A DNA stretch of 64,000 nt, from NCBI RefSeq assembly GCF_010500615.1, contig NZ_JAAGNX010000001.1, forward strand, positions 1,317,531 through 1,381,530, written 5' to 3'. Positions 1-64,000 of the stretch are shown in pieces. Every line of letters starts with the position of its first letter. Positions within the stretch are counted from its first letter, which is position 1. The DNA comes from Oceanipulchritudo coccoides. GTDB lineage: Bacteria > Verrucomicrobiota > Verrucomicrobiia > Opitutales > Oceanipulchritudinaceae. The translations under genes were made by a program, and so were the position numbers. A model generated the notes under the pieces. The model made no database searches and had not been told where the DNA came from. It saw only the letters and a program-made list of their open reading frames with translations.

Positions 1-1
1 G

Positions 2-190
2 AGCAACTACCCATGGATTTACCAAGCCAATTTTGGGTTCATGTATGTCATTGTCCGCTTACCCGGCGAGGCCATGTGGCTCTACAGCCCGACTCTCGGC
101 TTTGTCTACGTGGACGAGGGTGATAGAGGTCGATTCTACTTGTTCGATAACGGATGGACTTTCGACAACTTCATCAATCCTCAAGGTTAA
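2..190 (+). CDS. C-terminal end of a secreted aromatic-rich protein (partial)
   Basis: The frame is open from the window edge to a TAA and gives the last 62 residues of a gene that begins outside the window. The tail is crowded with aromatic residues in a spaced pattern (Pro-Trp-Ile-Tyr, Gly-Phe-Met-Tyr, Met-Trp-Leu-Tyr, Gly-Phe-Val-Tyr, Gly-Trp-Thr-Phe). Similar spacing occurs at the C-terminus of the exported protein at 43940-44926 and in the N-terminal part of the one at 50608-51945. I infer an exported protein carrying the same module. A strong hairpin follows within 20 bases. No function can be assigned. Confidence 0.7.
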   Translation, partial: SNYPWIYQANFGFMYVIVRLPGEAMWLYSPTLGFVYVDEGDRGRFYLFDNGWTFDNFINPQG

Positions 191-206
191 TTCTTAGATA
201 ATTCTT

Positions 207-246
207 TTCAAGGCGACCTCCAGATGGGGGTCGCCTTGAAACTTTT
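207..246 (+). terminator. Rho-independent-like terminator hairpin
   Basis: The arms TTCAAGGCGACC (207-218) and GGTCGCCTTGAA (229-240) are perfect reverse complements over 12 pairs. Three further pairs, one of them T-G, can form inside and leave a 4-base loop. A short T-rich stretch (243-246) follows. The hairpin lies 16 bases after the stop of the partial gene and 25 bases before the TonB receptor start, so it should separate the two transcripts. Confidence 0.75.
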
Positions 247-270
247 AAATCCTTTAAACTGCGTGAACAG

Positions 271-3200
271 ATGAAAATTCAGGAAGCTTTTCTCAAGGTC
301 TTTGTGCTCCTTGTTGTCTTTGCCACCCCGTTGTTTAGTCAGAGCGTGACTTCCTCCGGCATTGGCGGCGTTGTCAGATCCTCATCGGGTGATCTGGCGA
401 ATAATGTATCTGTTCAGGCACTACACGTGCCCTCGGGTAGTCGCTTTACGACGACCACCAACTCCGAAGGTCGTTACAATATCGGTGGTATGCGTGTAGG
501 GGGTCCTTACCGGATCACCTTCACCGCCCCCAATGGGGATCAATCCGTCGTGGATAACATCTCCCTGAGCCTTCAGCAGCAGAGAATCCTCAATACGCGT
601 GTCCGCCCCTCTGGCGATATATTCGAGCTTGATGCCTTTGAAGTGACCGCCAATGAATTTTCCTCGACCTTTAACGAGAACAAGCAGGGATCGAGCACGA
701 TTATCAACGCTGAAAGCATTAGCCGGATTCCTACGGTCAGTCGCAGCATCAATGACATCGTTCGCCTGGATCCAAGAATGGCGTCCTACGACGAAGATAG
801 CGGGACGCTTTCCGCAGGCGGTAAAAACACCCGTTATAACTCCCTGCTCATTGATGGGGTGCCCACGAATGATTCCTTCGGCCTGTCAGACAGCGGCCTT
901 CCTGCTTTGAAGCAGCCGTTTTCCCTCGAGGGAATTGCTGAAGTGAGCGTCCAACTGTCTCCTTACTCAGTCGAAAACGCGGGCTTTACCGGTGCGGCGA
1001 TCTCGGCTGTGACCAAAAGCGGCACGAATACATTCAAAGGCTCGGTTTTTGGATTCTACCGGAATGAATCGATGGTCGGTGAGCTGGAGGATCTTTACTG
1101 GGTCAATCGCAACAAGACGCTTCCTGAAGGAACAGAGGAAGAGACGATCGTCCCGATTGACAATTTCGAAGAATATACAGCAGGTTTCACGGTTGGTGGT
1201 CCCATCATCAAGGATAAGCTATTCTTCTTCGCACTTTATGAAACGGTTGAGGAAACCGTTACACAGGATCCGGGGACATGGTTTCCAACTCAGGAGCAAT
1301 TAGACCGTATTTCGTTCATGATTGATGAAGTGTATCAATTTGACCCCGGCGTCCTCACGGAACCTGATTCACTCACGCGGGTGGATGATAAATACCTTCT
1401 CAAGCTCGACTGGAATATTTCTGACAAGCATCGTCTGACCACCCGTTACCAACTGACAGAAGGCGAAGATCCAAATTATCCAGACAGTGGCTTTAACAGC
1501 GTGGCCTTCACGAGCCATAATTATATCCAGAATTTCGAACTGAAGGATTACGCCGTTGAATTATTCTCAAATTGGTCTTCCACCTTCCAAACGGAAATTC
1601 TGGCCTCCTTCAAGGAGTACAATCAGTTTCGCGCGCTTGTCACAGATCCGCTTCCCGAAATACAAATCTCCTCGGTCGATGGCATCGATGGGGATCCGGG
1701 TTCAGTTTGGATCGGAGCCGAAGGTAACAGCCAGGCAAATAACCTGAATGTTGAGACAACCACCGTTCGTTCGAAGATCTCATGGCTCATCGGCGATCAC
1801 TCAATCAAGGCCGGCATCCAGTATGAGAATTTTGCCAATGTTAATGAATTCATCCCGAATCGCTTTGGCCGCTGGTTTTTCCGCAATGGTGTTCAGTCTT
1901 TTGAGAACGCAGACAATCCGGGCAACGTGGAAAACTACAGCCTGACGCTTCCCGCTCCGGGACAGAGCGGTATTGCTGAATGGGAAATGTCGATCGTGTC
2001 TGCTTTCATTGAAGACAACTGGAAGGCGACAGAGGATTTAACACTCAATTTCGGCTTGAGGATAGATTTTCCTGTTCTTGATGACGTTCCCACATTGGCT
2101 AGGTCTTCCTCAGAAGGAACATTTGAAGAGGTTTTTGGCTATACAAATCAAAATACTTTGGATGGGAATTATGTCATCCAGCCACGCGTTGGCTTCAATT
2201 ACGCTTTTGATGAAGATCGTACAGTCCAGTTGCGGGGTGGGGCAGGTCTCTTTTTTGGTACAGCTCCACACGTCTGGATTTCATCGATTTACGTGAACAA
2301 CGGGAATTCTCAGGAGAGTTATTACGCCTCCGTTCAACAAACCCCGGCCTTTTCCGCGGACCCGAATAATCCGCCCATTCCTGATGCGGTCAATGCGCGC
2401 GTAAATGTTGATCTCGTAGACGAAGACTTTGAGATGCCAAGCGAGTGGAAATCCAACCTCGCGCTCGATGTGCAGATCATGGACAACATGGTCTTTACGC
2501 TCGATGCCGCAGTGTCCTGGACGAATAAGGACATTCATTACGTCCACGAAAACTTGAAGCGTGCTTCGAATTTCCTGAATCCCGACGGTTTCATCGCTGA
2601 CGGCCGCACGGAATACGACAATGCCCAGGCGCGCTCACGCGAAGCTGGCTACCGGGATGTGATCCGGCTCACGAATACCGAAAAGGGTTATTCTCGCCAA
2701 GTAACGACCCGTTTGGAAGGGCGCGCATTCGAAAACCTCAGTTACAATCTAGGTTATACCTACACGCGGGCAAAGAATGTGAATGACGGTCTCGCCTCGA
2801 CTGCATATTCCAACTGGACTAACAATGTTGGCTTTAACCCCAATGATGAAATCCTTGGCCGTAGTCGCTATGAAACGACTCATCGCATGGTGGCCAGTGC
2901 AACCTACTCGCACAAGTGGTCGGAGAAACACATGACCATTTTCTCGATGTTCTATGACGGTCGCACGGGCCGACCCTTCTCTTTTGTCATGGGCGATGGA
3001 GGACCCACGGATATCAATAACGACGGCAATACCTCAAATGACCTGTTCTATGTCCCAACTGGCGTTGACGATCCGCTCATTGTCTGGGGCGGGAACAATA
3101 GTGAGGAAAATCTTGCCCTCGCTGCTGAGTGGATGGCCGGCATCGAGAAGATTGACGGGCTGGGCAAATACAAAGGCGAGGTCGTTCCCCGCAACAGCGG

Positions 3201-3528
3201 GACATCGCCATGGATTCACCAGTTTGATATCGGAATTACTCACCAGATCACGCTCTTTAATGACCATAAGCTCGAGCTGATTTTTGCCATCGAAAACTTT
3301 GGCAACCTCCTCAATGATCAGTGGGGTCTTGAGCGACGCATTAATGGCAGTGGAGGCAACCTTCCGATCATTACCGTAAACAATACAACCCGTCTCGTTG
3401 ATGGTGAGCGCCGTCCCGTTTATGCCTATTATCCAAACCTGGACAATCTCTCAGAGAAGGAATGGTACCAGACGCGGACATTCTCCTCGCGCTGGGCCAT
3501 GCAGCTTGGCGTGCGATACAGTTTTTAA
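271..3528 (+). CDS. TonB-dependent outer-membrane receptor, Oar-like, with carboxypeptidase-regulatory-like domain
   Basis: This is a 1085-residue outer-membrane transporter. A signal peptide (about residues 1-24, hydrophobic core then SQS) leads into a carboxypeptidase-regulatory-like beta-sandwich (about 28-115, with Gly-Gly-Val-Val near its start and SEGRYNI in the middle). A plug domain follows (about 120-260, with LLIDGVPTND and ISAVTKSGTN typical of Oar/SusC-like plugs). The rest is a long beta-barrel ending in a terminal Phe, as expected for outer-membrane insertion. Energy would come from TonB-ExbBD, which are not in the window. The substrate is unknown; Oar relatives handle large molecules such as peptides or glycans. 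No SusD-like partner is adjacent, so a SusCD glycan system is unlikely here. The ATG at 271 gives an intact signal peptide. Confidence 0.9.
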   Translation: MKIQEAFLKVFVLLVVFATPLFSQSVTSSGIGGVVRSSSGDLANNVSVQALHVPSGSRFTTTTNSEGRYNIGGMRVGGPYRITFTAPNGDQSVVDNISLSLQQQRILNTRVRPSGDIFELDAFEVTANEFSSTFNENKQGSSTIINAESISRIPTVSRSINDIVRLDPRMASYDEDSGTLSAGGKNTRYNSLLIDGVPTNDSFGLSDSGLPALKQPFSLEGIAEVSVQLSPYSVENAGFTGAAISAVTKSGTNTFKGSVFGFYRNESMVGELEDLYWVNRNKTLPEGTEEETIVPIDNFEEYTAGFTVGGPIIKDKLFFFALYETVEETVTQDPGTWFPTQEQLDRISFMIDEVYQFDPGVLTEPDSLTRVDDKYLLKLDWNISDKHRLTTRYQLTEGEDPNYPDSGFNSVAFTSHNYIQNFELKDYAVELFSNWSSTFQTEILASFKEYNQFRALVTDPLPEIQISSVDGIDGDPGSVWIGAEGNSQANNLNVETTTVRSKISWLIGDHSIKAGIQYENFANVNEFIPNRFGRWFFRNGVQSFENADNPGNVENYSLTLPAPGQSGIAEWEMSIVSAFIEDNWKATEDLTLNFGLRIDFPVLDDVPTLARSSSEGTFEEVFGYTNQNTLDGNYVIQPRVGFNYAFDEDRTVQLRGGAGLFFGTAPHVWISSIYVNNGNSQESYYASVQQTPAFSADPNNPPIPDAVNARVNVDLVDEDFEMPSEWKSNLALDVQIMDNMVFTLDAAVSWTNKDIHYVHENLKRASNFLNPDGFIADGRTEYDNAQARSREAGYRDVIRLTNTEKGYSRQVTTRLEGRAFENLSYNLGYTYTRAKNVNDGLASTAYSNWTNNVGFNPNDEILGRSRYETTHRMVASATYSHKWSEKHMTIFSMFYDGRTGRPFSFVMGDGGPTDINNDGNTSNDLFYVPTGVDDPLIVWGGNNSEENLALAAEWMAGIEKIDGLGKYKGEVVPRNSGTSPWIHQFDIGITHQITLFNDHKLELIFAIENFGNLLNDQWGLERRINGSGGNLPIITVNNTTRLVDGERRPVYAYYPNLDNLSEKEWYQTRTFSSRWAMQLGVRYSF

Positions 3529-3559
3529 ACACTTGTTGATATAGCCAAGGCGTGTGGTG

Positions 3560-3581
3560 TTGCAGGCATCCCTGCCTGCAA
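3560..3581. repeat. REP-like hairpin, copy 1
   Basis: TTGCAGGCA (3560-3568) and TGCCTGCAA (3573-3581) pair perfectly around a TCCC loop. The core CAGGCATCCCTGCCTG recurs 46 bases further on. The pair sits between two convergent genes and can act as a two-way transcription stop, but the shared core suggests a dispersed REP-type repeat rather than an ordinary terminator. Confidence 0.75.
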
Positions 3582-3602
3582 AACAAAAACAAAAGTAACA
3601 CA

Positions 3603-3633
3603 GTGTCACAGGCATCCCTGCCTGTGGAAACAC
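3603..3633. repeat. REP-like hairpin, copy 2
   Basis: CACAGGCA (3607-3614) and TGCCTGTG (3619-3626) pair around the same TCCC loop as copy 1. An outer GTGT/ACAC pair (3603-3606 with 3630-3633) extends the stem after a 3-base bulge. The last base overlaps the stop codon of the oxidoreductase gene on the minus strand. Confidence 0.75.
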
Positions 3634-6578
3634 TACTTCAGCGCATCATGCAGGACCTCAATCGGGTGCAAGGCCGTGCGCCCGGTACCATCGTGGATCT
3701 GGTGACGGCAACTGGTTCCCGGGGCGGCAATAATCGTGTCGGCAGCGGACCGGCGCACAGTCGGGAACAGTACGAGTTCACCAACTGCTTGGGAAAGGGC
3801 ATAGTGTTCTTTCTCGTAGCCAAAGGATCCGGCCATCCCGCAACACCCACTTGGAATTAATTCCACTGTGAAATTTCTTGGCAGGCGGAGCGCCTCCAAA
3901 CTTCCCTTGGGACCCGTGAGGGCCTTCTGGAAACAGTGCCCGTGGAGCTTCACCTTATGATGTTCATCGGTGAACGCATCTGGAGAAATTCTGCCTGCCT
4001 TCGCTTCCCGGGCAATGAAGGCCTCCACCATGTAGCAATGCGGGGCCATCCTTCGGGCGGCTTCCTTGTATTCGGTTTTGGCCAGATCAAGAGCCTCATC
4101 GACGAAGGTCAGTATCCCGGATGGTTCCACCCCAACCATCGGCTTCTCCGCAGTCACCTTTTCGCCCAGAAGGCGCAGGTTCTCGTTAATGAGCATTTTG
4201 GCATCGCGGACAAGTCCCTTGGATAGCCAGGTGCGCCCGCTGTATTTATGCTCGGGAATCTCCACCGCGTAGCCAAGGCGTTCCAGCAAGGTGACCGCTT
4301 TTATCCCGACATGGACATCGGTGAAATTGGTGAATTCGTCATTAAAAAACCAGACAGAACCGACCTTGCCCGCATTGGCATGCGGGACATGTTTATCAAA
4401 CCAGAAGGAAAAGGTGGACTTGGGAAGCAGGGGAATAGTCCGGTCTGGATGGAACCCGACAAGTTTGTTCAGGAGACGCCGGATTGGAGCAGCGCCGAAG
4501 AGGGCGTTCCACGCCCAAGGCGCATAGGAAGCCAGTTTCTGGCTCCATGGAAATGTGGCAACCATCCTTGCACGAAGTGGAACCCGGTGAGCATCGTAGT
4601 AATGCTGCATGAACTCGGCCTTGAGCTTTGCCATATCCACTGTGGACGGGCATTCCTTCTTGCAGCCCTTGCAGGAAAGGCACAGGTCGAGCACCTCCTT
4701 GACATCCGGGTTGTCAAAGACGGAGGTCTGTGCGTCGCGCGGACCTTCGGTCAGGGCATGGCGCAGCATGTTTGCCCGTGCGCGTGTCGTGTCTTTTTCA
4801 TTACGGGTCGCCATGTAGCTCGGGCACATCGTTCCGCCGGAAAGATGGGTCTTTCGGCAATCGCCCGAGCCGTTGCACATTTCTGCTGCCCCGAGCATGC
4901 CATTGGTCGAGGACCAATCAAACAGCGTTTTGGGTTCCTTAGTCTCCTGGCCCGGGGCATAACGCAGGGAGCTGTTCATGGGCGGTGTCCCGACGATCTT
5001 CCTCGGATTGAAAACCCCCTGTGGATCCCAGCTCTGCTTGACTTGTTCGACCAAGGCGTAGTTTTTCTCGCCAATCATCTGCTTGAGAAACTCACCGCGC
5101 AGGCGTCCGTCGCCATGCTCGCCGGAGAGCGATCCGCGATATTCCTTAACAAGCTCGGCAATCGTTTGCGCAACTTCACGGAACATCCGGTTGCCCTCCT
5201 CGGTTTTCAAGTCGATGATTGGCCGCAGATGAATTTCGCCGGAGCCGGCGTGCGCGTAGTGCACACAGTCCAACCCGAATCGCTCCTTGAGGCGACGATT
5301 GAATTCACCAATGTAAGCGGGCAGGTCTGAAACCCTGACGGCCGTATCCTCGACCACGGGCACCGGCTTGGCATCGCCCGGCATGTTTGAAAGCAGTCCC
5401 AGGCCGGCCTTGCGTAAATTCCAGATCTTTACGGTGTCATCCCCGAAGAGCACCGGGTAGGCATAGCCGAGTCCCGCTTGCCGCATCTCTTCAGTTATTT
5501 CATTGGTGATTGCCTTCACGGCTTCCTCGGATTGTCCGCGAATCTCCGTGACGAGCACCGCGCCCGGATCTCCCTCAATGAAAAACCTGTTTTCGCGATG
5601 CTCGATGCTGCGCGCGGTACAGTCGAGAATGTAGCGATCAATCAATTCAACGGCAAAGCAATCGTATTTGACCGAGATCTGGGTCGCCAGCAGGGCCTGC
5701 TCAACCGATTCAAACTGCGCGCAGAGAAGACCATCCACGGGTTCAGGCATGGGCAGGCAGCGCAGTTTCATTTCAGTGACGAGGCAGAGAGTTCCCTCGC
5801 TCCCGGCAATCAATTTTCCGAAGTTAAATGGCTTATCGCTTTCCGGATCAAAGCAATCTGTGTCCATCAACAGATCCAGCGCGTAGCCCGTATTGCGCCG
5901 CGGGATTGCCGGATCGGGAAATTCTTTCCGGATTTCCTCGCGATTTTCGGGATCCCCGAGCATACCGCGGATATCCCTGTAGATTTGTGTTTCCAACGAT
6001 TCCGGGCCGTTACACTTGGCCTCAAACGCTTTTTTGCTCAGCGGACCGAAAACCACCTTTGAGCCGTCCGCAAGAAGCGCCGTTACCTCGAGAAGATGGT
6101 CCCGCATGCTGCCGTACTTGATTGAGTTGGAACCACAGGAATTGTTGCCCAACATGCCGCCCATCATGGCCCGGTTCTGGGTCGAGGTCTCTGGCCCGAA
6201 AAGCAATCTATGCGGCTCAAGCGCCATATTCAGCTCGTTGCGAATCACCCCCGGTTGGCAGCGCACCCACGATTCCTTGCGATTGATTTCCAATATCTTG
6301 GTAAAGTGCCTCGAGACATCGACGACAATCCCGCTACCGACAACCTGGCCGGCCAGCGATGTCCCAGCAGTCCGCGGGATCAAGCCGATCCTGTTCGTCC
6401 TGGCAAAATTCACCAACTCGACGAGGTCCTCCTCGCATTCGGGGATAGAGACAGCCAGCGGCACCTCTTGATAAGCGGAAGCATCCGTGGCATACAGGCG
6501 CCGCATCAGCTCACCAGTGTGGAAAGCACCCTTCAGCCGGGAGGCCAGTTTAGACAGGTTGTTTGCTTTCCCATTCAT
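3633..6578 (-). CDS. FAD-linked oxidase / 4Fe-4S / CCG-domain fusion (YdiJ-like 2-hydroxyacid dehydrogenase)
   Basis: This is a 981-residue flavoprotein that most likely oxidises a D-2-hydroxyacid (2-hydroxyglutarate, lactate or glycolate) and passes electrons to the quinone pool or another carrier. The N-terminal half is an FAD_binding_4 (PCMH) domain with GNNSCGSNSIKYG at the flavin site and a FAD-oxidase C domain. The C-terminal half has two ferredoxin-like cysteine clusters (CNGSGDC...MC and CLSCKGCKKEC), then cysteine-rich CCG motifs (HGHCFQKAL, SGCCGMAGSFGYE). This joins in one chain what GlcD and GlcF do separately. The length matches YdiJ (about 1000 residues). Substrate is not decidable from sequence. 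The gene is convergent with the TonB receptor and divergent from icd. Confidence 0.88.
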   Translation of the reverse strand: MNGKANNLSKLASRLKGAFHTGELMRRLYATDASAYQEVPLAVSIPECEEDLVELVNFARTNRIGLIPRTAGTSLAGQVVGSGIVVDVSRHFTKILEINRKESWVRCQPGVIRNELNMALEPHRLLFGPETSTQNRAMMGGMLGNNSCGSNSIKYGSMRDHLLEVTALLADGSKVVFGPLSKKAFEAKCNGPESLETQIYRDIRGMLGDPENREEIRKEFPDPAIPRRNTGYALDLLMDTDCFDPESDKPFNFGKLIAGSEGTLCLVTEMKLRCLPMPEPVDGLLCAQFESVEQALLATQISVKYDCFAVELIDRYILDCTARSIEHRENRFFIEGDPGAVLVTEIRGQSEEAVKAITNEITEEMRQAGLGYAYPVLFGDDTVKIWNLRKAGLGLLSNMPGDAKPVPVVEDTAVRVSDLPAYIGEFNRRLKERFGLDCVHYAHAGSGEIHLRPIIDLKTEEGNRMFREVAQTIAELVKEYRGSLSGEHGDGRLRGEFLKQMIGEKNYALVEQVKQSWDPQGVFNPRKIVGTPPMNSSLRYAPGQETKEPKTLFDWSSTNGMLGAAEMCNGSGDCRKTHLSGGTMCPSYMATRNEKDTTRARANMLRHALTEGPRDAQTSVFDNPDVKEVLDLCLSCKGCKKECPSTVDMAKLKAEFMQHYYDAHRVPLRARMVATFPWSQKLASYAPWAWNALFGAAPIRRLLNKLVGFHPDRTIPLLPKSTFSFWFDKHVPHANAGKVGSVWFFNDEFTNFTDVHVGIKAVTLLERLGYAVEIPEHKYSGRTWLSKGLVRDAKMLINENLRLLGEKVTAEKPMVGVEPSGILTFVDEALDLAKTEYKEAARRMAPHCYMVEAFIAREAKAGRISPDAFTDEHHKVKLHGHCFQKALTGPKGSLEALRLPRNFTVELIPSGCCGMAGSFGYEKEHYALSQAVGELVLFPTVRRSAADTIIAAPGTSCRHQIHDGTGRTALHPIEVLHDALK

Positions 6579-6594
6579 CGGATCATTTGAGTAG

Positions 6595-8940
<2,346 letters not shown>

Positions 8941-8957
8941 CAGGTGGATGAATTCGC

Positions 8958-9341
8958 TCAGTTCCCGCTACCGGGAAGGGGCGGCAACTTGGGAGGTCCA
9001 AGCAATTCCCTCATGACCGTGCTGTAGAGGACGGGTTTCTTCCAGTAGGGAATTTTGTACTCGTCGAGTAATTCAATGTTTTCATCGGTGAGACATCCGG
9101 AAACAACAGCCACCCTGACCTGGGGGAATTTGACTTTGCACTGAAGGCATAGAGCCACGCCCCATCCATCGGGCAGCCGGTGGTCGGCGATCATCAGGTC
9201 AAGCGCTTGTGTTTCGTCCTCAAGCGCAGCGATAGCATCTTCAACGCCTGCAACAACTTTTACCTTATGGCCCATTCCTTCAATGGTTTCGCAGGCAATT
9301 TGGCTGAGCTCAGGTTCGTCCTCTACTAAAAGAATATTCAT
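8958..9341 (-). CDS. Stand-alone response-regulator receiver protein
   Basis: A single CheY-like receiver domain of 127 residues with no output domain. It starts ILLVEDEP, which supplies the acidic pocket (Glu-Asp), has the predicted phospho-acceptor Asp in MIADHRLPDGW, a Ser in AVVSG at the switch position and the conserved Lys in WKKP. It should receive phosphate from a histidine kinase and signal through protein contacts. No kinase is nearby. The frame runs further upstream to 9392, but those 17 residues lie outside the fold, so the ATG at 9341 is preferred although no clear ribosome site precedes it. The gene is convergent with icd. Confidence 0.8.
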   Translation of the reverse strand: MNILLVEDEPELSQIACETIEGMGHKVKVVAGVEDAIAALEDETQALDLMIADHRLPDGWGVALCLQCKVKFPQVRVAVVSGCLTDENIELLDEYKIPYWKKPVLYSTVMRELLGPPKLPPLPGSGN

Positions 9342-9473
9342 TTGAGGGAAAGTATCGGTTCCAATTAACCCCGTATGGGTGTGATTGAGCATTTAGAGTG
9401 TAAGGCCATACTCTGTCAAGATTCAGCCGTACTGCTTGTCAAACTCCAGAAAACGGCCCATCCGCCGCGCTTA

Positions 9474-10349
9474 TTAGAGAATTTCAAAAAGCTGGCTCAA
9501 GTCGGTGATGACAAAGTCCGGGCGGACGGACCGGCAATCCGGATCGTCTGTTCGCCAGCGCAAGGACCGCTTGTCACCTGCAAAGAGTACCGTCTGGAAG
9601 CCCAGCGCTTTCGCTGGCCAGATGTCGTTGCGTAAATCATTTCCGACATAGAGCGTATCGTGAGGTGATATTCCATCCACCTCCAGGACTTGCTTCAGTC
9701 TCTGGTAGAGCCCGGTCGAAGGTTTTCCCTCACGCTCCATCCATGACCAGACGCAGTGTTTGCTATCAAAGGCATATTCCGTGTGAGGCTTGCTGATTAA
9801 CGCGGGAAAGAGCAGGGGCGTGTAAAATTGAGCGTTTGAAACAATCCCGAGGTGCAGGCCCTCCCGCGTGAGCCGGCTAAGGGTCTCCTCAAGATTTGGC
9901 ATTGGCCAGCATGGATTGACACGGCATTCATGGTCCACGATGGCCAGCTGGACATCACCGCTTCCTGCCAGAAAACCGGCATTTTTCGATTCCTCAATCA
10001 GGTCCTGCCAAACTTCCTCAATATGCACTTCCGGATAGTCGATGCCCGCCTTGGCGCGATCTCTGCGAAAGCGCTGGAGGGTGCCCATGAAGTTCGCCGA
10101 CCAAGGGGCTTCGCGGTCAAGGACCTCATAGCCCGCTGTTTCCAACGCAGCCATGATAGCCGGGGAGCGATCCTCGTTTTCGGCGAGGCTAATATCCCCT
10201 GAAGCGGAAATGAAGAGTGTCCCGTAAACATCAAAGACAACAGCCTTCAAGCCCGGCACCTTCGACACAAGCTTCGGCTCGCCCGTCTCTACCGGATCGA
10301 GCGGGCTGGAATGCGCCCGTATATGATCAATCAGCTGGTGATTTGCCAT
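9474..10349 (-). CDS. HAD-superfamily hydrolase
   Basis: A 291-residue haloacid dehalogenase-like phosphatase. Motif I is FDVYGTLF with the nucleophilic Asp and the acid/base position occupied by Tyr-Gly rather than a second Asp (DVYGT is common in the dehalogenase/HAD-IA branch). SNAQFY gives motif II, and YVGNDLRNDIWPAKALGF gives the motif IV Asp pair. The substrate is not predictable. The ATG at 10349 is chosen over a TTG one codon earlier. It lies 18 bases after ffh on the same strand and is probably cotranscribed with it. Confidence 0.82.
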   Translation of the reverse strand: MANHQLIDHIRAHSSPLDPVETGEPKLVSKVPGLKAVVFDVYGTLFISASGDISLAENEDRSPAIMAALETAGYEVLDREAPWSANFMGTLQRFRRDRAKAGIDYPEVHIEEVWQDLIEESKNAGFLAGSGDVQLAIVDHECRVNPCWPMPNLEETLSRLTREGLHLGIVSNAQFYTPLLFPALISKPHTEYAFDSKHCVWSWMEREGKPSTGLYQRLKQVLEVDGISPHDTLYVGNDLRNDIWPAKALGFQTVLFAGDKRSLRWRTDDPDCRSVRPDFVITDLSQLFEIL

Positions 10350-10367
10350 CAATGAATCCGTTTCCGC

Positions 10368-11750
10368 TTACATGCGTGGAAGGCCGCCCATTCCGCCCAT
10401 GTTTCCGAGATCCGGCATGTCCGGCATGCCTGCTCCCGATTTCTGCATCTTTTTCATCATTTTCCGCGCCTTCGGACCCTTCATCATCCGCATCATCTTC
10501 TTCATCTGCTGGAACTGCTTGATGAGCGCATTGAGATCCTTGACCGGAAGGCCAGCTCCCCGGGAGATGCGCGCCCGCCGGCTACCGTTGAGCAACTGCG
10601 GATTCTGACGCTCCTGCAGCGTCATCGATTGGATCAGGGCTTCCGTGTGCTTGAGTTTCTTCTCCTCCTTGTCGCCCACCTCAACATTTCCCATGCCCGG
10701 CATCATTTTCATGAGCCCGCCGAGGGAACCCATCTTCTTGACGGCCTGCATCTGGCTCAGGAAATCCTCAAAATTGAATTCAGCGCGCTGCATTTTTTCG
10801 GCCATGCGCTTGGCCTCATCCTCGTCAATCGTATCCTGGGCCTTTTCCACGAGCGAAACAACATCACCCATTCCCAGGATGCGTCCGGCCAGCCGGTCCG
10901 GGTGGAAAACTTCCAGATCAGTGACCTTTTCCCCTGTTCCGAGAAACTTGATCGGGACCTGGGCGATTGCCTTCATCGAAAGGGCGGCCCCGCCACGGGT
11001 GTCGCCATCCAGCTTGCTCAGGGCAATTCCCGTGAGCCCAACTGCCTCGTGAAAGGTCTTCGCAACATTGACTGCTTCCTGCCCGAGGGCGGCATCGGCG
11101 ACGAGAATGCTTTCGTCCGGCTGGACCTCCTTTTTCAGGTCGACCACTTCCTTGACCAGGGGTTCGTCAATCTGGAGACGCCCAGCAGTGTCAAAAATGA
11201 TTGCGTCGGCACCTTGTTCCTTGGCCCATTCCCAGCCGTTACGGCCTATTTTCCGGACATTTTTGCTATCCCGTTCGCCATAGAAAAGGATGTCATTGTC
11301 TCGGGCCAGCGTCTCGAGCTGGTCAATAGCCGCCGGGCGGTAGACGTCACAGGCAATTACTGCGGGGGTGTAGCCATTCTTGCGCAAGTGCAGGGCCAGC
11401 TTCCCGGCAAAGGTTGTCTTCCCGGAGCCTTGCAGCCCCAACAATAAAACACGCAGGGGCTTCTTGTCCTCCAGGGCGGTCGACCCTTCCCCGAGGAGGC
11501 TGACCAGCTCGTCATGGATGATCTTGACGATCATCTGTCCGGGCGTGACTGACTTCAGGACTGCCTGGCCTTCACACTGTTTGGCCACCCGATCGATGAA
11601 CTCACGGGCCACGCGAAAATGGACGTCCGCAGCGAGCAGGGCCTTACGGACCTCCTGCAGGCTTTCGGTCATGTTCTCTTCGGTCAATTTGGCCTGGCCG
11701 CGCAATGAGCGCAGGGCATTTCCGAGTCGATCAGTCAGGGATTCCAACAT
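10368..11750 (-). CDS. ffh: Signal recognition particle protein Ffh
   Basis: This is the GTPase that binds signal peptides of nascent membrane proteins together with 4.5S RNA and delivers ribosomes to FtsY and SecYEG. The order is N domain (about 1-90), then G domain with GLQGSGKTT (105-113), DTAGRL and [15 protein letters not shown], then a Met-rich M domain. The M domain holds the RNA-binding helix region ([11 protein letters not shown]) and ends in a Met/Gly-rich tail. At 460 residues it is normal length. The ATG at 11750 fits the family N-terminus ([19 protein letters not shown]); a TTG three codons upstream is less likely. It probably shares a transcript with the HAD gene downstream. No SRP RNA gene was found in the window. 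Confidence 0.96.
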
Positions 11751-11822
11751 AGCCCGCAAGCAATGGGAATTGGTGCCATCGAGTCAAGCGGGGAGGACCG
11801 CCAAATTAGGATTGTGCCCGGG

Positions 11823-12593
11823 TTAGGCGGTTTCGCTCTCGGCCAGCGTGCGATATCCCTCGGCCTCAAAGGGGCAGGGCGCGCTGAAAGTGAACTTCCA
11901 ATCCTCTCCCCAGACCTCCAAATCCGCCGCGTGCAGTGCCTGCCGCGGATACCGCAGTTCCCGGTCTAGTCGGTCAGTCCAACCATTTTCAATAAACTCG
12001 AGATACCAGCTTGGATCACCGGCGTAGATCTTGTCGCCGAGGACAGGATGCTCCAGCCAGGCCGCGTGGACCCGGATCTGGTGCTTGCGACCGCTTTCAG
12101 GGGTGACTTCCGCAAGGGTGTGCGGTCCCCAGTACTCCAAGGGACGGAAGTGGGTGAGGGCGGACTTACCGCGCCCGCCAAAGGAAACCCGCTGCTTCAC
12201 AACCACTTCGCTTTCCGGATCCTTTTCCAGATTGCTTTCCGTTGTCCGGGCCTCTTTCAGGTGCCCCTTTAGAAGGGCCAGATAGCGTTTCTTTGTGTTG
12301 CGCTTGGAAAAGGCCGTTTGCAGCTGGCTTGCCGCTTTGTGGTGTTTGGCCAGAATGACCACGCCACTGGTTTCGCGGTCCAGCCGGCTCACCAGATGGA
12401 TCCGGTCAAGGCCGCGCGCCTCGCGCACCGCACCGACAAGACTTGACCAGGGACCATTCTTCGAGGGGTGGCAGACGACCCATCCGGGCTTGTCGAGGAC
12501 GATGATATCCTCGCTCTCCTCCATGATCCAGCTTTCCAGCTGTTCAGGCTTTATTAGTAGGGCTTCCGCCCCAAATGGGGATTCAATTGACAT
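11823..12593 (-). CDS. RluA-family RNA pseudouridine synthase
   Basis: This enzyme isomerises uridine to pseudouridine in rRNA or tRNA. The catalytic motif VSRLDRETSG, with its Asp, lies about 65 residues after the conserved IIVLDKPGWVVCHPS strand. AEVTPESGRKHQIRVH is the second signature, and HPVLGDKIYAG follows, all in RluA order. No S4 domain is present at the N-terminus; 256 residues suits RluA/RluC-like enzymes without S4. The target uridine cannot be told from sequence. It reads in the same direction as ffh, 72 bases upstream of it, and is divergent from the hibernation factor gene. Confidence 0.88.
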   Translation of the reverse strand: MSIESPFGAEALLIKPEQLESWIMEESEDIIVLDKPGWVVCHPSKNGPWSSLVGAVREARGLDRIHLVSRLDRETSGVVILAKHHKAASQLQTAFSKRNTKKRYLALLKGHLKEARTTESNLEKDPESEVVVKQRVSFGGRGKSALTHFRPLEYWGPHTLAEVTPESGRKHQIRVHAAWLEHPVLGDKIYAGDPSWYLEFIENGWTDRLDRELRYPRQALHAADLEVWGEDWKFTFSAPCPFEAEGYRTLAESETA

Positions 12594-12933
12594 TCCAAAC
12601 GGGTATTTTTGGCACTATTTTTACCAGATTCCTGAAGAAGGGAGTTGCAATCTAATGCCCCGCGACTACAGTTATGAGCGTAGAGAGTATGGTTGTACCG
12701 GTACCAGTTTCAGATACGAGCGAATTAATTGGAATCTGTGGTACATACTTAAATTATCAACCAAGCCGGCAGATTCAAGTGACTGCCTATACTCGGGGGC
12801 GATGGCGATTTACATGGTAAAGCCTGGTCAGTTCGCGCTCCCCAAGGACGACTGCATCCACTTTAACCCTCATTCCCTGACGTATTGCGTACGGGGAAAC
12901 AGTGATAACATAAAAGAAAAGGATAGAGACATC
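12594..12933 (+). other. 340-base gene-free leader/intergenic region upstream of hpf
   Basis: No gene is supported here. The frame of hpf is open right through it, but the translation has no recognisable fold and low similarity to anything I know. It holds a 10-base palindrome GTACCGGTAC at 12695-12704 and a purine-rich stretch (AAAAGGATAGAGA) just before the hpf start that can serve as ribosome site. Divergent promoters for the pseudouridine synthase and hpf must lie here, but no clear -35/-10 pair was found. Confidence 0.5.
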
Positions 12934-13305
12934 ATGAAAGATAGAACCAACGATATCATCATCTCTGGGCATAACCTCGATCTCACGAAAGCGCTCAAAA
13001 GTATGGTCATCGAAAAGGTCTCTAAATTGTTTGAACACGAAAATCACATTATACGAATTCGAGTGGAATTAAGTACGCGACAGTCAAACCATGTAAAGGA
13101 GCACCTTGCCAAAGGCTTGGTGGAAATCAAAGGGAAGGACCTTGTCGCGAATGTATCTTCCGAAGACTTGTACAAATCGATTGATTTACTGGAAACGAAA
13201 CTCGACCGGATGTTACGGAGGCGCTCGCGCTTGCGGGTACTGAAAAGAAAGCAGCCACACAGCTTGGATATTCCGGCAGAGATTCCAAAGGTCCAATCAG
13301 CCTGA
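12934..13305 (+). CDS. hpf: Ribosome hibernation promoting factor / RaiA family (short form)
   Basis: A 123-residue protein of the HPF/YfiA family that binds the 30S subunit at the A/P-site region and silences ribosomes in stationary phase or stress. The beta-alpha-beta-beta-beta-alpha fold starts at DIIISGHNLDLTKAL. LLETKLDRMLRR marks the last helix. The C-terminal tail is short and basic, so this is the short form without the dimerising long-HPF domain. The ATG at 12934 is preceded by GGATAGAGA. The frame is open upstream but the family begins here. It is followed by a strong terminator, so it is probably monocistronic. Confidence 0.85.
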   Translation: MKDRTNDIIISGHNLDLTKALKSMVIEKVSKLFEHENHIIRIRVELSTRQSNHVKEHLAKGLVEIKGKDLVANVSSEDLYKSIDLLETKLDRMLRRRSRLRVLKRKQPHSLDIPAEIPKVQSA

Positions 13306-13325
13306 GGAAGCGGCCACTTTACATC

Positions 13326-13355
13326 AAAGGTCCCGACTTGTTCGGGACCTTTTTT
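13326..13355 (+). terminator. Intrinsic terminator of hpf
   Basis: AAAGGTCCCGA (13326-13336) and TCGGGACCTTT (13342-13352) form a perfect 11-base-pair stem with a CTTGT loop, followed by a T run to 13355. It lies 20 bases after the hpf stop. It also rules out the upstream in-frame start at 13338 for addB. Confidence 0.92.
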
Positions 13356-13424
13356 GTATCCAGACAGGAATACAGCGTGGAAGGGATTGACCTGTCAGAG
13401 ACCGTGGTTTATCGAGGATTTCGA

Positions 13425-16226
13425 ATGGAGAGCAAGTGGCATTATCTTGGTTGGAAGCGACCATTCAGCATTGAATTTGCTGATCACCTGAAAAAGGAAT
13501 ACGGGAAATCCCGTTCCTACGACCATTTGTTGATCTGGACTCCCAGTGCCCGGGCTGGCCGGCATGTCCTGAATGAGTTGTTTGGTCCCAAGGAAAGCGT
13601 TGCTGAAGCCTTCCATCCTCCCCGACTGGTGACACCGGCCCGGTTTGTGCGATCCTTGTTGCCGGATGATGGAAGCATCGCCACGGAGACACAATGTCTC
13701 TATGCATGGAAGCGAGTGCTGGAGCTTGCTGATCCATCCGGGCTCGAAGCGGTATTTCCAGTCATCCCAAGGGAAAACAAATCTGCCTGGGCTTTCACAG
13801 TGGGCCAGCAACTGATGCGGCTTCGGGGACGCCTTGCCGAGGACCAGTGGGATTTTCGCAAGATTGCCAGTCAGCAGCTACCTCAGGACCTGAAGCGTTG
13901 GTCCACCCTTGGGCGGTTGGAGCAGGCTTATCTCGAAGAGTTGTCGAGCCATGGCCTTGAGGATCCGGAATGTGTGCTGGAACGCATTCTGACCGCGGAA
14001 ATCAGCCCACAACCCTATTCCGTGCTGATGGTGGCCGGTGTCCTGAACATGAGCCAGAGACAGGCTGCCTGCATGCGGGCCCTCGCGGCAAGAGGCCTTG
14101 AAATTGAGTTTTACCTGCCCATTCCTGAGGAGCAGCGGGACGCATTTGATGCCTTGGGTCGCCCGGAGAAAGACCTCTGGGAAAAGGAGCCACTGCCTGA
14201 AACCCTTATCAAGAATTGCCTGCAACGTTCACCCGAGCCTCGCGAATTGGTTGAGCAGATTCTCGAGCTCAGTGAGGACTACGGTGGAGAAGTCGACAGC
14301 CTGGTCGTCGGTTCACCCGAGAGGGATCTTGCGGATTACCTTATTGAGAGAAGCCGGTTAACAAAGACGCCCTACTACGCGCCGGAAGGCCGGGCCCTCG
14401 CGGAAACCTCATGGGGGAGGCTCATTGGCCTGATCAACGACTGGCAGAAGAGCGGGCAACTGGCCACGCTCTTTAATCTGTTGAATCATGATCTATTCCG
14501 CGAATGGGCGGTCCACCAAGGGTTGGACATTCTCCGCTTGCAGGGAGCCATCCAGTCCATCCTCAAGGAACAGTTGCTGAAGACCTCCCGGCAGTTGCTG
14601 GACAATGGACTGGGTCCATCCAAGTCGATTGGCCTTGTCCGGGAGGGGATTGAGCTGCTCGACGCGCAAGGTTTCAACCAGAGGGGAAGGGGCGGATTCG
14701 CGGAAAATCTATGGAAACTCCTCCGCCAAGTGGCAATAAGCCAGCAGCTGGCCCCCGAGTCCCTCAATTCGCTTCGCCAGATCGAAGAACTGTTACAGGA
14801 TATCCAGGCCGGATTTGAGAACGCCCGATTGACGGAATCGGACTGGTGGGAGCTGTTGAATTTCCAGCTGACAAATACGCAATTTTACCCTGAACGCTCG
14901 GAAGACGAACGCCCCGTCTCCGGTTGGCTTGAGCTTCCGTGGGAGTGTGCTCCGCATATTGTGTTGCTCAGCTTGCCCGACAGCCAGGTCCCGGGTCCAA
15001 AAGTCCTTGATTCCTTCCTGACCCCTTTGTTATGCCGATCACTTGGCCTTTATGGGCCGGATGAGCTGGCTGCCTTTCATGCCTTCCGCTTGCGCCTGAT
15101 TTTGGAATCCCGAAAACAGTGGGGCCGGGTGGATATACTTCTTCCGGACAGGGGACTGGACGATTCGCCGGTCCTCCCAACCCGTTTTCTCTTTCTCGCT
15201 GATGAAACGTGCATTCTGAACCGCGTGGAGACTCTCCTCGGTGAGCGATCGCTTGAAGAGGATCCTCTGCCAGCAGAATTCGGGACCAGATTGCAGCCCC
15301 CTCCAATGCCCGAATTTGAGAAAATCTCCGTTACGGCCCTTCGCACCTACCTGAACAATCCCTTCCACTTCTATCTCGAACGATTAAACTATTTGTCTCC
15401 CCCGGAGGCATTGCCGAGGGAGGTGGATGCAATGGCCTTTGGGCAATTGGCCCACACCGTTCTTGAGGGATTAAATTCCAGGGAGGATGGGATTTCCCTG
15501 CTGAAGGAAAAGGAAATCGTGGAATTCCTGCTGACCGGCCTAGATGAGCAGGTTCTCTCGCGTTATGGATCACGGATTCCCGTTTCCCTGCAGATCCAGG
15601 TCAGTTCACTGGCAGAGCGCTTTCGTGCCGCCGCTGGACATATTGCCCGTGAGCGCCAGTCCGGCTGGATTCCGGAAAAGGCGGAGTGGGTCTTCCACAA
15701 AGACCTCGATTTCAGGATTGGAGGTATTCGCCTGCGTGGGGTGGTAGACCTGCTCGAAAAGAATGAAGAATCAGGTCAGTATCGAATAGTTGACTACAAA
15801 ACCTCCGACAAGGCCGCTGATCCGGCTCGAAAGCACCTGACACATCCTAACGCTCGGTCGCGCGAGCCCCTCCTCCCGGAGTGTGACTTTTTGGACGGCA
15901 AGAAAACCGCGCGTTGGACGGACCTGCAGTTGCCGCTTTATCAGAAGGCCGTGGAATTGCTCACGGGAGAAATAGCCACCTGTGCCTACTTCAATCTGTC
16001 CAAGGCAGTGGGGGAAATCGGCATTCTGGAATGGGCAACGACTGAAGCCCAGCGTGAGGCCGCTCTTCAATGCGCGGAAGCCATCGTGAAACAAATCCAA
16101 ACGGAAAGATTCCCATTGGAAGGAAACTCTTCCTATGAAGATCCGTGGCTCAAGTGGTTTGGCGGGGATTATGAGCGTAACTTGCATCCGGACTGGGTGG
16201 CCAAACAAGGAGGAAAGGATTCATGA
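13425..16226 (+). CDS. addB: AddB-like PD-(D/E)XK nuclease subunit of the recombination nuclease
   Basis: Partner of AddA in the double-strand-break resection complex that loads RecA. It is 933 residues. The N-terminal part resembles a helicase fold whose Walker A is degenerate (TPSARAGRHV). The C-terminal part holds the PD-(D/E)XK nuclease: AMAFGQLAHTVLEGL (motif with His), then GVVDLL and YRIVDYKTSDK with the catalytic Asp and Lys, then LQLPLYQKAV. The cysteines that hold a 4Fe-4S staple in Bacillus AddB are not seen at the expected C-terminal positions. The ATG at 13425 is used because the earlier ATG at 13338 lies inside the hpf terminator. It overlaps addA by 4 bases (ATGA), indicating translational coupling. 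Confidence 0.85.
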   Translation: MESKWHYLGWKRPFSIEFADHLKKEYGKSRSYDHLLIWTPSARAGRHVLNELFGPKESVAEAFHPPRLVTPARFVRSLLPDDGSIATETQCLYAWKRVLELADPSGLEAVFPVIPRENKSAWAFTVGQQLMRLRGRLAEDQWDFRKIASQQLPQDLKRWSTLGRLEQAYLEELSSHGLEDPECVLERILTAEISPQPYSVLMVAGVLNMSQRQAACMRALAARGLEIEFYLPIPEEQRDAFDALGRPEKDLWEKEPLPETLIKNCLQRSPEPRELVEQILELSEDYGGEVDSLVVGSPERDLADYLIERSRLTKTPYYAPEGRALAETSWGRLIGLINDWQKSGQLATLFNLLNHDLFREWAVHQGLDILRLQGAIQSILKEQLLKTSRQLLDNGLGPSKSIGLVREGIELLDAQGFNQRGRGGFAENLWKLLRQVAISQQLAPESLNSLRQIEELLQDIQAGFENARLTESDWWELLNFQLTNTQFYPERSEDERPVSGWLELPWECAPHIVLLSLPDSQVPGPKVLDSFLTPLLCRSLGLYGPDELAAFHAFRLRLILESRKQWGRVDILLPDRGLDDSPVLPTRFLFLADETCILNRVETLLGERSLEEDPLPAEFGTRLQPPPMPEFEKISVTALRTYLNNPFHFYLERLNYLSPPEALPREVDAMAFGQLAHTVLEGLNSREDGISLLKEKEIVEFLLTGLDEQVLSRYGSRIPVSLQIQVSSLAERFRAAAGHIARERQSGWIPEKAEWVFHKDLDFRIGGIRLRGVVDLLEKNEESGQYRIVDYKTSDKAADPARKHLTHPNARSREPLLPECDFLDGKKTARWTDLQLPLYQKAVELLTGEIATCAYFNLSKAVGEIGILEWATTEAQREAALQCAEAIVKQIQTERFPLEGNSSYEDPWLKWFGGDYERNLHPDWVAKQGGKDS

Positions 16227-19200
16227 GTGGAAAAATCCGCCACGAGATGATTCTGGCCTCGGCCGGGTCCGGCAAGACATACGCCCTCGTAAATCGCTAC
16301 CTGCGACTGTTGGCCCACGGGGTGGATCCTGCCCAGATCATTGCCCTGACATTTACGCGCAAGGCAGCGGGGGAGTTTTTGCAGAAAATCTTTGCCCGCC
16401 TGACTGAGGCAGCCGGCGATGAGGATAAAGCCCGAAAGCTTTCGGAAGATATTCAAATTCAGCCCAGTCCGGCGTCTTTCTTCAAGACAATCCTTGTTTC
16501 CCTAGTCCATGAAATGGGCAACTTGCAGCTTGGAACGATCGACAGCTTTTTTGCCCGCATGGTGGGTGCCTTTCCTTATGAGTTGGGACTGACCCGGCCG
16601 CATCGGATCATGGACGACTTTGAGCAGGGGGTTGCCCGGGCCCAAGCGATGGAGACCTTGATGGCCTTTGGAGACGAGGATAGGGAAACCCTGATACTGC
16701 AACTTTACAAGGAGCTGACTTGGGGCGCTGAGGAGAAGAATGTGTATTCCCTCTTTGAGGACAGTTTGCAGGCTTACCTTTCGCTTTATCTGGAAACCAG
16801 CGATCCAAAATGCTGGGGACAGGCTGACCGTGTTTTCAAGCAGAGCCCGTGGTGGCTTGGCAAGGACATGGACAAGGAGAAATTGGTGGAATCGATCCGG
16901 GAGAGCCTGCTTGAGCTGGAAATTTCCCCGGCAAATCATGAAAAATTTGAAACGCTCCTGACACGCTTTCTCAGTTGGCAACCCGGCCAACCGCTGGACA
17001 ACGGTGTTCTTCTCAAGCGTCTTTTTGAGTCGCGGGGAGACTTGGAAAGCGGAAATGCCAATATCAAACTGGGCCGGACCGAACTGGATATTGAAGGCGC
17101 CCTGGCCAGCCAACTGCTCCAGTTGATCAAGGTCTATGTCAGCCAGGAGATTGCCCGGCGCCTGATCATGACCCAATCGCTTGGGAAATTGTTGGCGGAG
17201 TATGACAGACTCTATGAATCATCTGTCCGCGAAGCCGGCTCGCTTGTCTTTTCAGACCTGCCTTTGCTCCTCATCAAGGCATTGGCAAATCCCGGGGAGG
17301 CCTTTTCCGCGGAGGAGATTATCTATCGATTGGATGGCCAGACGGATCATTGGCTTATCGACGAGTTTCAGGATACTTCGCGCGTCCAGTGGAAAGTGCT
17401 CTCTGCGTTCGTGGATGAAATCCTCCAGGATCCGGGAGGTCAGCGATCATTCTTTCATGTGGGGGACATCAAGCAATCCATTTACGGATGGCGTGGCGGG
17501 GACAGCCGTCTCTTCGAGGAAATCTACCAGCGCTATGGAAGCGGGGACGATGGCATCAAGAAATCCCATCTCACGCATTCATGGCGGAGCGCGCCTCCGG
17601 TTCTCAACTGCGTCAATGCCTTGTTCGGAAATGCGGTGACCCCAATGCTGTGCGGAGAAGAAGTGGCCACCCGCTGGAACGAGCAATGGGCGGAGCATGA
17701 GCCTTCGGAAAAGACCGCCTTACTGTCAGGCTTTGCCGGATGGGGCTTGGTCGATTCTGAGTCCTCGATAGAGGAGGGGTGCGTTGAACTGCTCAGGGAA
17801 GTGAACCCTCTGAAAAAGGGGCTGAGCTGTGCAATCCTCATGAGGAAGAACAAGGAGATCGTGGCGATGACCCAAGCGCTTCGCGAAGCGGATATTCCGG
17901 CCAGCATGGAAGGGCGTGTGGAGATTGCCACGGACAATGTAATCGGTTCATGGATACGCGCTTTTCTCTATTCCCTTGCCCGTCCTGACGAGTCCTTTCC
18001 CACCGCTTACCTGACCTGGCACGGTTTTCCCTATGACAAGGGGACTCACAGTCGCCTTGCTTCCGAGACCCGGACGGCACTGGCTGGTCATGGATTTGCA
18101 GAGGCCCTTCGGGTGCTGATTGGTTTTCTATCCGGGAATGTCGAGATGACCCGGTTTCTCAACCGGCGCGCTGACCAGCTTCTCGAGGCGGCCACGCGCT
18201 TTGAAGCAACTGGCGTCAAGACCCTTGAGGGCTTCATCCAGTTTATTGAAACTGCCAGTGTGGAGGAATCCACATTGAGCAGCCAGATCCAGGTCATGAC
18301 CGTACACAAGGCCAAAGGCTTGGACTTTGACATGGTTATTGTCGCTGGATTTGGAGCCAGTCCGCTCGTCCGCTCCAATAAATCGTCCCTTCATGTCGAG
18401 CGCCACGTGGACGGGGAAGTCGACTGGATTCTGGATCTTCCCAACAAGGCTATTCTGGAAGCCGAGCCCTGCCTCAGTGCCGCTGCGCATGGGGAAACAG
18501 GACGTAATGTATTTGAAGCCCTCTGTCTTCTCTATGTCGCCATGACGAGAGCACGCCAAGGGTTGTACTGCCTGGCTCATCCACCAACGCGGAACAGCAG
18601 TCAGACAACGTGGCATCACTTGTTTGAAACTGGGTTATCCAAGGATGATAACCCACGGAAGGAGGGAGCCATTGAATGGCATGCGACTTTCGGGACTCCG
18701 GTTTGGTATTCAGATTTGGTCCAGAAAGAAAAGATAGCTGATAACCGAGTGACCCTCTCTCGGAAAGAAAGCCTTCCGGACACGGTTGGAAAATTCCTTC
18801 AACGGGCTCCATCTCCTTCAGAGGAATCACACGCAGAGGAGATTTTTTCAGAGGAACTTCGATCGCCAGCAGGGCGCTTGTTTGGGACCCGCATGCACGA
18901 CTTGTTGTCGCTTGTTGAGTGGGTGGATGCAGATGATCCTTCTGCACTTGATCAGGCGGTGTCTGAATTCCCTGAAGACCTTCAAGAACGGGTCAAGTGC
19001 TTGTTTCTTTCAAGCCATGGGAAGGAGGTCTTTGTCAAACCCGATTGTCCTTGCGATCTCTGGAGGGAGAAGCCGTACGTCCTCCGGCTTGAAAACCGCC
19101 TCTCCTATGGAATTATCGACCGTGCAGTCATTTACCGGGACCCGGCGGGTAATCCAGATCGTGTAGTGATCTATGACTACAAGACAGACTCACTGGATCC

Positions 19201-19327
19201 GGACAGGCAAGCCGAAGAACAGCTCCTGGAAAAGTACTCGGTACAGGTGGAGCGCTACCGGGAAGCAGTGTCCGTCCTGACCGGGTTACCCCTTGAGAAA
19301 ATAAGCGCGAAGCTAATCCCGGTTTAG
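16223..19327 (+). CDS. addA: AddA-like ATP-dependent helicase/nuclease (UvrD/Rep family)
   Basis: A 1034-residue superfamily 1 helicase with a C-terminal nuclease. Walker A is ASAGSGKT (residues 12-19), motif Ia LTFTRKAAGEF, motif II LIDEFQDTS, motif III DIKQSIYGWRGGD, motif V VMTVHKAKGLDF and motif VI LYVAMTRAR. Near the end a RecB-type nuclease is visible: FGTRMHDLLS, then IIDRAV and VVIYDYKTDSL, with the catalytic Asp and Lys. With AddB it unwinds and degrades DNA ends. Its start overlaps the addB stop. Its TAG stop overlaps by 3 bases the stop of the gene on the other strand. Confidence 0.92.
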   Translation: MSGKIRHEMILASAGSGKTYALVNRYLRLLAHGVDPAQIIALTFTRKAAGEFLQKIFARLTEAAGDEDKARKLSEDIQIQPSPASFFKTILVSLVHEMGNLQLGTIDSFFARMVGAFPYELGLTRPHRIMDDFEQGVARAQAMETLMAFGDEDRETLILQLYKELTWGAEEKNVYSLFEDSLQAYLSLYLETSDPKCWGQADRVFKQSPWWLGKDMDKEKLVESIRESLLELEISPANHEKFETLLTRFLSWQPGQPLDNGVLLKRLFESRGDLESGNANIKLGRTELDIEGALASQLLQLIKVYVSQEIARRLIMTQSLGKLLAEYDRLYESSVREAGSLVFSDLPLLLIKALANPGEAFSAEEIIYRLDGQTDHWLIDEFQDTSRVQWKVLSAFVDEILQDPGGQRSFFHVGDIKQSIYGWRGGDSRLFEEIYQRYGSGDDGIKKSHLTHSWRSAPPVLNCVNALFGNAVTPMLCGEEVATRWNEQWAEHEPSEKTALLSGFAGWGLVDSESSIEEGCVELLREVNPLKKGLSCAILMRKNKEIVAMTQALREADIPASMEGRVEIATDNVIGSWIRAFLYSLARPDESFPTAYLTWHGFPYDKGTHSRLASETRTALAGHGFAEALRVLIGFLSGNVEMTRFLNRRADQLLEAATRFEATGVKTLEGFIQFIETASVEESTLSSQIQVMTVHKAKGLDFDMVIVAGFGASPLVRSNKSSLHVERHVDGEVDWILDLPNKAILEAEPCLSAAAHGETGRNVFEALCLLYVAMTRARQGLYCLAHPPTRNSSQTTWHHLFETGLSKDDNPRKEGAIEWHATFGTPVWYSDLVQKEKIADNRVTLSRKESLPDTVGKFLQRAPSPSEESHAEEIFSEELRSPAGRLFGTRMHDLLSLVEWVDADDPSALDQAVSEFPEDLQERVKCLFLSSHGKEVFVKPDCPCDLWREKPYVLRLENRLSYGIIDRAVIYRDPAGNPDRVVIYDYKTDSLDPDRQAEEQLLEKYSVQVERYREAVSVLTGLPLEKISAKLIPV

Positions 19328-20544
19328 GCTGGGCTGGAGCCCTCCCGCAGCGTCTTGTTGAAATAGCCGGAGTAGAGGGCGTAACTGATGAGGGCCATGA
19401 TGGGCACCATGAAACCGCCAAGTCCCGGAATCAGTTGCAGGGAGATTAGGAGAAGGAAGAGTATCCTCACAACCCAGCGAAGGACAAATCCCCTTGATGC
19501 GGGAATATAGGCCCGGAACGGCGCAATCAGTTGTATGCGGTAATAGATAATTCCCGGAATGATCCCGAGAATCGGGACAAGGCTGAGAAGAAAGGTGACG
19601 CCAAGAACTTTTGGAAGCCGGTTGCGGACTTTGGCCGTGTACAGCTCTTGGTCAGCCCGGTCGCTGAGAATGGAATGTTCGCAAACTGGGCAGCTCTGCG
19701 GCAAGCGTCGCTTTTCTATGCGTGTGGCACACTTGGCACATCGCCGTTTACTGACGAGGCGCAGCTCCTGCTCCTTGCCCGGTTGGGCGGGTCGATCGAC
19801 GGTCTGCGAGAAAAACCCGATATCCTTGGGATTTTCAACAGCGGTGTGGCACTTCGGACACTCAACGGCGCAGGCATAGACAAGCTCGCCACAGGAAGTG
19901 CAGGGAATTCTAGATTTTTCCTCCTTGTACTCGGCCCATTTTCTCATGGCGAAAAGAAGGCCAAGGACCACTGCCAGAACTGTCAGGATGACGAAAGGAT
20001 ATAAAATCAGGAGGAAAATCCCGAAGGAGCTCCACAAGTCTTCAAACCAGCTGATGAGGCCGCGAATGCCAAGGTCATCATCAGGATCCGACATGGCGAG
20101 CAGATCCATCACACCCGACCGGATCGTGCTGAAAAAGAAGACCGCACCACCCACGACGGCACTCACGACCATCTCGAAAACGCCGGCCTGGGAGATCATG
20201 CCCTCTGCGAAAGCAATATCACGGCTGCCGAGAACGCCCATTGCGGCAAGGGCAGAGAGGCCTGTCTTGGCGTACTTGTGGACACCGTCGAGTGCTTCCT
20301 GCGCCTCGGGGATCTTGGTCGCGCCGACTTCCAGAATGGAGAGAACGCCCAAGGCAAGGATTGTGTAGTTGTTGGTGAACCAGGTCGGTTCAGCACCGGT
20401 GGTCTGGACAAATTCCATCGTGCCGATCCACGGAAAATGCTCCCCATAACGCAGAAAAACCGCCGTGAAAAAGGCGGGAATGAAGGCGCGTGAGGTGAAA
20501 AATCCGGATGCTCCGGTAAGGTAAATTAGAGAAGTCAGGTCCAT
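19324..20544 (-). CDS. DUF4126 membrane protein with two zinc ribbons
   Basis: A 406-residue integral membrane protein of unknown function. Residues 1-150 match the DUF4126 pattern (LTGASGFFTSRAFIPAFF; helices; EAQEALDGVHKYAKTGLSALAAMG). A hydrophobic helix at about 172-198 follows. Two zinc-ribbon-like cysteine sets come next: C215/C218/C229/C232 and C269/C272/C285/C288. The C-terminus has further membrane segments (about 312-336 and 355-392). Zinc ribbons in a soluble loop between membrane segments could bind protein or nucleic acid or sense metal; this is inference. The gene is convergent with addA and shares 3 bases of stop codon with it. Confidence 0.8.
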   Translation of the reverse strand: MDLTSLIYLTGASGFFTSRAFIPAFFTAVFLRYGEHFPWIGTMEFVQTTGAEPTWFTNNYTILALGVLSILEVGATKIPEAQEALDGVHKYAKTGLSALAAMGVLGSRDIAFAEGMISQAGVFEMVVSAVVGGAVFFFSTIRSGVMDLLAMSDPDDDLGIRGLISWFEDLWSSFGIFLLILYPFVILTVLAVVLGLLFAMRKWAEYKEEKSRIPCTSCGELVYACAVECPKCHTAVENPKDIGFFSQTVDRPAQPGKEQELRLVSKRRCAKCATRIEKRRLPQSCPVCEHSILSDRADQELYTAKVRNRLPKVLGVTFLLSLVPILGIIPGIIYYRIQLIAPFRAYIPASRGFVLRWVVRILFLLLISLQLIPGLGGFMVPIMALISYALYSGYFNKTLREGSSPA

Positions 20545-20714
20545 GAGTCGTGTTTCGTGGTTATTGGAGTATACGGAAAATGAGGGATTTTACCTGTCGA
20601 GACGAGGCAAAATTCTTTTCAGCTGTTTGTCCTGCATGCCTTGCCGTACCTTGAGGCGATTGATTCATGCTTTTGGATTGTACATTATGTGACAATGAAT
20701 TGCCTGATGGATAC

Positions 20715-22040
20715 ATGAATTTTCCCCGATTGATCACCGTTGTCTCACTGTCGACTCTCCTCCTGGGCAGCCTTTTTTCGGCTGATGAAACCGGCAGTGC
20801 CATTTTCATTCATCCTGATGGAATGGGCCTTGGGCATTGGAACGCTGCACGACTCCTCGAGGTCGGACCAGACGGGATGTTGAACTGGGATACACTGGAG
20901 CAGTTGGCGGCCTATCGCGTGCACCAGAAGAACTGGCTCTCAACGACCTCACATGCAGGGGCCACCGCCCATGCATACGGCAAAAAGGTCCACCATAATT
21001 CCTATGGCATGGATCAGGACAAGCCCTTGACAGCTCTTTCCGGCAAGCCGCTATCCATCATGCAGGAAGCCATGGCGTCGGGAATCCGCGTCGGGGTAGT
21101 CAACAGCGGGCACATCGGTGAACCGGGCACGGGAGTATTCCTTGCCAGTACCGACAATCGATATGATTTCCGGCCACTTGCCCGGAAGATCATGGAGAGC
21201 GGGGCTGACTTGATTTTCTGTGCGGGGGAAATCTACCTGATCCCGGTTGGCACAATCGGCAAGCACGGCAGGGAAGGCACGCGTGAGGATGGGCGAAACC
21301 TGTTGGAAGAAGCCGAGGGCCGTGGCTACACTGTGATTTTTACCCGGGAGGAGTTGTTCGCGCTTGATCCCAAGACGGAAAAGGTAATCGGGATTTTTGC
21401 CGCGGAAAACACCTATAATGACAAGAAGGAAAACGTCTTAAAGAAGGCAGGCCTTGAAACCTACGATCCGGAGGCACCGACCTTCGCCGAGATGACAACC
21501 GTCGCCCTGAAGATCCTTGGATCAGATCCCCAACGGCAGTTTTTCCTCGTTGCAGAAGAGGAGGGGACCGACAATTTCTCGAATAATACAAATGCCAAGG
21601 GAATGTTGGATGCCGCCATCCGGGCAGACAAGGCGATCGGCGCAGTAGTCGATTTCATGAATACACAAGCCGACCGGAAGACCTTGCTGATTGTGGGTGC
21701 TGACAGCGACGCCGGGAGCCCGTCTATCTGGGCCCCAAGGGGGAAAGGTGAAGATTATCAACTTCCAAAAAAGACGAATTCCGGCGCAGAGTTGGATGGG
21801 CCCGAAGGAACGGGCGGAACTCCCTTCTTCAGCAAACCGGACCAGTTCGGTAATGCTTACCCGTTCGGCATTTCATGGGCCAACGCAAATGATTATCAGG
21901 GAAGTGCGATTACGCGGGCTCACGGATTTAATAGCCAATTGCTGGGTACGAACATTGATAACAGCGGAATCTACCGCATCTTCTACGAGGTTCTCTTCGG
22001 GGTGACTCCCGAAATCGCGGCATCGAAGTTGCAGGAATAA
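20715..22040 (+). CDS. Divergent alkaline phosphatase-like protein, exported
   Basis: A 441-residue protein with a signal peptide (MNFPRLITVVSLSTLLLGSLFSA). The alkaline phosphatase fold is marked by HPDGMGLGHW (Asp35, metal ligand position of PhoA D51), TTSHAGATAHAYG (Ser79 at the nucleophile position), EEEGTDNFSNN (Glu and Asp of the metal site), ADSDAG and RAHG. Several canonical ligands differ: the Asp before the nucleophile is Thr, the His four residues after the EEEGTD Asp is Asn, and the DH pair is Asp-Ser. It may use metal differently, act on an unusual ester, or be non-catalytic. The ATG at 20715 is chosen since upstream in-frame codons would bury the signal peptide. Confidence 0.82.
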   Translation: MNFPRLITVVSLSTLLLGSLFSADETGSAIFIHPDGMGLGHWNAARLLEVGPDGMLNWDTLEQLAAYRVHQKNWLSTTSHAGATAHAYGKKVHHNSYGMDQDKPLTALSGKPLSIMQEAMASGIRVGVVNSGHIGEPGTGVFLASTDNRYDFRPLARKIMESGADLIFCAGEIYLIPVGTIGKHGREGTREDGRNLLEEAEGRGYTVIFTREELFALDPKTEKVIGIFAAENTYNDKKENVLKKAGLETYDPEAPTFAEMTTVALKILGSDPQRQFFLVAEEEGTDNFSNNTNAKGMLDAAIRADKAIGAVVDFMNTQADRKTLLIVGADSDAGSPSIWAPRGKGEDYQLPKKTNSGAELDGPEGTGGTPFFSKPDQFGNAYPFGISWANANDYQGSAITRAHGFNSQLLGTNIDNSGIYRIFYEVLFGVTPEIAASKLQE

Positions 22041-22054
22041 AGATTGGTGAGGCC

Positions 22055-23437
22055 TTAGCTGACGCCATCGGCGATGTCTTCAAGCGGGTAGCTCCAGATC
22101 TCTGAAAGCGTCGGATGGTACCAGTGGACCTTGAGCAGGTCCTTGGCAGTGGCACCCATGGAAATCCCGACTGCGAGAGCGTGGATCAATTCCCCGGCGT
22201 CCTTGCCCACGCACTGGGCACCGACAATCCTGCCGCTCGACCGCTCCGCCCAAGCCTTGACATAGCCATGTTTGGCCTCCATGAGGATCGACTTGCCGTG
22301 GTCGTCAAACGGGTACTCCGCCTCGATCAATTCCATCCCGCGTGCTTTGGCCTCCTCCACAGGAATACCTGCTGAGGCAACCTGCGGATCGGTGAAAACG
22401 ACGGAAGTCCGTGTATCGAGATTGACCGGGTCCGCTGGCCTTCCAGTGGCGTGCCGGGCAGCCGTCTCACCCTGCATGATGGCAATATGGACAATTTCAA
22501 ACGGTCCGCAGACATCGCCTGCCGCATAGATTTTCGGATTGGAAGTCTGTTGGTGCTCATTCACCTGTATTTGGCCGTTTGGCTTAAGGGTCACCCCCGC
22601 AGCCTTTAGATTCATATTGTCGATCGCGGGTCGACGCCCAAGGGCATTGACCAAATGACGGGCCTCGACCCTCATCGATTCGGCACCCTCCATAAATTCA
22701 ACGGAGAATCCGGTATCCGTCTTTTCAATTTTGCCTAGTTTGGTGCCCGTATGGAGATCCATGCCTTCTTCCCGGAATGCCTTCATGACGACCTCCGCGG
22801 CCTCGGGGGATTCCTCCTTGAGGATATGCGGGCTGCGCTGTACCTGAGTCACTTTCGAGCCGGCCCGGTGGAGGAATTGGGCCAGTTCACAAGCGACCAC
22901 GCCGCCTCCGAGGACAATTACCGATTCGGGCAGCTCGCTTAAATCCAATACGTCGTCACTCGTCCAGATTCCGGGAAGCTCCAGGCCGGGTATATTCGGA
23001 AAGTTGACCACTGAACCCGTCGCGATGATGAATGCATCGGCGGTGATTTCCTTGCCGGATGTCGAGAGTTTGAGAGTTTTGGGGTCCTTGAAGGCTCCCA
23101 ATTCCCGGAACAGCGTGAAGCGATCTGAAGCCAGTTGCTCCTGCCGATAGCTCTTGAAATCGTCAATCATACGGGTTTTCCGCTGATGGAGTGCTGGCAT
23201 GTCGACCTTGGCCGACGGAATATCGAGTCCAAAGAGGCGACCATTCTGTGCCAGATGAAGGACCTCGGCAGAGTAAATAAGGGTCTTGGAAGGCATGCAG
23301 CCCCGCAGGATGCAGAGGCCGCCCAATTCGTCAGAATTGTCGACAATAGCCACGCGTTGGTGGGTCTCCCGCACGGTTCTTGCCGCGGCATAGCCTGCGG
23401 AGCCCCCTCCAATTACGATTACATCAAAGTGTTCCAT
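22055..23437 (-). CDS. NAD(P)/FAD-dependent disulfide oxidoreductase (Lpd/MerA family)
   Basis: A 460-residue class I pyridine nucleotide-disulfide reductase. FAD is held by VIVIGGGSAGYAAARTV at the N-terminus, the redox-active pair is in GGLCILRGCMPSKTL (Cys-x4-Cys), and NAD(P) binding is at VIVLGGGVVACELAQFL. KIYAAGDVCG is the second FAD contact. The C-terminal dimerisation domain has the His-Pro active-site pair in VHWYHPTLSEIW. It could be a dihydrolipoamide dehydrogenase, a soluble transhydrogenase or a mercuric-reductase-like enzyme. No 2-oxoacid dehydrogenase or mer gene is adjacent, so the physiological substrate is open. The start at 23437 matches the family; an in-frame extension to 23596 is not expected to be translated. 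It is divergent from serA. Confidence 0.85.
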   Translation of the reverse strand: MEHFDVIVIGGGSAGYAAARTVRETHQRVAIVDNSDELGGLCILRGCMPSKTLIYSAEVLHLAQNGRLFGLDIPSAKVDMPALHQRKTRMIDDFKSYRQEQLASDRFTLFRELGAFKDPKTLKLSTSGKEITADAFIIATGSVVNFPNIPGLELPGIWTSDDVLDLSELPESVIVLGGGVVACELAQFLHRAGSKVTQVQRSPHILKEESPEAAEVVMKAFREEGMDLHTGTKLGKIEKTDTGFSVEFMEGAESMRVEARHLVNALGRRPAIDNMNLKAAGVTLKPNGQIQVNEHQQTSNPKIYAAGDVCGPFEIVHIAIMQGETAARHATGRPADPVNLDTRTSVVFTDPQVASAGIPVEEAKARGMELIEAEYPFDDHGKSILMEAKHGYVKAWAERSSGRIVGAQCVGKDAGELIHALAVGISMGATAKDLLKVHWYHPTLSEIWSYPLEDIADGVS

Positions 23438-23573
23438 GGGCGAAAATCTACCGCAAGCCTGCCGATCAGCAAGTCTCTCTTTAATTCGCCTTTCTTCCAT
23501 CCATCTGCCCGATTCGCGAAGAAGGGATTGCCAATGGGACTTTCCTGTATCTACCCTTTCCCGCTTTGCACTC

Positions 23574-25172
23574 ATGAAAATACTGATAGCAGACAAAATA
23601 TCCGGTAGCGGGGTCCAATTCCTCCGTGATCAGGAAGGCGTGGAAGTGGTGGAGGCCTATGGTTCCTCTCAGGAAGAGCTCGAGGGAATGGTCGCCGATG
23701 TGGACGCGATCATTGTTCGGAGCGCCTCCAGTGTGACCAAGGCCATCATAGATGCAGCCCCCAAGCTGCGGGCAGTTGGCCGTGCGGGAGTCGGTGTCGA
23801 TAATATCGATATCGAGGCAGCTACTGACCGGGGAATAGTGGTCATGAACACGCCGGGTGGCAATACCATCGCCACCGCGGAATTGACTTTCACGCATTTG
23901 CTTTGCTCTGCACGGCCAATCCCACAAGCCAACGCGCTCATGAAAGCGGGCAAATGGGAAAAGAAAGCCTTTCAGGGAAGCGAGTTGTACAAGAAGACAA
24001 TCGGTATTCTCGGACTCGGCCGGATCGGATCGGAAGTGGCCAAGCGCGCAAAGGCCTTTGGCATGAATGTCCTCGCCTACGATCCTTACCTGACGAAGGC
24101 GCGTGCCGAGCAGCTCGAGGTGAACAAGGTGGAGTTGGAGGAAGTCTTTGAGAAGGCGGATTTCATCACAGTCCACATGCCCAAGACTGAAACGACAAAA
24201 AACATGCTCAACGCTTCCACGTTTGCCAAGATGAAGGATGGCATCCGTATTATTAATTGCGCCCGAGGTGGCTTGATTGATGAGGATGATCTTGCCGAGG
24301 CACTCCGTTCTGGAAAGGTTGCAGCTGCTGGACTCGACGTCTTTGTCGAGGAACCGCTATCTTCGGAAAGTGCACTTCGCGAACATGACCGACTTGTCAT
24401 GACACCGCACCTTGGTGCTTCCACCGCGGAGGCTCAGGAAAACGTCGGCTTGGAAGTGGCCGAAAGCATTTATGAATCCCTGATGGGAGGATGGGTGCAG
24501 AACGCAATCAATGCGCCATCGATCGATCCCAAGCAGCTGGCGGTACTCCGTCCTTATCTGAATCTTGCTTTCAAGATGGGAACGGTCATCCAGCAATTGA
24601 CTCCATCGGAGATCAATCACATCCGAATCACCTACTCGGGCAATCTGGTCAACCTCGAGGTAAAACCGCTCAATCGGGCATTCCAGCGCGGCTATCTGCG
24701 TAAAATCACGACCGACGTCAACGACGTCAACGCGCCTCGAATCATGGACCGTCTGGGTATCAAGGGGGAAATTGTCCAGAACAGCCTCGAACGGGACTAC
24801 ACGGAGCTGATCCGCATTGAGGCGACTGATTCAAACGGAAAGTCTTATTCGATTGAAGGGACCTTGATCGGCAAGTCGCAAAACCCGCGCCTGACGCTGG
24901 TCAACGAGCGCAACGTGGAAAGCCCGCTTGATGAAAAGTATCTCCTGGTTCTCGAGAACGAGGACGTTCCCGGCATTGTCGGCATGGTGGGGACGGTCCT
25001 TGCCAAGCATAAGTTGAATATTTCCAACATGTCGCTAAGCCGGAATACGGTGGGTGGCATTGCCTTGAACATTTGCGGACTGGACAGCGAACCGGAGGCT
25101 GAAGCGATCGCTGAAATCACTGCCAACAAATATATCAAGGGCATCCGGGTAGTGAACCTGAACGGGGCATAA
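23574..25172 (+). CDS. serA: D-3-phosphoglycerate dehydrogenase, long form
   Basis: First step of serine synthesis: 3-phosphoglycerate plus NAD to 3-phosphohydroxypyruvate. The 532-residue long form comprises a split substrate domain, a Rossmann domain (GILGLGRIGSEVAKRA), and the catalytic Arg, Glu and His in ARGGLIDEDDL, the following EEPL region and MTPHLGAST. An allosteric substrate-binding domain follows (about 325-450), then a C-terminal ACT domain (LLVLENEDVPGIVGMVGTVL) that usually senses serine. The ATG at 23574 fits the family. It leads a tightly packed same-strand run with plsY, hom, lysC, thrC and gpsA; only one base separates it from the plsY start codon. Confidence 0.95.
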   Translation: MKILIADKISGSGVQFLRDQEGVEVVEAYGSSQEELEGMVADVDAIIVRSASSVTKAIIDAAPKLRAVGRAGVGVDNIDIEAATDRGIVVMNTPGGNTIATAELTFTHLLCSARPIPQANALMKAGKWEKKAFQGSELYKKTIGILGLGRIGSEVAKRAKAFGMNVLAYDPYLTKARAEQLEVNKVELEEVFEKADFITVHMPKTETTKNMLNASTFAKMKDGIRIINCARGGLIDEDDLAEALRSGKVAAAGLDVFVEEPLSSESALREHDRLVMTPHLGASTAEAQENVGLEVAESIYESLMGGWVQNAINAPSIDPKQLAVLRPYLNLAFKMGTVIQQLTPSEINHIRITYSGNLVNLEVKPLNRAFQRGYLRKITTDVNDVNAPRIMDRLGIKGEIVQNSLERDYTELIRIEATDSNGKSYSIEGTLIGKSQNPRLTLVNERNVESPLDEKYLLVLENEDVPGIVGMVGTVLAKHKLNISNMSLSRNTVGGIALNICGLDSEPEAEAIAEITANKYIKGIRVVNLNGA

Positions 25173-25173
25173 T

Positions 25174-25794
25174 GTGAATGCGTATGTCATAAGCCTGTTT
25201 TCCCTGCTTGCCGGATACCTCATCGGATCAATCTCCTTTGCTGTATTGATCACCCGTGCCAAGGGGGTGGACATCTTTTCGGTAGGCAGCGGTAATCCTG
25301 GCGCGACCAATGTCCTTCGTGTTCTGGGCAAGCCTTATGGATATACCTGTTTTCTGCTGGACGCGTTCAAGGGTGTCGCCGCGGTGCTTATTGGCCGCGG
25401 GCTCTCCCTTCAGGCGGGCCTAGATCCGCAGTTGCTGGGAATCATTGGTTTGCTAGGGGCAATCCTCGGGCATAGTTTTTCGCTCTTCCTGAAATTCAAG
25501 GGAGGGAAGGGCGTGGCAACCACAGTTGGCGGCTTGTTTACGCTTTTGCCACTGGTCATGCTGATCGGTGCCATCTTGTGGCTTATTGTGTTTCTTATTT
25601 CACGGTATGTCTCCCTTGCCAGTCTGGTTCTTGGGGTCAGCCTGCCTGTAAGTGCCTTTTTCCTGAAATCCGATCAGGCCAGTTTCTGGCTCTGTGTATT
25701 TCTCGCCATTCTCATTCTAGTTCGTCACCGCGCAAACATTCAACGCCTTCTGGCCGGAACGGAAAACCGCGCCGGGCGTAGTAGGAAATCATGA
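25174..25794 (+). CDS. plsY: Acyl-phosphate:glycerol-3-phosphate acyltransferase
   Basis: An inner-membrane enzyme that transfers the acyl group from acyl-phosphate to glycerol-3-phosphate, giving lysophosphatidic acid. Its 206 residues hold about five hydrophobic segments and the three PlsY motifs: GSGNPGATNVLR (motif 1), GHSFSLFLKFKGGKGVATT (motif 2) and a motif 3 region before the basic tail. The start is a GTG at 25174, one base after the serA stop; the overlapping ATG is followed directly by TGA, so it cannot be used. The gene is embedded among amino-acid genes and overlaps hom by 4 bases. Confidence 0.93.
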   Translation: MNAYVISLFSLLAGYLIGSISFAVLITRAKGVDIFSVGSGNPGATNVLRVLGKPYGYTCFLLDAFKGVAAVLIGRGLSLQAGLDPQLLGIIGLLGAILGHSFSLFLKFKGGKGVATTVGGLFTLLPLVMLIGAILWLIVFLISRYVSLASLVLGVSLPVSAFFLKSDQASFWLCVFLAILILVRHRANIQRLLAGTENRAGRSRKS

Positions 25795-27107
25795 CAAATT
25801 CACGCAAAATCAAAGTGGCCATTGCCGGGCTTGGAACTGTGGGGCAGGGGGTTTGGAAGCACCTGCGGGCTCGGCGCAAGGAACTCGAGTCCAGCATGCG
25901 TTGCCAGTATTCGCTCGAACGGGCGGCGGTCCGGGATCTTTCAAAAAAGAGGGCTATCCGGATTTCACAAAAGGTTCTCACCGATGACGCAATGTCACTC
26001 GCCAATGATCCGGAAATTGATGTGCTGTGTGAATTAATGGGCGGAACCGATGAGGCCCTCAAGGTGACCAAGGCTGCCCTCAAGAACGGGAAGACTGTTG
26101 TTTCAGCGAACAAGGCCCTGCTCTGTGATCACGGCGATGCCTTGTTCCGGTTGGCCAAGGAAAACGGCGCGCATATCTATTTTGAGGCCAGTGTGGCCGG
26201 GGGGATTCCGATTATCAAGGCCCTGCGGGAAGGCCTTGTCGTGAACCAGTTTCCGCAGATCTACGGAATCCTCAACGGTACCTGCAATTACATCCTCACG
26301 CGGATGGAGCGCGAAATGCAGTCCTTCGAGACAATTCTGCAGGATGCCCGCCGCCTCGGATATGTCGAAGCGGACGAGAGCCTGGATCTGGATGGATGGG
26401 ATGCTGCCCACAAGGCCGTTATCATTGCCTACCTTGCCCATGGAAAATGGATACCTTTGAAGAAAATGCCGGTAGAAGGTATCCGGGAGATCACGCTTGA
26501 GGATATCCAGTGGGCGCAACGGCTCGGCTATAAGATCAAGTTGCTGGCCCTTATTTTGCGCGATTTCAAGAATGACCACCTTTTTGCCAGCGTGCAACCC
26601 GCCTTGGTTCCCTCAGACATGATCCTTGCCAACGTGGACGGGGTCTTCAACGCGATCTCCGTGACCGGCGATATCGTCGGTGAGAGTGTCTACATTGGAA
26701 GGGGGGCCGGTCAGGATGCAACGGCCAGTGCGGTGATCAGTGATGTTGTTGATGCTGTGACGGCCATTTCACACGGGATCCAACCCGAGGAGCCCGTCAA
26801 CCGGCAAGACTTGAAACTGGCCCGACTTGAAGATGTTTACCGCTCATTCTACATTCGCCTTTCCGTAAAAGACCAACCGGGTGTACTCGCGGAAGTAGCG
26901 AATATTCTTTCCAAGCAGGACATCAGTATCGAAAGCGTCATGCAGCAGCCCAACGGAACGAGTGGCTCGGCAAACCTTGTCCTGACGACACACGTTTGTA
27001 GTGAAGCAGCCATGGCATCAGCCGTTGCTGTATTGAAGCGCCACCGGTCTTTGCTGAAGAAACCCTTCCTTTTGCGCATTGCCGATTTTGCCCAGCGCCT
27101 GGGTTGA
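25791..27107 (+). CDS. hom: Homoserine dehydrogenase
   Basis: Reduces aspartate semialdehyde to homoserine with NAD(P)H, the branch point to threonine and methionine. The order over 438 residues is a Rossmann domain (IAGLGTVGQGVW), then the catalytic domain with GTCNYILTRME and ADESLDLDGWDAAHKAVI including the catalytic Lys. A C-terminal ACT domain (DQPGVLAEVANILSKQDISIES) suggests feedback by threonine. The ATGA overlap with plsY indicates coupled translation. lysC follows after 14 bases, so two successive enzymes of the aspartate pathway are made together. Confidence 0.95.
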   Translation: MTNSRKIKVAIAGLGTVGQGVWKHLRARRKELESSMRCQYSLERAAVRDLSKKRAIRISQKVLTDDAMSLANDPEIDVLCELMGGTDEALKVTKAALKNGKTVVSANKALLCDHGDALFRLAKENGAHIYFEASVAGGIPIIKALREGLVVNQFPQIYGILNGTCNYILTRMEREMQSFETILQDARRLGYVEADESLDLDGWDAAHKAVIIAYLAHGKWIPLKKMPVEGIREITLEDIQWAQRLGYKIKLLALILRDFKNDHLFASVQPALVPSDMILANVDGVFNAISVTGDIVGESVYIGRGAGQDATASAVISDVVDAVTAISHGIQPEEPVNRQDLKLARLEDVYRSFYIRLSVKDQPGVLAEVANILSKQDISIESVMQQPNGTSGSANLVLTTHVCSEAAMASAVAVLKRHRSLLKKPFLLRIADFAQRLG

Positions 27108-27121
27108 AGAGAGGATAAATT

Positions 27122-28336
27122 ATGGCACTCATCGTACAAAAATACGGCGGCAGTTCGGTCAAGGACCTTGAGCGGATTCAGGCAGTCGCGGCGCGAGTCA
27201 AGCAGACCTGTGAAGAGGGGAACCAGGTTGTGGTTGTCGTTTCCGCCCGTGGTGGCGTGACCAACCGGCTTGTCGCGGATGCAAAGACCCTTCACGAGCA
27301 ACCGGATGATCGGGAAATGGACATGCTCCTTTCCATCGGTGAGCAGGAAACAATCGCCCTGACCTCCATCGCCCTTCATGCTATCGGCCAGCCTGCGGTA
27401 TCCCGTACGGGTGCGCAGGCCGGCATTGTGACGGACAGCGTCCATACGAAGGCCCGCCTTATTGATATTAGCGGCGGGGACATTCCGCAGCAGTTGAATG
27501 ACGGGAAAGTGGTCATAGTTGCTGGTTTTCAGGGAATGAATGAGACTGGCCAGATCACAACCCTCGGTCGCGGCGGTTCGGATTTGTCAGCGATTGCCCT
27601 GGCGGCCGCCCTCAAGGCGGATATCTGCCAGATATACACGGACGTGGATGGTGTCTACACGGCCGATCCCCGGGTCGTGCCCAACGCCCGCAAACTGCCG
27701 GAAATTGCCTACGAGGAGATGCTCGAGCTGGCCAGCCTTGGCTCCAAGGTAATGCAGTCACGAGCAGTGGAATTTGCCAACAAGCATGATGTGCCATTTG
27801 AGGTACGAAACAGTTATAACAATAATCCAGGAACGATTGTGAAAGCGGATATTACTCTTGAAGACGTTGTGGTGCGTGGTGTCGCCTGCGACAAGAACCA
27901 GACCAAAGTTGTTGTCAGTGAATTGCCCGACCAACCCGGTGCGGCTGCCAAGGTCTTCCAGGACCTCTCCGACGCGAAGGTCAATGTGGACATGATCGTG
28001 CAGAATCTCGGGCGTGACGGGATTGCCAACCTTACCTTTACGGTTGCCTCGGACGAGGCTTACAAAGCCGAGAAGGCAGTGACCGAGTGTCTGGGGAAGC
28101 TGGGCCGCGGCAAAGTCGACCTGGCAGACCGGATGGCGAAAGTCTCCGTAGTCGGGATTGGCATGCGGAGTCATTCAGGCGTTGCCTCGAAAATGTTTAC
28201 GGCGCTCGCGGAGAACGGCATCAATATCCAGCTTATCAGCACAAGTGAGATCAAGATATCGGTCGCTGTTGATTTGGAGAAGGCGGACGATGCGGTTCGC
28301 GTGATCCATACTTCCTTTGATTTGGACAAGGAGTAG
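27122..28336 (+). CDS. lysC: Aspartate kinase
   Basis: Phosphorylates aspartate at the head of the lysine, threonine and methionine pathways. The kinase domain begins IVQKYGGSSVKD and contains GRGGSDLSAIALAAAL and YTDVDGVYTADPR. Two ACT domains follow (KVVVSELPDQPGAAAKVFQDL and KVSVVGIGMRSHSGVASKMF), the usual allosteric site for lysine and/or threonine. At 404 residues it is a monofunctional aspartokinase. It lies 14 bases after hom and 7 bases before the thrC start. Confidence 0.96.
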   Translation: MALIVQKYGGSSVKDLERIQAVAARVKQTCEEGNQVVVVVSARGGVTNRLVADAKTLHEQPDDREMDMLLSIGEQETIALTSIALHAIGQPAVSRTGAQAGIVTDSVHTKARLIDISGGDIPQQLNDGKVVIVAGFQGMNETGQITTLGRGGSDLSAIALAAALKADICQIYTDVDGVYTADPRVVPNARKLPEIAYEEMLELASLGSKVMQSRAVEFANKHDVPFEVRNSYNNNPGTIVKADITLEDVVVRGVACDKNQTKVVVSELPDQPGAAAKVFQDLSDAKVNVDMIVQNLGRDGIANLTFTVASDEAYKAEKAVTECLGKLGRGKVDLADRMAKVSVVGIGMRSHSGVASKMFTALAENGINIQLISTSEIKISVAVDLEKADDAVRVIHTSFDLDKE

Positions 28337-28343
28337 TCGGCAC

Positions 28344-29705
28344 ATGCAGTACGTTTCAACACGTGGCCAGTCCGATCCGCTTTCCTTTACCAAAGCCGTG
28401 GCAACTGGTTTGGCCCCCGACGGAGGCCTGTATGTCCCGATGGACCTGCCGGATTTGCGTCCATTTTTGAAAGACTGGGAAGGGCTTGGGTACGCGGATC
28501 TTTGCGAGGAGTTTTTCAAGCTCTTCGCCACCGATCTCGATCCGGTTGTCCTCAAGCAATGTGTCCGGGATGCCTACCTTGATTTCAGCCATCCTGATAC
28601 GGCCCCGTTGAAAACACTTGAGAAAGGACTTCATGTTCTTGAGTTGTTTCATGGCCCCACACTCGCATTCAAGGATTTTGCCCTTCAGCTACTGGGCAAC
28701 CTCTATGAGGCCCAGATTCAGCGGACTGGTAATCCAATTAATGTACTTGGCGCCACTTCCGGTGATACCGGCGCGGCAGCAATCCATGGCCTCCTTGGAA
28801 AGGAAGGCGTGAATATCTTTATCCTGTATCCACGTGGCGGGGTTTCCGCCCTGCAGGAGCGGCAGATGACCTGCACGCGGGCCGACAATGTCTATGCAAT
28901 CGGGATTGATGGGACCTTTGACGATGCCCAGAACAGCATCAAGGAAGTCTTTGGTGATCTGGAGTTTCGCCATTCCGCCCATTTGAGCGCGGTCAATTCA
29001 ATCAACCTGGCCCGCGTCCTGGCCCAGTGTGTCTATTATATCTACGCGTTTTTCCGGCTTCCCGAAGAGGAACGGGAAAACCTCACCTTTGTCGTGCCTA
29101 CTGGGAATTTTGGAAATGTCCTCGCCGGTTGGTGGACACAAAAGATGGGCCTGCCCGTCAAGGGCTTTCATATCGCCACCAATCAGAATGATATCCTGTA
29201 TCGACTTTTCACGACAGGCAAGTACGAGGTCCATTCAGTCCACCCCAGCAGCGCACCATCCATGGATATACAGATCGCCAGCAATTTTGAGCGATTCCTC
29301 TATTTTCATGAAGGGCAGGATCCTGCGCGGGTGCGGGAAATCATGTCGCAGTTCCGGGATTCCGGACAGTACACATTTGCTGATTTCAACCGGGATACCT
29401 TTTCGGCAAGCCGGGCAACCGACGCGGATATCCAGGCCCATATCCGGGATATCCATGAACAATATGGATACGTTCTCGACCCGCATACCGCTTGTGGATT
29501 CCAGAATTTGCCTGAATCCGGGACCCGCGTGGTTCTCGGGACGGCCGATCCCGCCAAATTTCCGGAAACGATTGAGCTTTCGATTGGCGAACATCCAAAA
29601 TCGCCCAGGCTGGAGGAATTGAAAGCCATCGAACCGTGTTCCTATGTGCTTGAACCGGATCCTGAGTCCGTTAAAAAGTTCATTCACGAGCACATCACCT
29701 CCTAA
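28344..29705 (+). CDS. thrC: Threonine synthase
   Basis: Converts O-phosphohomoserine to threonine with PLP. The 453-residue protein begins MQYVSTRGQSDPLSFTKAV, the typical N-terminus of the long-form family. The PLP lysine lies in HGPTLAFKDFALQLLG, and VLGATSGDTGAAAIHG binds the phosphate. An AAGGAG-like ribosome site (AAGGAG at 28329) precedes the ATG at 28344; an in-frame start 27 bases earlier lies inside lysC. No thrB (homoserine kinase) is in this run, so it must be elsewhere. gpsA follows after 12 bases. Confidence 0.95.
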   Translation: MQYVSTRGQSDPLSFTKAVATGLAPDGGLYVPMDLPDLRPFLKDWEGLGYADLCEEFFKLFATDLDPVVLKQCVRDAYLDFSHPDTAPLKTLEKGLHVLELFHGPTLAFKDFALQLLGNLYEAQIQRTGNPINVLGATSGDTGAAAIHGLLGKEGVNIFILYPRGGVSALQERQMTCTRADNVYAIGIDGTFDDAQNSIKEVFGDLEFRHSAHLSAVNSINLARVLAQCVYYIYAFFRLPEEERENLTFVVPTGNFGNVLAGWWTQKMGLPVKGFHIATNQNDILYRLFTTGKYEVHSVHPSSAPSMDIQIASNFERFLYFHEGQDPARVREIMSQFRDSGQYTFADFNRDTFSASRATDADIQAHIRDIHEQYGYVLDPHTACGFQNLPESGTRVVLGTADPAKFPETIELSIGEHPKSPRLEELKAIEPCSYVLEPDPESVKKFIHEHITS

Positions 29706-29717
29706 CTCGAGTTACCC

Positions 29718-30719
29718 ATGAATATTTGCATTCTTCCTGCCGGGGCCTGGGGCACCGCCCTCGCCATCCATTTGAGCCGGAACGGGCACTCAGTGACCTT
29801 GGTTCCCCATACGCTTGAGGAGGCCATGGACATGGGCTCTTGCCGTGAGAATAAGCGGTTTTTCCCGGGGCATCCATTGCCCAGCGATCTCCAGATCGGA
29901 TTCGAGATCAAGCCGGCTCTCATGGAAGCGGATGTCTGTATCCTTGCCTGCCCGTCGAAATTTCTCCGATCCGTTTGTCAGAATGTCCGTAGTCAGCTGG
30001 GGGAGGCAAAATCTCTGAAGCTTTTCATTACCATTTGCAAAGGGCTTGAGGAAGGGACCAACGATATTCCCAGCACAATTCTCGAAAAAGAACTTCCCGG
30101 GTATTTCCATGGAGTGCTCAGCGGACCGACTTTTGCAAGTCAGGTAGCGGAGGGACAGCCATCTGCACTTGTCCTTGCGACAAACGCTTCCGATGAGCTC
30201 AAACTTGCCCTGCAGGAAGCTATCAGTGGTGAGAATCTGCGGGTCTACACCAGTACGGATATGGTGGGGGTTGAGCTGGGGGGTTGCCTCAAGAATGTTT
30301 ATGCCATAGCCTCCGGCATGTGCGACGGGCTGGGTCTGCGTGACAATAGCCGTGCCGCCTTGTTGACGCGTGCCCTCCATGAAATGGTCCGGGTTGGCGT
30401 GGCTCTCGGCGGGAGCATCGAGACTTTTTACGGACTCACCGGCTTTGGTGACCTGGTCCTGACCTGCAATGGCGAGGAAAGCCGTAACCGTACCTTCGGC
30501 GAGCTCTATGCAAAAGGGGAAAGCATCAAGAGCCTGATTGAGGAGAAACAGATGACGGTTGAGGGTTACCGGACATCCCATTGCTTTCACCATATTTGTG
30601 TGGAAAAAGGGATTGATGCTCCGATCCTCGAGCAAATCTACAGGATCTTGTACGAAGGCCAGACCGCCGGGGAGGCCATTCGAGCCCTCATGTCTCGCGA
30701 GTTGAAGTCCGAGCACTGA
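29718..30719 (+). CDS. gpsA: NAD(P)-dependent glycerol-3-phosphate dehydrogenase
   Basis: Reduces dihydroxyacetone phosphate to glycerol-3-phosphate, the substrate of PlsY encoded 4 kb upstream in the same run. The 333 residues show the Rossmann segment (PAGAWGTALAIHLSRNGHSV), LSGPTFASQVAEGQPSALVLA, the catalytic Lys in GCLKNVYAIASGMCDGLGL, and GLTGFGDLVLTC. One oddity is that the first glycine of the usual Gly-Ala-Gly-x-Trp-Gly loop is a proline here. It closes the serA-to-gpsA run. No terminator is evident before the pseudopilin gene. Confidence 0.94.
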   Translation: MNICILPAGAWGTALAIHLSRNGHSVTLVPHTLEEAMDMGSCRENKRFFPGHPLPSDLQIGFEIKPALMEADVCILACPSKFLRSVCQNVRSQLGEAKSLKLFITICKGLEEGTNDIPSTILEKELPGYFHGVLSGPTFASQVAEGQPSALVLATNASDELKLALQEAISGENLRVYTSTDMVGVELGGCLKNVYAIASGMCDGLGLRDNSRAALLTRALHEMVRVGVALGGSIETFYGLTGFGDLVLTCNGEESRNRTFGELYAKGESIKSLIEEKQMTVEGYRTSHCFHHICVEKGIDAPILEQIYRILYEGQTAGEAIRALMSRELKSEH

Positions 30720-30776
30720 CCGGCAAGTACCATTTTCTTCTTTTCAATTGGGATGATTTCCGCAAGTTATCCAATT

Positions 30777-31280
30777 ATGAAACGTAAAGGAAAGTCCGGG
30801 TTCAGTTTGGTGGAAATTGCCATTGTCGTGGCTATTATCGGGATTTTGGCGGCACTCGCCATTCCCCTTTTCTCGATAATTCTTAAAAAGTCCCGGTTCT
30901 CCACTCTCGCGAATGACCTGCGTATTTTCTCGGATGCCTTTACGACCTACGCCCTTGAGAATGCTGACTATCCCGCAACCCATACCACGCCGGGAACCTA
31001 TGTACCGGGAATGAATGTGGATAAACAGTTGCTCAGCACGGCTTGGCTCAGCAAAACGCCGATCGGCGGTGTGTATACCTGGGTGTATACGTCTGATCCC
31101 AATCCTGCAAACCGTGAGGCTTATATCCAGCTCGTCGAGCAGGGAGAGAACACGTTCAATATCACCTTGGCAGATATTCTCAGCCTGGATGAGGAAATTG
31201 ATGATGGAAACTTGGGAACTGGATACCTGCAGGTTGCCGGTACAAGGGTTCGTTACTACCTGAGAACCAATACCCCCTAA
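30777..31280 (+). CDS. Type II secretion/type IV pilus-like pseudopilin
   Basis: A 167-residue protein with a prepilin leader: a basic stretch (KRKGKSG), then the cleavage site Gly|Phe and a hydrophobic helix FSLVEIAIVVAIIGILAALA with Glu at mature position 5. The soluble part (SRFSTLANDLRIFSDAFTTYA and the following Pro/Gly-rich region) resembles GspG/H-like minor pseudopilins common in Verrucomicrobia and Planctomycetes. I prefer the ATG at 30777, which gives a short basic leader; an alternative ATG at 30753 adds eight residues. No secretion or pilus machinery gene is near, so its assembly system must be elsewhere. Confidence 0.82.
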   Translation: MKRKGKSGFSLVEIAIVVAIIGILAALAIPLFSIILKKSRFSTLANDLRIFSDAFTTYALENADYPATHTTPGTYVPGMNVDKQLLSTAWLSKTPIGGVYTWVYTSDPNPANREAYIQLVEQGENTFNITLADILSLDEEIDDGNLGTGYLQVAGTRVRYYLRTNTP

Positions 31281-31288
31281 GCATCAGG

Positions 31289-32623
31289 TTACTTTTTTTC
31301 CGTGGCGGGCTCCTGCGTAGGGTTGGGTAGCAGGATGGAAAACAGGACGGCGACAAATAACAGGATCGCCGAGGTCAGGTAGGCCACTTGTGAGCCCATC
31401 CACCAATACAAGCCTGCACCGTAGAGCGGACCCAAGGCGCGCCCCATGGAACCAATGGACCGAAAGGCCCCCAGCTCGGAGCCCTGCCGGTTTGCAGGAG
31501 AATAAAGGGATACGAGGGCCGAAAGCGAAGGACTGGCGCAGCCAACACCGAACCCCAGAAGGGCCAGTCCCGTATAAAAGAGCCCCGTCGACTGGCTAAT
31601 GGAGAGACAAATCAGGGATAGGCAGGCGCTGAGCAATCCCAGCGTCGTGAAGTTTCTCTCCCCAAAACGGTGTGCGTATCGTCGGACGACAAAACCCTGA
31701 GTCAGGGAAAGAACAAGGCCAATGAACAAAAAGAGCAGGGCCATGTTGTGCGGTTCGTATAGAAGCCGTTCCAAGGCAAGGAAAGTCAGGGTGAACTCCA
31801 TTCCGGCAAACGCGAAAATGAATAGAAAATAGACTTTGAGGGCCCTCCGGACATCAGGAATTTTCGAGCCAAGGCGAAGCAGGGGAGAGGGCTTTTTCCT
31901 GTTTTCCTCCATGTGGGTGGCATCCAGCGTTTCCGGAAAGGCGCGCCAGACCCAGACGATATTGAAGAGGGCCATCAAGAAAGCCAGGAGAGCGGGAAAT
32001 GAAAAGGGGGTGAGTCCGAAGGCGGCTGTCGACTGCGGGTTGACCCCAAGGTCGACCAAAGACCCCAAACCTCCAAGGGCAGGTCCGAGGATAAAGCCCA
32101 ATCCGAAGGCCACGCCAATCAAGGCCATCCCCTTGGATCGTTTTGAGGAATCCGTCAGGTCGGCAACGGAGGCTGTGGCAACTGCCAGATTGCCAGCCAT
32201 GATTCCACCGAGTACACGGGAAATAACCAGCACCCAGAAACTACCCGAGAAAATCCATAAGGCGTAGGCAACCGCGGTGCCGGTCGTTGTGATGAGGAGG
32301 ATTTTCCGGCGGCCATGATGGTCTGAGAGTCGTCCCCAGAAGGGGGAGGAGAAAAACTGGAGGACACTGTAGAGCGATCCCAGCAAGCCGCCGAACAGCA
32401 CTGCGACAAGAAACTGCTGGTTGTCCCCATGGGTCAGTCCCTTGAAAATTCCAATCAATGTGTGGAGCATGGATCCCGATTCTTCCCTCGGGAGATACCA
32501 GTCCAGCATGGCAGGAAAGATTGGGAAAATGACGGAAAATCCAACCAGATCGATGAAGACCGTCAGCCAGACAACTCCGATTGCGTGTTTGGAGGAAGGC
32601 GCGGAGGGCGATGTAGTTCCCAT
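31289..32623 (-). CDS. MFS transporter (TetA-like drug/metabolite exporter)
   Basis: A 444-residue integral membrane protein with about twelve hydrophobic segments. SPFWGRLSDHHGRRKILLI is the major-facilitator loop 2-3 signature, and VISRVLGGIMAGNLAVATASVADLT resembles the TetA/DHA1 antiporter motif. It probably exports a small molecule with proton exchange; the substrate is unknown and resistance should not be assumed. It ends just after the pseudopilin gene (convergent) and lies 8 bases downstream of coaD on the same strand, so it may be cotranscribed with coaD. Confidence 0.85.
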   Translation of the reverse strand: MGTTSPSAPSSKHAIGVVWLTVFIDLVGFSVIFPIFPAMLDWYLPREESGSMLHTLIGIFKGLTHGDNQQFLVAVLFGGLLGSLYSVLQFFSSPFWGRLSDHHGRRKILLITTTGTAVAYALWIFSGSFWVLVISRVLGGIMAGNLAVATASVADLTDSSKRSKGMALIGVAFGLGFILGPALGGLGSLVDLGVNPQSTAAFGLTPFSFPALLAFLMALFNIVWVWRAFPETLDATHMEENRKKPSPLLRLGSKIPDVRRALKVYFLFIFAFAGMEFTLTFLALERLLYEPHNMALLFLFIGLVLSLTQGFVVRRYAHRFGERNFTTLGLLSACLSLICLSISQSTGLFYTGLALLGFGVGCASPSLSALVSLYSPANRQGSELGAFRSIGSMGRALGPLYGAGLYWWMGSQVAYLTSAILLFVAVLFSILLPNPTQEPATEKK

Positions 32624-32631
32624 AAAATTAC

Positions 32632-33114
32632 TTATATATGGTCAAATTTCCGCTTGAGGGCGGCGGCCACATTCAAGGGGACAAACTTCGAAATGCGTTC
32701 TGGATCGTAGTAGGCCACTTGCTTCATCAGGTGCGAGCTGGTGAAGAAATAAGTGGCTCCCGGCATGAGGAAGATTGTCTCAATTTCCCCATCCAGATCG
32801 CGATTCATTTGCGTCATCTGGAATTCAAACTCAAAATCGGAGACGGCCCGCAAGCCGCGAATGAGCACTGTGGCATTGTTTTTGCGTGCAAAATCCACCA
32901 CCAAGCCCTCAAAGATTTTCACCTCGACGCGCCAGTCCTTGACATTGGATTCAATCAGGTCGATGCGCTCCTGAGCGGTAAACAGGGGGCCCTTGAGTTC
33001 GTTTGGTGCCACACCGACAATCACTTTGTCAAAAATATGACAGGCACGGTGTAGTATATCCAAATGACCATTGGTCACTGGGTCGAAAGTTCCTGGGTAG
33101 ACGGCAGTTGCCAT
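32632..33114 (-). CDS. coaD: Phosphopantetheine adenylyltransferase
   Basis: Fourth step of coenzyme A synthesis: transfers AMP from ATP to 4'-phosphopantetheine. The 160-residue protein has the nucleotidyltransferase motif [15 protein letters not shown] at the N-terminus, [17 protein letters not shown] in the middle and the C-terminal [10 protein letters not shown] (ISS-type motif). Length is typical. It is divergent from pgsA across a 135-base gap, and the MFS gene follows directly. Confidence 0.95.
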
Positions 33115-33249
33115 AATAGGAGAACATCATGAAGGCATTCGGTGGGGCAGGTTAAGCAAAAAAGGAGCTGATTGTGAAATGAACTCTTTTCAGATCGATT
33201 ATCCTTGGAATAAGCTCCCTGAAAATCCATAGAAGGCAGAGGATTTTAC

Positions 33250-33873
33250 ATGCGCCACTTACCCAATCTCATCACATTCAGCCGCATCGGCGTGCTTATC
33301 GCCCTCCTCTGGTTGGTCCTGCAGGAGTGGACTGGAGCCGCTACACTGGCCTTTTTCTGTATTCTCTACGGCTCTGTATCGGACTTTCTCGATGGATACA
33401 TTGCCCGGAAATACAACCTGATTACCAACTTTGGAAAGATCATGGATGCCACAGTGGACAAGGTGATGACACTGGGGTCTTTCATTCTTTTAGTCTGGCT
33501 GGGCCTTATCGAGCCACTCCTTTTGGCAAGTATTATCGTCGCCCTGATCGCTGTCCGCGAGATTGGGATTACCATTCTTCGCTTTGTCGCAACGCGTAAA
33601 AACCTTGTCCTTGCAGCGGAAAAATCGGGTAAGCGGAAGACCATCTGGCAAACCACGGCGATCTGTGTCTTTTTTGCCATTCCGATGTTCGAGCGCGACG
33701 TTGCAACCTGGATAGGCGCGGACCTGTCTCTTTTCGGGACCTTTGTCAGGATCAACGCCTATTTGTACTTCGTTCTGGCCGCCTGGCTGACCATCGGCTC
33801 GGGCTACAAGTATCTCAGGAAGTATGGCTGGGTGCTTATCCCAGGGCGTACAAATCCGGAACTAGAGTCATGA
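33250..33873 (+). CDS. pgsA: CDP-diacylglycerol--glycerol-3-phosphate 3-phosphatidyltransferase
   Basis: A membrane enzyme that makes phosphatidylglycerophosphate, committing lipid to phosphatidylglycerol and cardiolipin. The CDP-alcohol phosphotransferase signature is intact at DGYIARKYNLITNFGKIMDATVDK (Asp-Gly...Ala-Arg...Gly...Asp...Asp). The protein has 207 residues and several hydrophobic helices. AGAGGA precedes the ATG at a normal distance. It overlaps pgpA by 4 bases, and the two act in consecutive steps. Confidence 0.93.
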   Translation: MRHLPNLITFSRIGVLIALLWLVLQEWTGAATLAFFCILYGSVSDFLDGYIARKYNLITNFGKIMDATVDKVMTLGSFILLVWLGLIEPLLLASIIVALIAVREIGITILRFVATRKNLVLAAEKSGKRKTIWQTTAICVFFAIPMFERDVATWIGADLSLFGTFVRINAYLYFVLAAWLTIGSGYKYLRKYGWVLIPGRTNPELES

Positions 33874-34394
33874 AACCCGAGGTCAGGCTGTTTCTTGCCC
33901 AGTTACCGAGTCAGGCGGTGATTTCGGCCTGTACTTGCGGACCAGTTGGAAATTGGGGCAAAGCTCCGGGAACCAATGGCACGCTCCTTGGAATTCTCCT
34001 GTACACCTTGGTCTTTTTTCAAATCGGCCTGGTCGGGCAGGTAGTGCTGACAGCATTGTTGGTGGGTTTGGCGATTCTTCTCTGCGACGAGGGGGAACGG
34101 CGCATGGCCAAGCGTGATCCAGGTGAGATGATCCTCGATGAAGTTGTGGCCGTGCCAATTTGCTTTATCGGGATGAATGGACTGATGGCGGAAACCGGCC
34201 ATGTCTGGCTTTACATGCTGGCAGGATTCGGGCTATTCCGGCTCTTTGATATCCTGAAGCCATTCGGAATCAAGAACCTGCAGAAGTACCCGGGCGGAAT
34301 TGGCGTAGTCGTGGATGATCTGGCTGCGGCTGTTGCGACCAATATCACCTTGCGCCTATTGATCTTCGCCCTTGGTTTCGGCGGCTGGATCTGA
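33870..34394 (+). CDS. pgpA: Phosphatidylglycerophosphatase A
   Basis: Removes phosphate from phosphatidylglycerophosphate made by PgsA. The 174-residue protein shows the PgpA pattern: GKAPGTNGTLLGILLY near the N-terminus, then RDPGEMILDEVVAVPICFIG (acidic catalytic region) and FRLFDILKPFGIKNLQKYPGGIGVVVDDLAAAV. The ATGA overlap with pgsA implies coupled translation. Its stop is 2 bases from the end of the convergent aroQ gene. Confidence 0.93.
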   Translation: MKPEVRLFLAQLPSQAVISACTCGPVGNWGKAPGTNGTLLGILLYTLVFFQIGLVGQVVLTALLVGLAILLCDEGERRMAKRDPGEMILDEVVAVPICFIGMNGLMAETGHVWLYMLAGFGLFRLFDILKPFGIKNLQKYPGGIGVVVDDLAAAVATNITLRLLIFALGFGGWI

Positions 34395-34395
34395 G

Positions 34396-34833
34396 TCAGC
34401 TGTCCCGGCTGAGGAGAAATTCGAGGGCGGCTTCATAGCCAAATGCGCCAAGACCGGAAATCTGGGCAATGCAGACTGGGGCAGTCAGGGATGTATGCCG
34501 AAACGGCTCACGGCTGTGGATGTGACTGATATGCACTTCGACAAATTCAATTGAGCTGGCGGCGATTGCATCCCGCAGGGCAACGCTCGTGTGGGTGAAT
34601 CCAGCCCCGTTGATGATGCCCATTTTAATTCCGGCGTCGGACCAGGCGTGGATCTTGTCAATCAGTTCCCCTTCATGGTTGCTCTGGAAATGCTCTATCG
34701 CCACGCCTTGAGCATTCGCAATTTTGCGTATGCCGCAAATGAGCTCATCGAGTGTCTGAGATCCGTAGATGGCCGGTTCCCGCTTGCCTAGGCGATGCAG
34801 GTTCGGACCGTTGAGAATGGCGACCGTCTTCAT
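34396..34833 (-). CDS. aroQ: 3-dehydroquinate dehydratase, type II
   Basis: Third step of the shikimate pathway. The 145 residues fit the small type II (dodecameric) enzyme. AILNGPNLHRLGKREPAIYG contains the catalytic region (Tyr after Ile/Ala), FQSNHEGELIDKIH the substrate-binding part, INGAGFTHTSVALRDAI the phosphate-like binding loop and EVHISHIHSREPFRHTS the catalytic His region. It lies downstream of the trxA terminator, so it probably has its own promoter. Confidence 0.95.
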   Translation of the reverse strand: MKTVAILNGPNLHRLGKREPAIYGSQTLDELICGIRKIANAQGVAIEHFQSNHEGELIDKIHAWSDAGIKMGIINGAGFTHTSVALRDAIAASSIEFVEVHISHIHSREPFRHTSLTAPVCIAQISGLGAFGYEAALEFLLSRDS

Positions 34834-34875
34834 GTTGGGAGCATGCTGTCAGTCTGTTCCACTCATGAAAAGGAG

Positions 34876-34914
34876 AAAAAAACAGGGCCGGGCCGCCGAA
34901 GCGAACCCGACCCT
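34876..34914 (-). terminator. Intrinsic terminator of trxA
   Basis: Read on the minus strand, AGGGTCGGG (34914-34906) pairs with CCCGGCCCT (34892-34884) with one G-T pair, and a run of seven T residues (34882-34876) follows. It starts 28 bases after the trxA stop and separates the lptD-scpA-trxA group from aroQ. Confidence 0.85.
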
Positions 34915-34941
34915 TTCTATGTAGGGGAGGGAAATTAAATC

Positions 34942-35265
34942 CTAGAGCGCTTCCGCCTTTTTGATCAAGTCGTCCTTGGAGAGCAAGCCAACGGCTTGGT
35001 CCTTGAGCTCTCCATCCTTGAAAAACAAAATGGTTGGAATAGCGCGCACATTATACTTCTGAGCGAGCCCCTGGTTTTCGTCCACGTTTACCTTGGTAAC
35101 CGTGACGGAGCCACTTTTTTCCTTGGCCACTTCCTCGAGGATGGGGGCAATTGTCCGGCAAGGACCGCACCAGGGAGCCCAAAAATCCACTATAACCGGA
35201 TTGGCTGTGGACGAAAGCGTTTCGTCGAATGTTGCTTCACTCACGTTGATTATCGCATCTGACAT
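34942..35265 (-). CDS. trxA: Thioredoxin
   Basis: A 107-residue cytosolic thiol-disulfide oxidoreductase with the active site WAPWCGPC and the cis-Pro loop AIPTILFFKDGE. It reduces ribonucleotide reductase, peroxiredoxins and similar partners. AAGGATAAAATT before the ATG gives a fair ribosome site. It follows a small conserved protein by 36 bases and is closed by an intrinsic terminator. Confidence 0.96.
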   Translation of the reverse strand: MSDAIINVSEATFDETLSSTANPVIVDFWAPWCGPCRTIAPILEEVAKEKSGSVTVTKVNVDENQGLAQKYNVRAIPTILFFKDGELKDQAVGLLSKDDLIKKAEAL

Positions 35266-35301
35266 AATTTTATCCTTAGGTATTGTTTTGAAAAAAGCAA
35301 A

Positions 35302-35538
35302 TTAGCGGGGCGTATTGTTATGGATGATTTCGGCAAGCTCCTTGGTATCAGTGGATTCGAGCTCTTTGCCCTTCACTTTCAAATCCTCCACAGTCTTGAT
35401 CAGGGTTTCGGTCATCCGCTCGTGTGTCTCTTCGGACCCTCCGATGATGGAGAACTTCTCGGCCTGTGTGAGGCGCTTGTGTCCATCATCGTTATCCAGC
35501 CCGACTCCTAGCAAGTGTACTGACTTTTTCCCATCCAT
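35302..35538 (-). CDS. Small conserved protein of unknown function between scpA and trxA
   Basis: A 78-residue soluble protein, charged, with no signal peptide or membrane segment. The central part (VGLDNDDGHKRLTQAEKFS, then IIGGSEETHERMTETLIKT) is rich in invariant-looking acidic and His/Lys residues and is followed by a helical stretch and a KELAEIIHNNTPR tail. I do not recognise a described family; I recall similar short proteins in related Verrucomicrobia but cannot check. The frame runs on to a TTG at 35604 inside scpA; the ATG at 35538 is preferred although its ribosome site is poor. It is in the same transcription unit as trxA. Confidence 0.65.
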   Translation of the reverse strand: MDGKKSVHLLGVGLDNDDGHKRLTQAEKFSIIGGSEETHERMTETLIKTVEDLKVKGKELESTDTKELAEIIHNNTPR

Positions 35539-35582
35539 TGATGTGTCTATTGATATGCAGTTGGGAGAAATTTCAAGCGACT

Positions 35583-36353
35583 TTATTCCTTGAAGGCGGT
35601 ACAAATGATATCATCAAAGCCTGTGTTCTGTTCGAGAACCAGTTTTCGCAACCGCGCCAGCTCGAGGAGGGCGAGAAAGGTAGAAATGACATAAGGGATG
35701 CTGACCGGGCCCTTGATGAGTTCGGAAAACCGGAATTCCGGGCGGGCCTGGATCTCCTCAAGGATATCTTCCATTCTCTCAGCGATAGTGATCGTGTCAT
35801 CGTGAATTTGTCCGATGACGATCTTTTCAGAGAGCCGCCTCAGTACCTGGTTGAAGGTATTCCACATGGAGACCGCATCTGTCGGGCGCAGAGGTCGCTC
35901 AATCTTTTCTTCCGCCTTTATAAAGTAATCCCGGAAGAGAGTGTTTTGTGCCTCTTCCATTAATTCGCCCAGCTTGCCGGAGGCGTCCTTGAACTTCTTG
36001 TACTCGATCAGTTGCTGGACAAGTTCCCAGCGCGGGTCGACTTCATCCCCCTCGTCCTCGTCAGCTCCGGGCAGTTGCTCATCCTTTGGGAGCAGCATGC
36101 GGCTTTTCACCTGCATCAGGGTGGCTGCCATGACAAAAAAGTCGCCAGCCACTTCCAGTTTCTGGTGTTCCATACTGCGGAGAATCTCCAGGTATTGACG
36201 GGTTATCCGCTCAATCGGGATATCGTAAATATCGATTTCATTCTTCCTGATCAGGAAAAGGAGCAGGTCCAGCGGTCCTTCGAAGACCGGCAGGCTCACC
36301 GCATGATCAAAGGCCCTGATAAGGGGTTGTTCGGCTTGTTTTTGTTCTGCCAT
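35583..36353 (-). CDS. scpA: Segregation and condensation protein A
   Basis: The kleisin subunit that bridges SMC heads and ScpB in chromosome condensation. The 256-residue protein has the ScpA N-terminal signature FEGPLDLLLFLIRKNEIDIYDIPI, then an acidic linker (about 95-115) and a C-terminal winged-helix (PVSIPYVISTFLALLELARLRKL). It follows lptD by 11 bases on the same strand and precedes the 78-residue protein. scpB and smc are not in the window. Confidence 0.92.
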   Translation of the reverse strand: MAEQKQAEQPLIRAFDHAVSLPVFEGPLDLLLFLIRKNEIDIYDIPIERITRQYLEILRSMEHQKLEVAGDFFVMAATLMQVKSRMLLPKDEQLPGADEDEGDEVDPRWELVQQLIEYKKFKDASGKLGELMEEAQNTLFRDYFIKAEEKIERPLRPTDAVSMWNTFNQVLRRLSEKIVIGQIHDDTITIAERMEDILEEIQARPEFRFSELIKGPVSIPYVISTFLALLELARLRKLVLEQNTGFDDIICTAFKE

Positions 36354-36364
36354 GAGGAGATCCC

Positions 36365-38533
36365 TTAGAAGGAAAGCCAGTTCACGCGGATGCCGACCCC
36401 GAAATCGCCCCGGCGATCATCCGCATCGGTCAGGGTCAAATAAAGCTCAACCTGCCAGGTATTGGCAAACCGTTTGGAAACCCCGTAGCGTTGCAGGCTC
36501 CAGGTCTTCAGGAAGGCATCATACTGCCAGTTCCCGAACAGTCCGACGGTTTCGCTAAGCCGGTACCAACCATCAACCCGGTACTGTTCAATGGCACTCT
36601 TCAAGTATTCCGCTTGAAAGCTGACTGACCAAAGGTCTGAGCTGCGTACGGTTGCCCGCATGAAGGCTGCTTCATTTGTAAAGCCTTCGGGGCGGAATTT
36701 CTGTGCAAACTGCAGACGGAACCATGCTGCCGGAGTGAAGTCCAACTGCGCGTAAAAGGCCTCCCATTGATCTTCTCCACGGTCCTCGGAGAGGAGCAGA
36801 TCCTGGTAGAAATTCAGCCTGAGAAAATCCCGGTAATTGCCTTCAGAACCGGCAACCATGAGCTCGTGCTCCCAACCAAACCGGGCTACGCTCCAATCAC
36901 GGAGCCCGTCCACTTGCCAGAGATCGGCGAGATCAAGTGTGGTCGGGCTGGCGTGGTATGGGTACAAGTCAAAAGGTGGGGCATTGGGGGCCTCTTCAGC
37001 ACCTGGATGCCACCGGTATTTCAGGGAGACACGGGATTGATGGTAGAGTTTTTCGATACCCAGCTTCGGCAATTCAACGGAATAGGTCCGGGCAAGCGTT
37101 TGGGACAGGTCAAAGCCCAGCTCGCCCATCAGGCGCTCATCGCTGGTGGTTCCACTCGGAAAGGGATTGTCTGAAGTATAATAGCTCCATCGGGCACCTC
37201 CCCGGAGAACAAGATCTATTCCCGAAGGACCGTGGAACGGGCGGGTGATGGTCGCAGTCCCGTCCAGGCGCTGGTAAACTTCCGAGCTGACCATATCTCC
37301 AGGAAAAAGGCCGCCTGCAATCGGCATGGATGGCAGACCGAGAGAATTAGAGGGGAAAAGGACTGTTCCTGTGGAGGGGATAATCTCCTGCAGGCGGTAG
37401 CGTGTGGCGGTCGCGGCCGCCTGGATGTAGAAACCGGTCCGGGCTATCTCAGAGGGAAGCCACTCCGCCCGTACTTCCGGCAGGCGCTCGACCATCTGGT
37501 AAAAGTCGTTGATCTGCGTGCGGGCGAAGACATTCAGCAGAAAACTGGATTTCTGCCATGTGAAATCCGCAAAGGTATCCGGGTGAAAACGATCGAAATA
37601 GGCATTTCGGCGAAAGTCCCGGAGTACTTCGGAATCGCTCAAGTAGGTCCCTCGACCTTGGAATTGAAGGCTTCCCTCATTTCTCCACTGAATTCCGAAA
37701 TCGACAAATCCCCGGTCCTCTTCGATTGGCTCGCCCAGAATATCGATTCCGCGTTCCTTGCGGGAATTATCCTGGATCCAGCCGCTACTGAGAAAGGCCT
37801 TTATCCGCCGGTCCTGGCTTCTGTACTCCAGAACTGGACCCACCAAGACCCCTCGCTGGGAATAAAGGTCGAAATTGGCCCCGAGGGAAAGCGTCTGGAA
37901 AAAAGGGTAAAGCCATTCTGTCTGTAGATAAGCCCCAAGATTGTCCTGGTAACCCGCCGAAACATCCAAATCAATGGCCGGGGTACCGAAAACATAAGTA
38001 AAGCCGGGCAGGGGAAGATGGAAATTACCGAAGGTGGAAAAGCCGACATTTTCGGCCCTGAGATACTCATTCGAGACATAGGTTGCACGGCCCACTGAGA
38101 GCTTTGCCGAACCCGGGACTGGCTCCTGGAAATAGAGGTGGATATTGTTGAAATCAATCTGTTCGAGGCTTCCCGAGAAGGATTCCCCGCTGATGAAAGC
38201 GGGTGGATAACCTGCCCGGAATTGATCTGCAGAGAAGGTCTTGTTCGAGGCATCGTAGGTGACAGCGTTGGCCAGCAAGCGGATGCCTTTGCGAGTCACG
38301 CGGACATTTCCGGAAGCCTCAATCTTATTGGAATCGCGGTTGTAGAGGATTTCCTCGGCCTCGACGGTCGTGTCCTCATCGGTGTAGACAGCGTTGCCGG
38401 TGGCAATCAGCATGCCCGTGTCCTCTGAATAGGCGATCGGGGCATCGGCGCTGAGTTCTGGAGCTTGAGCTGAAACCGGTAAAACCGGGAAAATCAGAGG
38501 AATAAGGCTGCAGGTTCGGATAAGGTTCTTCAC
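36365..38533 (-). CDS. lptD: LPS-assembly outer-membrane protein LptD-like
   Basis: Outer-membrane translocon component that inserts lipopolysaccharide into the outer leaflet. The 722-residue protein has a signal peptide (to about residue 23, SAQA), then an OstA/LptA-like jellyroll (about 28-140, with GMLIATGNAVYTDEDTTVEAEEILYNRD and the following EASGNVRVT repeat). A C-terminal barrel with many aromatic strands completes it, ending near WLSF. The start is GTG at 38533 with GAAGGCG upstream. LptE and the conserved LptD cysteine pattern are not evident. The LptF/G permease at 49273-50424 belongs to the same pathway. Confidence 0.85.
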   Translation of the reverse strand: MKNLIRTCSLIPLIFPVLPVSAQAPELSADAPIAYSEDTGMLIATGNAVYTDEDTTVEAEEILYNRDSNKIEASGNVRVTRKGIRLLANAVTYDASNKTFSADQFRAGYPPAFISGESFSGSLEQIDFNNIHLYFQEPVPGSAKLSVGRATYVSNEYLRAENVGFSTFGNFHLPLPGFTYVFGTPAIDLDVSAGYQDNLGAYLQTEWLYPFFQTLSLGANFDLYSQRGVLVGPVLEYRSQDRRIKAFLSSGWIQDNSRKERGIDILGEPIEEDRGFVDFGIQWRNEGSLQFQGRGTYLSDSEVLRDFRRNAYFDRFHPDTFADFTWQKSSFLLNVFARTQINDFYQMVERLPEVRAEWLPSEIARTGFYIQAAATATRYRLQEIIPSTGTVLFPSNSLGLPSMPIAGGLFPGDMVSSEVYQRLDGTATITRPFHGPSGIDLVLRGGARWSYYTSDNPFPSGTTSDERLMGELGFDLSQTLARTYSVELPKLGIEKLYHQSRVSLKYRWHPGAEEAPNAPPFDLYPYHASPTTLDLADLWQVDGLRDWSVARFGWEHELMVAGSEGNYRDFLRLNFYQDLLLSEDRGEDQWEAFYAQLDFTPAAWFRLQFAQKFRPEGFTNEAAFMRATVRSSDLWSVSFQAEYLKSAIEQYRVDGWYRLSETVGLFGNWQYDAFLKTWSLQRYGVSKRFANTWQVELYLTLTDADDRRGDFGVGIRVNWLSF

Positions 38534-38685
38534 GACGCCTTCAGGATGAGTTTACGCCCACGAGGCTCAAGCGTTATTTTCGTGCACGGTCACTATGCCT
38601 GCGTTGTGGGTGAAATCTCTTGCACTAGATGCACTTCCGTGCGATCACGAACCCAATCTCAAGACCCATTTAACCCTATTTACCG

Positions 38686-40890
38686 ATGATCGTAGCCAAG
38701 GAAGAATTCAAGCGCCTGACAGAGGCCCTGCACCATCACCCCCACCAGTGCCTCGGCATGCATCCCTATAAAAAGGGATTGGTCGTCCGGGCATTCCTAC
38801 AGGACGCTGAAACCTGTGAAGTCGTGGATGTTGAAACGGATGAGCGTTTTCCATTAAAATCAACCAGCGAGTACGGATTCTTCGAGGGCGAAATCAAGAG
38901 CCGCTCGGAGGTCTTCACCTACCGCTTGCGGGTTCAGCAGGGGAACGGGGAAATTCGCCAGTTTTACGATCCCTACCGCTTTCTTCCCTGTCTCAGTGAT
39001 GAGGACCTTTATCTTTTCAACAAGGGTGACGATCATCGAATCTATAACAAGCTCGGGGCGCACGTGCGAACCGTCGACGAGGTGGCCGGTGTCAGCTTTG
39101 CGGTCTGGGCCCCAAGTGCAAAGCGGGTCAGCGTAGTCGGTGACTTCAACCGATGGGACGGACGATATCACCAAATGCGTGCGCTCGGGTCCTCTGGGGT
39201 CTGGGAAATCTTTATTCCGGGCATTGCCGAGGGAAATAAGTACAAATACGAGATTCGTGACGAAGGCGGAAACCTGCACCTGAAAACGGATCCCTACGGA
39301 ACATATTTTGAAGCACCACCTCACAATGCCAGCGTCATCCGTAATGTGACGGGTTTCCAATGGGAAGATGACGAGTGGATCAAGCGGCGGTCACAGACTG
39401 ACTGGAAAAATGCCCCGATCAGCGCTTATGAAGTGCATTTCGGGTCATGGAAGCGGAAGGTTGAGGACGGAGGACGCCCCTTCACTTATCGCGAAATGGC
39501 CGAAGAGCTAACGCGTTACGTGGTCGATCTCAATTACACACATGTGGAGTTCATGCCATTGGCCGAGCACCCGTTCACAGGTTCCTGGGGATATCAGGTG
39601 ACCGGGTACTTTGCCCCGACTCAGCGCTACGGGACGCCCGAGGATTTTCAGTATCTTGTCAATGAGTTGCACAAAGCTGGCATCGGCGTGATCATGGACT
39701 GGGTTCCGGCGCACTTCCCGACGGACGCTTTTGCCCTTGGCAAATTTGACGGCTCGGCCCTTTACGAGCACGAAGATCCGCGTCAGGGATTCCATCAGGA
39801 CTGGGGAACCCTGATTCCCAATTTCGGGAGACACGAGGTAAAAGCCTTTCTTTTGGGAAGTGCCTTGTCATGGCTGGATCGCTACCATATCGACGGCTTC
39901 CGGGTGGATGCCGTGGCCTCCATGCTTTACCTTGATTATTCACGCAAGGAGGGGGAATGGATTCCAAACAAATATGGCGGCCGCGAGAATCTCGAGGCGA
40001 TCGAGTTCCTGCAAATGACCAACAAGCTGGTCCATGACTATTATCCGGGAGTTCTCATGATCGCCGAGGAGTCGACTGCCTTTTCCGGGATTTCCAAGCC
40101 CGTCGAGGAAGGCGGTATCGGATTTGATTTTAAATGGAACATGGGCTGGATGCACGACACGCTGCAGTACTTCGAAAAGGATTCCATCTACCGGAAGTTC
40201 CACCAGAACAATCTCACCTTCGGGATGATCTACCAGTATTCCGAGAATTTCGTGCAGTGCTTTTCCCATGATGAGGTTGTCCACGGAAAGGGCTCCATGC
40301 TGATGAAGATGGGGGCGGGGAGCATAACGGAGAAATCGCACAACCTTCGTGCCCTGTATGCCCTCATGTGGGCCTGGCCGGGAAAGAAAACCCTTTTCAT
40401 GGGCCAGGAGTTTGGCCAGTCGGATGAATGGTCCTACGACAACAGCCTTGCCTGGCACCTCCTTCAATACAAGGACCACTCGGGCATTCTCGATATTATC
40501 CGGGACCTGAACCAATTGTACAAGGAGGAGCCTGCCCTGGTCACTGGGGACACCGATCCACAGGGATTTGAATGGGTCTCTGCGGGTGACGCGGACAGCT
40601 CGGTCCTGGCCTTTTTGAGAAAGTCAAAAAATCCGGAAGACACGATACTCGTCGTCGGCCACTACACGCCTGTGAACCGTTACGGTTACACCTTGGGGGT
40701 TCCTTACCCCGGATTCTGGAAGGAAGTCCTGAATTCCTCTGCGAGCCATTATGGTGGGGAAGGAACGGGCAACCTTGGCGGGGTCAAGACCGACCCGATC
40801 GCCTGGGATCAGCACGGGCATTCCATGAAAATCACCCTGCCCGGCATGAGTACGACGATTTTCAAGTATTCTGGTGAGGCCGAAGGTTAA
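38686..40890 (+). CDS. glgB: 1,4-alpha-glucan (glycogen) branching enzyme
   Basis: Introduces alpha-1,6 branches in glycogen. The 734-residue protein has two N-terminal CBM48-like sandwiches (with WAPSAKRVSVVGDFNRWDGR in the second), the GH13 barrel, and a C-terminal beta domain. Catalytic residues lie in DGFRVDAVASML (nucleophile Asp), MIAEESTAF (acid Glu) and CFSHDEVVHGKGSM (transition-state Asp). Length matches the family. Its last 29 bases overlap the 3' end of the SH3-like gene on the opposite strand. The 152-base gap to lptD must carry divergent promoters; a TGCACTAGATGCA inverted repeat is at 38621-38633. Confidence 0.95.
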   Translation: MIVAKEEFKRLTEALHHHPHQCLGMHPYKKGLVVRAFLQDAETCEVVDVETDERFPLKSTSEYGFFEGEIKSRSEVFTYRLRVQQGNGEIRQFYDPYRFLPCLSDEDLYLFNKGDDHRIYNKLGAHVRTVDEVAGVSFAVWAPSAKRVSVVGDFNRWDGRYHQMRALGSSGVWEIFIPGIAEGNKYKYEIRDEGGNLHLKTDPYGTYFEAPPHNASVIRNVTGFQWEDDEWIKRRSQTDWKNAPISAYEVHFGSWKRKVEDGGRPFTYREMAEELTRYVVDLNYTHVEFMPLAEHPFTGSWGYQVTGYFAPTQRYGTPEDFQYLVNELHKAGIGVIMDWVPAHFPTDAFALGKFDGSALYEHEDPRQGFHQDWGTLIPNFGRHEVKAFLLGSALSWLDRYHIDGFRVDAVASMLYLDYSRKEGEWIPNKYGGRENLEAIEFLQMTNKLVHDYYPGVLMIAEESTAFSGISKPVEEGGIGFDFKWNMGWMHDTLQYFEKDSIYRKFHQNNLTFGMIYQYSENFVQCFSHDEVVHGKGSMLMKMGAGSITEKSHNLRALYALMWAWPGKKTLFMGQEFGQSDEWSYDNSLAWHLLQYKDHSGILDIIRDLNQLYKEEPALVTGDTDPQGFEWVSAGDADSSVLAFLRKSKNPEDTILVVGHYTPVNRYGYTLGVPYPGFWKEVLNSSASHYGGEGTGNLGGVKTDPIAWDQHGHSMKITLPGMSTTIFKYSGEAEG

Positions 40891-41218
40891 ACATTGGAAA
40901 CCAGCCTGTCTCACCAGACTCTGAGCGGGCGAAAATCCATCCGGATTCAGTCTCAAGGGCATTCAGAATTGCATGTCTTAGGGCGGATAGTTCCGTACCG
41001 TTGAATTCCCGACTGGTCCGCAGTCGTCCGTCAGGAGACTCCGCGAGATAACTTTCGGGGATCCAGCCGCTTTGCCCGTCCGATTCAATCCAAAGCCAGC
41101 CCGGCCAGCTGTTATCCGTCTTGATGGCCTTGACCTCGGTTCCTGCCAGCAGGCGTAGAGGATGAGGATCGTTTACCTCATAATCGGCAAGTACACGAAA
41201 CTGCATTCCCTCGATCAT
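40862..41218 (-). CDS. Small tandem SH3-like domain protein, cytosolic
   Basis: A 118-residue protein without signal peptide. The first SH3-like unit (about residues 7-58) starts FRVLADYEVND and has GTEVKAI, WPGWLWIES and GWIPESYL, close to the eukaryotic SH3 pattern (Ala-Leu-Tyr-Asp-Tyr ... Trp ... Gly-x-Ile-Pro ... Tyr-Val). The second unit (about 70-114) has SGWIFARSESGETGWFPMFNL. It probably binds peptides, but no target is known. The start is either ATG 41218 or an in-frame ATG at 41206. The 3' end overlaps glgB antisense by 29 bases. It is divergent from sufE. Confidence 0.75.
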   Translation of the reverse strand: MIEGMQFRVLADYEVNDPHPLRLLAGTEVKAIKTDNSWPGWLWIESDGQSGWIPESYLAESPDGRLRTSREFNGTELSALRHAILNALETESGWIFARSESGETGWFPMFNLRPHQNT

Positions 41219-41220
41219 GG

Positions 41221-41240
41221 AGACAGGTAAACACCTGTCT
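41221..41240. promoter_or_regulatory. Perfect inverted repeat between divergent genes
   Basis: AGACAGGT (41221-41228) and ACCTGTCT (41233-41240) form a perfect 8-base inverted repeat around AAAC. It lies 3 bases upstream of the SH3-like gene start and 41 bases before sufE. A further GACAGGT half occurs at 41259. It could be an operator for a dimeric regulator or an RNA hairpin in the SH3 gene leader. Confidence 0.45.
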
Positions 41241-41246
41241 GGAAAT

Positions 41247-41273
41247 TTGACAATCCCCGACAGGTCCTAAACT
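41247..41273 (+). promoter_or_regulatory. Possible sufE promoter
   Basis: A consensus TTGACA at 41247 is followed after 15 bases by TAAACT at 41268. The spacer is short and the resulting transcript would start almost at the ATG (41282), so support is weak. Confidence 0.25.
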
Positions 41274-41281
41274 TTGAAGCG

Positions 41282-41710
41282 ATGTCATTAGAAGAAAAGC
41301 GCAAGCGTATCGTTGACGACATGAGTTACCTGCCCGACCGGTTTGAGCGGTTTACCTATATTGTCGATTATGCCAAGGACCGCGAGACCATCCCGGAGGA
41401 GCTTCGCACAGATACCTTCCGGGTGGAGGGTTGCCAGTCACAGCTTTGGCTTGTTCCCGGATTCAAGGAGGGCATTTGTTCATTCAGCGCTGATTCGGAT
41501 TCAGCCATTGTGAAGGGAATTGCGACTATCATTTGTGATTACTACAGTGACGAAACACCGGAGACAATCCTCAGTGGCGATGTGAAGTTTCTCGAAGAGG
41601 TCGGGGTTGACCAGCATCTCTCAAGTAATCGCAGAAATGGATTGGGAAAAGTGGATGAAAGGATCAAACGATTCGCTGAATCCTGTCTCGAGTCAGGTGC
41701 GGAAAAATGA
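41282..41710 (+). CDS. sufE: SufE-family Fe-S assembly sulfur acceptor
   Basis: Accepts persulfide sulfur from a cysteine desulfurase for Fe-S cluster assembly. The 142-residue protein starts with the SufE helix region (LEEKRKRIVDDMSYLPDRFERFTYIVDYAKD) and has the catalytic Cys in RVEGCQSQLWL. No sufS or other suf gene is adjacent. It overlaps tatD by 4 bases (ATGA), so the two are translated together. Confidence 0.9.
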   Translation: MSLEEKRKRIVDDMSYLPDRFERFTYIVDYAKDRETIPEELRTDTFRVEGCQSQLWLVPGFKEGICSFSADSDSAIVKGIATIICDYYSDETPETILSGDVKFLEEVGVDQHLSSNRRNGLGKVDERIKRFAESCLESGAEK

Positions 41711-42522
41711 GCAGCATCACCCCAGTTGAGGGGGTGAAGTATTTCGATGCACATCTGCATCGGCAGGATCCGGATTTGATCGATGCCATCGGGCCGGAGG
41801 TAAAGTTTGAGGGGATCAAGGCACAGGTTTGCAACGGAACACGGCCGGATGATTGGCAGGCGGTCCAGGATGTTTCCTCGACTGATGAAACGACAGTTTT
41901 GAAAGCCTACGGGGTTCATCCCTGGTGTGTGGACCAGTTACCGGTAGATTGGGAATCACAATTGCGTCGATTCCTGAAAAGCGGTGCGGCAAGTGTCGGG
42001 GAGATTGGGCTGGACCACTGGATTCAGGTTCGAGACGACCGCTTGCAGCTGGAGGTCTTTGCTCGGCAATTGCAAATGGCCCATGAGGAGGATCTTGTTC
42101 CTTCCATACATTGCCTGCGTGCCTGGGGGCTTCTTGTGGATTCCATCCGGACGGGCCCGGCGCTGCGAAGAGGTTTTCTTGTGCATGGGTTCGGGGGATC
42201 GAAGGAAGTCCTCTTTCAATTGCTGGATCTGGGAGGGCATGTTTCTTTTTCCTCCTATGCATCCGATCCGGGTCGCAAGCGCATGCGCGATGCCATACGG
42301 GCTTGCCCGGAGGATCGCCTTCTGGCCGAAACAGACGCCCCGGACATGGTCCCGCCGGAAGACTTATGCCGGTTTCCCATTAAGGATGCACAAGGGCAGC
42401 GCCTCCATCATCCATTGGAAATACAATCCAGTTATGCGATGCTGGCGGAGTTGCGGCAGTTGCCCCTTGAGGAATTGGCCGTTCAGTTGGAGAAAAATTT
42501 CCGCAAACTCTTCATGGGCTAG
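41707..42522 (+). CDS. TatD-family metal-dependent hydrolase
   Basis: A 271-residue TIM-barrel hydrolase of the TatD DNase family. Metal-site motifs are YFDAHLH (His-x-His), GEIGLDHW (Glu), SIHCLRAW (His), LVHGFGGS (His) and LAETDAPDM (Asp). Family members are 3'-5' exonucleases or related phosphoesterases acting on DNA or tRNA ends. It is cotranscribed with sufE. The protein is slightly divergent in the first motif region (the metal His pair is followed by RQDP). Confidence 0.83.
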   Translation: MSSITPVEGVKYFDAHLHRQDPDLIDAIGPEVKFEGIKAQVCNGTRPDDWQAVQDVSSTDETTVLKAYGVHPWCVDQLPVDWESQLRRFLKSGAASVGEIGLDHWIQVRDDRLQLEVFARQLQMAHEEDLVPSIHCLRAWGLLVDSIRTGPALRRGFLVHGFGGSKEVLFQLLDLGGHVSFSSYASDPGRKRMRDAIRACPEDRLLAETDAPDMVPPEDLCRFPIKDAQGQRLHHPLEIQSSYAMLAELRQLPLEELAVQLEKNFRKLFMG

Positions 42523-42589
42523 CTGGGATATCAAAGCCGCCGCATTCATTTGATTTGCGGTTCCCCTGGTCTTTCTACAAACCAATCGC

Positions 42590-43936
42590 ATGGATACCTT
42601 GCTGGTGACTTTGCGCGGACTATTGGGGATTATTTGCCTGACGGGGATTCTCTGGTTGTTCAGCCGGAACCGGCGGGCCGTCGATTGGAAGCTGGTGGCC
42701 AGCGGATTGCTTTTTCAGCTGATTCTTGCCGCAGTCATTTTGAAAGTCCCCAATGCGGACAAGCCGATTGAATGGATTTCCAGCTTCTTCGTGGCCCTTC
42801 TGGGATTTACCGATGCCGGGACACGCTTTGTCTTTGGATTTCTGGGTGCGGGTCCTGATCTCTGGGAGCGGGTAAACGAAGCCCTTAGTGGTGAGGGAAA
42901 CCAGTTTACCGGATTCGGCCTGATCTTTGCCTTCAAGGTCTTGCCAACCGTGATTTTCTTTTCCGCCCTGACCTCCTTCCTGTATTATCTCGGCTGGTTG
43001 CAAGTACTGGTGAAGGGGTTTGCCTGGCTCTTGCAGAAGTCGATGCGCCTCTCTGGGACGGAAAGCCTTGCCGCGGCCGCCAATGTCTTTGTGGGTCAGA
43101 CAGAAGCTCCGCTGATGGTGAAGCCCTATATCGCCAACATGAACAACTCCGAGCTGATGTGTCTCATGACTGGGGGAATGGCGACCATTGCCGGGGGCGT
43201 CTTCGGGGCCTACGTGTGGATCCTCGGGGGCAGCGATCCCGAAGCACAGGCCATCTTTGCAAAGCATCTTCTGACGGCGTCCTTTCTTTCGGCCCCGGCG
43301 GCAATTGTCGCCGCTAAGATTCTCATCCCGCAAACCGATGAGGTGGATTACACCCTGAAAGTGAATAAGGAGAAGCTTGGGGAAAACGCCTTTGACGCAG
43401 TCTGCCAAGGGACCACGCAGGGAATGCAACTGGCCCTGAATATTGGGGCCATGCTGATTACCTTTCTCGCCTTTATTGCCCTGTTCAATTACCTGATTGG
43501 GGCATTTGGTTCGGTAACCGGCCTGCATGGTGTCGTAGCCGAGGCAACTGGTGGGGCTTACCTGGAACTCAATCTGGAGTTTTTATTTGGCATTATCTTT
43601 GCGCCAATAGCCTGGATCATCGGCATTGGGTCTGGTGACCTTCTCAGCATCGGGCAGCTCCTCGGAATCAAGCTGGTCGCCAATGAATTTGTCGCCTACG
43701 AGCAACTGGGGAATATGATGCAGCAGGGCGGGGTCCTTTCGGAACGCTCCGTGATCATTGCCACCTACGCACTGTGTGGGTTTGCCAACTTCAGCTCAAT
43801 GGGAATCCAGATCGGCGGTATTTCCGTACTCGCCCCTTCGCAGCGGGGTAACTTGTCCAGGCTGGCCCTGCTTTCCGTGGTCGGGGGAACAGCGGCATGC
43901 CTCTATACAGGCGCGATTTCGGGAATTTTTATTTAA
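42590..43936 (+). CDS. Concentrative nucleoside transporter, NupC/CNT family
   Basis: A 448-residue inner-membrane symporter for nucleosides. It shows the CNT order: N-terminal helices with ILWLFSRNRRAVDWKLV, then GSGFIFAF-like FTGFGLIFAFKVLP, then GQTEAPLMVKPY and MNNSELMCLMTGGMATIAGGVFGAYV, typical substrate-site segments, and a C-terminal gate region (YALCGFANFSSMGIQIGG). Coupling is by H+ or Na+. It is separated by 67 bases from tatD. It is convergent with the secreted aromatic-rich gene, only 3 bases from its end. Confidence 0.92.
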   Translation: MDTLLVTLRGLLGIICLTGILWLFSRNRRAVDWKLVASGLLFQLILAAVILKVPNADKPIEWISSFFVALLGFTDAGTRFVFGFLGAGPDLWERVNEALSGEGNQFTGFGLIFAFKVLPTVIFFSALTSFLYYLGWLQVLVKGFAWLLQKSMRLSGTESLAAAANVFVGQTEAPLMVKPYIANMNNSELMCLMTGGMATIAGGVFGAYVWILGGSDPEAQAIFAKHLLTASFLSAPAAIVAAKILIPQTDEVDYTLKVNKEKLGENAFDAVCQGTTQGMQLALNIGAMLITFLAFIALFNYLIGAFGSVTGLHGVVAEATGGAYLELNLEFLFGIIFAPIAWIIGIGSGDLLSIGQLLGIKLVANEFVAYEQLGNMMQQGGVLSERSVIIATYALCGFANFSSMGIQIGGISVLAPSQRGNLSRLALLSVVGGTAACLYTGAISGIFI

Positions 43937-43939
43937 CGC

Positions 43940-44926
43940 TCAACCTGGATTACCCAAGTTAACCCATTCCTGCATATTCCAGTCGTAGAACCACTGGTCT
44001 CGCGTTGGAAAGCCACTTGGAATACGATAACTCATCCAATGGCCGTCTTGAAGCCGGTACATAAGAGGGTAGTATGTCGCGTTTGTCCAAAGCCAGCCAT
44101 GGCCAGGCAGATAGAGCCACTCATTGTCATCGGTGCCTGTGCAGTAGGTCCAGCCCATGCCCTGAAAGGCCCACGGGGAGTTCATCGCAAGAGGAAAAAT
44201 CAATCCCATCCAATGATGGGTACGCCAACCGCCCGTGCCTTCGCGAAGCGTATTGCCCCATTGGCAATCCACCAACTGCGCTGTCCATTCGCCTCCAGGA
44301 CCCGTCAAATATGCCCCGGCCGTCCCCGGCGGGACCTCGTTTTTCCAATCGAAGTATAATTCGACAATCCCAATATCGCGGGCCAGCCAAAGCGTGAGGG
44401 TATCCAATTCATCTGTCAGAACCAATCTCAGTGTTGGCACAGTCCAACTTCCGTAGGATTTCTCCTCGATGCCATCGATACGAATGGTCTTGTAAAAGAC
44501 CGGTAGTTCCGTCCCAGCCTCGATCGAGTATTCATGACCAATTGTGACCAACCGGGGAAGGAAGGGGATCGGGTCGGGATAGGGAAACTCGCGGGTCTCC
44601 ATCGAAAAATCCAAGTCCCGGTAAACAGATTTGTGCAGGAGAAGATGCGATGGAGTCACTTCCAAATCAAAGGACCAGCTGACCGAGTATCGAAGCATGT
44701 AGATGGAGAGCTGGCGAATGCCTTGATTGTCATAGCCGAATGCCTTCTTGACCTTGACATCCCAACCGATGGTCCGCCACCAGTCATCCCAGTCGCCCCA
44801 GCCATCCATCGTGTGCTTATAATCCTCTTCCAAAATAAAAAAGTCCGCAATATCGACAGTCTGTCCATGAATTGCGGGACAAAACGCAAGGCACATTCCC
44901 ATCATGCCGGCAAGTTTCCCTCTCAT
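43940..44926 (-). CDS. Exported protein with aromatic-rich C-terminal module
   Basis: A 328-residue protein with a signal peptide (MRGKLAGMMGMCLAFCPAIHG) and a GGAGGAG ribosome site before the ATG at 44926. The middle (about 100-210) is a beta-rich region resembling DUF3108-like lipid- or ligand-binding folds (TVPTLRLVLTDELDTLTLWLARDIGIVEL); this is a weak guess. The last 80 residues are a module of spaced aromatics: MGWTYCTG, NEWLYLPGHGWLWTN, YYPLMYRL, WMSYRI, QWFYDW and EWVNL. The same spacing occurs in the partial protein at the window edge and in the N-terminal part of 50608-51945. Its function is unknown. Confidence 0.78.
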   Translation of the reverse strand: MRGKLAGMMGMCLAFCPAIHGQTVDIADFFILEEDYKHTMDGWGDWDDWWRTIGWDVKVKKAFGYDNQGIRQLSIYMLRYSVSWSFDLEVTPSHLLLHKSVYRDLDFSMETREFPYPDPIPFLPRLVTIGHEYSIEAGTELPVFYKTIRIDGIEEKSYGSWTVPTLRLVLTDELDTLTLWLARDIGIVELYFDWKNEVPPGTAGAYLTGPGGEWTAQLVDCQWGNTLREGTGGWRTHHWMGLIFPLAMNSPWAFQGMGWTYCTGTDDNEWLYLPGHGWLWTNATYYPLMYRLQDGHWMSYRIPSGFPTRDQWFYDWNMQEWVNLGNPG

Positions 44927-45071
44927 CTACTTCTCCTCCCTTACTGGTTTTCGCGTGATTTCCTGTAGATGCAAATCTACTCGGGGGGACGCCTTGAGGT
45001 TAGAGGGATTTACTAAAGGCGCAACGATAATGCATTCAGCCTGCTTAAATCAGTATGGCTTATCGCAGTTA

Positions 45072-47285
45072 TCACTTCTCATCCGGCACCCAATCCGGTT
45101 TAAGCTGGAGGGGCAGGGCGGTAAAGCGTTCCCGTTGCTCATTGTTGTTCACGGCCATGGCCCACGCCACGGGATCACCGACAACAAAGACCTTGCGCCG
45201 ACCACGGGTGATCGCGGTGTAAAGGAGATTCCGTTGAAGCAGGACGTAATGCTGCTTTAGTATCGGACAAACCACTACAGGAAACTCGCTACCCTGTGAC
45301 TTGTGCACGCTGATCGCATAGGCAAGGTCGATGTCGATCAGCTCCATTCGCTCAAGATCGATGACGCGCCCGTCGAATTCCACGGCAATGGTTCCTGCTT
45401 CGGGATGGACCGCCGTGACAGTCCCCATGTCGCCATTGAAAATATTCTTGTCGTAGTTGTTACGTGTCTGGATGACCCGGTCGCCAATGGAATATAGCGT
45501 ATCCCCGAAAGCCACACCCTTGGCCCCCGGGTTGAGACGCTTCTGCATCGTGAGGTTGATTTGACGGATGCCCGTGACCCCTCGATGCATTGGGGCAAGG
45601 ATCTGCACGTCGCGAATAGGATCCACTCGCTTCAGCCTTTGCGGAATCCACTTGGAAATCAGCTCCTCAATCAGGTTGAGGCATTCACCCGGATCCGGGG
45701 CAGGGATGAATTGCAGGTCCCAGCGCGAATCAAGATCGGTCAGCGAATTTGCCGTGCGGGGCGGGGAGGCCCGGCCACCCAGCAGCGCGTGGGCGGTTGT
45801 CACGATATTGCTTTCCTCGCGCTGGCGGTAGACTTGTTGAAGCCGAACCACGGGAATGTCCGCATGTTGTATCAAGTCATTCAATACATTCCCTGCACCG
45901 ACACTGGGCAACTGGTTCACGTCGCCGACAAGAAGCAGATGGGCATCCGAGGGAATGCTCCGGAACATCGCCGAGGCAAGGCCGGTATCAAGCATGCTGG
46001 CCTCGTCAATGATCACATAATGGCAGTTCAGGGGATGATCTTCATTCATCGTGAAGCCACCTTTAGCCGGATCAAACTTGAGAAGCCGATGAAGAGTGGA
46101 GGCCGGATGCCTTGCCGACTCGGACAGGCGCTGAGCGGCACGCCCGGTCGGGGAGGCGAGGGCCAGCCGCACCTTCTTCGCACTGAGAATTTCGACAAGA
46201 CTCCGCAGAATGGTGGTTTTGCCAGTGCCGGGTCCACCTGTTAAAATGGAGATCTTGGAACTGAGGGCCTTGCGCAAACCGTCTGCCTGCTCGGGAGAAA
46301 AACTGATTCGACTTCTTTCCTGGGCCCAATCAATGGCTACATCCACCTTGATCGCGGGCAGGCAGGAAGCGGTTTCCTTGAGCCGCATGACTTGGCGTGC
46401 AATGGTCTTTTCCCGCATCTGGTTCACCGGCAGTTGCAGGAAATCGGTTCCCCCGGCAGGCACCATGTGTTGGCCATCGACCAATGTCCCCAGGTGGGGT
46501 TCGATATCCTGAATTTCAACTTCGAGGAGCCGGTGCGCCTCTTCCACAAGAAACTGTCGCGGCAGGGCCGTATGGCCCTCGGATTCCTTATCCTTCAACA
46601 CATGCAGAAGACCTGCCTCAATGCGCTCTCGCGATGAGAAACCGAATCCAAGATTTCGTGCAATCTGGTCTGCCGTTTTGAATCCAATACCGTCAATTTC
46701 GCGAGCGGTAGTGTACGGATCCTCGAGAAGAATGGCCTTGGCCTGATTTCCATAGCGCTTGACCAGGCGGAGGCAGTTGCGGACCGAAACGCCATAGGTC
46801 TGGAGGAAGAGCATGACCTCCCGGCTTGCCCGTTGGGTGTCCCACGCATTCTTAATCTCGTGCACCCGTTTGGGACCAATGCCCTCAACCTCCCGGAGTC
46901 GCGCGGAATGATTTTCTATTATATCGAAGGTTTCATTACCGAAAGCCTCAACGATTTTTCTGGCATAGGTTTTTCCAATGCCGGGAACGAGGCCGCTTCC
47001 AAGGTATTTGCGAATTCCATACACAGAAGCGGGGAGGGTGGATGAACAGGATTCCACTTTGAATTGGCGTCCGTGCTGCCGATGAGTTTCCCAGTTGCCG
47101 GTCAGTTCGAGGGTTTCCCCGCATTGAACATTGGGCATGACCCCGGTGACGGTGTGCGTGAGCCCGCTTTCCTCCCGTAATTCACCGACGCAAAACTGGT
47201 TCTCCGGATTGCTGTAGATAATTCTTTCCAGGACCCCATTCAGGCTGTCCGGATGAATTGGTGAATTTTGTCCCTGTCCGGCCAT
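45072..47285 (-). CDS. recD2: RecD2-like ATP-dependent 5'-3' DNA helicase
   Basis: A 737-residue superfamily 1B helicase not associated with RecBC. The N-terminal part has an OB-like and helix-hairpin-helix region (GIGKTYARKIVEAFG, VEGIGPKRVHEI, IDGIGFKTADQIA). The helicase core follows with Walker A ILTGGPGTGKTT, motif II IIDEASMLD, LLVGDVNQLPSVGAGNVL, RLQQVYRQ, YAISVHKSQGSEF and YTAITRGRR. At this length with HhH repeats it is RecD2 (known from Deinococcus and Bacillus), with roles in mismatch-repair-related and fork processing. The HAD phosphatase gene is directly upstream on the same strand with 1 base between them. Confidence 0.93.
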   Translation of the reverse strand: MAGQGQNSPIHPDSLNGVLERIIYSNPENQFCVGELREESGLTHTVTGVMPNVQCGETLELTGNWETHRQHGRQFKVESCSSTLPASVYGIRKYLGSGLVPGIGKTYARKIVEAFGNETFDIIENHSARLREVEGIGPKRVHEIKNAWDTQRASREVMLFLQTYGVSVRNCLRLVKRYGNQAKAILLEDPYTTAREIDGIGFKTADQIARNLGFGFSSRERIEAGLLHVLKDKESEGHTALPRQFLVEEAHRLLEVEIQDIEPHLGTLVDGQHMVPAGGTDFLQLPVNQMREKTIARQVMRLKETASCLPAIKVDVAIDWAQERSRISFSPEQADGLRKALSSKISILTGGPGTGKTTILRSLVEILSAKKVRLALASPTGRAAQRLSESARHPASTLHRLLKFDPAKGGFTMNEDHPLNCHYVIIDEASMLDTGLASAMFRSIPSDAHLLLVGDVNQLPSVGAGNVLNDLIQHADIPVVRLQQVYRQREESNIVTTAHALLGGRASPPRTANSLTDLDSRWDLQFIPAPDPGECLNLIEELISKWIPQRLKRVDPIRDVQILAPMHRGVTGIRQINLTMQKRLNPGAKGVAFGDTLYSIGDRVIQTRNNYDKNIFNGDMGTVTAVHPEAGTIAVEFDGRVIDLERMELIDIDLAYAISVHKSQGSEFPVVVCPILKQHYVLLQRNLLYTAITRGRRKVFVVGDPVAWAMAVNNNEQRERFTALPLQLKPDWVPDEK

Positions 47286-47286
47286 G

Positions 47287-48009
47287 TCAGGAGGATTGGT
47301 TGGCTGGAGGAAGTCCGAATACGGATTCCCCCAGTTCGAATAGGTTTTTAAACACTCCGGCTGAGTCGGTTTCCTGTTTCAATTGGGCTACCGTGTGAGA
47401 ACCCGTCGCGACAGTGTAGCACGGCATCTGTGCCACTGCGGCCGCATCCACATCATAAGGAGAATCCCCAATCATGCAGGCATGAAGCGGATCCGCGCCG
47501 AGTTCTTCCAGGACGTGCATGGTGAATTCCGGCTGCGGCTTCCTCCAGGGCGTGTCGAGGGTCCCGAATATCCCATCGAGACGCGAATCCAAGCCGATGT
47601 ATTTGAGAATTCTCCGGGCCCGGTCACCTTCCTTGTTGGTGAATACAGCGAGCTTGAGCCCGCGTTCATGCAGGCTTTCCAGCAGCCAACGGGTACCGGG
47701 CAGGATTTCAATGTCCTCGTGCCAAATTCGGTCAAATTCCTCGCGAAAATAATCGACTGCCTCCTCCACGTGCTCCTCGGGGATCAGCTTGCCAAAAGTA
47801 ATGACAATTGAGCCCCCAACGGCTGCCCGCACCTGCTCGTAGGTCACTGGCTTCAGGGAAAGTTTTTCGAGGGCATATTCGTAACAGCGGAAGATGACCC
47901 GGAAGTGATCAATCAGGGTCCCATCGAGATCGAATAGGACCGCCTTGCAGGATTGTGTCGGATCGGCATGCACATCTTTGAGAGAGGAAACGGCGCTCTG
48001 CTTTGTCAA
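47287..48009 (-). CDS. HAD-superfamily phosphatase (phosphoglycolate phosphatase-like)
   Basis: A 240-residue HAD phosphatase. Motif I is VLFDLDGTLIDHF (two catalytic Asp), motif II AVFTNKEG, motif III the WRKPQPE lysine, and motif IV IGDSPYDVDAA. A cap of the Gph/PGP type sits between motif I and II. It may remove phosphoglycolate arising from DNA repair, which would suit its neighbour recD2; this is inference. The start appears to be TTG at 48009, with GAAGGG shortly upstream; the next candidate is a GTG twelve codons later. Confidence 0.82.
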   Translation of the reverse strand: MTKQSAVSSLKDVHADPTQSCKAVLFDLDGTLIDHFRVIFRCYEYALEKLSLKPVTYEQVRAAVGGSIVITFGKLIPEEHVEEAVDYFREEFDRIWHEDIEILPGTRWLLESLHERGLKLAVFTNKEGDRARRILKYIGLDSRLDGIFGTLDTPWRKPQPEFTMHVLEELGADPLHACMIGDSPYDVDAAAVAQMPCYTVATGSHTVAQLKQETDSAGVFKNLFELGESVFGLPPANQSS

Positions 48010-48098
48010 TGCCCTTCAAAGGCCGAATTCAGGTAAATCGATCAATCGGAGGACAAATTATTTTGCCTTTGCGCGAAAGAGGGGTGAAGACCAATTGC

Positions 48099-49256
48099 AT
48101 GCATCCTCATTTTGACTTTGATTCATATCCCGATCGGACCCGCACGGGCAGCTTGAAGTGGCAGCGTTATCAGGACAAAGACATTCTCCCCATGTGGGTT
48201 GCCGATATGGACTTTCGCTCCCCGGAAGAAATCCGATCCGCCCTGCATGCCAGGGTCGAGCACGGGGTCTACGGTTACACAATTCCTTACACGAGCGTCG
48301 AAGATGCCGTTATCGAATACCTGAACCGCTCGCACGGGCTCGAGATCAAGCGTGAATGGATTGTCTGGATGCCCGGGCTCGTTCCTGCGCTGAACACAGC
48401 TTCTCGGGCCTTTGAAAACCCGGGGGACGGTGTCATGACCAACACGCCCGTCTATCCACCTTTCCTGACCGCTCCGGAATGGCAGGACAAGGAGCTCTTG
48501 TCTGTCCCGCTCAAGATCGTGGAAAACCGCTACACTTTCGACTTTGAGGCCATGGAAGCGGCGGTTACCGAGCGGACCAAGCTCTTCATCCTGTGCAACC
48601 CGCATAATCCAGTGGGCCGTGTATGGAATCGCGATGAGCTGGGAGAGCTGATCAGTTTCTGCAAAAAACATGACCTGATCGTCATTTCCGATGAGATCCA
48701 TTGCGACCTGATCCTCGATGAATATAAAAAGCATCACTCATTTCTGAGTCTCGACGACTGGGCTTATGATCATTCGCTGACCTTGATGGCTCCAAGCAAG
48801 ACGTTCAATGTTCCCGGACTGTCCTGTAGTTTCATTCTGATCCCCAACGCCGGCTTGCGGGCGCGTTTCCAGCGGGCCTCGAGGGGAATGATCACTGAGG
48901 TCAACTGCCTTGGATATGTCGGCTGTGAGGCCGCCTACCGGCATGGAGGCCCATGGCTGAAGGAATTGATCAAGGTGCTGCAGGGGAACTATGAGTATAC
49001 TTACGACTACATTCGTGAAAAGATGCCCAAGATCCACATGTTTCCGATGGAGGCGACCTATCTTGCCTGGCTGGATGTCAGCCGGTTGGGACTTGAGGCA
49101 CCGGACCGCTATTTTGAGGATCATGGAGTCGGATTGAGCAACGGAGCGCTCTTCGGATCCAAAGGCTTTCTGCGGCTTAATTTCGGATGCCCGCGCAAAA
49201 TGTTGGAAAGCGCGCTTGAACGAATGGAAGTGGCCTATCATAAGATAGGGACTTGA
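48099..49256 (+). CDS. PatB/MalY-type PLP aminotransferase (putative C-S lyase)
   Basis: A 385-residue fold-type I PLP enzyme. PMWVADMDFRSPEEI and YGYTIPYTSVEDAV are typical of PatB/MalY-type cystathionine beta-lyases. CNPHNPVGRVWNRDEL, ISDEIHCDLIL and the PLP-lysine in LMAPSKTFNVPGLSCSF follow. The enzyme probably splits cystathionine or cysteine conjugates to homocysteine/thiol, ammonia and pyruvate, though some relatives are transaminases. An in-frame ATG at 48009 exists further upstream on an extended frame; ATG 48099 fits the family start (HFDFDSYPDRTRTGSLKW). It is divergent from the HAD gene. Confidence 0.9.
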   Translation: MHPHFDFDSYPDRTRTGSLKWQRYQDKDILPMWVADMDFRSPEEIRSALHARVEHGVYGYTIPYTSVEDAVIEYLNRSHGLEIKREWIVWMPGLVPALNTASRAFENPGDGVMTNTPVYPPFLTAPEWQDKELLSVPLKIVENRYTFDFEAMEAAVTERTKLFILCNPHNPVGRVWNRDELGELISFCKKHDLIVISDEIHCDLILDEYKKHHSFLSLDDWAYDHSLTLMAPSKTFNVPGLSCSFILIPNAGLRARFQRASRGMITEVNCLGYVGCEAAYRHGGPWLKELIKVLQGNYEYTYDYIREKMPKIHMFPMEATYLAWLDVSRLGLEAPDRYFEDHGVGLSNGALFGSKGFLRLNFGCPRKMLESALERMEVAYHKIGT

Positions 49257-49272
49257 TCCCTTCTTCCGGATA

Positions 49273-50424
49273 ATGACGATCCTCACCCGATATATTGCCA
49301 AGGCCGTCGCAGCCACAAGTCTCGCGGGTATTCTTGTTTTTGTCTTTATCCTCATTACGGGCAATGCCATGCGGGACATTCTCGGTCTTTTGGCCGCGGG
49401 CTACATTCCGCTTTCCCTCGGGGTAGACCTCATATTCCTGCTTGTTCCAAGCGCCTTTTCCTTCGCGATGCCGCTGGGTGTCCTGATTGCCATCCTCTTG
49501 GTGATGGGGCGATTGTCCGCCAACCGGGAACTGACCGCTCTAAAGGCTGCCGGCATTTCCCTCTTTTCGATCACCTCGCCAATTCTTTTTGTCGCCCTCT
49601 GCGGGAGCCTTCTGGCCGCCTATATCAATGCGGTCCACGCACCGCAGTCCAGTGCTTCCTATCGCGCCATCCTGAACGACCTTGTGCGGACGGATCCTCT
49701 TCGCTTCATTGTTCCAAGAACCTTCATTCATGACTTTCCCGGCTACATTCTTTATGTTGCGGAAAAGGAAGAGGATCGGATGAAGCAGTTCTGGTTATGG
49801 GAACTGGATGAGAAGAAGCGGGCGGTCCGCCTCCTGCGGGCTGAGGAGGGTAACTTCTCCTTTGACGCGCAAAATGATGCCCTGGTCCTGACCCTCAAGG
49901 AGGGATTCACGGAGCTTCGCGATCCCAAGAACCCCGATAATCTCCGTGAAGTCCAACCAACGCTTTCATTCCGGGATGCCCGGATCAGGCTCCCCCTGGC
50001 GAATCTTCTCGGTGCGGCAAATAAACCGAGAAAACTCAAGAATTTCACGATTGATGAGTTGATTCAGCTCCGGCGCGGTGCGGAAGAGATACTTTCAGAA
50101 AACACAACTGAGGAAGTTCACCAGGAAGCGCTGGTCGACTATCGTCGTATTCAATATTATATCAGCCGGCACTTTGCCATGGCCTTCAGCGTCTTCTCGC
50201 TGGCCCTTTTCGCCGTTCCCCTGGGCATTCGCGTGAGCCGGACCGAAACCTATGCCAATTTTACTTTGGCCCTGGCAATTGCCCTCAGCTACTACTTTGC
50301 CCTCATTATTATCGGCTGGACGCAGGATAAGCCCCATCTCCGCCCGGAACTACTTGTCTGGATGCCCAATCTTACGGCGCAGGCACTTGGTTTCTGGCTC
50401 CTCCTTCGAGCCCACCGGCACTAG
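49273..50424 (+). CDS. LptF/LptG-family LPS export permease
   Basis: A 383-residue inner-membrane permease (YjgP/YjgQ family) with six hydrophobic segments, three at each end (LVFVFILITGNAMRDIL, FLLVPSAFSFAMPLGVLIAILLVMG, then AMAFSVFSLALFAVPLGI and the last two). The middle (about 150-270) is a periplasmic beta-jellyroll. It partners with LptB to extract LPS for the Lpt bridge that ends at LptD. Only one permease copy is seen here; a heterodimeric partner may be elsewhere. It lies 16 bases after the aminotransferase gene. Confidence 0.9.
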   Translation: MTILTRYIAKAVAATSLAGILVFVFILITGNAMRDILGLLAAGYIPLSLGVDLIFLLVPSAFSFAMPLGVLIAILLVMGRLSANRELTALKAAGISLFSITSPILFVALCGSLLAAYINAVHAPQSSASYRAILNDLVRTDPLRFIVPRTFIHDFPGYILYVAEKEEDRMKQFWLWELDEKKRAVRLLRAEEGNFSFDAQNDALVLTLKEGFTELRDPKNPDNLREVQPTLSFRDARIRLPLANLLGAANKPRKLKNFTIDELIQLRRGAEEILSENTTEEVHQEALVDYRRIQYYISRHFAMAFSVFSLALFAVPLGIRVSRTETYANFTLALAIALSYYFALIIIGWTQDKPHLRPELLVWMPNLTAQALGFWLLLRAHRH

Positions 50425-50454
50425 GCTCCTCCTCCAATTTCTGGAATGGAAAAG

Positions 50455-50485
50455 AAAAAGGTTGCTTCGCCCAACCAGCCTTTTT
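50455..50485 (+). terminator. Terminator-like hairpin after the LptF/G gene
   Basis: AAAAAGGTTG (50455-50464) pairs with CAA (50472-50474) and CCTTTTT (50479-50485), with a CCAG bulge between them, and ends in a T run (50481-50485). It starts 30 bases after the permease stop and 18 bases before tRNA-Leu. The bulge lowers confidence. Confidence 0.55.
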
Positions 50486-50503
50486 CAACTGCTCACATCC
50501 TTG

Positions 50504-50588
<85 letters not shown>

Positions 50589-50607
50589 AAGGGATACTGC
50601 GGATTGG

Positions 50608-51945
50608 TCATGGGCTACTTCGTGCCACTCGGAGGCCGATCCGGGTCATTGTAAACTGGGTTGGGTAATCGGATTCGCGGTAGGCGACCCTGCACCATTT
50701 TTCGCCAAGGTCCCAGCAACCCCCACGCAGAATTCTTTTGGTTCCAGTCTCAGGTCCGAGGGGATCTGGAACAGGGGACTGAAAATGTTCGAGATAGTAT
50801 GCTTCACCGAACCAGTCATAGCACCAGTCAAAGACGTTTCCCGCCATATCATACAAGCCATAACCGTTTGGTGCAAATGTCCCGACAGGACTTGTGTAGT
50901 AGGCCCGTTCAGCATTTGTATCCCAATCAGGATGGTAACGGAGGGTTGTACTCTTATCGATGAGGCTGCCTACCCATGCATAATAATTGGCCTTTTCATG
51001 GGTGATCCAATAATCTTCCCAAGGGAAGCGGGTGTTGTCCAATCCCCCACGACCCGCCTTTTCCCATTCGGCTTCAGTCGGCAGGCGATATCCATCAACA
51101 GTGGTGTCCATGCTCCAGTCGGTCAGGTCAATTGCCTGGACCAATCCCCCTTCCATCCGCGTTAGATAGTGACAGTAGGCCATGGCCCCGTACCAGGTTA
51201 TACCCGTTACGGGAAAATTTTCCTTGCCAGAATCCACGGCAAACTGGCTACCGTCCCATCGTACCTGACTCCATGTTGGGGAATCGGATTTTGTGTAAAG
51301 CAGGGCCTGAACATCACCTTCAGTATTATAAACCCGATCGTTTGTGATCTCAACGAGTGCTTGCTCGCTCGCCCAGTTCAAAACCACGGCAAACTGGGCG
51401 TTGGTCACGTGAGTGTGTTGAATGTAGTAGGCAGACAACATGACATCGTGTGCCGGAATTCGATTGAGATATTCCTGTGACACAACATCGAGCCTGTCCC
51501 CCATGGTAAATGAACCCGCCGGGATGAGGGCATAGGTCGGAGATATATATTCAATCAATAAGCGCTGGCCGATGTCTTGATTGAGGGCGAAGTCGTGGAA
51601 AACCCTGCTGCCCGGTTCAGCTCCCATGTAATACCAATACCAGCCTTCCCGGTAACCCATCTTGTAGATTATTGGATAGGCTTCAGAGGACACCATGAAC
51701 CAAGTGTTCAATTCCAAATCATACAATGCCAACTCGGCAGTGTTTTCTCCGACAACTCGCATGAATCCATGCTCGCGGTGATAAATCCAATCGGGCGAGG
51801 ACTCATGGAATGCACCAAACCAGTCAAGGTTGTACCAACCCCCTCCGAGGTCATCTGCTCCATCCTGAATCAGTGTCAGGGTTTGCGCTATAGCCGTCCC
51901 AGCACATAAAAATCCGCATAAGAAAAGTCGTACAAGTGCCACCAT
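50608..51945 (-). CDS. Exported formylglycine-generating-enzyme-like protein with aromatic-rich module
   Basis: A 445-residue protein with a signal peptide (VALVRLFLCGFLCAGTAIAQ) and GGGAGGATTTAACC before the ATG. Residues about 37-125 form the spaced-aromatic module (GGWYNLDWFGAF, WIYHREHGFM, TWFMVSSEAYPIIYKMGY, GWYWYYMG). From about 138 an FGE-sulfatase domain follows: LIPAGSFTMGD, AYYIQHTHVTNAQF, VTGITWYGAMAYCHYL, YRLPTEAEWEKAGRGG, YGLYDMAGNVFDWCYD and RILRGGCWDLGEKWCRVAYR. One of the two copper-site cysteines of true formylglycine-generating enzyme (position GGS+3) is not Cys; the other position is. So it is probably a superfamily member without that activity. Confidence 0.88.
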   Translation of the reverse strand: MVALVRLFLCGFLCAGTAIAQTLTLIQDGADDLGGGWYNLDWFGAFHESSPDWIYHREHGFMRVVGENTAELALYDLELNTWFMVSSEAYPIIYKMGYREGWYWYYMGAEPGSRVFHDFALNQDIGQRLLIEYISPTYALIPAGSFTMGDRLDVVSQEYLNRIPAHDVMLSAYYIQHTHVTNAQFAVVLNWASEQALVEITNDRVYNTEGDVQALLYTKSDSPTWSQVRWDGSQFAVDSGKENFPVTGITWYGAMAYCHYLTRMEGGLVQAIDLTDWSMDTTVDGYRLPTEAEWEKAGRGGLDNTRFPWEDYWITHEKANYYAWVGSLIDKSTTLRYHPDWDTNAERAYYTSPVGTFAPNGYGLYDMAGNVFDWCYDWFGEAYYLEHFQSPVPDPLGPETGTKRILRGGCWDLGEKWCRVAYRESDYPTQFTMTRIGLRVARSSP

Positions 51946-52073
51946 GGTTAAATCCTCCCGTACCGAGGATAAAATCCATTTTTCACCACAAGGTCAAGGG
52001 GACTATCAATCCCTCACTGCATCTGGACTGGACAAAGGCTTCAGCCGAAACCCGGTGGACTGGAATTGTGGGC

Positions 52074-52607
52074 CTAGTCCTCGGTGCGTGTTTGTTTCAG
52101 AAGCGGCCGGGTGTATTGGATGACCTTGATCCAGCGGTCGTAGACGCTCGATTCCGGGGTAGCGATTCCCTCAGGTTCCACCATGACAATGGCCTCCATG
52201 GGAAACATGTTTTTCTCAAAGCAGACAACATGCACTTTTAAGGAAGGTTTGATTCGGGAACCGGCCGCCTTGTATTTATTTTTAAGGCCTTCTGGAAATT
52301 TCTGGATCCGGTTCAGGTCGATTTCCTCCGGATATTTATAGAGGGCACGTTTGATCTGAAGGATGTCATCCCGATCGGTGTTTGCCCGGAAGCGCACATA
52401 CACATCGTAGGGACGCCCGATAAATGCCTTCGTCACCTCCTCACCGTAGAAATCGACGAATATCTCCTCGGGTATTTGCGAATTTCCCCCGATGCTATTG
52501 GGCGGATAGCTCGATGAATCCAGGGAGGTCGTTTTGCAACCGGAGAGGATCAACAATGCGCAAAGCGCCGCCATTGCTGGTAGGAATATGATATACTTGG
52601 TATTCAT
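52074..52607 (-). CDS. Small lipoprotein of unknown function
   Basis: A 177-residue protein with a signal peptide and lipobox: hydrophobic core, then LLILSGC at about residue 24, so the mature N-terminus is a lipidated Cys. The rest has no domain I recognise: a polar linker (SLDSSSYPPNSIGG), then a mixed alpha/beta part with EVTKAFIGRPYDVYVRFRANTD and a C-terminal AIVMVEPEGIATPE. It is divergent from the dienelactone hydrolase gene and upstream of the FGE-like gene on the same strand. The function is open. Confidence 0.72.
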   Translation of the reverse strand: MNTKYIIFLPAMAALCALLILSGCKTTSLDSSSYPPNSIGGNSQIPEEIFVDFYGEEVTKAFIGRPYDVYVRFRANTDRDDILQIKRALYKYPEEIDLNRIQKFPEGLKNKYKAAGSRIKPSLKVHVVCFEKNMFPMEAIVMVEPEGIATPESSVYDRWIKVIQYTRPLLKQTRTED

Positions 52608-52772
52608 TGGTTTTACACAAATTGGGCCAAATATTTAACAATCAAGAAAAAATATACATATCTTCTATTTATTTCCAGGTCCCAAACCTAGTTGCACATG
52701 GGTAATCAGGAATCCCTATGGAATATCCCTTTCGGCTGCTTGCGATTTGGCAGGATTGGGGGACTTTAAAAC

Positions 52773-53552
52773 ATGAAATCCTTAAGCCTAATCTGTGTAA
52801 TTTTCTTTCTCAGTGTTTCCTCAGCCATGGCTCACATGAGCACAAGGACTGTCACTTACGAGCTCGATGGCGTCTCCTTTGAAAGCGTCATCACTTGGGA
52901 CGGTCATATTGATGAGGCCCGCCCGGGAATCCTCATGGTTCCCAACTGGATGGGACCGACCAAAACTTCCCTTGAGAAGGCGCAGGAGATCGCAGGGGAG
53001 GACTACGTGGTCATGATGGTGGATATGTACGGCGTGGATGTCCGTCCGCAAAACGGCGGTGAAGCAGGGGCGGCCGCAGGTGTATTGCGGAGTGACCGTG
53101 AGCTGATGCGTGCCCGCGGTTTGAAGGCGCTGCAGGTTTTCCTTTCCAGTGTAGATATTCCTTTCGCGAAAGATCACGTGGCCGGAATTGGGTTTTGTTT
53201 TGGAGGCGGTACAGTCCTCGAGCTGGCCCGGGCCGGAGCGGACTTGGATGCGGTCGTTTCCTTCCACGGGGATCTGGTATCGCCAACGCTGGAAGCTGAC
53301 TCGGCAAATGTCACCGCGAAGGTTCTGGTCCTGCATGGTGCGGACGACCCGTTTGTCCCGCAGGAGCATGTGGCCTCTTTTGTAACGGCGATGCAGGGTA
53401 CTGAGTCCGATTGGCAATTGGTACAGTTCAGCAACACCGTGCACTCCTTCACGGACCCGAGCGCCAGCATGGCCGGAAAGGCGGAATACCACCCACAATC
53501 CGCCAAACGCGCCTTTGCCTACATGAAGACACTTTTCAGTGAACTTTGGTAG
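52773..53552 (+). CDS. Dienelactone hydrolase-family alpha/beta hydrolase, exported
   Basis: A 259-residue hydrolase with a signal peptide (MKSLSLICVIFFLSVSSAMA). Catalytic triad candidates are Cys in GIGFCFGGGTVLELA (the dienelactone hydrolase nucleophile position), Asp in LHGADDPFVPQEHV and His in SNTVHSFTDP. The fold is the small alpha/beta hydrolase type. Many exported homologues are esterases rather than chlorocatechol-pathway enzymes, and no catechol gene is near, so I call it only a family member. Confidence 0.88.
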   Translation: MKSLSLICVIFFLSVSSAMAHMSTRTVTYELDGVSFESVITWDGHIDEARPGILMVPNWMGPTKTSLEKAQEIAGEDYVVMMVDMYGVDVRPQNGGEAGAAAGVLRSDRELMRARGLKALQVFLSSVDIPFAKDHVAGIGFCFGGGTVLELARAGADLDAVVSFHGDLVSPTLEADSANVTAKVLVLHGADDPFVPQEHVASFVTAMQGTESDWQLVQFSNTVHSFTDPSASMAGKAEYHPQSAKRAFAYMKTLFSELW

Positions 53553-53618
53553 GCGACTGAAGGAATTAAGGAGAATATTTGTTTACAGGTAGATTGGCGC
53601 TTGGTAATTATTTACCTG

Positions 53619-54029
53619 ATGCCAACAGAGTCCGAAGGATCCCCTGAAACAACTGACAAGTGCTCAATACTACTTGTCGAGGATAACCCTCTCAACCAGA
53701 AGGTTGTCCGGCTAATGCTCTCCAAGTATGCCATTGAGCCGGATATTGCCAACCACGGTGAGGAGGCGGTGGAGAAGGTTAAAGAATCAAAATATGACCT
53801 GATCCTCATGGACCTTCATATGCCGGGCATGCATGGAGTGGAAGCGGCTGGAATCATCCGCGAGATGCTAGGGGATCAATGTCCGCCGATAGTCGCCCTG
53901 ACGGCGGATGTTTACCATGCCAGCGAGAGCGATATCCTGAGCCAGGGCCTCAGCGGCTTCCTGACCAAGCCAATCAGCTCGCAGATGCTACGCGACTGCG
54001 TGGAGAAACACACGGGATTAAAGCTGTAG
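53619..54029 (+). CDS. Stand-alone response-regulator receiver protein
   Basis: A 136-residue single receiver domain. CSILLVEDNPLNQKVVRLML supplies the acidic pocket, and the predicted phospho-Asp lies in YDLILMDLHMPGMHG. The Thr/Ser switch is in VALTADV, and the conserved Lys is in FLTKPIS. The NQKV signature is typical of receivers from hybrid histidine kinases. No output domain or kinase is adjacent. ATG 53619 is preferred over TTG 53601, which would add six hydrophobic residues. It is convergent with the M14-type gene. Confidence 0.85.
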   Translation: MPTESEGSPETTDKCSILLVEDNPLNQKVVRLMLSKYAIEPDIANHGEEAVEKVKESKYDLILMDLHMPGMHGVEAAGIIREMLGDQCPPIVALTADVYHASESDILSQGLSGFLTKPISSQMLRDCVEKHTGLKL

Positions 54030-54042
54030 GGATGGAGGGGTT

Positions 54043-54855
54043 TCAGGCAATAGGGTCGGGCTGCTGCTCATTGCACCATGCCGCCAATACCGCCTCCACA
54101 ACCGCGCATTGCGCCCTGATGCGCTTGTCGATGGGCTGTCGACTCGGTGTCTCGGTTGTAAATGTATATTTGGAGCTGTGGTGAAAGTGAAGTCTGAGGG
54201 CTTCCGGTAAATCATTCCCGAAGGCATCCATCACTTCCTCAGGAGGGCGCATCCGCCCATTCTCCGCTGGCATATCATCAATCAGCTCACGCTGATCAAT
54301 TCCGGTCCATGGTTCGGCGGCCTTCAGGGCGATGCCTTCATAATCGAGCTCCGTATCCGCATCAACATGGGCATAAATATAAAATCCCTGTCCATCATCA
54401 TCCTCGTGCAGGCAGATGACGAAGTCGAACGACCGTTGACCAATCCATTCCAGTTGGGCTTTTGTTTCAACGGAGCGCGGGCTCAGGCCGTAGTCCCGGT
54501 TGAGATCAATTCCAGCAGCATTCTCGCGGGTCCCGGCGAGAAGGCCTTCCGGATTGATCAAGGGGAAAACGGTCAAGTTGGCGTATTCCGGGAATGCCTT
54601 TCGGCGCAGCATGTCGAGAACAGCCATCGGCCCGGCTGGTTCATTTCCATGCACCCCGGCAGAAATGTAAACCGATGGGGCCGTATCCGAGACATCGCGT
54701 TTAAGAACAGGCAGGGAGAAATCACCAACCTTTCCGTAGGATAAAACGGAAAAGCCGGCGCGCTTGGCAGCCACTTCCAGACGCTCGCTATAGACTTCGA
54801 CATTCACAGGTAAACTAAAGGCGTGAATCCGCCTTGAATTCAACTGCAAAGGCAC
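54043..54855 (-). CDS. M14-family metallocarboxypeptidase / aspartoacylase-like
   Basis: A 270-residue zinc hydrolase. Zinc ligands are in [16 protein letters not shown] (His and Glu), with the third His in [42 protein letters not shown] is the Arg-containing substrate-binding segment of M14 and succinylglutamate desuccinylase/aspartoacylase proteins. It could trim peptidoglycan peptides or deacylate an amino acid. The start is uncertain: GTG 54855 gives the full frame, and a GTG sixteen codons later (VNVEVYSE) is also possible. The 5' end is 14 bases from gltX, divergent. Confidence 0.83.
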
Positions 54856-54869
54856 ACACAGTCTCCTTC

Positions 54870-56258
54870 ATGTCTGAAACACGAGTACGCTTTGCTCCCA
54901 GTCCAACGGGATTCTTCCACATTGGAAGCGCCCGGACGGCGCTCTTCAACTGGCTCTATGCCCGGCACACCAACGGCTCCTTTATCCTTCGCATTGAAGA
55001 CACCGATGAGGCCCGCAACACTCAGGAGGCCCTTGAGGTCCTGCTCAAGGGCATGCGCTGGCTCGGCATTGACTGGGATGAGGGGCCAGACATGGGCGGT
55101 GACTTTGGTCCATATTTCCAGAGTCAGCGTGGCGAAATCTACAAGGAGTACCTTGGCAAGCTGCAGGCCGCCGGACGGACTTACGAGCAGGACGGAGCGA
55201 TCTTCTTCAAGCTGGAAGGGGAGCGTTACACGGAGTTTGACGAGTATCATGGCAAAGAAGTGGAAAAAGTACGCGCCGAACCGGTTGAAATTGATGATGC
55301 CATCCGCGGAAAGGTGGTCCGGAGCGAAACAAGAGACTTTGTTATTTTCCGCTCAGATGGGAGCCCCACATTCCACTTTGTGAATGTGGTCGATGATATC
55401 ACAATGAAGATCACCCATGTCATTCGTGGTGAGGACCATTTGAGTAATTCCAGCAAGCATGTGGAGCTCTTCAATGCATTCGGGGTTACGCCTCCGCAGT
55501 TTGCCCATTTACCGCTCATTTTGAAGGACCCGAAAATGGGCAAGGGGAAGATGAGCAAGCGCGACAAGGGCTCCCTCATCGAGGAATATCAAGAGCGCCA
55601 TTTTCTACCCGCCGCGGTGCGCAATGCAATTGCCCTTCTTGGCTGGAACCCCGGGGACGACCGGGAGATCATGGACATCGGGGAAATTATTGAATCCTTT
55701 GATATCAAGGATATCCAGAAGGGCGCCGCGCGGTTTGATGAGGCAAAAATGAGCCACATCAATTTCCAGTATCTCAAGGAGTTGCCCGTGGAAACCTATG
55801 CCTGGTTTGCCCGCCCTGTATTGACCGCCAAGGGGCTGCTCGCTGAGGATCATGATGAAGATCACCTCCAGCGCGTGCTGGCCATTTGTCAGGAAAAAAT
55901 CACATCTCTCGAAGAGCTCCCGCTCTTTTGTGCCTACTTCTTTTCGGATGAATACGCGGAAAATGAAAAGGCCAAGGCAAAGGTCCTCAAGAAAGGCAAT
56001 GCCGTTGAGCTGGCCAGCCAGGTGAAAGAGGCTCTTTCCGCTGTTGCCGGGGATAACTGGACACAGGCATCCCTTGAAGCCGCCTTCCAGGATCTGGCAA
56101 CTGCCCACGGCATGGAGAAGCCCTTCCAGTGGTGGCCGCTGACCCGTTTTGCCGTGAGTGGCACCTCCAGTGGGCCGGATTTCCTCCCGATGCTGGAAAT
56201 CATGGGACGGGAAATGGTCATTGGAAGGCTGGGGCGATTCCTCGAAGCCAATAGCTGA
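54870..56258 (+). CDS. gltX: Glutamate--tRNA ligase
   Basis: A class I aminoacyl-tRNA synthetase of 462 residues that charges tRNA-Glu. [20 protein letters not shown] contains the HIGH-like motif (HIGS), and [15 protein letters not shown] contains KMSKR. The C-terminal part is the anticodon-binding helical domain. ATG 54870 matches the family; in-frame codons from 54834 would lengthen it by 12 residues. glyQS follows after 50 bases, so two synthetases are adjacent. Confidence 0.96.
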
Positions 56259-56308
56259 TCAATTGCCTTCTTGACCAAACACTGACCAAAACCCATTTTT
56301 CTGCGCTT

Positions 56309-57844
56309 ATGTCCGAAGAATCCAGCTCACGAACTCTTCCCACGCTTGAAGCCCTTGTCACTTTGTGCAAGCGGCGGGGATTTATTTTCCAGTCCAGTGA
56401 AATCTACGGCGGTTATGCCGGTTTTTTTGATTACGGGCCTCTCGGGGCGGAATTGAAGAAGAACGTCAAGGACGCCTGGTGGAAAGCCATGGTCCATGAG
56501 CGGGATGAAATTGTCGGGCTTGATTCGACAATTATCATGCATCCGGAAATCTGGAAGGCGAGTGGCCACGTTGAGGGCTTCAATGACCCGATGGTGGATT
56601 GCAAGGAATCCAAGAAGCGCTACCGGGCAGATCAGTTGTTTTTTGCACCGGTCCGGGTTGACGGAAATACGATTGGTTATGTCTCAGTTGAGGAATCCGG
56701 CACCATGCAGGCCGAAGCCGAGGAAATGGCCGCCGAGATGAAGCGCAAGCAGGCGGTCCAGGGAACCCTTGAGGCAATTGAATTAAAGGACTACACCGAA
56801 GCGGATCCGGAGGAATACGAACTCATTCCCAGTCCGGCCACCGGCAAGCCCGGCTCATTAACCCCGCCCCGCCAATTTAACCTCATGTTTGAGACACGGG
56901 TTGGCCCGCTGGCGGACGCTTCCGGGCTTTCATATCTGCGCCCGGAAACCGCTCAGGGGATTTTCCAAAATTTCAAGAATGTCGTGGACACTGGCCGGGT
57001 GAAGATCCCGTTTGGCATTGCCCAGATCGGAAAGGCTTTCCGCAACGAGATCACGCCGCGAAATTTCATTTTCCGTTCACGGGAATTTGAGCAGATGGAA
57101 ATTGAATACTTCATCGATCCGGATGAAGAGACCTGGCCGCGCGTATACCGTGAATGGATCGATACGTGCAAGGAGTGGTTGGTCAGCATCGGGATTCCTG
57201 CCGACATGGTGGGCGAGGATGTCCACCCGGCGGAAAAGCTTTCCCATTATTCAAAGGGAACAACCGACCTGACTTTTACCTTTCCCTTCGGCACACAAGA
57301 GCTCTGGGGAATTGCCTGCCGCGGGAACTTTGACCTGACGCAGCACCAGAAGCACAGCCGCAAGTCCATGGAGTTCTTCGACGAGGGACGGAAGGAAAAA
57401 TATATTCCTCATGTTGTGGAACCTTCCCTCGGTGTGGACCGGACAATCCTCGCCGTCCTAACAGCTGCTTATTGCGAGGACGAAGTGCCGAATGACAAGG
57501 GTGCCCCGGAGAAGCGGGTGCTCTTGAAATTCCACCCCAAAGTCGCGCCCTTCAAGGTAGCGGTCTTCCCGCTTTTGAAGAACAAGCCGGAGTTGGTTGA
57601 ATCCGCGCGAAATCTCTACAAGCAATTGCAACGGCGCTGGAATGTCGCCTGGGATGTCTCGGGAGCGATCGGGCGGCGTTATCGTCGCCAGGATGAAATT
57701 GGCACGCCGTATTGTGTCACTATTGATTTTGATACCATTGAAAAGGACCAATGCGTGACCATCCGGGACCGTGATACGACCGAGCAGGTCCGTATTCCCC
57801 TTGATGAGGTTGAAGGCTGGTTGAACGAGCGAATCGAGGGCTAG
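56309..57844 (+). CDS. glyQS: Glycine--tRNA ligase, dimeric (class II) type
   Basis: Charges tRNA-Gly. The single-chain homodimeric form (511 residues) is used, not the alpha2beta2 GlyQ/GlyS. Class II motifs visible include [67 protein letters not shown] (motif 2) and [15 protein letters not shown] (motif 3). An insertion between motif 1 and 2 includes a charged helix ([16 protein letters not shown]). The C-terminal part is the anticodon-binding domain. Confidence 0.95.
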
Positions 57845-57890
57845 TTTTTAGTCGCATTGCCTTGGGGATCTTCATAAGGTCCAATGCGTT

Positions 57891-58472
57891 ATGAAGATTG
57901 TTAAATGGTTGATCGCCCTTGTAGCGTTACTTCTGGGTCTCTTTGTACTCATCACCTTCTTCCTCCCGACCGAATACGAGATTGAGCGGTCCACGGAGAT
58001 TAATACTCCCGCAGAACTGGTCTTTTCGCAGGTTGTAGATCTGGTCGCCTGGCAGGAATGGAATCCGTGGAATGAGATGGATCCTGACATGCTCATTGAG
58101 TACGGAGAGCTTTCAGCCGGACCTGGCGCCAGCTACACCTGGCAGAGTGACGTGGCAGGTGACGGGGCCATGAAGATCATCAAGGTGGAAGGCATGGAAC
58201 ACGTGCGCTTTGAACTCCTGTTCGAAGGATACGAGGACAATCCTTCCTACAGTTCGCTTTTCATCTCCGAAGGATCAAGCGAAGGTAGCTCCACTGTGCG
58301 ATGGACCTTCGAAGGTAATGTGGGGGATAGCTTCTTTGGCCGATGGATGAGTGTGATGATCGACAAATTTGTCGGTCCGAGCTACGAAAAGGGCCTGCAA
58401 TCGCTCAAGGAAAGATGCGAAGCACTCGCTCTTGATCCGGAAGCTGTTTTCAAGGAAGTCCCAGTTCCCTGA
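57891..58472 (+). CDS. SRPBCC-superfamily protein with N-terminal membrane anchor
   Basis: A 193-residue protein with one hydrophobic segment (residues 6-26) followed by a START-like/SRPBCC domain (YEIERSTEINTPAELVFSQVVDLVAWQEWNPWNEM, then SYTWQSD and VRWTFEGNVGDSFFGRWM). Such domains form a hydrophobic ligand cavity; the AHA1/polyketide-cyclase group is closest in pattern. The ligand is unknown. It lies 46 bases after glyQS. A CGCATTG/CAATGCG hairpin at 57853-57888 covers its leader and may affect its translation. Confidence 0.82.
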   Translation: MKIVKWLIALVALLLGLFVLITFFLPTEYEIERSTEINTPAELVFSQVVDLVAWQEWNPWNEMDPDMLIEYGELSAGPGASYTWQSDVAGDGAMKIIKVEGMEHVRFELLFEGYEDNPSYSSLFISEGSSEGSSTVRWTFEGNVGDSFFGRWMSVMIDKFVGPSYEKGLQSLKERCEALALDPEAVFKEVPVP

Positions 58473-58500
58473 TTTGTACCGGAACCTGCTCAATCCTCAA

Positions 58501-60216
58501 TCAACGACTTTGTTGCCAATCCAGCAAGGTCAGGCGAGGGGACCGTTGCCCCCGCCATGAATGCCAGCCAAACCGCACGGCGAGATCGATTGCCTTCCCT
58601 GTGGGCGGTGGATTCTCGGCCGCATTCCAGCCAATGCATTCAATTGGGCCAGTGAGCCCTGGCCGCGGTACCCCAAACTTCAGGTGTGCCGTGCCAATCT
58701 TCGCAAGCGCGGGCAAAACCACCCCGCGAAGGGCGAAAACAGGCTCGGGATTTCCTTGTCCGTAGGGGGCTAGTTGATCCAGCTCGGATAAGAGCGTGGA
58801 AGTCAATTCTTCAGGCCGAGCCTCTGCTTCAATTGTAATAACCTGTTCAGGGATTCCTTCGCTGTACTTTTCCCGTAAAGCCGCATTAAAGGATTCCCGA
58901 AGTTCATTCACCTTGTCCTCCTGGATCGTCAGGCCAACTGCCATTGGATGACCTCCCCATTGGGTAATGACATCCGAACACTCCTTGAGAATCTCGACCA
59001 GATCCACGCCCTCCACACTCCGTCCCGAGCCTTTGGCCAGCCCTTCACCTTCCGATCCGAGGACCAGGCAAGGACGGTGGAATTTACGGGCAAGCCGGCT
59101 GGCGACAATTCCCACTACGCCCGAATGCCAATCAGACGCGTGAACAACGATTCCGATGTGGTCGGGATAAAGATCACTGACTTGAGCCTCGGCTAGTTCA
59201 GCGATGGAACGCTCAATGTCCTGACGGTCCCGGTTAAACTCATCCAGCGTCAAGGCCGTCTCACGGCAAGTCTGCCAGTTTTCACTGAGTAGAAGCTGGA
59301 TGGGAAGAGCGGCGTCATCCAGCCGTCCGCTCGCATTGATTCGCGGTCCGAGGCGGAAACCTATATCGCTCGGCGAAAGGGTGTCGCCAAGCGTCAACCC
59401 GGCGACCTCCATAAGCGCACAAATGCCAGGCCGCTGACACTTTTCCAGATAGCGCAAGCCGTTGCGAACGAGAATGCGATTCTCTCCAGTCAGGTCGACC
59501 AGGTCGGCAACAGTGCCGAGGGCGACCAGATCGAGGTACTCGCGCAGGTCGGTCGTCGCGGCAAGAGCATCGCCCTTTTGCCGCATGACCTTCAAAAAGG
59601 CATGACAAAACTTGAAGACCAGCCCCACGGAACAGAGGTTCTTCCATGGGACAGAGTCAGGATCGTGGACATGGGGATTGACCATGATGCAATCGTCGGG
59701 AAGGGACTCCTTGGATGTGTGATGATCGAGAATGATCACGGAGATCCCTTGTTCCCTCAACCAGGCCACTTCCTCGGAGCTGCTTGTTCCACAATCAACG
59801 GCGATCATCAGGTCCGGCTTACCCTCCTCGAGTGCTCGCGAAAGGGAATCGATACCCAGCCCATAGCCCTCCTCCAGTCGCTTGGGAACAACGAACTTCG
59901 GGGATAGCCCAAAGCGCCTGAGGAAATGTGTCAGGAAAACGGTGGAGGTGACTCCATCCACATCATAGTCCCCAAATATCAGGACAGATTCCTGCTTCTT
60001 CAGGGCCGATTCCACCCGGGCAACCGCTTCCGGCATTCCACCCATCGAGAGTGGATCGCCAAGCGTTGACAGGCCGGGATTCAGAAAGCCCTCCACCTCT
60101 TCCATGGTGGTCAGGTTTCTGCCGGCAAGCAGGCGGGCGCTGATTTCGCTTAATCCCTGTTCCCGGGCAATGGCAGTAGCCAGGGTTTCATCAAGGGATG
60201 ATTTGATCCAGCGCAT
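58501..60216 (-). CDS. recJ: Single-stranded-DNA-specific exonuclease RecJ
   Basis: A 5'-3' exonuclease for recombination and mismatch/base-excision repair. The 571 residues include LIFGDYDVDGVTSTVFL (motif I Asp residues), MIAVDCGTS, VIILDHHTSKE (DHH motif), GRLDDAALPIQLLLSE, and DHIGIVVHASDWHSGVVGIVASRL in the DHHA1 part. It is normal in length. It lies 12 bases after secDF on the same strand and is probably cotranscribed with secDF and yajC. Confidence 0.94.
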   Translation of the reverse strand: MRWIKSSLDETLATAIAREQGLSEISARLLAGRNLTTMEEVEGFLNPGLSTLGDPLSMGGMPEAVARVESALKKQESVLIFGDYDVDGVTSTVFLTHFLRRFGLSPKFVVPKRLEEGYGLGIDSLSRALEEGKPDLMIAVDCGTSSSEEVAWLREQGISVIILDHHTSKESLPDDCIMVNPHVHDPDSVPWKNLCSVGLVFKFCHAFLKVMRQKGDALAATTDLREYLDLVALGTVADLVDLTGENRILVRNGLRYLEKCQRPGICALMEVAGLTLGDTLSPSDIGFRLGPRINASGRLDDAALPIQLLLSENWQTCRETALTLDEFNRDRQDIERSIAELAEAQVSDLYPDHIGIVVHASDWHSGVVGIVASRLARKFHRPCLVLGSEGEGLAKGSGRSVEGVDLVEILKECSDVITQWGGHPMAVGLTIQEDKVNELRESFNAALREKYSEGIPEQVITIEAEARPEELTSTLLSELDQLAPYGQGNPEPVFALRGVVLPALAKIGTAHLKFGVPRPGLTGPIECIGWNAAENPPPTGKAIDLAVRFGWHSWRGQRSPRLTLLDWQQSR

Positions 60217-60228
60217 CGCGGATCAAAA

Positions 60229-62886
60229 TCAGGCTTTTTGCTTGGATGATTCGTCAGATGTCCAGTCGTAGCTCGGAAGGATTTCTCCCTTTTCGACCGA
60301 TTTGCGATCGCCCTTATGGTACCAGAAGAATACTGGGCTGGCGATGAACATCGAAGAGAAGGTTCCGGTGAGAATACCGATCAGGAAGACAAGCGCGAAG
60401 TCCTTGATCACACCCGCCCCAAAGAGGAAGAGCATGAGTGAGGCAAAGAGCGTTGTCACACTGGTCAGGACCGTCCGGTTGAGGACCCGGTTGATGGACA
60501 GGTGGACAATCTTCTTGAGGTTGCTTCCCGGATTCAATTCCAGTTCCTCACGAACACGGTCAAAGACCACAATCGTATCATTGATGGAGTAACCGACTGT
60601 CATCAGGATGGCCGCAATCATCGGAGCAGAGAATTGTCCGCTTCCGATTCCAAAGATTTCTCCCAGAGTGACAAAAATACCGATTGTCATCAAGATGTCG
60701 TGAACCGTCGCTACAACTGCGCCCAATCCGTATCCAAACTCGAACCGGAAGGCGATGTAGAGGAGAATCCCCAACAGTGCGACCAGGATGGAAAGAATGG
60801 CACTGCGCGTCACTTCGCTACCGACTGCTGAGCCAATCTGGGTCAACCCCAACTCAACGAGTTCTGCTTCAGGATAAGCCGTATTGAGAGCGCCGAAGAA
60901 CTGTTCACCCTTGTCGGGCTCAGTCTGGACAATCATGACATCCTTGTCGGCGCCGAGCGGAGTTTGGAAGAAGATGTTCACTTCCCCGAAGGATTGAGTC
61001 ACGCCGTCCTCGTCGACAAAACTTGCCGAAGAGGCCACCTCATCCACCTGCTGGGAAGAGAGCCGCTCACTGTAACTGACGGCAACTTCATCACCACCCG
61101 TAAAATCAATCCCGAAGGCCTGATCAAAATGATAGGCGAAGGATGCCACCCCGATCAGCACGAGAACCCATGAACAGGCAAAAGCGCGGCGGGCATGATT
61201 GAGAAACTGGAAACTGGTATTTTTGAAGAGCTGGAATCGGAAGGGGTTTTTGATGATTCCCCCTTCAACCAAGGCTTCGAGAATAAACCGGCTGGTCACC
61301 AGACTACAGAAGACGGTGGCAAGAATACCGGCGCTGAGGGTGACACCAAATCCGCGGACAGGGCCATTCCCCAGCCAGACCAGGATCAAGGCGGTGATCA
61401 ATGTGGTGACATTCGCATCCACAATGGTCGAAAAGGCTTTGTCGTACCCAGCCACAAGAGCACTGTGCACGCTTTTGCCGTTATGTAGCTCCTCCCGGAT
61501 ACGTTCGAATATCAAGATACTGGCGTCGACTGCCATCCCGATTGTCAGGACGAGGGCTGCGACACCGGGAAGGGTGATCGTGGCCCCAAAGCTCGCCAGG
61601 GCGCCCAGAACAATAAACAAGTTAAGGCAGACAGTGAGCATCGCGACCAGGCCGGAAAGCCCGTAATAGAGAATCATGAAGACAATGACGAGAATACCGC
61701 CGTACATGCCGGCACTGATACTTGTATTGCGGGCATCCTTGGCAAGTGTCGGGCCAACCTCGTACATCTCGGCGACTTCCATTTCGACGGCGAGGGGATT
61801 GTTCAAGGCGTTGGCCAGTTCGAATGCCTCACGCTGGGTGAAAGACCCGGTAATCCGGGCGGAATCGCTGTTGATGCGTTCCCGTACTGTTGGGGAAGAA
61901 ACAAGTTTGCCGTCGAGGACAATGGCCAGGCGGCCAATGCTGAAATCGGTGTTGCCAGCGGCAATCTGTCCGGTGACCTCGGCGAATTGGCGCCGCCCCT
62001 CGGAAGTGAATTCCATGGTCACTTCGTAACCACCGGTTTGGGTAATCTGCGGACGGGCCTCTTCAATGATTTCCCCCGTCATTACCGGAATGATTTTCAC
62101 GTACGTCGGGCTCTCAACAATTTCCCCGGTTTCCGGATCTTCTGTTTCCTCAACAAGCACTTGGTAACCCAGTGGGGGCTCAGCGCCCGGGCGCGGTTGA
62201 GCGGTCCGGTGGACCAGCTTGAATTCAAGCAGGGCAGGGGCTCCAATTGTCTCGGCAATATTGGGATTGTCCTCGGTATTGATACCGGGCATCTGCACCT
62301 CGATCAGGTTTGCCCCTTTGAGGCGTACCACGGGTTCAGCCACTCCAAGACCATCGACTCGGTCGAGAACCACTTGACGCGCATCCTCCAGCTGTCGCTG
62401 GCGAAAGAACATGTCCTCGGACAAGCTTGCTTCGTCCACATCAAAGGTAATGGCAACCCCCCCATTGAGGTCCAGCCCAAGGCTGATTTCACCCTTTGAA
62501 CGGCGGAGCAGCTCGGTGAGAAGAATTTTGTTCTTCTTCTTGAGGTTACGAATTTCCTGAAGCCGGATGTCCTGAAAATATTGCGAGAGGTCGATTGATT
62601 CATCCTCTGAAATTCTCAACAGGGCCGTATAGAGGGTGGCGTAGGGAGACGTTGCATCTCCAGCGGCCTCTTCAACCTTTTCATTGGCCCGCACGACAAG
62701 CGCTTCAAACTCGGAGAAATTGTCCTCGCGGGACTTTATCTCGGTACCTGACTCGTCTACGGCTGCAGTTACCTGACTGGTCAAATACGGTTCAAAGGGT
62801 GTTCCTGTTGGTGGGAGCAGCTCCGTGGTTGCCCATGCGGCAACGAGGAGGGTGACAATCAGCCTGAAAAGGTTTGTTCCGTTCAT
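60229..62886 (-). CDS. secDF: Fused protein translocase subunits SecD-SecF
   Basis: An 885-residue inner-membrane RND-type protein that uses the proton gradient to complete Sec-dependent export. The SecD half has GLDLNGGVAITFDVD (P1 domain start), IEVQMPGI and then membrane segments with GVAALVLTIGMAVDASILIFERIREEL. The SecF half (from about residue 570) has FGIDFTGGDEVAVSYSERL and ILMTVGYSINDTIVVFDRVREEL, followed by IDKALNRTVLTS-like INRVLNRTVLTSVTTL. The fused form is known in several phyla. yajC lies 45 bases upstream on the same strand. Confidence 0.95.
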   Translation of the reverse strand: MNGTNLFRLIVTLLVAAWATTELLPPTGTPFEPYLTSQVTAAVDESGTEIKSREDNFSEFEALVVRANEKVEEAAGDATSPYATLYTALLRISEDESIDLSQYFQDIRLQEIRNLKKKNKILLTELLRRSKGEISLGLDLNGGVAITFDVDEASLSEDMFFRQRQLEDARQVVLDRVDGLGVAEPVVRLKGANLIEVQMPGINTEDNPNIAETIGAPALLEFKLVHRTAQPRPGAEPPLGYQVLVEETEDPETGEIVESPTYVKIIPVMTGEIIEEARPQITQTGGYEVTMEFTSEGRRQFAEVTGQIAAGNTDFSIGRLAIVLDGKLVSSPTVRERINSDSARITGSFTQREAFELANALNNPLAVEMEVAEMYEVGPTLAKDARNTSISAGMYGGILVIVFMILYYGLSGLVAMLTVCLNLFIVLGALASFGATITLPGVAALVLTIGMAVDASILIFERIREELHNGKSVHSALVAGYDKAFSTIVDANVTTLITALILVWLGNGPVRGFGVTLSAGILATVFCSLVTSRFILEALVEGGIIKNPFRFQLFKNTSFQFLNHARRAFACSWVLVLIGVASFAYHFDQAFGIDFTGGDEVAVSYSERLSSQQVDEVASSASFVDEDGVTQSFGEVNIFFQTPLGADKDVMIVQTEPDKGEQFFGALNTAYPEAELVELGLTQIGSAVGSEVTRSAILSILVALLGILLYIAFRFEFGYGLGAVVATVHDILMTIGIFVTLGEIFGIGSGQFSAPMIAAILMTVGYSINDTIVVFDRVREELELNPGSNLKKIVHLSINRVLNRTVLTSVTTLFASLMLFLFGAGVIKDFALVFLIGILTGTFSSMFIASPVFFWYHKGDRKSVEKGEILPSYDWTSDESSKQKA

Positions 62887-62931
62887 TGGATATATTGGTT
62901 GGTTTACTGGAAAAAGGGGGAGGGGGGCGCT

Positions 62932-63243
62932 TTACTGGTCTGCGGTGTCACGGGCCGTGATGGATCCCTTCAGGACATCGATGCGGGTGTTGTCATCAAT
63001 TTTGACCTGGAATCGATCCTTTTTCACGTGCGTGATCACGCCGCAAATACCGCCGGCAGTGACAACAGTATCACCGGGCTTCAATTCCGTGATCATTTGC
63101 TGGTGCTCTTTTTGCTTCTTGCGCTGTGGCTGGATCAGGAGGAACCAGAAGCCCACCATCAGAAGAATAAAGGCGAGAAGCTGCATGAGCATGTTTCCCT
63201 GTGAAGGGCCGCCCTGTGCGAGGATGTAAAATACACTGTTCAT
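62932..63243 (-). CDS. yajC: Preprotein translocase subunit YajC
   Basis: A 103-residue protein with one membrane segment (MLMQLLAFILLMVGFWFLLI) followed by a basic stretch (QPQRKKQKEHQQMI) and the YajC core ELKPGDTVVTAGGICGVITHVKKDRFQVKI. It associates with SecDF. The order yajC-secDF is the usual one; recJ extends the unit. Confidence 0.93.
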   Translation of the reverse strand: MNSVFYILAQGGPSQGNMLMQLLAFILLMVGFWFLLIQPQRKKQKEHQQMITELKPGDTVVTAGGICGVITHVKKDRFQVKIDDNTRIDVLKGSITARDTADQ

Positions 63244-63381
63244 AGTTGTGCGAGTTAAAGGTCGTAAAAAACCAGCAACTGTGCGCCTCTCGCTGGAAGA
63301 ATCAAGAAATTTGCGTAGTCCCGGCCAATTAAGGACGGTTGCGAGGGGCTTGTTGCCGGATCAGCTGGCTGAAGGCTGTAT

Positions 63382-63765
63382 TCAGCCAACAATATTAGCA
63401 TAGGCGGCAGCGTCCATCAGATCATCAAGATTGGCTCCCTCATCCAATTGAACGCGAATCATCCAAGCTTCTCCGTACGGATCGGAATTGACGGTCTCAG
63501 GGGCTCCGGTCAGCTCATCATTAACGGCCCTGATCGTGCCTTGAACCGGCATGTAAAGGTCGCTGGCCGCCTTGACGGATTCGACCACCCCGAATGAATC
63601 GCCGGCTTCGAAGGTGTCATCGACTTCAGGAAGTTCCACAAAGGTAATATCCCCAAGGCTGTTTTGAGCATAGTCGGTAACGCCAACGGTGACCGTTCCA
63701 TCTTCCTCAAGACGAATCCACTCATGATCCTTGGTATATTTCAAATTATCCGGAATTGAACTCAT
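63382..63765 (-). CDS. gcvH: Glycine cleavage system H protein
   Basis: Lipoyl carrier of the glycine cleavage system (127 residues). It begins MSSIPDNLKYTKDHEWIRLEEDGTVTVGVTDYAQNSLGDITFVELP and has the lipoylated Lys in VESVKAASDLYMPVQG. The ATG at 63765 has a GAGAGG-type ribosome site; a TTG four codons earlier is less likely. It lies 73 bases downstream of gcvT, the partner that accepts the aminomethyl group. Confidence 0.95.
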   Translation of the reverse strand: MSSIPDNLKYTKDHEWIRLEEDGTVTVGVTDYAQNSLGDITFVELPEVDDTFEAGDSFGVVESVKAASDLYMPVQGTIRAVNDELTGAPETVNSDPYGEAWMIRVQLDEGANLDDLMDAAAYANIVG

Positions 63766-63838
63766 GCCTCTCTTCAAGGGGCTTGAGCACGACCTGACAA
63801 CCGGAAAAACGCTTTGCCGGACAATTTAGCCTGCAAAA

Positions 63839-64000
63839 TCACACTTTGTGCAGCGGAGGCTGGGCAATTTCCAAGGGAATCCGCGTTTTGCGTATCTCGA
63901 CAAGCAGCGGAATCTTATCCTTGAGCGCTTGTGTGGAAACGCATGCGGAACCAATGGGACGACCCAGCATGGGGGATTGAGTCCCAGATAGAACTTTTCC
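63839..64000 (-). CDS. gcvT: C-terminal end of aminomethyltransferase (glycine cleavage T protein), partial
   Basis: The minus-strand frame from the window edge to a TGA gives the last 53 residues. The pattern SGTQSPMLGRPIGSACV followed by LLVEIRKTRIPLEI matches the C-terminal beta barrel of GcvT (serine-Gly-Thr, proline, leucine-Gly, then the VEIRG-like strand). It lies directly upstream of gcvH, the normal partner order. The rest of the gene is beyond the window. Confidence 0.85.
   Translation of the reverse strand, partial: GKVLSGTQSPMLGRPIGSACVSTQALKDKIPLLVEIRKTRIPLEIAQPPLHKV

Follow-up and report, generated by a model that had tools for sequence, protein, structure and literature searches.

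The C-terminal domains of type IX secretion are beta domains of about 70-90 residues that occupy the C-terminus of many exported proteins. PEP-CTERM (TIGR02595) is a short C-terminal domain carried by dozens of unrelated signal-peptide proteins per genome, and the proteins that bear it are believed to be directed to a site outside the cell that is connected with exopolysaccharide (PMC1569441). Choline-binding modules (CW_binding_1, PF01473) consist of aromatic beta-hairpin units on many exported proteins; most are C-terminal, with some N-terminal exceptions (PMC4929436). A lineage-specific C-terminal module for retention or sorting is already known as a kind of thing. The module described here resembles all three systems in these respects; its family, both of its forms and its predicted fold were absent from every library and paper searched. 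It was recognized in a 64,000-nucleotide stretch of the Oceanipulchritudo coccoides genome, hereafter the window, in which a preliminary description had proposed that three segments share one aromatic-rich module.

Three copies of the module in the window

The features of the window to which we refer are as follows.

43943 to 44926, minus strand: P0001, an exported protein of 328 residues with a signal peptide, an N-domain of about 200 residues and a C-terminal module
44864 to 44926, minus strand: signal peptide of P0001, residues 1-21, cleavage after ...AIHG (read by eye)
43952 to 44233, minus strand: long-form module of P0001, residues 232-325, 3 residues short of the stop (HMM E 8e-14; wider profile 9.8e-21)
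50608 to 51945, minus strand: P0002, with a signal peptide, an N-terminal module and an FGE-sulfatase/SUMF1-like C-domain
51883 to 51945, minus strand: signal peptide of P0002
51565 to 51843, minus strand: long-form module of P0002, directly after the signal peptide (HMM E 2.4e-17; wider profile 1.4e-24)
50620 to 51534, minus strand: FGE-sulfatase domain (PF03781) of P0002 (E 8.4e-51)
2 to 178, plus strand: C-terminal part of a divergent module, at the end of a frame that starts upstream (HMM E 8.8e-7)

Pairwise BLAST among the window segments gave no significant match (E 0.5 and 0.013), and their homology can therefore be proved only through copies outside the window. Further copies from the same genome were retrieved with one window segment as the query, and an HMM was built from 12 of them, none of which lies in the window. 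This HMM matched the window at 51580-51840 (minus strand, E 2.4e-17), at 43958-44230 (minus strand, E 8.0e-14) and in the tail extending from just before base 1 to 157 (plus strand, E 8.8e-7). The three matches scored 65.5, 54.3 and 29.0 bits, as compared with best scores of 11.6, 11.0 and 15.0 bits for 5,000 composition-preserving shuffles of each segment searched with the same HMM. Because the shuffle scores are far below the real ones, the match exceeds what aromatic content would give, and the proposal of one module common to the three segments was upheld. Two details of the preliminary description have to be corrected: the module of P0001, which had been placed at residues 249-328, starts about 17 residues earlier and spans residues 232-325, and a signal peptide, previously credited to two of the three proteins, is present in all three, the third of which starts upstream of the window.

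The N-domain of P0001 (residues 22-220) gave no match to a known family; a paralogue in the same genome (L157:2088-3281) has both the N-domain and the module in common with it. The module-plus-FGE architecture of P0002 recurs in L108, L096, L090 and L132, and thus at no fewer than five loci including P0002. Of the two Cys positions used in catalysis by formylglycine-generating enzyme (FGE), the FGE-like domain of P0002 appears to keep only one (GGCWDLGEKWC; by eye), and it is, on this sequence, probably not an FGE. FGE-type catalysis was rejected as an explanation of the module, given that the first active-site Cys position is apparently Leu (by eye) and that other hosts lack the domain. The tail protein is encoded by a 592-codon frame with a signal peptide (G000:C1:1315942-1317717, equivalent to L144:4443-6218), and its module is a divergent subtype that matches model positions 1-66 only. 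The region just upstream of the window (L144, G000:C1:1312900-1317717) holds three adjoining module genes, which encode a short-form protein on the minus strand, an endonuclease I bearing a long module, and the tail protein, which extends into the window at base 2.

Sequence, predicted fold and taxonomic range

The consensus of the long form comprises about 90 residues, GGWKSSSWFGLFNEDEEPWIYHAEHGWLYVEEESAESLWLYDSELGWLWTSEELYPFLYSAERGEWLYYDEGSEEERWFYDFSSEEWVEEE, and follows the pattern GW..S.WFG.F....PWIYH.EHGWLY.......LWLYD..LGWLWTS...YPFLYS...G.WLYY..G....R.FYDF....W. Trp, Tyr and Phe together account for about 25% of the residues in the module versus about 12% in the remainder of the host proteins. 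Aromatic residues stand at positions i and i+2 over six consecutive strands (19/21, 27/29, 39/41, 47/49, 57/59 and 66/68), and the near-invariant positions are W66, P56, G10, W8 and W47. Conservation of the H..HGWLY motif was not counted as evidence, because the copies showing it had been chosen by that pattern; the second H is less frequent in copies that were not so chosen.

Several weak matches to the long profile led to the short form, which has 58 residues and the pattern W.GY.V...GY.DTG.WLGW.NV..DPWIYS..L..YIY.P......GAWIY. Profile comparison shows its homology with the first half of the long form (hhalign probability 95%, E 3.4e-8), and it had no match in Pfam or NCBIfam. The short profile gave 39 matches in about 37 proteins of the own genome, and the long and short forms together mark about 68 of its proteins. 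The two forms are exchanged between homologues, as seen with the FGE-like domain shared by P0002 and L205 (E 3e-11).

AlphaFold2 models made with an alignment of related copies predicted an all-beta meander for the P0002 module (pLDDT 89.5, pTM 0.79) and a nearly all-beta structure for the P0001 module (pLDDT 84.2, pTM 0.77). When a fold match in the PDB was defined as a Foldseek E below 0.001 or a TM-score above 0.5, neither model had one; the best E-values were 0.71 and 0.85, and no TM-score exceeded 0.30 among the matches listed. A search of viral structures with a module model likewise gave no match. Pfam, NCBIfam and PHROG searches with the long module gave no credible score or none above threshold. 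When 25 modules were compared with Pfam at E-values up to 1, nine families were matched, and none of these was a carbohydrate-binding module (CBM) or choline-binding family. The sole sequence-profile match in the PDB, to retinoschisin (E 0.11), was taken as chance. Literature searches found no description of the module.

The 3.5-Mb own genome contains about 30 copies of the long form (profile search, E<0.001), and 15 of 19 relatives, the own genome counted, carry 3-54 copies. Sampling of the order Opitutales found the long module in 53 of 178 genomes, and sampling over the phylum Verrucomicrobiota in 7 of 289; the copies per genome in these two surveys are lower bounds (at least the number found). 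The short form was found in 18 of the 178 order genomes and is nearly limited to the family of the window organism. When 84,980 species were scanned with a DNA pattern encoding W[hyd].H..HGW[hyd]Y, 55 loci were identified. Fifty of these were confirmed by the profile, and all 50 were labelled Opitutales/Opitutia or else Verrucomicrobia or Puniceicoccaceae; the five that the profile did not confirm included the three matches labelled Anaerolineae, Legionella and Mesenet. No module was matched in viral contigs, phages or plasmids. In G132, which is related to the window organism at the phylum level only, the one copy is carried by a multihaem cytochrome resembling module hosts of the own genome, and this copy looks like a whole-gene transfer.

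The aromatic module family is thus established as a genuine domain superfamily, as yet without a name, that belongs to one bacterial order. The preliminary description of a recurrent, mobile, beta-rich domain typical of the lineage and belonging to no described family is borne out by the profile copies, their distribution, the Pfam and NCBIfam searches and the AlphaFold2 model. It had suggested an HMM search of relatives and Pfam, which returned more copies in Verrucomicrobiota and no Pfam family above threshold, and structure prediction with fold comparison, which returned all-beta models with no fold match in the PDB.

Placement, hosts and interchange with PEP-CTERM

Thirty-six distinct proteins of the own genome are hosts by the long profile, a set that includes some weak matches made through the short form. 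In 32 of them the module lies no more than 17 residues from the stop, and in the remaining four (P0002, L143, L148 and L171) it lies close behind the signal peptide. The short form is within 3 residues of the stop in 33 of 34 hosts. Long modules also occur mid-protein (L133 and L122). Outside the 36 hosts, most of a protein of about 288 residues (L098:7087-7950) is taken up by two long modules in tandem, and such a protein could cross-link the ligand.

A recognizable signal peptide, assigned from hydropathy and by eye, is present in nearly all hosts. Among the long-form hosts the clear exception is an Stf0-type sulfotransferase (L156:2027-3541), which has a C-terminal module and no signal peptide and which, among 103 genomes searched, is unique to the own genome. 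The earlier assignment of the module as extracellular consequently holds for nearly all hosts but not for this copy. The hosts are diverse, with 58 Pfam families in 61 hosts, few of them polysaccharide-degrading. The passengers include endonuclease I, subtilase, proteases, multihaem cytochromes, BspA-type LRR, RCC1, CAP, fasciclin, ice-binding, chondroitinase B(-like), BNR_2 and FGE-like proteins, and to judge from their sequences they are unrelated to one another.

The own genome also encodes 18 PEP-CTERM proteins, detected by pattern and TIGR02595, and in no case are a PEP-CTERM end and a module present on the same protein. When mature N-domains were compared, four homologous pairs were found in this genome in which one member has a PEP-CTERM end and the other a module end. 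The members of one pair are encoded in tandem (L151:2071-2658 and L151:2627-3508, on G000:C1) and show 44% identity (E 1.6e-27); the other pairs are L191/L169 (E 6.5e-20), L199/L174 (E 2.8e-20) and L200/L180 (E 2.6e-19). The alignments span the mature domain and end at the tag. The search covered the retrieved genome regions only, and the number of pairs gives no rate. The tandem paralogues at L151:2071-3508, with the PEP-CTERM end followed by the module end, constitute a natural tag-swap pair. Three further paralogues of PEP-CTERM proteins have neither tag at the end, which indicates that proteins also lose or gain a tag without exchanging it for another. Exosortase-like matches (TIGR02602) were obtained in 137 of the 178 order genomes, most of them module-free, and modules were found without a detected exosortase in G011, G353, G379 and G393, which is weak evidence because these genomes are incomplete.

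Proposed function and comparison with known systems

In the interpretation toward which we lean, the module would be a lineage-specific binding element, independent of exosortase, whose aromatic beta-sheet surface holds exported proteins to the envelope or to exopolysaccharide; we infer the binding, the ligand and the surface location. Dozens of unrelated Sec-exported proteins carry it, mostly at the very C-terminus and in some cases immediately after the signal peptide. It is predicted to fold as a meander of beta-hairpins in which Trp, Tyr and Phe at alternating strand positions create an aromatic sheet surface. Through non-covalent binding of this surface to some component of the envelope or exopolysaccharide that the cell itself makes, the passenger would stay on the cell, and the module would stand in for PEP-CTERM with no exosortase needed. 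Alternatively, the aromatic face of the model could be the core of the fold instead of a binding face. A more ambitious version, which we put forward tentatively as somewhat less likely than not, is an Opitutales display system in which long and short modules of a new fold anchor about 70 exported proteins per genome, or about 2% of a genome of this size, non-covalently to a lineage-specific envelope glycan, interchangeably with PEP-CTERM and independently of exosortase.

The exchange between homologues suggests that the module, used in the place of PEP-CTERM, serves the same end, namely that an exported protein is kept at the surface. The same swaps, together with the dozens of copies per genome, the lineage restriction and the extreme C-terminal position, above all of the short form, would also be expected if the module were a C-terminal sorting or secretion signal read by a dedicated secretion or sortase-like machine, as are the T9SS CTD and PEP-CTERM. 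We consider such a signal unlikely, since modules are also found N-terminally (P0002, L143, L148 and L171), mid-protein (L133 and L122) and in tandem (L098), the T9SS tail (TIGR04183) has no match in the own genome, and the module has neither a membrane helix nor a basic tail. The single module gene of G132 indicates, moreover, that a large client set is not needed there. Given the C-terminal, N-terminal and tandem placement and the lack of a membrane helix, a binding domain fits better than a cleaved signal.

Binding to a carbohydrate or to the cell surface, as proposed in the preliminary description, is plausible. If the ligand were an environmental polysaccharide to which enzymes are directed, the module would be a substrate-targeting CBM; CBMs are usually aromatic-rich beta domains, and chondroitinase-B-like, BNR_2 and sulfotransferase hosts would suit this role. 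Most hosts, however, do not act on polysaccharides (nuclease, proteases, cytochromes, LRR, RCC1, CAP, fasciclin and FGE-like proteins), homologues exchange the module for PEP-CTERM, and the Pfam matches include no CBM family; we consider this role unlikely as well. The host range and the PEP-CTERM swaps favor retention at the cell's own surface or exopolysaccharide over the recognition of food polysaccharides. Weak similarity to OCRE (best E 1e-5) and kelch (1.5e-4) in single members could point to an aromatic hairpin domain whose targets at the surface are proline-rich peptides or partner proteins. We regard this as very improbable, because the OCRE scores of 17.3 bits (consensus) and 19.1 bits (L143) are under the Pfam gathering cut-off of 24.7, only 2 (OCRE) and 1 (kelch) of 25 members are involved, and no OCRE structure is among the Foldseek matches listed.

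Surface proteins of Verrucomicrobiota are poorly annotated, and the pair of profiles marks a large set of proteins in the own genome that probably share a location; it also defines the end of many "hypothetical" proteins. If retention is indeed its function, the module would be a second way, besides exosortase, of holding proteins on an outer-membrane bacterium. A confident model with no counterpart in the PDB is a target for structure determination.

Among the known systems, OCRE (PF17780) has a similar aromatic hairpin-type sequence but is a 52-position profile from eukaryotic splicing factors, whose match to the module is the sub-threshold one described above. The T9SS CTD is strictly C-terminal, whereas the module can also be N-terminal. 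PEP-CTERM, similar in its distribution over unrelated exported proteins, consists of the PEP motif, a transmembrane helix and a basic cluster; the module, in contrast, is a soluble aromatic beta domain of 58-90 residues that can be N-terminal and whose occurrence does not track exosortase. The module differs from choline-binding modules in that it has no choline-binding Pfam match and no regular 20-residue repeat, no choline-binding solenoid is among the Foldseek matches listed, and its host is Gram-negative. The choline-binding modules serve as our working analogy for the proposed non-covalent retention.
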